DNA from: a virus | Direction: 5' to 3' (one strand) | Virus record (IMG/VR): IMGVR_UViG_3300007735_000484 | Coordinates: 1 to 22,119 of that record | DNA: 22,119 bases | Part shown: positions 1 through 22,119 of the stretch, piece after piece | Numbering within the stretch: position 1 is the stretch's first letter | How the letters are laid out: every line of letters begins with the position of its first letter | Translations under genes and position numbers: made by a program | The notes under the pieces: model-generated | The model's input: only the letters and a program-made list of their open reading frames with translations | Told to the model about the DNA's origin: nothing | Databases searched by the model: none

Positions 1-200
1 TACAATGCCAAATGGCTTGTACAGGCGCGAAATGGTGCGACTTTGTGTCATTCGATCCTAGAGTGCCAGAGGACTTGCAACTGTTTGTAGTACGAGTTGA
101 TAGGGATCAGGAGTATATCGACTCGATGGAAGTAGAAGTAAAGCAGTTTTTAAGCGAGGTCTTAGACCTATTTAACCAACTAAAAGCGAGGCAGAAATGA
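1..200 (+). CDS. YqaJ-type viral recombinase / exonuclease, C-terminal fragment
   Basis: Only the last 66 or so residues lie in the window. The frame is open from base 3 through the first ATG at 12, so the gene starts to the left and the ATG is internal. The visible part reads QCQMACTGAKWCDF followed by SFDPRVPEDLQ. This matches the C-terminal core of lambda-exonuclease/YqaJ alkaline nucleases, where a QxQ-containing helix precedes a strand with a [YF]DPR motif. Such enzymes resect double-stranded ends 5' to 3' for phage recombination and usually work with a single-strand annealing protein. The catalytic Asp/Glu/Lys residues would lie outside the window. The stop overlaps the next start by 4 bases (ATGA), indicating translational coupling. 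The family call rests on recognising the motif. Confidence 0.72.
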   Translation, partial: QCQMACTGAKWCDFVSFDPRVPEDLQLFVVRVDRDQEYIDSMEVEVKQFLSEVLDLFNQLKARQK

Positions 201-451
201 CCTATGAGATGAAAGATGGTAGCTTTAGTCTATTTAAGAACGACAAAAAGCTCACAGAGAAACACCCTGATTACAAGGGGTCTATTAAGATTAATGGAGT
301 TGAGCATTGGTTTGATGCCTGGCTAAAGGAAGGCAAGAAGGGCAAGTTCTTATCGGGTCGTATTGGTGATCCGAAACAGAAAGGCTTTACACCCAAGGGC
401 GATGATGAGTTGCCTAAGAGTAGCGGTATTGAAGATGACATTCCCTTTTAG
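197..451 (+). CDS. Small SSB-like protein with SSB-type acidic C-terminal tip
   Basis: An 84-residue soluble protein with no signal or membrane segment. The N-terminal two thirds is basic and aromatic (FKNDKK near 13-18, HPDYKGS near 23-29, NGVEHWFDAW near 33-42) and looks like a short beta-rich fold. The last third is disordered and ends in EDDIPF. An acidic stretch ending in (D/E)(D/I)(I/L)PF is the hallmark tip by which bacterial SSB recruits recombination and repair enzymes. Together with coupling to the YqaJ nuclease (start overlaps that stop by 4 bases), this suggests a DNA-binding accessory of phage recombination. At 84 residues it is shorter than true SSB (about 110-180), and the OB fold itself cannot be verified by eye. 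Confidence 0.6.
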   Translation: MTYEMKDGSFSLFKNDKKLTEKHPDYKGSIKINGVEHWFDAWLKEGKKGKFLSGRIGDPKQKGFTPKGDDELPKSSGIEDDIPF

Positions 452-460
452 GAGAAAACA

Positions 461-598
461 ATGAAAAAGATAACTGTTGGAGTAGTAACATATATGTTAC
501 TAATGGCTAGTGCGTATGCTTGTCAAACCACCACTATAATAGTGGGTGGCAAGATAACCACTTGTACTGTTTGCGGTAATGTAGTTAGCTGTATGTAA
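461..598 (+). CDS. 45-residue exported cysteine-containing peptide
   Basis: ATG at 461 follows a strong AGGAG (450-454) with 6-base spacing. The stop is TAA at 596-598. The product begins MKK, has a hydrophobic stretch at about 4-19 and an AYA signal-peptidase-like site before Cys21. The mature part would be only about 25 residues (CQTTTIIVGG onward) with four cysteines: 21, 35, 38 and 43. The site AYA-C is not a canonical lipobox, so a lipoprotein is possible but not favoured. It lies between recombination genes in the same direction, 9 bases after the SSB-like gene. No function is recognised; small exported phage peptides can act in envelope modification or superinfection exclusion, but that is inference. 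Confidence 0.75.
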   Translation: MKKITVGVVTYMLLMASAYACQTTTIIVGGKITTCTVCGNVVSCM

Positions 599-601
599 CC
601 C

Positions 602-614
602 CCGATGAGATCGG
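602..614 (+). other. Small hairpin CCGAT-GAG-ATCGG
   Basis: A perfect 5-bp inverted repeat with a 3-base loop, 4 bases after the stop of the exported peptide. It is the first of three hairpins packed into the 80-base spacer 599-678. Confidence 0.5.
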
Positions 615-619
615 CATTA

Positions 620-634
620 GTAGCGCAATGCTAC
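620..634 (+). other. Small hairpin GTAGC-GCAAT-GCTAC
   Basis: A perfect 5-bp inverted repeat with a 5-base loop, second of three in the spacer. An ATG at 628 sits in its loop but has no ribosome binding site. Confidence 0.5.
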
Positions 635-649
635 ACCCTTTCAAGGAGT

Positions 650-675
650 GCCACCCCCCTACCGATCAGGGTGGC
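650..675 (+). promoter_or_regulatory. GC-rich hairpin controlling the nuclease ribosome binding site
   Basis: GCCACCC (650-656) pairs perfectly with GGGTGGC (669-675) around a 12-base loop. Its 3' arm contains the proximal Shine-Dalgarno-like AGGG (668-671) of the ATG at 679, so folding hides it. A stronger AAGGAG (643-648) lies just 5' of the stem, 30 bases from the ATG; with the stem folded it would be only about 4 bases away. Only TTTA follows the stem, so it is a poor intrinsic terminator. Confidence 0.5.
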
Positions 676-678
676 TTT

Positions 679-1098
679 ATGACCTTTCAAAACGACTTAC
701 AGAGGGGTTTGGAGATAGAGGAAAGGGTCTTGGCTATCCTACGCAAGAAATACCCTTGTGCGACCCTTGTAAACGCTTTTAAGGGGTACGATATATGGAT
801 ACCAGAGATAGATAAAGCAGTCGAGGTGAAGTTTGACCCGATGAGCCAAAGAACAGGCAATATCGTTGTAGAGATAGAGATGTATGGGAAAGACTCAGGG
901 TTAATGGCTACCCAAGCTGATTACTGGGTTTTCTACGATGGACAGATGTTTGTCATCATGCCTGTCAAGCACATATTTAAGTGCATCTTCCTAAGTAAGC
1001 TACAGTATGTAGAATTTATAGGAGAGGGGGATAGTCAGATCAAAAAGGCTTTCTTAGTAGATAAGAACACCTTATTTAAGTATGGCAAGATTCTATGA
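679..1098 (+). CDS. Probable PD-(D/E)XK-type nuclease
   Basis: 139 residues from ATG 679. I prefer this start to ATG 628 because the 17 extra residues (MLHPFKECHPPTDQGGF) look non-protein-like and 628 has no ribosome binding site. The core reads GYDIWIPE (37-43, Asp38) then AVEVKFD (47-53, Glu49, Lys51), giving the D-x(10)-ExK pattern of PD-(D/E)XK nucleases. An N-terminal helix carries Glu12/14/15, as often in Holliday-junction-resolvase-like members. The size suits a small resolvase or restriction-like nuclease processing recombination intermediates with the YqaJ enzyme upstream. It is the last gene of the early operon and its end overlaps the convergent lysozyme gene by 6 bases. The fold is inferred from the motif alone. 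Confidence 0.6.
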   Translation: MTFQNDLQRGLEIEERVLAILRKKYPCATLVNAFKGYDIWIPEIDKAVEVKFDPMSQRTGNIVVEIEMYGKDSGLMATQADYWVFYDGQMFVIMPVKHIFKCIFLSKLQYVEFIGEGDSQIKKAFLVDKNTLFKYGKIL

Positions 1099-1566
1099 GA
1101 GGTATAAAGCCTTTTCGTCTTTCCTTCTATTGGTAAGTCCTTTTAACTCCTTACCGCCTGCCTTATTCCATTTTAAGAACTCCTCGGCAGCATCCTCAAA
1201 CTCACCCCGATTATGTTTCATCCGAAGGGTAGAATTTTGGAGATTACCGAGTCCAACATTGAAGGCGAAAGACACAAGTGCGCCAAACCGACCAGGAGTA
1301 AGCCCACTAGGACATAATCGTTGAACTCCGCTTTCAAATCGCGCCAAATCTTTAGCAAGAATTTCATCTACTTCCCCCATTGTTAAGACTCGATCCCATC
1401 CGCTAGGGATAGGCAGAGCCTTTCGTTCTGCTAATGGTACTTTAGCATGGTTAGGATCTATGACATGACCGACACCGACAGTCCAAAGTAGTGCAGGGCA
1501 TTGGTAAGGTCGCAATTTGCAGCCCTCGTGATGCACGATAAGATCTAATACTTTTTTATCAATCAC
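1093..1566 (-). CDS. Endolysin, GH24 (T4-type) lysozyme/muramidase
   Basis: 157 residues. The N-terminus carries HHEGCKLRPY (12-21) and TVGVGH (29-34), the GH24 signature, with catalytic Glu14. The family triad is Glu-8x-Asp/Cys-5x-Thr: here Glu14, Cys23 and Thr29 fit the spacing exactly, with Cys instead of the commoner Asp. The C-terminal half has the GRFGALVSFAFNVG helix (92-105) and LTNRRKDEKALYL near the end, typical of the family. It cuts the glycan backbone of peptidoglycan. There is no signal peptide, so release depends on the holin just upstream, whose stop overlaps this start by 4 bases (ATGA). It is the last gene of the late operon. Confidence 0.93.
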   Translation of the reverse strand: MIDKKVLDLIVHHEGCKLRPYQCPALLWTVGVGHVIDPNHAKVPLAERKALPIPSGWDRVLTMGEVDEILAKDLARFESGVQRLCPSGLTPGRFGALVSFAFNVGLGNLQNSTLRMKHNRGEFEDAAEEFLKWNKAGGKELKGLTNRRKDEKALYLS

Positions 1567-2045
1567 TTTTTGAAAGCCTGTGTACCAAACCAGAAAGAGA
1601 CTACCGATGCCCAGATGATCTGAGTCTCATCATCCCATAGGAGATTAAGTGCTACATCGAATGGCACATCTTTATGATAAGCAAACCAAAATCCAAACAC
1701 TTCTACAAAAGCAAACATTAGGAATAGACCATAGGTAATGGCTGGTCTAACCATCGCCCTAGCGTTTGTTACCCATTGTGCAGCACCTTTACCGATTTCT
1801 ATATCGTGTGCGTACAAAGATTGTCTTTCTTGTACTTGGGTCTGCATAGCGACTTGCTCGGTTCTTATTTCTTCTACTCGCGCTTGGGCAGCGTAACCTT
1901 TTTCTAATAACTCCATTTCTCTTTCGGTCTGGAGTCTAGCAAGTTCTAGTTCGTGTTTCTTGTCGGACTTGTCTTGGAAGAATCCTAAGAGGCTAGGTAA
2001 GCCACCAGTAAGAAAAGAAATAAGTGTAGTGAATAAAGTAATCAT
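1563..2045 (-). CDS. Holin, three-transmembrane (GTA-holin-like)
   Basis: 160 residues. Hydrophobic segments lie at about 3-22, 101-123 and 143-157, with a long charged helix (about 25-80) between the first two. The C-terminal part, RPAITYGLFLMF then ASVVSFWFGTQAFKK, resembles the 3TM_holin family first described for gene transfer agents. It would form the membrane lesion that lets the lysozyme reach the wall. Overlaps of 4 bases with the genes on both sides (2042-2045 and 1563-1566) place it in a tightly coupled lysis cassette. The long helix after the first segment makes it slightly longer than usual members. Confidence 0.75.
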   Translation of the reverse strand: MITLFTTLISFLTGGLPSLLGFFQDKSDKKHELELARLQTEREMELLEKGYAAQARVEEIRTEQVAMQTQVQERQSLYAHDIEIGKGAAQWVTNARAMVRPAITYGLFLMFAFVEVFGFWFAYHKDVPFDVALNLLWDDETQIIWASVVSFWFGTQAFKK

Positions 2046-2491
2046 TTATGACCCCAAGTTAGATACCAAGCGATGACCGCAGCCACCGCATAACACATCC
2101 ACATAACTCGCCTAACTTCTGCCAAATCTTTCCTAAATTCATTTTCTATTTCCTTCTCTTGTTTTTCAATCTTAAGTTTGATGGCTTCTACTTCTGACCA
2201 TCGTTTTTGACCATGATGTTTAACAAAGTCTTTCTTGACCTGTTCTTCTTTTATTCTTATATCTTCTTGTTTTTGCCATTGGATCATGGCTCGTTTGAAA
2301 TACTGCTCTTTTAAGACTTCTGCTTCTCTAATCTGCCTTCTGCGTTCTAAGGCTTTCTGTTGTGCTACCGAGGCTGCCTCTTTCTGGACATCCTCGATAG
2401 ACGAACCAATAGCCTTGCCAGCCTCTTTTCCTGTCTTTACGCTTTCGCTAAAAGACTTTGCGCCCTCCAAAAACCCAAATTGATCGGACAT
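2042..2491 (-). CDS. Tail-anchored coiled-coil membrane protein of the lysis cassette
   Basis: 149 residues. About 40-125 is a highly charged Lys/Glu/Gln-rich helix of coiled-coil type, followed by a single hydrophobic segment at about 129-146 (VMWMCYAVAAVIAWYL) and a four-residue tail. This is the reverse of a classical inner-membrane spanin, whose membrane segment is N-terminal. It sits directly before the holin with a 4-base overlap. A regulator or partner of the holin, or part of the late virion set, is possible. I do not recognise a named family. The ribosome binding site is weak (CTAACTATGAACC before the ATG), so translation may rely on coupling to the 55-residue gene that ends 9 bases upstream. 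Confidence 0.65.
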   Translation of the reverse strand: MSDQFGFLEGAKSFSESVKTGKEAGKAIGSSIEDVQKEAASVAQQKALERRRQIREAEVLKEQYFKRAMIQWQKQEDIRIKEEQVKKDFVKHHGQKRWSEVEAIKLKIEKQEKEIENEFRKDLAEVRRVMWMCYAVAAVIAWYLTWGHK

Positions 2492-2500
2492 GGTTCATAG

Positions 2501-2668
2501 TTAGTTTAGTTTTAGAACAAGAGTAAGTAGGATGGCAATAATAAAGCCAGCAGAGCCAATTAGGATCTGTTCTAAGCGTTTTAACCTGGCATTGATACCT
2601 GTATAGCGTTCAGCACAGATAGCCTCGTGTGCAGACAATGCTGCCTCGTTTTTGTCAATCGTTGCCAT
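2501..2668 (-). CDS. 55-residue membrane protein, XhlA/holin-like
   Basis: ATG at 2668-2666 shares one base with the stop of the preceding gene (TAATG), and TAA lies at 2503-2501. Residues 1-33 are a charged amphipathic helix (NEAALSAHEAICAERY, then RLKRLE). Residues about 34-53 are one hydrophobic segment (ILIGSAGFIIAILLTLVL), ending KLN. A short coiled-coil helix before a C-terminal membrane span is the layout of XhlA-type lysis accessory proteins of phage lysis cassettes. Position (two genes upstream of the holin) and overlap support a membrane role in lysis, but similarity is of architecture only. Confidence 0.7.
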   Translation of the reverse strand: MATIDKNEAALSAHEAICAERYTGINARLKRLEQILIGSAGFIIAILLTLVLKLN

Positions 2669-3210
2669 TATTTATCCGATGGAAAAGACATATCTAAAGC
2701 AATCAATTGCTCTACAGTTGTTACCGCACTAATCGCTGTTTCTAACTCAGTAGCCTTTGCTACTACGCTTGCACGATAGGTAGCGACAGAACTAGGAATA
2801 TCTACATTTCTCTCAGCCTTGCGGATTACCATCCAATCAGTCTGTGCGAGGATAGAACCAGCAGTATTCTTTACTTGGGCGATAAAGTTAGACTTCAAGC
2901 CTTTAGTAACTAATCTCTCTGTGCTATCAACCATTGCTGGCTTGCCATCTACCACGCCTAAAACTTTGACATAAAGCGGATTGCCGTTTTCATCGGATTC
3001 TTCTTTATCTTCTAGAGCTTTAGGGTTGTTGATGTCACCATCCCAATAATATCTGTCATCGGCTCTAACAGCATCAGCTTCCCAAGTCATACCGATAGCA
3101 GACTTATCTTCTTCCGAAGCCAAACGAACCCAGTTAGAGGGGTATTGAATTTCATTGTGTGTGAATGGAGTATCCAGTTGGATAGTCTTTGTTCCGAGTT
3201 TAAAAGGCAT
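2668..3210 (-). CDS. Tail-fibre-associated / fibre-assembly-like protein
   Basis: 180 residues with a good AGGAG 9 bases before the ATG. The N-terminal half (residues 1-60) is beta-like, with a YPSNWVRLAS motif. The C-terminal half has AQTDWMVIRKAERN followed by an Ala/Val-rich helix (SVATYRASVVAKATELETA), the arrangement seen in phage fibre-assembly proteins and DUF4376-type tails (motif 'TDW ... YR'). It lies immediately after the large receptor-binding fibre gene, where fibre chaperones usually are. The family assignment comes from the motif and neighbourhood, so function is probable, not shown. Confidence 0.6.
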   Translation of the reverse strand: MPFKLGTKTIQLDTPFTHNEIQYPSNWVRLASEEDKSAIGMTWEADAVRADDRYYWDGDINNPKALEDKEESDENGNPLYVKVLGVVDGKPAMVDSTERLVTKGLKSNFIAQVKNTAGSILAQTDWMVIRKAERNVDIPSSVATYRASVVAKATELETAISAVTTVEQLIALDMSFPSDK

Positions 3211-3221
3211 TTCTGTTTCTC

Positions 3222-5615
3222 CTAGCGAGCATTGCTGTATTTAAAGGGGTTTTCGGCAAAAGCCATGTATATGTAAGTATATCCACTAGCATTTAAGCCA
3301 GCACCTGCTGTTTTTATTTTTATGCCATTTGATAAAAAGTCCATTCTTGCAGTGCCTGAGAAGTTATTTTCAGAAGCTGAACTATTTGGGTTAAGCTCAG
3401 AAGTTAAAGCATTGTAAGTATTTCTTGCTGCATCATACATTACCCAATCTGCACCAGCATAATCTGAACCTTTTATAATAACAAACCTAGGTCTAAACCC
3501 AGTAAAGATAAACGCACCATCTGTAGAACCATTACCTGTGTATGAGCCAAATGCACTATAGCCAGCGACAGGTGCAAAGCAGTAGGCTACAAAATTTGCA
3601 TTAGCAAATCCAGTTCCAAGGTTAACAACTGTAGATGTTGGGGTTGAATTAAATACTGTTGAATCTGTTACCGCTGCACCTGTTCCATTTAGTATTAAAT
3701 ATTGAGAACCAGTTGATATGTGTTCACAAAGCCAATTACCACCAGACCTGCCTTTAACAATAACAAAAGCTGGAGTAACACCAAGTCCATGACCAAAAGA
3801 TGAAGTTCCGCTTGATGGAGTTGTAAATGTTGCAATACTAAATCCAGCAGTTGTATTAGCACTTACTGTAGATGTAATAGAGCCTGCTGTGTTGGTTACT
3901 CCAGCCGCACCAGAGCCTTTCCAGCCCCAAGTTACATAAGCATTTCCATTCGTGTTGTAGCGACCATCAGAAGTAAATATTCTTAATTGGTTTCCTACAC
4001 CATCAAACCCAAATCCGTCAGTTCCAAAGCCTACTGGACTATCTGTTGCATTGGTTAAATTAGGCTGTAATGCGGCATTTGTTCCCCTAATATCATCATG
4101 CAATACATGATTGTTTGCGGATGTTCTGTTCTTAATCCACACCATATCAGGCTGCATATTTGCCCAAGAAATGTCTGTTCTTTGTGAAGCAGAGCCATTG
4201 CCTGTGTAAAGTAAAGCATCAAAATACCTATTCGCCTGACTAGATGCAGTAGCACCAATAGTAGGAGTAGGTAAGTTATAAGTGTTTAGTGCTACAAAGC
4301 CTGTTGGGGGTGTGTAGGCGAATGGTCTTTGACCGAAGTTTACATTAGAGAAATCTGCGCTACTGTTTATTTGTGTCCAAATAATGTATTGTTTTGTTGT
4401 TACACCTAATGTTCCAGTTGTTCCAATTTGCGTTCCATTTTTGTAAAAAGACACTTGGTTGTTTGTAATATCAAATGCACATCCAATAATATCGTTAGTT
4501 GTAAAGGTGGCGTATGTGCCTTGTAATGTTCCGTTGCAAAAAATTTGCCCACTATTGTTATAGCCAGAACCATTACCTGTAAAACCTAAAATATCTTGGC
4601 AACCAAACCACATTAAATTAGTTGATGGTGCTGTAATAGTGCCAACAGTAAATTCAACATACCACTTGCCTGTTGTTAAAGCTATTGTTGAAACACCATT
4701 TGCAGTTGTCGCACCGCCAGTAGCGGTCAAATTTCCATTGGTGCAAACTGGTTTTATACCACCATATTGCACACCATCTAACGGATTAATCACCGCATAA
4801 TTAGCCGTATTTAAGTTCGTGTTGGTCGGCACATCATTCATACTGTCGTATGTAGAACCGCTAGTTAGGCTGATGTTATTAACTGTCCAAGTATTACTGT
4901 TACCTGAGAAGTCTGTTCCTAGTGTTGATGTAGATGCAGTATTAGTAAATGGTAAATAGAATCCATTAGTGCCATAAGTGCCTGTGTATTTCTTAGGAAT
5001 CCATACACCTGTGGTTGTAGATGTTTCACCAAATGAGGATGGGGTTAGGGCTTGACCATCAATGAAGTTTATTTCGGTCATGTAGCCATCAAAAAAGCTA
5101 TCATTGCTACTTACATTGCGTCTGCGACCAATTTGCAAAGCAGCCGAATTGTTGTTTAACCCAAATGTTGAATTTTGTGATGGATTATTTGTTGTGCTAA
5201 ATGCAGTTACTTCTGAGCCATTAACATAAACTCTAACTCTATTGTTTGCAGTTGCTTGTGTTGTATCAATGGTTACAACAAAGTGATACCAAGCAGACGG
5301 ATCACGAAAGACTTGAGTTGTAACTCTATAATTTACTGTCCAGCCACCAACATAAAAACAGTTATCTGAACCAAATTCAAATTCAGCAACACCAGTATCG
5401 CTTGACGCTGTGTAGCCCTCAAACAATCTTTGAATAGTTCCTAATGTTCCTCTTTTAACCCAAAATGACCAAGTGCCAATGGATTGGTTTGTAGATGTTC
5501 CTTGAGTCCTATTTAAATAAGCAGAAGCACTAGACCGAAAGCGTAGAGATTTGGTTAAGAAATAACCGCCTTGACCAGAAGCACCGATAAGAGGTTGAGA
5601 ATTAATGATTGACAT
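3222..5615 (-). CDS. Large tail fibre / receptor-binding protein with LamG, SPRY and C-terminal repeats
   Basis: 797 residues. Three parts can be read. Residues about 22-222 form a LamG/concanavalin-like jelly roll (TWSFWVKRG at 48-56, AWYHFVVTID at 108-117, VRVYVNG at 127-133, FFDGYMTEINFIDG at 174-187). Residues about 316-432 form a SPRY-like domain (GKWYVEF at 316-322, GCAFDITNNQVSFYKNG at 378-394). Residues 464-797 hold three roughly 100-residue repeats. Such jelly-roll stacks usually bind surface glycans, so this is the best candidate for the host-recognition protein. It follows a shorter fibre gene by 8 bases, with AAGGT 7 bases before the ATG. It is Asn/Thr/Ser/Gly-rich, as fibres are. 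Confidence 0.82.
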   Translation of the reverse strand: MSIINSQPLIGASGQGGYFLTKSLRFRSSASAYLNRTQGTSTNQSIGTWSFWVKRGTLGTIQRLFEGYTASSDTGVAEFEFGSDNCFYVGGWTVNYRVTTQVFRDPSAWYHFVVTIDTTQATANNRVRVYVNGSEVTAFSTTNNPSQNSTFGLNNNSAALQIGRRRNVSSNDSFFDGYMTEINFIDGQALTPSSFGETSTTTGVWIPKKYTGTYGTNGFYLPFTNTASTSTLGTDFSGNSNTWTVNNISLTSGSTYDSMNDVPTNTNLNTANYAVINPLDGVQYGGIKPVCTNGNLTATGGATTANGVSTIALTTGKWYVEFTVGTITAPSTNLMWFGCQDILGFTGNGSGYNNSGQIFCNGTLQGTYATFTTNDIIGCAFDITNNQVSFYKNGTQIGTTGTLGVTTKQYIIWTQINSSADFSNVNFGQRPFAYTPPTGFVALNTYNLPTPTIGATASSQANRYFDALLYTGNGSASQRTDISWANMQPDMVWIKNRTSANNHVLHDDIRGTNAALQPNLTNATDSPVGFGTDGFGFDGVGNQLRIFTSDGRYNTNGNAYVTWGWKGSGAAGVTNTAGSITSTVSANTTAGFSIATFTTPSSGTSSFGHGLGVTPAFVIVKGRSGGNWLCEHISTGSQYLILNGTGAAVTDSTVFNSTPTSTVVNLGTGFANANFVAYCFAPVAGYSAFGSYTGNGSTDGAFIFTGFRPRFVIIKGSDYAGADWVMYDAARNTYNALTSELNPNSSASENNFSGTARMDFLSNGIKIKTAGAGLNASGYTYIYMAFAENPFKYSNAR
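3225..4226 (-). repeat. Three C-terminal protein repeats in the large tail fibre
   Basis: The units are at residues 464-587, 588-690 and 691-797. Each carries a core of [MTR]-P-x-[MF]-V-x-[IV]-K: MQPDMVWIKNR (about 487), VTPAFVIVKGR (about 613) and FRPRFVIIKGS (about 707). Each is followed by a W/aromatic and ends near an aromatic-rich strand. The first and third units begin YTGNGS. This resembles the repeated C-terminal domain family often named DUF7483 in phage fibres. Confidence 0.65.
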
Positions 5616-5623
5616 TATCTACC

Positions 5624-6610
5624 TTAGCTGTAGTTTGCTGTAAATACTGCATGAATAGATCCTGTTGTCCGAACTACATAGTCGATTCGGTCTACAGAAT
5701 TAGCTGCTGTGCTTAATGTAGGTGCTGTTCCACCAATAAAATCCCAAAAAGAACCATAAGCTAATGTTCGACTTCCTGTGCCATCTTGCACAACAAAGAT
5801 TGAACCAGACTGACCAGCAGTTAGGTTGGTTGGGTTAGCCAATGTCCGATTACCGCCCAAAGTAACTGTATAGTTGTTTGCCAAAGCAAAATCAGGAGTA
5901 ATAGTTGCGCCATCTGTTAATGTAGAGATTGATCCACGCTGTGCAGCAGTAAATGATTGTGCAGAATTAAGGACTGCAATATTAGCACCAGACAGGCTTG
6001 TAAATCCTTGAATATCAGCATCCCAAGATGCAGCAGAAGTTCCAGAAGTTAAGATACAAGTACAGACTGTTGTATATGAAGGTAGAACTGTTGCTACTAG
6101 ATTGCCTCCAGAAGAATTAACAGTAATGTTGCCTGTAGAATTGTTATGGATTTCAAATCTTTGTCCTGCTGTCAATGTCGATGCAACAGGTAAAACTACA
6201 GTTTGTGTAGTTGTTCCAGTAAAGAATTGTAAACAGTTGCTAGAAACAGTCAGGGTTGTAGTTCCTGCTGCTGTTGCTGTAGTTGTATAGCCTACAGTAG
6301 CAATAGAAGCTGCCGCTAAAGAAGAAGCACCTGTTCCACCATCGGCTACTGCTAGATCGGTAATGCCTGTAATAGAGCCACCAGTTACTACAATAGAGCT
6401 AAATGTGATGCCAGTAATTGATCCACCTGTAATCTTAGGTGCAGTCATGGTATATGTGCCATCCCGAATACCATCTCCACAGTCTCGGATCTGCGCCATC
6501 ATATCGCGCATAGTATCGTTTACTGCTGATGGGAGCATCCCTTCTGGCGCACCATCTGGCGGTGCAGCATTGTTATTAGCAGGGGTTAGAGAATATTTTG
6601 TGTATGCCAT
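5624..6610 (-). CDS. Tail fibre protein (short fibre / adaptor fibre)
   Basis: 328 residues, AAGGA ribosome site 7 bases before the ATG. The N-terminus (LTPANNNAAPPDGAPEGM, then LPSAVNDTMRDMMAQIRD) is a common virion-attachment start of podovirus fibres. It is followed by Gly/Thr-rich beta repeats (TGGSITGIT at about 61-69 and again about 76-84) and VADGGTGASS, a motif of trimeric fibres. Two similar beta modules follow: one ending ...LTAGQRFEIHNNSTGNITV (about 155) and one ending ...LTAGQSGSIFVVQDGTGSR (about 265). The role is a trimeric fibre or fibre base carrying or accompanying the larger receptor-binding protein encoded next. No enzymatic domain is visible. Confidence 0.8.
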   Translation of the reverse strand: MAYTKYSLTPANNNAAPPDGAPEGMLPSAVNDTMRDMMAQIRDCGDGIRDGTYTMTAPKITGGSITGITFSSIVVTGGSITGITDLAVADGGTGASSLAAASIATVGYTTTATAAGTTTLTVSSNCLQFFTGTTTQTVVLPVASTLTAGQRFEIHNNSTGNITVNSSGGNLVATVLPSYTTVCTCILTSGTSAASWDADIQGFTSLSGANIAVLNSAQSFTAAQRGSISTLTDGATITPDFALANNYTVTLGGNRTLANPTNLTAGQSGSIFVVQDGTGSRTLAYGSFWDFIGGTAPTLSTAANSVDRIDYVVRTTGSIHAVFTANYS

Positions 6611-6633
6611 GATTTTCCTTAATTATAAAGACT

Positions 6634-8226
6634 TTATTCGCCCAATAAACCTTGCATTTGACCACCTTGATACAAAAGATTGTATGGAACTGGATTAGTT
6701 GCAAATGGTATTCTTCTACCAAGTTGATCTGCTCCTCTTGCAGCAAGACCAGTTGCAAACGCTGTTTCTCCCATTGCTCTTGGTGAAGAAGTTAATAGAC
6801 TTGTTGCTACAGCAGGAAGCCCACCAACAGAATAACCAGCAAGACTGGTTGGCAATGTTAATGCACCTTGTATTGCTCTTGGTGTAATACTAGAAAGTGC
6901 TTGACCTGCAATACCAGGCATAAATATTTCACCGCCTGCTTCTTCTAGTTGTTTTCCTAGTTTTACTCTTTGACCAAAGTTTGTTTGAACATTATCTCGC
7001 ATCAAACTTGTCAGTTTTCTTAATTGAGTATCTACGGATGCGTTTCTATCTAAACTTAATGTTTTTTGTATTTCTTTAATTTGGTCGCTTGCCTCTGTAT
7101 ATGCTTTCATTGTTTTAGCATATGTAGGTGCTTGTTTTTGTATGGAAGCTTTAACAGAATTATAAATATCGCTAACTGCTGAATAAGCGACTTTTTCTGT
7201 TTTAAAGTCTATTGTTTCTAAAGTTTCACCAATCTGTTTTTTTAATGCATCCAAACCTTCTGGAGTATGAAAGTCTGCTGAATTAAGAGATTTCCAATTG
7301 CTTACTTTATCCTGAACATCTTGTAATTTTTCAGCAGCAGTCTTGTTAGTTATTTGACCTTTATAAGTTACTTTTTTTGTTGCATTTTGTATTGCTTTGT
7401 CAATATCATTAAAACCTAATATTGTTTTATCATTTTTAATATCAATCATTCCAGACCGATATTCTTTTAATTTTTTACGATTTAATTCTTCTAAATTTCT
7501 TTTTGCAATATCTACAACTTCTGTTTGATCTGCTTTACCACTAATGTTTACTCTAAATTGTTCTGCTGCTTCTCCACCTTTGCGACCAGCTTCAAATGCT
7601 TGAGTAATAGCTTCCTTACCTGCACCTGTGGTTGCACCTATGTATGAACTTAAAATGTTACCAGCACCTTTTGCAGTAGCACCTGTAGCACGAGCAGTAA
7701 CAGCCAATGGATCAATAGTGCTTGCAATTCTAGTTAATGGTTGAGCAACAATTCTTGGCGCGACTGTAGCACCACCTGTAAGAACTGTAGATAGATCAGC
7801 CAATACACCAGCAGGATCTTCGGCAACAGCCTTTTTTAGACCTTCTCCTGTGCCATATCGTTCTGCATAAAACTCACCAACTTTACGAGCCATTTCTCTA
7901 GACTGTTTATCTTCTCCAACAAACTGAACAAATTTTTCAGGCAATACATTTTGCAATGCTCCTGCACCTACATCTAAAACAGATTTAACTGTCTCTACTG
8001 GACTGGTTACAGCCTGATAAATATTGCCAATTAAATTTGCAAAAGACGATGGAAAGTTTGTTACTGCACCAGTTGCTACTTGACCAGCAGTTAATGGTTC
8101 TTTTACATCAGGCAATTTATTTGCTTGTATTAAAGCGTATTGATAAGCCTGTGCTTCAGTCAATTCTTTGTCAGAATTTACTTCAAAAGATCCTTTATTA
8201 GGTATTTTGACTTCATAGCTTGGCAT
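6634..8226 (-). CDS. Probable internal virion / DNA-ejection protein
   Basis: 530 residues. Residues 1-32 form a small beta-plus-helix module (YEVKIPNKGSFEV then LTEAQAYQYALIQ). Residues about 45-200 are Ala/Gly/Val-rich amphipathic helix, and about 205-420 a long Lys/Glu/Gln-rich helical region. The end (SPRAMGETAFATGLAARGAD, about residue 485) resembles a motif near the C-terminus of large ejected proteins of several podoviruses. The long helical layout with membrane-active Ala/Gly tracts, and position between tail and fibre genes, suit a protein that leaves the head with the DNA and helps span the envelope. No enzyme motif is seen. The assignment is by architecture. Confidence 0.55.
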   Translation of the reverse strand: MPSYEVKIPNKGSFEVNSDKELTEAQAYQYALIQANKLPDVKEPLTAGQVATGAVTNFPSSFANLIGNIYQAVTSPVETVKSVLDVGAGALQNVLPEKFVQFVGEDKQSREMARKVGEFYAERYGTGEGLKKAVAEDPAGVLADLSTVLTGGATVAPRIVAQPLTRIASTIDPLAVTARATGATAKGAGNILSSYIGATTGAGKEAITQAFEAGRKGGEAAEQFRVNISGKADQTEVVDIAKRNLEELNRKKLKEYRSGMIDIKNDKTILGFNDIDKAIQNATKKVTYKGQITNKTAAEKLQDVQDKVSNWKSLNSADFHTPEGLDALKKQIGETLETIDFKTEKVAYSAVSDIYNSVKASIQKQAPTYAKTMKAYTEASDQIKEIQKTLSLDRNASVDTQLRKLTSLMRDNVQTNFGQRVKLGKQLEEAGGEIFMPGIAGQALSSITPRAIQGALTLPTSLAGYSVGGLPAVATSLLTSSPRAMGETAFATGLAARGADQLGRRIPFATNPVPYNLLYQGGQMQGLLGE

Positions 8227-8238
8227 TGTATTTTCCTA

Positions 8239-8949
8239 TTATTTATTAATGGGCGTAACAGTTACACCTGGTGGCAAAGAAGGTTTAATATCTACGCTTG
8301 GTTTACCAGCACTCTTAGAAGCACGATCTATTGCAGCTTGAATTGAGCTTGTAAAATCAAAAGCAGCCTCTTTAAAATCTTTTTCACTAATGTTTGCACT
8401 CATTCTATTAAGAGCAGCCTGTGCTTTTGCACCTTCTTGTTCTGTAATCTGTCCACCACCTTTAAGGGTTTGGAATGCCTCAAGGAATGTTTTTCCTTTT
8501 ATTTGTTCTAACAATGCATTAGCACCTGCAACTGGAGTTCCAGAATATAACCTTGAGGTTGCAAATGGAGCACCAAAACCTACTAAATATTCAAACCCTG
8601 GATGTTTTAACAGCTTGTCTACAGTTTCAACTGTTTCTTTTGCTGTTTGTATTGCTTGAGGTAAAGCTCTTTGAGCTTTTAATTGTTCCTCTGCTTCTTT
8701 TGTTCTTAACTCAATTTGTTTTGCAGCAGGTAAATTTGCTAATGCAGGATTACCAACAAATGTTGCGGTTACGCTTGATGAGGCAGAAGATATTGGTGAA
8801 GGCAATTTTGTAGGATCTGAAAATGTTGGAAAATTCTTATTTCTACTTAAATTGTCTTTTGATAAGATTGTGTCAATTTCTGTTAAAGATTTTGTTGGCG
8901 CAAACTCTGCAATAGTACCATCTGATAAAACAACATATTTACTAGACAT
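8239..8949 (-). CDS. Conserved virion protein of the ejection cluster, unknown function
   Basis: 236 residues, AAGGA 8 bases before the ATG. It starts YVVLSDGTIAEFAP then SLTEIDTIL, a short beta hairpin plus helix like the one opening the next gene product (6634-8226). A Ser/Pro/Thr linker follows (about 38-70), then two helical blocks: Lys/Gln/Ala-rich (75-115) and one containing GKTFLEAFQTLKGGGQITEQ (about 150-170). The QTLKGGGQITEQEG...A...RM pattern recurs in phage proteins between tail and fibre genes. No catalytic site is visible, so lysozyme activity is unsupported. It is expected to be part of the internal or ejected protein set. Confidence 0.55.
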   Translation of the reverse strand: MSSKYVVLSDGTIAEFAPTKSLTEIDTILSKDNLSRNKNFPTFSDPTKLPSPISSASSSVTATFVGNPALANLPAAKQIELRTKEAEEQLKAQRALPQAIQTAKETVETVDKLLKHPGFEYLVGFGAPFATSRLYSGTPVAGANALLEQIKGKTFLEAFQTLKGGGQITEQEGAKAQAALNRMSANISEKDFKEAAFDFTSSIQAAIDRASKSAGKPSVDIKPSLPPGVTVTPINK

Positions 8950-8950
8950 T

Positions 8951-9532
8951 TTATTTGTCCTTAAAGTTTCTTACTTGGGGTGTAACAACTGGAACATTAG
9001 GAGCAGGACTGCTTTGAGTGTAGCGTTGCGCCCTTTTTAAATTCTCTAAAGTGGTTGCTGTCAAATCTATTCCTGTTTCTGATAATAATTTTTGCGCACT
9101 AATATGTTGCTCTAGTGCTTTATTTACATCTGGTGTTTGACCGAATTCTAAAACATCTAATTGTTGAGGTTTATCTAAATCAATAAATTTAGCTTTTCCA
9201 TATTTTTGGAAAGCATACTGCTGTTGTTCTTTAGATAATTCTGGCGATTTTCCTGCTAATGATTCTCTTATTTTTATACCTGTCAAAAGTTCTTGCAAAC
9301 CTCTGTCCATGCTCGATTGATAGCCTTTTTGAGCCTCACTCAACGCACCTCCAAAGATTTGTCCTGTACTAATTGGCTCTCTTGTTCTGCCAGATGCTCC
9401 TAATAAGGCAATAGCAGCGTTTAGTGCTGCTGTTTGAGTAGCATTAGATTGCATCCGTTGCTTTTCTGCATCTGGTAAGAAAGCAGAATAGTCTGGTTGC
9501 TGTCCGAATAAAGCTGATAGATCAATTGCCAT
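8951..9532 (-). CDS. Conserved virion protein of the ejection cluster (ALLGASG motif)
   Basis: 193 residues, AGGA ribosome site. The N-terminus SALFGQQPDYSAFLPDAEKQ leads into TAALNAAIALLGASGRTR and PISTGQIFGGALSEAQKGYQ (about 32-73). This helix-ALLxASG-x-PISxGQxxGxAL-helix pattern is recognisable in putative internal virion proteins of many podoviruses. The rest is helical and polar, with a Pro/Val-rich C-terminal tail. No membrane span longer than the ALLGASG helix is seen. Function within the ejection apparatus is inferred from pattern and neighbours. Confidence 0.55.
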   Translation of the reverse strand: MAIDLSALFGQQPDYSAFLPDAEKQRMQSNATQTAALNAAIALLGASGRTREPISTGQIFGGALSEAQKGYQSSMDRGLQELLTGIKIRESLAGKSPELSKEQQQYAFQKYGKAKFIDLDKPQQLDVLEFGQTPDVNKALEQHISAQKLLSETGIDLTATTLENLKRAQRYTQSSPAPNVPVVTPQVRNFKDK

Positions 9533-9535
9533 AAT

Positions 9536-10261
9536 TTATCCTAGTAAAGAATTTGGATTTCTTGCTCTCTGTAGAGCCAATAAGTTATAAATGCCTGAGT
9601 AATCTACTGCTCCTTGTGGCATCTGTGTTCTACTACCCATCTGCATTTGTGGTATTACTTGTGGTTGCTGTCTACCACCTAATAAACCGCTTGCACCTCG
9701 TAAGCCTTGTAGGGCTTGCATAGGAGAAATATTAAAACCAGTTGAGCCTGGTAGTATGTCAGCACCCGATGATGTAACTACATTGCCACTAGCGTCTAGG
9801 ATAATATCGCCTAGTTCGCCAGGTATGATGGTTGCTTGTGGTGTTGCACCACCGCCATAAAAACCACCTTCTTGTATATCGGCATCTCCAAGCGAGACTC
9901 CCATGTTGAAATCTTCGCCTGTATTAAACCTACCCATATTGAAATCTTCGCCTGTGCCATACCCACCCTCACCAAATTGACTGCCTAATTCAGCACCAAT
10001 CTGTTGTCCTGCGTAAGCCTTGCCAGCAGATAAAAGACCTTGTTCTAAACTACCACCTTCTTGTACTGTATCTACACCTTCTATAATTGGTATTAATTCT
10101 GGGTGTCCAGTAGCAACAGCAGTAGCTTTAGCAACAGCTTTTACAGGATCATTTTTTATTTCTTGTAGTTGGTTTTCTACAAAATTACCAGCAAACTGAC
10201 CGACATCTTCTACCGCGCTACCAACAGCACTAGCAACATCGCCTACGAATCCACCACACAT
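9536..10261 (-). CDS. Gly-rich virion protein with tandem repeat, ejection cluster
   Basis: 241 residues starting MCGGFVGDVAS, an opening seen in several small phage virion proteins. Residues about 1-60 are Ala/Val amphipathic helix and about 61-140 Gly-rich. An 11-residue tandem repeat lies in the middle: TGEDFNMGRFN then TGEDFNMGVSL (about 111-132). The C-terminal third is Gln/Met/Gly-rich (LLGGRQQPQVIPQMQMG), ending in a short helix. AAAGGA precedes the ATG by 8 bases, and the acetyltransferase stop is 2 bases upstream. No known enzyme domain. Probably an internal or ejected structural protein. Confidence 0.5.
   Translation of the reverse strand: MCGGFVGDVASAVGSAVEDVGQFAGNFVENQLQEIKNDPVKAVAKATAVATGHPELIPIIEGVDTVQEGGSLEQGLLSAGKAYAGQQIGAELGSQFGEGGYGTGEDFNMGRFNTGEDFNMGVSLGDADIQEGGFYGGGATPQATIIPGELGDIILDASGNVVTSSGADILPGSTGFNISPMQALQGLRGASGLLGGRQQPQVIPQMQMGSRTQMPQGAVDYSGIYNLLALQRARNPNSLLG
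9900..9955 (-). repeat. 33-base tandem repeat (two units)
   Basis: CCCATGTTGAAATCTTCGCC (from 9900) and CCCATATTGAAATCTTCGCC (from 9933) are the plus-strand cores of two 23-base matches differing at one base. They are spaced 33 bases, or 11 codons, inside the Gly-rich virion gene. Near identity at DNA level implies recent duplication. Confidence 0.8.
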
Positions 10262-10263
10262 AA

Positions 10264-10647
10264 TTAATCCTTTAAGTGTTTGACTGTGTTAAAGCCAACA
10301 GTTTTATAACCTAGTCTTTCATAAAACTGTCTGGTTTTATCCATGTCTACTGCTGTTGTCTGTCCTAGATGCAGATCATCTACACCCATATCTTTAGCCC
10401 ATGTTTCTAGTGATTTTACTAGTTTGAGTGCCACTCTACTACCTCGATACTCAGGTAATACAAAGAACCCTAGATCGCTAACTCGCTTACGATTACTAAA
10501 AAAGTATTCGTGTGCTAGACCAGATATAAACCCAACAATTTTGTTGTGTTCTATTGCGATAAAGCCTACTGCATTAGGGTTCTTAAATAAATGTAGAATC
10601 TTGTGCTTCTCAGGTACTGCGTAAGAAAACTCTGCCTCGGCTACCAT
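10264..10647 (-). CDS. GNAT-family N-acetyltransferase (N-terminus probably extends to 10704)
   Basis: 127 residues from the ATG at 10647. GNAT features: VGFIAIEHNKIVGFISGLA (about 27-45, strands beta2-beta3), VSDLGFFVLPEYRGSRVALKLV (56-77, with motif A RGSRVA in place of the usual R-G-x-G-x-[GA] acetyl-CoA loop), LETWAKDMGVDDLHLG (80-95), and QFYERLGYK (107-115, motif B). The fold is clearly GNAT but the first strand and helix are missing at this start. In-frame codons upstream encode IIEKLSLHRLEEFFELVTK, which fits them well, without any ATG/GTG/TTG. The ATG itself has no ribosome site. It sits between virion-protein genes, so it may modify a virion or host protein; the substrate is unknown. 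Confidence 0.85.
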   Translation of the reverse strand: MVAEAEFSYAVPEKHKILHLFKNPNAVGFIAIEHNKIVGFISGLAHEYFFSNRKRVSDLGFFVLPEYRGSRVALKLVKSLETWAKDMGVDDLHLGQTTAVDMDKTRQFYERLGYKTVGFNTVKHLKD

Positions 10648-10703
10648 TTTGGTAACCAGTTCAAAAAACTCCTCTAACCGATGTAGACTAAGTTTTTCTA
10701 TTA

Positions 10704-11630
10704 TCAGAACAATCCACCGCCTAATAAACCACCGCCTAATGCACCTAATACTGGTGCAGCGTATTGATTGCCAAAGAATCCAGAAACACCAGGAATCTGA
10801 CCTAGTGCGTAACCACCTAAACCACCTGCTATTGCGCCTCCAAGGACTCCAGCACCACGATTCTGATAGGTGGGCGCGTTAGTTGTCTGTGTGCCATAAC
10901 TTCCTAATGGAGTGCCATAAACAGACGATAGATAGCCTTGGAGTTGTTGGTAAGGTAATTGTTGACCAAACTGATACCGAGCCAACTGCTCTTGTAGAGG
11001 TTGTGCAGCGATTGCCTCTTGCTGCGCGCCAACTTGGGCTAGTGTCTGAGAAGGTAAGAATTGCTGACTGTAGAACTGAGGTGCATATCCAGCTAACTGA
11101 GCTTGGGCTAATTGTGCTTGTTGCTGTAGTCCTCTTTCCTGTTGATACTGTGTGCCAGCGATATTGGCTGTAATGTCCCCTAGAGACCGCCCATAAGCCT
11201 CTGTAGCAGTTCCTAATGCTCTTTCCATAGCACCACTACCCAAACGACCAGAACGGCTGTAAAGGCTCGAAATTCCAGGTAATACTGTTTCACTAAACTG
11301 TTGAGTAAGTGGGCGAGTAGCTGCTGCCATCATCGCTTGTTGGTATGGGTTTGCGTTTAAGAAACCACCAGCAGCCGTTTGTCCGACCTGACCTAAAGAC
11401 GATGTATAAGCCTGTTGAGCCTGTTGTAGAACAGGGCTTTGCTGACGAGCAATAGCCTCTTGTTGAGCAATCGCCTCAGTAGTTGCAGCCGATGGGCTTA
11501 CATAGGTCTGACCAGGAAAGAACTGTGGTTGCTGACCTGTAAGAAACAGACTCTGCGCCCTCTCTAAACCTTGGGTAAGGTAGGGCAATAGTGCTGGATC
11601 TATCTGCGAGGTTTGTGTAGTTGTTGCCAT
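10704..11630 (-). CDS. Gln/Ala-rich ejection protein with glycine-zipper C-terminus
   Basis: 308 residues, AGGA 7 bases before the ATG. After PALLPYLTQGLERAQSLF (about 12-29) comes QPQFFPGQTYVSPSAATTEA (about 34-53), a start common to podovirus virion proteins of this operon position. Residues 50-245 are Gln/Ala-rich helix. The final 55 residues are nearly pure Gly/Ala/Leu (GVLGGAIAGGLGGYALGQ, then VLGALGGGLLGGG), a glycine-zipper type membrane-inserting segment. Glycine zippers oligomerise in membranes, which suits a protein forming part of the ejection channel. The function is inferred from composition and neighbours. The stop TGA at 10706-10704 overlaps the likely ATA start of the acetyltransferase. 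Confidence 0.6.
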   Translation of the reverse strand: MATTTQTSQIDPALLPYLTQGLERAQSLFLTGQQPQFFPGQTYVSPSAATTEAIAQQEAIARQQSPVLQQAQQAYTSSLGQVGQTAAGGFLNANPYQQAMMAAATRPLTQQFSETVLPGISSLYSRSGRLGSGAMERALGTATEAYGRSLGDITANIAGTQYQQERGLQQQAQLAQAQLAGYAPQFYSQQFLPSQTLAQVGAQQEAIAAQPLQEQLARYQFGQQLPYQQLQGYLSSVYGTPLGSYGTQTTNAPTYQNRGAGVLGGAIAGGLGGYALGQIPGVSGFFGNQYAAPVLGALGGGLLGGGLF

Positions 11631-11634
11631 AGTT

Positions 11635-11940
11635 TTATCCTACGATGATGTATTGAAAATTAAGGTCTGAATGACCTGTGTTTCTATGTGTAATTGTTGC
11701 TGAACCGCTTGTTTGTGCAGAAATATATAAATGTGCCATTTCTGCTGCTGCATGACTAGAAGTTGGTGTAAAAAGAATGACTGAATCTTTGCCAATTCTG
11801 GCATCTGTAAGTGTTGTAGTTGCAGACGATTGTGTTAATGTAATTAAACCAGTATTGTTAGTTTTGCCATTCATGATGCCATTGACTACTTCAGCAATTC
11901 CACGCTGATCTGATCCAAATGGCGGTAAAACTCTATACAT
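11635..11940 (-). CDS. Conserved small virion protein
   Basis: 101 residues. IAEVVNGIMNGKTNNTG (about 15-31), then TTLTDARIGKDSVILFTPTSSHAAAE, then a beta-rich end (SGSATITHRNTGHSDLNFQY). This arrangement (VVNGxxNGK.NNTG, TDxRIGxxSVxxxxP) is widely repeated in phage structural operons next to tail genes. It is beta-rich and small, as expected for a decoration, plug or tail-attachment protein. Its exact role is not known to me. The ATG overlaps the preceding stop by one base (TAATG). Confidence 0.6.
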   Translation of the reverse strand: MYRVLPPFGSDQRGIAEVVNGIMNGKTNNTGLITLTQSSATTTLTDARIGKDSVILFTPTSSHAAAEMAHLYISAQTSGSATITHRNTGHSDLNFQYIIVG

Positions 11941-13379
11941 TACCTAGTTCCTAGAGGGCTTAAATCAATGTCGATTCCGACTGCTGATGTCCAACTACCT
12001 GTAGGGGTTAATTGTAGACGATGATACCGCCCAACACCACGCACAGCCACTCTATTTTCGCTATCTGCTGCGGTCTGAGAACTAAATGCTGTGGACTCTG
12101 ACAAAAGCCTACGAGACAATAATGCTACCGATCCAGAACCATCATCTACGATTGGTTTAACCATCGTGATTGCTGAAGTAGAGCCTGGCACTTCAATATC
12201 GCCTGTTTCTATATACGCTGTAGCATTAGCACCAGAGAATGTAACAATCTTTGCACCATCTACACCAGCTAACTGTAGTTTTCCACCAAGCCAAAGTCTG
12301 CTATCAAATGTAGTCAAAATGGTGTCTAAATTACCATAAGTATCCATACCCTCTAAAGTAACAGCAGGGGTAGATGTAGATGCTATACGATCAACTGTTG
12401 TTGTACCACTTGTCCATCTTTGTGTCTGATAGTTATAAATAAGCAAACTATCAGCAGTTGCAGAACTAACAGAAGCATATGCCCAAATAATAAGTTTTTT
12501 GCTTGGATCTACCGCAGCCGACATAAGGTATAAAGTGCCTTCATCTACATTATCAAAGAAAAATCTGTTTACTTTTTCATTTCCAATAGGCACTACATTT
12601 TGACCATCACACGCATAAAATCCATCATCTCCTAAGAAGAACGATGTGCCACCATACTGAATAATTGAGTTAGCCTCATAACATCCTAAGTTACGACTAA
12701 TATTGTCGAATTGAAATATTAATGGGCTACCAATGTAAGACATTCGATGGATTGCTCGATCCATAAAGACAAGACCAAATTCTCCACCAGTAACACCGAC
12801 TATAGAGCCACCATCAGGAATATCTTGGTAGTCTGCTTGTGTCGTAGCGGATGTAGTCCAACTAGACTCATCGCCTAATGCTGACCATTGCACTCGATTA
12901 GGATAGCTACTTGGATATCCAGATACTACAAAGTCGCGCACTACTGTTACATATTTTGATGTTGGTGCATCGGCTGCTAAGTCTGCAAATAAAGAAGAAC
13001 TGTTTAAGTTATATCCTTGTAGTTTTGCATTGCCATTAGCTGCAATAATAACTGATCCAAATTGTGTAAATCTCCATCGTTCATCTGTTGCTGTTGAATA
13101 ATTACCTGATTTAGATACATTGTTTAATGCTAATGTTGCAGAATTTAACTTAAATAATTTTGTAGAACCACCAGCAAATACTGATGTAGCACCTGCGGTT
13201 GTTTTACCTGCAACAACATTAGTTAGGTTCTCAGAAGCCGATACTGAATAATCTACTACAGTAGGTATAGCACCATAGCCAACAAGTTTAGGGTACACAT
13301 TTTCTGCCCTACGCAGTCCATTAGTAATACCTGGCTGATCTGGTGTCCACTCTCCAAAGGTTATTCTACTTATTGCCAT
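11940..13379 (-). CDS. Probable tail hub / packaged-DNA stabilisation protein (P22 gp10-like beta-propeller)
   Basis: 479 residues, beta-rich throughout with repeated [IV]-x-[GAY] strands. It begins ITFGEWTPDQPGITNGLRRA and ENVYPKLVGYGAIP, then PNRVQWSALGDESSW (about 160-174), GSIVGVTGGEFGLVFMDRAIHRM (about 190-213) and FFLGDDGFYACDGQNVVPIG (about 246-265). This series (W-S-A-L-G-D, GxxxGLVxF, FxGDDGFYxCDG, PIG) is the pattern of phage tail proteins annotated as stabilisation or hub proteins. It would close the portal after packaging and carry the fibre complex. The first 10 bases overlap the preceding gene (13370-13379). A beta-propeller fold is inferred, not demonstrated. Confidence 0.55.
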   Translation of the reverse strand: MAISRITFGEWTPDQPGITNGLRRAENVYPKLVGYGAIPTVVDYSVSASENLTNVVAGKTTAGATSVFAGGSTKLFKLNSATLALNNVSKSGNYSTATDERWRFTQFGSVIIAANGNAKLQGYNLNSSSLFADLAADAPTSKYVTVVRDFVVSGYPSSYPNRVQWSALGDESSWTTSATTQADYQDIPDGGSIVGVTGGEFGLVFMDRAIHRMSYIGSPLIFQFDNISRNLGCYEANSIIQYGGTSFFLGDDGFYACDGQNVVPIGNEKVNRFFFDNVDEGTLYLMSAAVDPSKKLIIWAYASVSSATADSLLIYNYQTQRWTSGTTTVDRIASTSTPAVTLEGMDTYGNLDTILTTFDSRLWLGGKLQLAGVDGAKIVTFSGANATAYIETGDIEVPGSTSAITMVKPIVDDGSGSVALLSRRLLSESTAFSSQTAADSENRVAVRGVGRYHRLQLTPTGSWTSAVGIDIDLSPLGTR

Positions 13380-14323
13380 TGTTCTGTTCCACTAGATATT
13401 TGAGTCCAAGTTGTCGTTGTAGCGGTGATTCCTGTCCACGACTCTGATCCTGCTGTTTGTGCTGTCCATGTTGTAGAACTAGCTGATATACCTGTCCAAG
13501 TCTCTGAGCCTACTGTTTCGTCTACCCAATTATCGCCTAATACATTGCCACTTGCGACTACTGTTGCATTAGCTGTTATTAATCCGCTTGCAGAGTAAAT
13601 TGCTTGCGCTTGTGCATCTACATAAGCATTAGCAACAATAATACCTTCACCAGAATATTGAACACCGCCTAAAGCTGTTACTGTTGCCGACCCTGTAATA
13701 TCTGCAACAGATGTTCTAATCCTAATAGCCTCTGATTCCACAGAAGCATTGCCTGTAATTGTTGCATCGCTTGTTCTAACTCGAATACCTGTGCTTGCCA
13801 CACTTGCTTCTGCATTGACATCAGCAGATCCGACCAGTATTGCGTTTCCTGTTGCAACAACTGTTGCTGTTCCATTTACTATTCCTTCTCCGACCAATAC
13901 TCTGATTGCCTCGGCTGTAACAGATGCATTGGCTGTTATATCTGCTGACGATGTGCGTATAGCAAAACCATTAGCAACTGCTGTTGCATCTGCGGTAATG
14001 TCTGCACTAGCAGACCTTGTTCTTTGTCCTGCTGCTACGACAGAGGCATTGGCTGTAACAATAGCCTCACCTGTGCGTTGACGAACACCATCCGCGCTTA
14101 CTGTAGCGTTTGCGGTAATAGATGCAGATGGGAACTTAACACACAGAGTAGTCCATACTGGGTCATCAAATGAGATTTTTAGTTGGTCTAGATTCCCTAA
14201 AGAATCCATGTCCTCTAATCTCCAATTACCGCATACTTCGTCTGTTTCCCAAGTATGATCGAATGAGTATGGTACTTGCTCTAAAGTCCCGAACTGATCT
14301 AACTGTTCGAGAGTTAATGCCAT
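13370..14323 (-). CDS. Three-module repeat protein of the tail operon (10 x 20 residues, then Trp every 10)
   Basis: 317 residues, unlike its neighbours. Residues 5-61 contain a duplicated motif (LEQLDQFGTLEQ ... SFD and LEDMDSLGNLDQ ... SFD, offset 31), each ending in W and C. Residues 67-264 are ten 20-residue repeats, e.g. ADITADATAVANGFAIRTSS followed by ADITANASVTAEAIRVLVGE. Residues 266-316 have Trp at 266, 276, 286, 296, 306 and 316. It looks like an all-beta fibre or stacked solenoid. The start overlaps the preceding stop by one base (TAATG) and the end overlaps the tail-hub gene by 10 bases. A structural spike or whisker attached to the tail or capsid is plausible; no enzymatic domain is present. 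Confidence 0.75.
   Translation of the reverse strand: MALTLEQLDQFGTLEQVPYSFDHTWETDEVCGNWRLEDMDSLGNLDQLKISFDDPVWTTLCVKFPSASITANATVSADGVRQRTGEAIVTANASVVAAGQRTRSASADITADATAVANGFAIRTSSADITANASVTAEAIRVLVGEGIVNGTATVVATGNAILVGSADVNAEASVASTGIRVRTSDATITGNASVESEAIRIRTSVADITGSATVTALGGVQYSGEGIIVANAYVDAQAQAIYSASGLITANATVVASGNVLGDNWVDETVGSETWTGISASSTTWTAQTAGSESWTGITATTTTWTQISSGTEQWQ
13376..13528 (-). repeat. Tryptophan decad repeat at the C-terminus
   Basis: Residues 266-316 place Trp at 266, 276, 286, 296, 306 and 316, exactly 10 apart, in the frame W-T-x(8). A 20-residue super-repeat is also visible (GSETWTGISASSTTW and GSESWTGITATTTTW). Confidence 0.85.
13532..14125 (-). repeat. Ten tandem 20-residue (60-base) repeats
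   Basis: Protein residues 67-264, consensus [AG]-[DIS]-I-[TV]-[AG]-[NS]-A-[ST]-V-x-A-x-G/A-x(7). Unit starts are 20 residues apart. At DNA level the units have diverged, so they are old repeats kept in phase by selection. Confidence 0.85.
14141..14311 (-). repeat. Duplicated N-terminal module
   Basis: Residues 5-31 and 36-61 align (L-E-x-x-D-x-x-G-x-L-x-Q-x(3)-S-F-D, then W and C) with an offset of 31 residues. Confidence 0.7.
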
Positions 14324-14709
14324 TAGGCTAGGGTAACTGAAAGGCTACCAGATGCAATCTTGAAAATATCGCCTGTATCAATTGCCTTAGATGTTGTAAG
14401 CGGTGTGTGATACAAAAGATTGCCACTTGTAAGTGCATCCAAGATACCTATATGGGTAATTGTTCCCCAAGAAGTTGTGGCTTGGTCAAAAGTAATGTCT
14501 GCTGAAGTTACCGATGCACCATTGCTAGGCGCGCCAAAGGTAGCAGACTTACGAGCATAAGAACCGCCAGTACACTCTGTACCTGTATTAGCATCTGTTG
14601 GATCGCTAGTATAGAGACCAACATAAACTGTTGATGGAGATGTGTAAGTTGTGTTTCTTAGAGTTGCATTTACTAACGCATTTTCTAAGTAGTTTGACAT
14701 TTCAGCCAT
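14323..14709 (-). CDS. Conserved phage virion protein, beta-rich
   Basis: 128 residues. MSNYLENALVNATLRNTTYT (residues 4-23), then STVYVGLYTSDPTDANTG, GGSYARKSATFGAP, SWGTITHIGILDA and GNLLYHTPL. This is a recognisable phage family: N-terminal helix, VxxxLYTSDP, YAR, TFGAP, SWGTITHxGIxDA. It lies in head-tail regions and is usually left unnamed or called a tail or collar protein. It is beta-rich, soluble and probably forms part of the tail or a decoration. AAGGA precedes the ATG by 7 bases. Its stop overlaps the next start by one base. Function unproven. Confidence 0.6.
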   Translation of the reverse strand: MAEMSNYLENALVNATLRNTTYTSPSTVYVGLYTSDPTDANTGTECTGGSYARKSATFGAPSNGASVTSADITFDQATTSWGTITHIGILDALTSGNLLYHTPLTTSKAIDTGDIFKIASGSLSVTLA

Positions 14710-14718
14710 GTTATTTCC

Positions 14719-15339
14719 TTATCGTGAGGTTACTCGCATTTGTAATGGAACACCCGAATACTCACCATTTTGGTCAGCATCAGATATATTTTTAATTGCT
14801 CTGTCGTACAGGGTTGCCCATGTTTGACTTCTTGCATCGTTAATAAGATATGGCTCTGCTTCTAAAAGACTTGCATAGAGGAGAGCATCTGGATAATTAG
14901 CAAGAAATACATTGCTTGCATTACCAGTAGACAATACAGTAGGTTTAGCATAGTAGAGAATCTCCAATGTGTATGCTGTGTCAGGCTGTGGTGCTAACTC
15001 AAACTCGCTTGCCAGGATCGTGTAATAAATCGGTTTACCACTCTCATCTGCTGGTGCATCTCTAGTAAATGTACTAGGAGACATATAAGTAATAGGGTAT
15101 CTTGGGTTGCCTTGGATGTGCAGATCACGAATCTCTAAAAAGTCTGTAGGTAAGGCTACTTTGCCATCACCGCTTACTGTTAGTGCGGTAGCTGACTTCA
15201 ACATCTGCCGAGTGCGTAAGTCTCTAGACATTCGCAACTCTGCAAAACTAATAAAGTCGGGGATAACCGATGTTAGATCAGATCGACCTAAGTAGTTAGC
15301 CACCGATGCTTTTAGATCGGTAAAGTTTGTGTAAGCCAT
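14719..15339 (-). CDS. Head-tail adaptor (SU10 adaptor / P22 gp4-like)
   Basis: 206 residues. FTDLKASVANYLGRSDLTSVIPDFI (about 6-30) then FAELRMSRDLRTRQML (32-47) form the N-terminal helices. KVALPTDFLEIRDLHIQGNP, PYYTILASEFELAPQPD-type strands and YPDALLYASLLEAEPYL (about 149-165) follow. This helical-bundle-plus-strand order fits SU10-type adaptors and P22 gp4 tail accessory factors, which bind the portal and start the tail. Its place among capsid, portal and tail genes agrees. AGGA 7 bases before the ATG. Homology to the family is by pattern. Confidence 0.7.
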   Translation of the reverse strand: MAYTNFTDLKASVANYLGRSDLTSVIPDFISFAELRMSRDLRTRQMLKSATALTVSGDGKVALPTDFLEIRDLHIQGNPRYPITYMSPSTFTRDAPADESGKPIYYTILASEFELAPQPDTAYTLEILYYAKPTVLSTGNASNVFLANYPDALLYASLLEAEPYLINDARSQTWATLYDRAIKNISDADQNGEYSGVPLQMRVTSR

Positions 15340-15345
15340 AATTTC

Positions 15346-15981
15346 CTAATCTTTTGGTAGTTCGATGTTATGCCATCCATAGACATACTGCCCAATATGC
15401 TTTATTTGTTTAGATAGATCGTGATCTACCCAAGTATCAATTCCTGCATCTCTTGCTTTGATACAGAAGTAAATGTCCTCGCCTAATATCTTATTGTTTA
15501 GAAGTTGCTCAAAAAAGAAGTATGGCTTTTCCATCTTCTCAATAACTTTGCGTTTAATAAGCATAATTCCACAGCCAATTCCATCTACTTTTTCTACACC
15601 TGACTTTGCGTTAGAGTAAACCGCTAACCAATCTACCGATCCATCATCATTGATATGGATATTCCTGGCAGTAGGGCTAACAGGTTCTGCCCTTGTAGTT
15701 GCATTGACTCCGATAATATCTTTATCGTGAGCCATTAATATTTTTAAGGTATCTTTTGGAAACCGCATATCTGCATCTACAAAGAGCAGATAATCTGCCT
15801 TGTTTTCGAGTGCTGTTTCAACCAGTTTATTCCTTTGGTCAAATATTAGCGTTCCAGAACTCGTAAACAGGTCTATATCGTGTTTTGTGGTCTTAATGGT
15901 ATATGAACACATCGCCACCAAATCAAACGCTGTAGAGACCTCCATTTGCCCTCTAGCAGGCATCAATATAGCGATCCTCAT
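15346..15981 (-). CDS. GT-A-type glycosyltransferase (GT2-like)
   Basis: 211 residues. The N-terminus RIAILMPARGQMEVSTAFDL is the nucleotide-binding start of GT-A enzymes. LLFVDADMRFP (66-75) holds the DxD metal motif (Asp69, Asp71). ILGEDIYFCIKARDAG (165-180) holds the acceptor-side E-D, Glu168/Asp169, and IKHIGQYVYG (193-202) a His195 often coordinating metal. No signal or membrane segment, so it is cytoplasmic. It sits inside the capsid/tail operon, overlapping the upstream gene by 4 bases. It could glycosylate a virion protein or a host surface structure. The sugar and acceptor cannot be read from the sequence. Confidence 0.82.
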   Translation of the reverse strand: MRIAILMPARGQMEVSTAFDLVAMCSYTIKTTKHDIDLFTSSGTLIFDQRNKLVETALENKADYLLFVDADMRFPKDTLKILMAHDKDIIGVNATTRAEPVSPTARNIHINDDGSVDWLAVYSNAKSGVEKVDGIGCGIMLIKRKVIEKMEKPYFFFEQLLNNKILGEDIYFCIKARDAGIDTWVDHDLSKQIKHIGQYVYGWHNIELPKD

Positions 15982-16307
15982 ACTTCACCGCCTCTAGTGC
16001 GGAAAACCCTGTTTTCGGGGTCATTTAGCCACTTTTTAAGGGCTTTTTGATCGAGGATATGAAACCCTCGCATAATCCCCTTTGCATTTAGCTCATTAAT
16101 AATTGCTAAAGGTAAAGAGGCTATCTTGTTCTTCTTGTCGATGATCTCGCCAGACCACCCTGTTTTACCTGAGTTCTCGTTGTACTGAGCCTTGGTATGT
16201 TCTATAAAGTCGGTTAAATCGGTTTGGGAGTGGATAATAATGCCACCTTCTCCATCCGAATGTACTGTTCTTACTTCACCATCTACTACATCTAATAGTT
16301 TTTTCAT
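15978..16307 (-). CDS. Small conserved protein after the capsid gene, unknown
   Basis: 109 residues, mixed alpha/beta and charged. The C-terminus KKWLNDPENRVFRTRGG is characteristic of a small phage family found next to capsid genes. The N-terminal half has FIEHTKAQYNENSGKT. No ribosome site precedes the ATG; a 10-bp hairpin lies 8 bases upstream. Its stop overlaps the glycosyltransferase start by 4 bases, so the two are probably translated together. No function is recognised. Confidence 0.55.
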   Translation of the reverse strand: MKKLLDVVDGEVRTVHSDGEGGIIIHSQTDLTDFIEHTKAQYNENSGKTGWSGEIIDKKNKIASLPLAIINELNAKGIMRGFHILDQKALKKWLNDPENRVFRTRGGEV

Positions 16308-16315
16308 TGGGAATA

Positions 16316-16340
16316 ATGGGGTAGGTTTTGCCTACCCCAT
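16316..16340 (-). terminator. Perfect 10-bp hairpin after the major capsid gene
   Basis: ATGGGGTAGG pairs with CCTACCCCAT around a 5-base loop, 25 bases after the capsid stop on the minus strand. The downstream sequence is TATTCCC, without a T-run on this strand, so a strong intrinsic terminator is unlikely. A partial terminator, a 3'-end processing or RNA-stability hairpin that lets capsid mRNA outlast downstream message is more likely. Confidence 0.65.
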
Positions 16341-16364
16341 ATTCTACAGACTATCCTGATTTTA

Positions 16365-17312
16365 TCAAGACAAGTCGAACGCACCACCATGAGCAGCTTC
16401 ATTGCGTACTTCGAGAGTCAATTCAGCCAAGATTTGTTTCTTGTCTGCATCGCCTACTTTAGCAATGTCGTTGGTCTGGAATGGGCGCAGATACGCTAAT
16501 GCTGCATACTCAGGATCGAGGATGAGAGCATCACGAGTACGCATAAAGCGGTTAGGAACGATCTGCAATACACCAAAGTCGGACTGATACAAATCAGCAC
16601 CAGCTAGGATGGTTGCTTGACCGCTTGTAGGTACTTGATAGCGTTGTGCAGCCAAACCTGTAAAGGCAGAAACTACTTGCTTTTGTGCAGGAGAGACAAA
16701 CAATGCTGATGGTGTGCCACCGCTTGAGAACACTTTAGCGATAACATCCTTGAGGATGGTCTCGGTAAATGCACGAGTTGATCCATCAGTACGAGTAGAA
16801 ACACCCAAGGTTGTTGGGTCTACACCAGTAACAGAAGTACCATTCTTGCTTGTGTTGGTCTTGATGTACGAGAGCAAAGAACCCATCTTACGAGCAGACG
16901 AACCAGACGAACCTGCTGTCTGACCTTGGTTTGCTGTGATGATGGTCTCGATGTCGCGCTTGATCTCAGCAGATGCTTTGGCTAACTGATAAGCCATCTC
17001 AGACTTACGACCAGCAAGGTCAGAAGCCAAGAGAGTACCAGAAACCATAACAGTCTTACCTACGATCTGTGTTAAGTTTGCGAGACGGGTTGTTGGGCTA
17101 AGAGTTGCCTCAGAAGCACTTGCACCTTCAACTAATGCGTTGGCGGTAGTAGCTGCTGCGAGACTATCAGTCTGCCATTCATGCGTAACCGATGTTGCTT
17201 TGGTTTTGCCAATGGTGGACATGATTGGGGTATCGGTAGGACTAATGTCATAAATGACATCGGATAAGTCCTCACGCGCACCGATTGCGCTATAGCGATC
17301 ATATGCTGCCAT
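16365..17312 (-). CDS. Major capsid protein, SU10 type
   Basis: 315 residues. The N-terminus REDLSDVIYDISPTDTPIM (about 13-31) and TSVTHEWQTDSLAA (about 40-53), then IKRDIETIITANQG (about 117-130), are the pattern of the SU10_MCP family (HK97 fold). The C-terminal AYLRPFQTNDIAKVGDADKK (about 273-292) and LTLEVRNEAAHG fit the end of these proteins. It assembles the icosahedral or prolate shell on the scaffold encoded 12 bases upstream. AGGAA lies 7 bases before the ATG. Length is normal for the family. Confidence 0.9.
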   Translation of the reverse strand: MAAYDRYSAIGAREDLSDVIYDISPTDTPIMSTIGKTKATSVTHEWQTDSLAAATTANALVEGASASEATLSPTTRLANLTQIVGKTVMVSGTLLASDLAGRKSEMAYQLAKASAEIKRDIETIITANQGQTAGSSGSSARKMGSLLSYIKTNTSKNGTSVTGVDPTTLGVSTRTDGSTRAFTETILKDVIAKVFSSGGTPSALFVSPAQKQVVSAFTGLAAQRYQVPTSGQATILAGADLYQSDFGVLQIVPNRFMRTRDALILDPEYAALAYLRPFQTNDIAKVGDADKKQILAELTLEVRNEAAHGGAFDLS

Positions 17313-17324
17313 GATTAAATTCCT

Positions 17325-18296
17325 TTATAAAAATCGTTCAAATAAACGAACCGCATCTTTTTTATTGCCAGATTGGCGTAATACGGCTCTTTCTTTTTTA
17401 AATGTTTCATTATCAGAACTCTGCGGATTAGAAGTTCCTGGTCGAATCGTCTTAGGCGCATTGGCTACTTTCTTAGAAGTAACACCTTTATTCGCCATCA
17501 ACTTATCGTACTGTGCTGCTTTATAGAGGGCTAATACAGCGCGACTGTCGTAAACCTGAGACAACTCTTGATCTGTAAATCCTTGGGACTTAGCATAATT
17601 GCGTATGTCTCTACGGATTACTTCGGCTTTCACATCATCCTTAAACTCTGGGATAGCCTCTACAAGTTTTGCCTGTTCTGCTTGGATATGCTTTTGCAAC
17701 TGGATCTGTTGGTGAGACTGCTGTTCTTGTTGAACTCGCTGTCTTTCCATCTGTACCGCTTGCAACTGCTTATCTCGTTCCATCTTCTCTGCCATAGCAA
17801 CTGCGTAGGCAATCGGATCTTCTGACTTAAGTGATGCTAAGTCTTGACCTTGATCCTGTTGCTGTAACAATTGCTCGATGACTTGGAGTCGTTGGGCATA
17901 TGTTTCTCTAGTCTTTGCTGCTTCATCAATCTTTACTCGTTCGGCTTCTACAGCCTTGCGTTGTTCCGCTAAAGATTGAGTTTTCTTCTGATAATCGGCA
18001 GTCCTACTGTAGCCATTCAAAAGTTCATCAAGGCTAACTTCCACTTCTTCACCAGAGACTTTAACTCGGTAGCGCGGTTGTTCCTCTACAACTTCTTCTT
18101 GGCTTTCAGCTTCTTCTGCACTTACATCTTGCTCCTCGAACTCTGACGCATCAGAATACTCTACCTGTTGCTCTGCACTAGGTTCTGGTTGGGCTTTCGC
18201 CTCCTCCGCTTGTGGTTCAAGAAAAGACATAAATGCATTAGCTGCACCTGATACAGAATTGTCTACACTCCCTTGTGGGTTGGTGTTTTCACTCAT
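17325..18296 (-). CDS. Capsid scaffolding protein
   Basis: 323 residues. An acidic disordered N-terminus (AEEAESQEEVVEEQP near 60-74) leads to RYRVKVSGEEVEVSLDELLNGYS (about 75-97), the small beta module typical of phage scaffolds. Then comes a long Gln/Lys/Glu coiled coil (about 98-220, e.g. RQRVQQEQQSHQQIQLQKHI). The C-terminus is basic (KKERAVLRQSGNKKDAVRLF), the part that usually contacts capsid subunits. It is directly upstream of the capsid gene and has an AGAGGT ribosome site. It is expected to leave the shell during maturation. Confidence 0.88.
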   Translation of the reverse strand: MSENTNPQGSVDNSVSGAANAFMSFLEPQAEEAKAQPEPSAEQQVEYSDASEFEEQDVSAEEAESQEEVVEEQPRYRVKVSGEEVEVSLDELLNGYSRTADYQKKTQSLAEQRKAVEAERVKIDEAAKTRETYAQRLQVIEQLLQQQDQGQDLASLKSEDPIAYAVAMAEKMERDKQLQAVQMERQRVQQEQQSHQQIQLQKHIQAEQAKLVEAIPEFKDDVKAEVIRRDIRNYAKSQGFTDQELSQVYDSRAVLALYKAAQYDKLMANKGVTSKKVANAPKTIRPGTSNPQSSDNETFKKERAVLRQSGNKKDAVRLFERFL

Positions 18297-18315
18297 TTTT
18301 TACCTCTATGGTTGG

Positions 18316-18546
18316 TTAAAAAACCTTTACACGCTTCTTTTCAATTTCGCCATTGTGGGCGATTGATTGAATTGATGCTTCAAATTCCTCTAGTGCCTTT
18401 AGTTTTACTAAGGCTTTCTCTCTGCCTTCTACATCATGTTCGGCAGAACTAAAGATATACGACTTAAATGAGTCTTTCTGAGCCTGTATTAACTCTTGGA
18501 AAAACTCATCACCTAATAATGTTTTAGCTCTATCTACTCGGCTCAT
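18316..18546 (-). CDS. Small conserved protein between portal and scaffold
   Basis: 76 residues, almost all alpha-helical and charged: RAKTLLGDEFFQELIQAQKD, then GREKALVKLKALEEFEASIQS and KKRVKVF at the end. A protein of this shape occupies the same place in several SU10/P22-like phages. It is small enough to be an assembly or packaging accessory, but no function is recognised. The start overlaps the portal stop by 4 bases (ATGA). Confidence 0.6.
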   Translation of the reverse strand: MSRVDRAKTLLGDEFFQELIQAQKDSFKSYIFSSAEHDVEGREKALVKLKALEEFEASIQSIAHNGEIEKKRVKVF

Positions 18547-20555
18547 CCAGGTATCCTGACATCCCCTGTAAGTTTAGCTCCTACTTGTGCTGCTTTTAAC
18601 TGAGCCTCTGCTTGGAACTCTGCTGTCTTGAGTTCTAGGTTTGCAGCAGCTTTCTCTCTTTCGAGTTGGATAGATGCTTGTGCTTTAGCCTTAGCGATTT
18701 CTATATCGTTTAGGGCTTTGGCTCTGTCTACTTCGATCTGTGCCTGTGTCTGTGCCATGAGTGCATCTAACGCAGGGTTAGGCTGTGCTTGAGGTGGTTG
18801 TGGCTGAGACAACTGTTGGTCTAGCTCTGGTGGAATCTCCTTAAAGAACTCCATTGAGTCTTTGTACCCTGCTGCCTCAATAAATTTACCAAGAGTGTTG
18901 CGATACTGACCCACGCTTACTAACGGATTAGCAAAGCCTTGGGTTGACAGAATCTGCTCTTGTTTCTGCATCACCATCGCTGCCATAGCCATCTTCTGAT
19001 CTTGGCTACCTGTGCCTAAACCGACATTGACTGTTACATCGTAGTTGTTTTTCCACTCTCTTGGGTCGATAGAGACATACTTGCCTCGTAAACGAATGAC
19101 CCTTGGCTTGTCCTGATACTTTAGGATCAAGTGGAAAATGCCTGCAAATAAGTCTTTTACACCCGTATCGGCAAAGATACGAGCAATCATCTCTATACGA
19201 CCAGAACCTGCTTGTTGCATCGCTGCGATTGCTGTAGCGGTGGTGTTTTGTAGAATGTTAGGATCTAATCCTTGGCTTGTAGAAGTAACACCTGAACGCT
19301 TTTGCAATACTTGATCCATGTAATCAAGCATTGGGAACGACTGTGATGCTGTTGCTGGCACAGATAATGGCTGTACCGCGCCCTGAGACTTGATCCGCAC
19401 TACACCGCCAGGTGATGAAGTTAATAGGTCATCTAGGTTTACTTGTCCATCTAAGGCTGTAACCCTAGGCATATTGGTTAGGTACAGGTTATCTAAAATC
19501 TGACGAGTAATTGTAGACTTGATAAGCTGTATGTCCATTGCTCTGTCTGCTAGACTCTGACCAAAGAACTTGTGTGGCATAGGAATAGGGCAGATGCTTG
19601 CAAAAGGAATGTGATCTGTTTCCTCGTTATCAATAATCTCACTACCTGCATAGACTACCTTGCGTAGTTCTGCAATCCCATCACCATCAAAGTCGGTACG
19701 AATATAGCACTCAAATACTTCTACCTCTTGCATTGAGAAGTCTAGGCTCTGTGTCTCGTCTGGCATCTCACCTTGGGAGAACCTTGCTACTCTTTCAGGA
19801 GTGTAAGTTAAGTCGTTGTACGCTGGCATCTTGTCCACTTGATCTTGTGGATAGCCCATAGCGATTAAGTCTGAACGAGTCTTAACTGTGCGATGTGCTA
19901 CAAAACGAGCATTTTTAAGGTTCTTATCGCGCTTGGCAATTAAGAACTCCTCTGGTGGCACATTCTCGATACAGACCTTGCCGACTTCTTTTTTCTTTTT
20001 GATAACTACATTGTAAGAAAGGATAGGCATACCCATTGGGTCTATGCCGACTTCCTCTGTCTCTTGGCTGATTAGTTCCATCTCGCCATCAGCAAACAGA
20101 AGTGTTAATTCTTCTGCGTTTAGTCCTTTGTATTCTTCCTTAGTAGGATCTTCGCTATCTTCCCACCAATACTTAACGATTCCATTCTTTTGTAGAAGTG
20201 CATCCTTCATCCAATCGTGCAAGATGATGACACCATCGTTATCGTTAAAAAACACATAGTTTGTAAGTTCGGTAGCTTGCTTGGCAAACTCCTCGTCTCC
20301 TGGCATCCTGGGCTCGAACCGACCTAACTCGTCTGATCCAGCAAAGATACGCATAAGTTGAGGTAATGCACCATCTACGACCTCGGCTACCTCGCCTGTT
20401 ACGATCTTAGAACGACCTTCTACCTCGTTGCCATATTCGACTCGGTTGTAGTAGTTAATCGCCTTTGTGCGTTGCTCTACTGTCTCGGTCTCTACATAGC
20501 CGATAGAATCGTCTATCTCTGCTTCGAGAATGACCTTTAGTTTTTGTTCATCCAT
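18543..20555 (-). CDS. Portal protein (SU10/P22 type)
   Basis: 670 residues, similar in length to P22-type portals. N-terminal AINYYNRVEYGNEVEGRSKIV (about 32-52), central SLDFSMQEVEVFECY (about 268-282) and PIPMPHKFFGQSLADRAMDIQ (about 320-340) match the portal core. QGLDPNILQNTTATAIAAMQQAGSG (about 430-454) is the segment around the channel helices. The last 85 residues are a long Ala/Lys/Glu/Gln helix (AKALNDIEIAKAKAQASIQL), fitting the barrel of P22-like portals. It forms the dodecameric DNA gate at one capsid vertex. It starts immediately at the terminase stop (TAA then ATG). Confidence 0.92.
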   Translation of the reverse strand: MDEQKLKVILEAEIDDSIGYVETETVEQRTKAINYYNRVEYGNEVEGRSKIVTGEVAEVVDGALPQLMRIFAGSDELGRFEPRMPGDEEFAKQATELTNYVFFNDNDGVIILHDWMKDALLQKNGIVKYWWEDSEDPTKEEYKGLNAEELTLLFADGEMELISQETEEVGIDPMGMPILSYNVVIKKKKEVGKVCIENVPPEEFLIAKRDKNLKNARFVAHRTVKTRSDLIAMGYPQDQVDKMPAYNDLTYTPERVARFSQGEMPDETQSLDFSMQEVEVFECYIRTDFDGDGIAELRKVVYAGSEIIDNEETDHIPFASICPIPMPHKFFGQSLADRAMDIQLIKSTITRQILDNLYLTNMPRVTALDGQVNLDDLLTSSPGGVVRIKSQGAVQPLSVPATASQSFPMLDYMDQVLQKRSGVTSTSQGLDPNILQNTTATAIAAMQQAGSGRIEMIARIFADTGVKDLFAGIFHLILKYQDKPRVIRLRGKYVSIDPREWKNNYDVTVNVGLGTGSQDQKMAMAAMVMQKQEQILSTQGFANPLVSVGQYRNTLGKFIEAAGYKDSMEFFKEIPPELDQQLSQPQPPQAQPNPALDALMAQTQAQIEVDRAKALNDIEIAKAKAQASIQLEREKAAANLELKTAEFQAEAQLKAAQVGAKLTGDVRIPG

Positions 20556-21815
20556 TTATACGATCCATGAAGTTTTTACTGTTATCGGTTGCGACCAAGT
20601 AGTGTTTTGTTCCATTCCTAATGCAAGATACCTAAACGAGTCTGATCCATGACTTGCCCAATCGTGCATTGGCTTGTCGAAAAAGACATTACGCTTTTCA
20701 TCGTAATCGCGCCTATAGTTCCTAAGACAGTCTAGCCCTTGCTTTACCTGTGGCATGTTAAACCAACATCTCGGTAGGAGTCTACGAACTGCCTGAATAC
20801 CATCATCTACAGAAAGTCTTGGCAGAACCCGAACATCTAGTCCAGCTTCTCTCAACACTTCCAATCTGCTCTTGCCTGTGCCTAATTCTCTTACTTCTAC
20901 ATCATGCGGTAGGAGTTGCTCTGCTTTCTCCCACTTGTTATCTTTTAGCCAATTGACATACCAATCGAGTCCTTGACCATGATTCTCTACATAATCCATG
21001 AGTCTTACTTCTTGTCCTGTTGCTTGGGCAATCCAAAGGGCGGTAGAGTCTCCCATTCCGAGATCCCATGCTACATATGTCCTACACAGATCATCTCTGT
21101 CTATTGGACACATCCTACCTTTTTCTTCTGACTCGTTTAAGAGTTTGCCGTAGTAACTTCCTTCTACTGCTGCGTTAAAACTACACTCAAACTCTTGGTT
21201 GTACTTATCCTCGCCCATCTCCTTCTTGGCTGCCCAGAGTTCATCATCATCGATCAGCTTTGTTTCGCTTGCTCTGAACTGTAGTGCTGACCATCCTTCT
21301 TCTTGGGTTGCTCTGTCGAACAAGTCCTTGAAGTGGTTATTGCCCTTTGGTGTGCCGATAAACAGGCAGAACCCCTTGCGGTCTGCTAAAGCTGGTCTGA
21401 TGATCTCATTCCATATCTTAGGGTTTTGATCGCCAATTTCGTCTAGAACTACACCATCAAAATACTGTCCGCGCAAAGAATCTGGGTTATCAGAGCCGTA
21501 CAACTGTATTCTTCTACCAAAGAAGTCTACTCTTAGTTCAGCAATATTAGCAGTAGCCTCTAGTGGTCTTACAAACTCAGTAAGGTAATCCCATGCCACC
21601 CTTTTAGCCTGGCTATATGTTGGCGCGATATACGCATACCGAGGGTTTGGCTTCTCGTTCTTCATAGCACTCTTAATAAGCTGATTGAGTGCTGCGACTG
21701 TCTTGCCCATCCTACGATGTGCCACACCAACTACAAAGCGGTGTCCATCCATCGCATTATGGATTATCTTTTGCGGTTCTCTTGGCTTGTAGGGTATGGT
21801 TACTACTCTAACCAC
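20556..21815 (-). CDS. terL: Terminase large subunit
   Basis: 419 residues. The start is GTG at 21815-21813, with GAGGT 9 bases upstream. AHRRMGKT (32-39) is the Walker A variant of phage terminases, VVLDEIG (122-128) Walker B with Asp125/Glu126, and FIGTPKG (152-158) the coupling motif. The nuclease half has AWDLGMGDST (249-258, Asp251/Asp256), LLPHDVE (301-307, Asp305) and SHGSDSFRYL (388-397, Asp392), matching the RNase H-like catalytic acids. It cuts and translocates DNA into the prohead. The start overlaps the small-subunit stop by 13 bases. Length is slightly short but all motifs are present. Confidence 0.95.
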   Translation of the reverse strand: MVRVVTIPYKPREPQKIIHNAMDGHRFVVGVAHRRMGKTVAALNQLIKSAMKNEKPNPRYAYIAPTYSQAKRVAWDYLTEFVRPLEATANIAELRVDFFGRRIQLYGSDNPDSLRGQYFDGVVLDEIGDQNPKIWNEIIRPALADRKGFCLFIGTPKGNNHFKDLFDRATQEEGWSALQFRASETKLIDDDELWAAKKEMGEDKYNQEFECSFNAAVEGSYYGKLLNESEEKGRMCPIDRDDLCRTYVAWDLGMGDSTALWIAQATGQEVRLMDYVENHGQGLDWYVNWLKDNKWEKAEQLLPHDVEVRELGTGKSRLEVLREAGLDVRVLPRLSVDDGIQAVRRLLPRCWFNMPQVKQGLDCLRNYRRDYDEKRNVFFDKPMHDWASHGSDSFRYLALGMEQNTTWSQPITVKTSWIV

Positions 21816-22114
21816 TTGACACCGACCTCACCTGAATGCTCTACAGCATTTGTTTCTTTCCATCCAGCCCTAGTCTTTAACCAGAATATAGCTGCTGCTG
21901 TGTTGCCATTTTTAGCCTGCTGAAACAATGTCTGCCCGATAGATGCATTGGCATCTGTCCGACCATCCTCTAAATCCTTCTTGTAGTGCTTGACCAGAGT
22001 GTCATCGCTAATCTCTAGCTTGCCAGCAATATCTACATATTTAATCCCTACAGCACTAAGGCTTCGGACTAGCTTTCTAGTTTCTTCTGTAGGAATATGC
22101 TCTTTACCCTGCAT
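21803..22114 (-). CDS. terS: Terminase small subunit (N-terminus may extend past the window)
   Basis: 103 residues from the ATG at 22114. Residues 8-45 read TEETRKLVRSLSAVGIKYVDIAGKL then EISDDTLVKHYKKDL, a helix-turn-helix of the kind terminase small subunits use to bind packaging sites. The C-terminal part has NASIGQTLFQQAKNGNTAAAIFWLKTRAGWKE, a motif (AAIFWLKTR.GW) often seen at the end of this family. It recognises phage DNA and activates the large subunit encoded next. The frame stays open for 5 bases to the window edge, so an earlier start is possible, but the visible N-terminus looks natural. Confidence 0.85.
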   Translation of the reverse strand: MQGKEHIPTEETRKLVRSLSAVGIKYVDIAGKLEISDDTLVKHYKKDLEDGRTDANASIGQTLFQQAKNGNTAAAIFWLKTRAGWKETNAVEHSGEVGVKWLE

Positions 22115-22119
22115 ATTCT

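Follow-up and report, generated by a model that had tools for sequence, protein, structure and literature searches.

Why does a phage protein end in six tryptophans placed exactly ten residues apart? The question is raised by a candidate collar fibril or fibre adaptor of 317 residues, encoded by an open reading frame at 13370..14323 on the minus strand of the window, by which we mean the whole 22,119-nucleotide stretch of viral DNA analysed here (IMG/VR record IMGVR_UViG_3300007735_000484). Relatives of the protein are encoded at 63 IMG/VR loci. The window is a fragment of a podovirus of the SU10/GP4-like kind, and since the record comprises these 22,119 bases, the genome is probably incomplete.

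An exact tryptophan ladder at the C-terminus

The tryptophans of the protein lie at positions 25, 34, 57, 266, 276, 286, 296, 306 and 316, and the last six are exactly 10 residues apart. Trp positions and comparison of the DNA units define a ladder comprising residues 266–317 (13373..13528, minus strand), which reads W-x9 five times followed by WQ; the codons from W316 to W266 occupy 13376–13528. The first-pass annotation had described the same six residues, spacing and coordinates, and both translation of the reading frame and shuffling bear it out. Among 20,000 shuffled versions of the whole protein no run of equally spaced Trp was longer than four, and among 20,000 shuffled versions of the last 62 residues, which are rich in Trp, none was longer than five. 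The spacing of the six Trp is exact and beyond chance. The motif W-T-x(8), proposed for the same region, holds in four of the five full units and fails in the first, which begins W-V-D. Antisense to the ladder frame, reading frames are short or interrupted, with the exception of one 57-residue GTG frame.

At 13370–13379 the ladder gene and the nozzle gene overlap: the last Trp codon (TGG) sits within ATGGCAATAA, where the nozzle gene starts, and the ATG of the latter overlaps this codon. We considered the last Trp as a by-product of this overlap and rejected the idea, as homologues with a longer tail after the Trp retain it.

The ladder shares a 20-residue unit with the preceding repeats

DNA repeats, a register table and autocorrelation define ten 20-residue repeats immediately before the ladder (residues 66–265; 13529..14128, minus strand). 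Their consensus is approximately (A/G)x(I/V)T(A/G)xA(T/S)VxAxG at positions 2–14, with a second hydrophobic residue at position 17. The gene carries DNA repeats at spacings of 60n, and the strongest autocorrelation of the protein, 0.36, falls at lag 20, a value reached in none of 2000 shuffles. The repeats and the ladder share one 20-residue register, in which the ladder Trp fall in columns 1 and 11; in the preceding repeats these two columns are mostly polar. Because DNA identity is 70% between ladder units 1 and 3 and between units 2 and 4, and 40–53% for the remaining pairs, the true ladder unit is 20 residues long and contains two Trp. This unit, common to the ladder and to residues 66–265, is the real repeat and was overlooked in the first-pass annotation.

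Alignment and dN/dS delimit an N-terminal region of residues 1–62 (14138..14323, minus strand) with two copies of a (F/L)G(T/N)L(E/D)Q motif, which is probably the virion anchor. Across relatives, the stretch that precedes the first ladder Trp varies in length by steps of about 20 residues within most N-terminal classes, with 160, 221 and 241 residues in the MADLLPPW class.

Gene neighbourhood

In transcription order, the window encodes a terminase, an SU10-type portal protein (18543..20555, minus strand; PF23899), a scaffold, the major capsid protein, an SU10-type adaptor protein (14719..15339, minus strand; PF24175), Gp80, the ladder protein and a nozzle homologue. The upstream neighbour of the ladder gene belongs to the Gp80 family, 'Podophage GP4 fiber I protein gp80' (14323..14709, minus strand; PF23140), and is a homologue of PDB 8jou chain a. 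The downstream neighbour is nozzle-like (11940..13379, minus strand; phrog_3287), with relatives among the nozzle proteins of PDB 8zkm/8zkk. Further downstream follow an ejection-like protein, an acetyltransferase, a putative fibre and a 797-residue protein. The fibre candidate (5624..6610, minus strand) was identified from its translation, with the N-terminus EGMLPSAVNDTMRDMMAQIRD, and from fibre-annotated matches to its C-terminal part.

Other genes of the window deserve a brief mention. The acetyltransferase-family gene (10264–10647; phrog_1249) lies within the tail module, and acetyltransferase genes are similarly placed in Paracoccus phage KLEP18-1, Octadecabacter virus DB2, BcepMigl and a Manatee Spring podovirus. 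Between the capsid and adaptor genes, 15346–15981 gives weak glycosyltransferase-like PHROG matches (phrog_34859, phrog_12406). The 797-residue protein (3222–5615) combines laminin-G, SPRY and DUF7483 domains and starts without a recognisable fibre anchor.

Conservation and constraint in homologues

The 10-residue spacing of Trp is kept in nearly all complete homologues, down to 39% identity, so that the spacing described in the first-pass annotation is a conserved property of the family. In an alignment of sequences at 39–87% identity, Trp266, Trp286 and Trp296 are invariant and Trp276, Trp306 and Trp316 nearly so. Tyr replaces the second Trp in three close relatives and two partial ones, and three relatives lack exactly 20 residues. 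Median dN/dS is 0.055 for residues 1–62, 0.31 for the repeats and 0.40 for the ladder. By this measure the ladder is under the weakest constraint in the protein, yet its Trp are retained.

Ladders are widespread in viruses

The first-pass annotation had suggested looking for W-x(9)-W repeats in phage proteins. We searched viral contigs for runs of six TGG codons a constant number of codons apart; each scan is a sample of at least 120 stretches. Among the matches listed, the ten-codon spacing gave 54 clean frames, 51 of them with the run ending no more than 12 residues from the C-terminus; the eleven-codon spacing gave 83, of which 44 were C-terminal. Exactly six Trp were present in 51/51 of the period-10 and 43/44 of the period-11 C-terminal ladders listed, even though more were allowed. 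The matches listed contained no credible frame at nine-codon spacing in viral contigs and none at twelve. The same pattern in bacterial and archaeal genomes (at least 120 stretches) yielded 18 clean frames, none ladder-like among the matches listed.

The remaining period-11 frames are internal and largely belong to tape-measure-like proteins (L194, L219, L224, L239 and others), in which Trp recur every 11 residues in helical-looking sequence. These share their period with the C-terminal ladders and are a different phenomenon. At one further locus, L287 (496–3093, minus strand), eleven Trp follow one another at period 11 close to the C-terminus; no other ladder observed exceeded six.

So as not to favour ladders of six Trp, loci were picked by Gp80 homology and their downstream genes read. 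These contained 49 six-Trp ladders and nine four-Trp ladders (one of which is really a six with a Tyr), every spacing being ten; none of the ladders at these loci had three, five or more than six Trp, and 18 loci had no complete ladder. All homology-fetched loci together comprise 89 six-Trp and 18 four-Trp ladders, and six of these 18 are sixes in which one Trp has become Tyr, so that true four-Trp ladders occur in about 12 homologues. Outside this set, three Trp were found in L140 and L199. Among cultured phages, Methylophilales phage Venkman has a ladder of four Trp and Octadecabacter virus DB2 one of six. The Trp ladder is found widely at the C-terminus of phage tail proteins, as a countable and conserved module with a period of 10 or 11; among the ladders listed, none had five or seven Trp. 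The proteins that bear it are currently annotated as adhesin, ribonuclease E, ubiquitin ligase or hypothetical.

Period-11 ladders, with the consensus W-x-x-(I/V)-(N/D)-D-(S/T)-Q-(T/S)-P-x-W, resemble those of period 10 in being C-terminal, in having six Trp and in adjoining fibre genes. They differ in period, consensus, the anchor types of the fibres and mostly also in their N-termini.

Ladder period and fibre anchors

Gp80 is encoded directly before the ladder gene in 28 of 79 cases. Sometimes a nozzle homologue follows; more often the next gene encodes a tail fibre with a recognisable N-terminal anchor. Some of the fibres downstream of ladder genes carry S74 chaperone or collar domains. The ladder period goes with the anchor type: period 10 with types A/C in 30/31 cases and period 11 with types B/D in 33/33, statistics that ignore the kinship of the phages. 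Within one N-terminal class the association of period and anchor type is 8/9 against 0/8 (Fisher p = 4e-4, kinship again ignored), and it is confounded by phylogeny. The fibre at 5624–6610 of the window has a VN(D/N)xxR anchor, a type seen with period 10, and fits the rule; it is a candidate docking partner of the ladder.

Family searches and structure prediction

The window protein has no match in Pfam and only a weak one in PHROG, to phrog_31951, where the function is unassigned. When 82 ladder proteins were searched against Pfam and PHROG, no family was common to more than five, and the module is absent from the families searched. Sequence searches of the PDB with the protein, with profiles and with typical ladders gave insignificant matches only, including 4opw and 3ljy (putative adhesin) at E ~0.007–0.17. 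Searching phage records by tblastn with ladder tails returned few matches, the query being too short and biased, and our literature search found no paper on regularly spaced Trp in phage tails.

The first-pass annotation had envisaged stacked β-turns or a solenoid bearing the Trp ladder, and had named an AlphaFold model as the check. AlphaFold2 predicted the full chain with a pLDDT of 35. For residues 160–317 modelled with 64 sequences, the Trp tail reached pLDDT 70–77, but the model had no confident fold (pTM 0.13) and no secondary structure by DSSP. Foldseek against the PDB and BFVD, together with VIA-align, found no structural match to the ladder model. A monomeric solenoid is not supported by these low-confidence models. 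The predicted Trp tail would suit either an extended stretch that a partner brings into order or an oligomer beyond the scope of a monomer run.

Comparison with known tail proteins

A loop of the SU10 nozzle, GPIWSDFQEITWDDPSIKELVW, provides a precedent: its Trp839, Trp847 and Trp857 form a quasi-threefold star and pack on Ile24 of the three chains that make up the short tail fibre (PMC9509320). This dock loop of gp17 is reminiscent of the ladder: Trp 8–10 residues apart occur in one chain of the tail, and the phage has a portal and adaptor of the same type. However, SU10 has three Trp, spaced by 8 and 10, in an internal loop of the nozzle, whereas the ladder has six (or four), spaced by exactly 10, at the C-terminus of a separate protein. 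The two share no apparent sequence homology, and the nozzle homologue of the window is the next gene. As for the multiple of three seen in the SU10 star, ladders mostly have six Trp, with four in about 12 homologues and three in L140 and L199.

Ralstonia phage GP4 and the window both encode a Gp80 protein, and the role described for the GP4 fibril is the one we propose for the window protein. PMC13243795 describes 8JOU chain g of GP4 as a dimeric fibril connecting an adhesin to the tail nozzle collar. Neither the window protein nor its profiles matched any 8jou chain at E up to 10.

The window ladder gene adjoins Gp80, and the same post-Gp80 position is found in Lessievirus phages. There, BcepIL02 gp56 and BcepMigl gp57 directly follow Gp80, contain 20-residue repeats (top autocorrelation lag 20) and are annotated as virion-associated, but lack a Trp ladder. 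Comparison of BcepIL02 gp56 with the window family by hhalign detected no homology (probability 1–2%). Proteins of this description lie right after Gp80 at the Lessievirus loci L701 (4001–4858) and L700 (9428–10168).

A possible role for the ladder

We propose, at a probability of roughly 45%, that the window protein is a tail-collar fibril whose Trp ladder docks tail fibres. The conserved short N-terminus would fix the fibril to the collar/adaptor region of the tail, the ten 20-residue β-like repeats would form a rod of adjustable length, and the six-Trp C-terminal ladder would act as a rail on which tail fibres, presumed on general grounds to be trimeric, dock by their N-terminal anchors. 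Each Trp would enter an equivalent hydrophobic pocket of the symmetric fibre base, as Trp839, Trp847 and Trp857 do in SU10, and the symmetry of the partner would then dictate the exact spacing. The virion-module context, the C-terminal position and fixed number of the Trp, the tie between period and anchor, the fibres that are mostly next downstream, the SU10 precedent, the description of the GP4 fibril and the repetitive Lessievirus proteins after Gp80 argue for docking. Its main weakness is that Trp numbers follow an even rule, four or six, and not multiples of three. Ladder units two apart (i,i+2) resemble each other more than neighbours (i,i+1) or units three apart (i,i+3), and hence a two-Trp unit fits better than a three-Trp star. 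Furthermore, the next gene in the window encodes a nozzle and not a fibre, and the dN/dS of the ladder exceeds that of the rest of the protein.

The even numbers would also allow a different possibility, which we hold as a less likely, tentative alternative: the ladder may be the self-contained tip of a dimeric or trimeric β-fibril, made of two or three 20-residue hairpins or coils, with Trp that stack in the interior of the oligomer or on its surface and so cap the fibril without a separate docking partner. The 20-residue unit common to ladder and rod, lengths quantised by 20 and even Trp numbers would all follow, as would the constant C-terminal position of the ladder. The failure of AlphaFold2 on a monomer is what an obligate oligomer would give, and the GP4 analogue is reported as dimeric (PMC13243795). 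However, the columns that hold Trp in the ladder are mostly polar in the earlier repeats, so the fold of the rod is not simply continued, and the tie of the period to the anchor type of the next fibre would be left unexplained. Binding of host glycans by Trp arrayed on a solenoid, which builds on the sugar binding that the first-pass annotation thought possible and would make the C-terminal tip the adhesin itself, is unlikely. Sugar stacking would suit aromatics evenly spaced at the C-terminus of a tail protein, and a nozzle rather than a fibre follows some ladder genes, that of the window included. Receptor-binding tips usually diversify fastest, whereas ladders from phages of many environments hardly differ in spacing, consensus and number. 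No carbohydrate-binding family was matched and the models, which are of low confidence, contain no solenoid; genomic context and the SU10 precedent favour protein–protein docking of fibres over sugar binding. It is highly improbable that the ladder has no specific role and is just low-complexity sequence maintained through slippage during replication: the ladder's dN/dS and the DNA repeats at multiples of 60 nt would suit such an origin, but the Trp are nearly invariant while other residues vary. The Trp number is fixed at six or four without drift, and on this ground we rejected a slippage artefact.

Extending docking to a general code, in which a flexible C-terminal Trp rail with a fixed number of Trp has its period (10 or 11) matched to the cognate anchor, is a more doubtful step. 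If such a code were true, fibre genes could be swapped during evolution provided that the period suits the anchor, and six Trp would serve two trimeric fibres or two layers of one.

The ladder touches on a central question of host range, namely how phages attach interchangeable receptor-binding fibres to a conserved tail. Its rules are countable (six or four Trp at a period of 10 or 11, a position at the C-terminus, a 20-residue unit), and the short motif can be found by a simple pattern and marks a large set of proteins under other annotations. It is a little-described C-terminal piece common to many environmental phages, for which a docking precedent is known from SU10. Its spacing and number are solid, and its job, as we infer it, is probably to hold the host-recognising fibres onto the phage tail.
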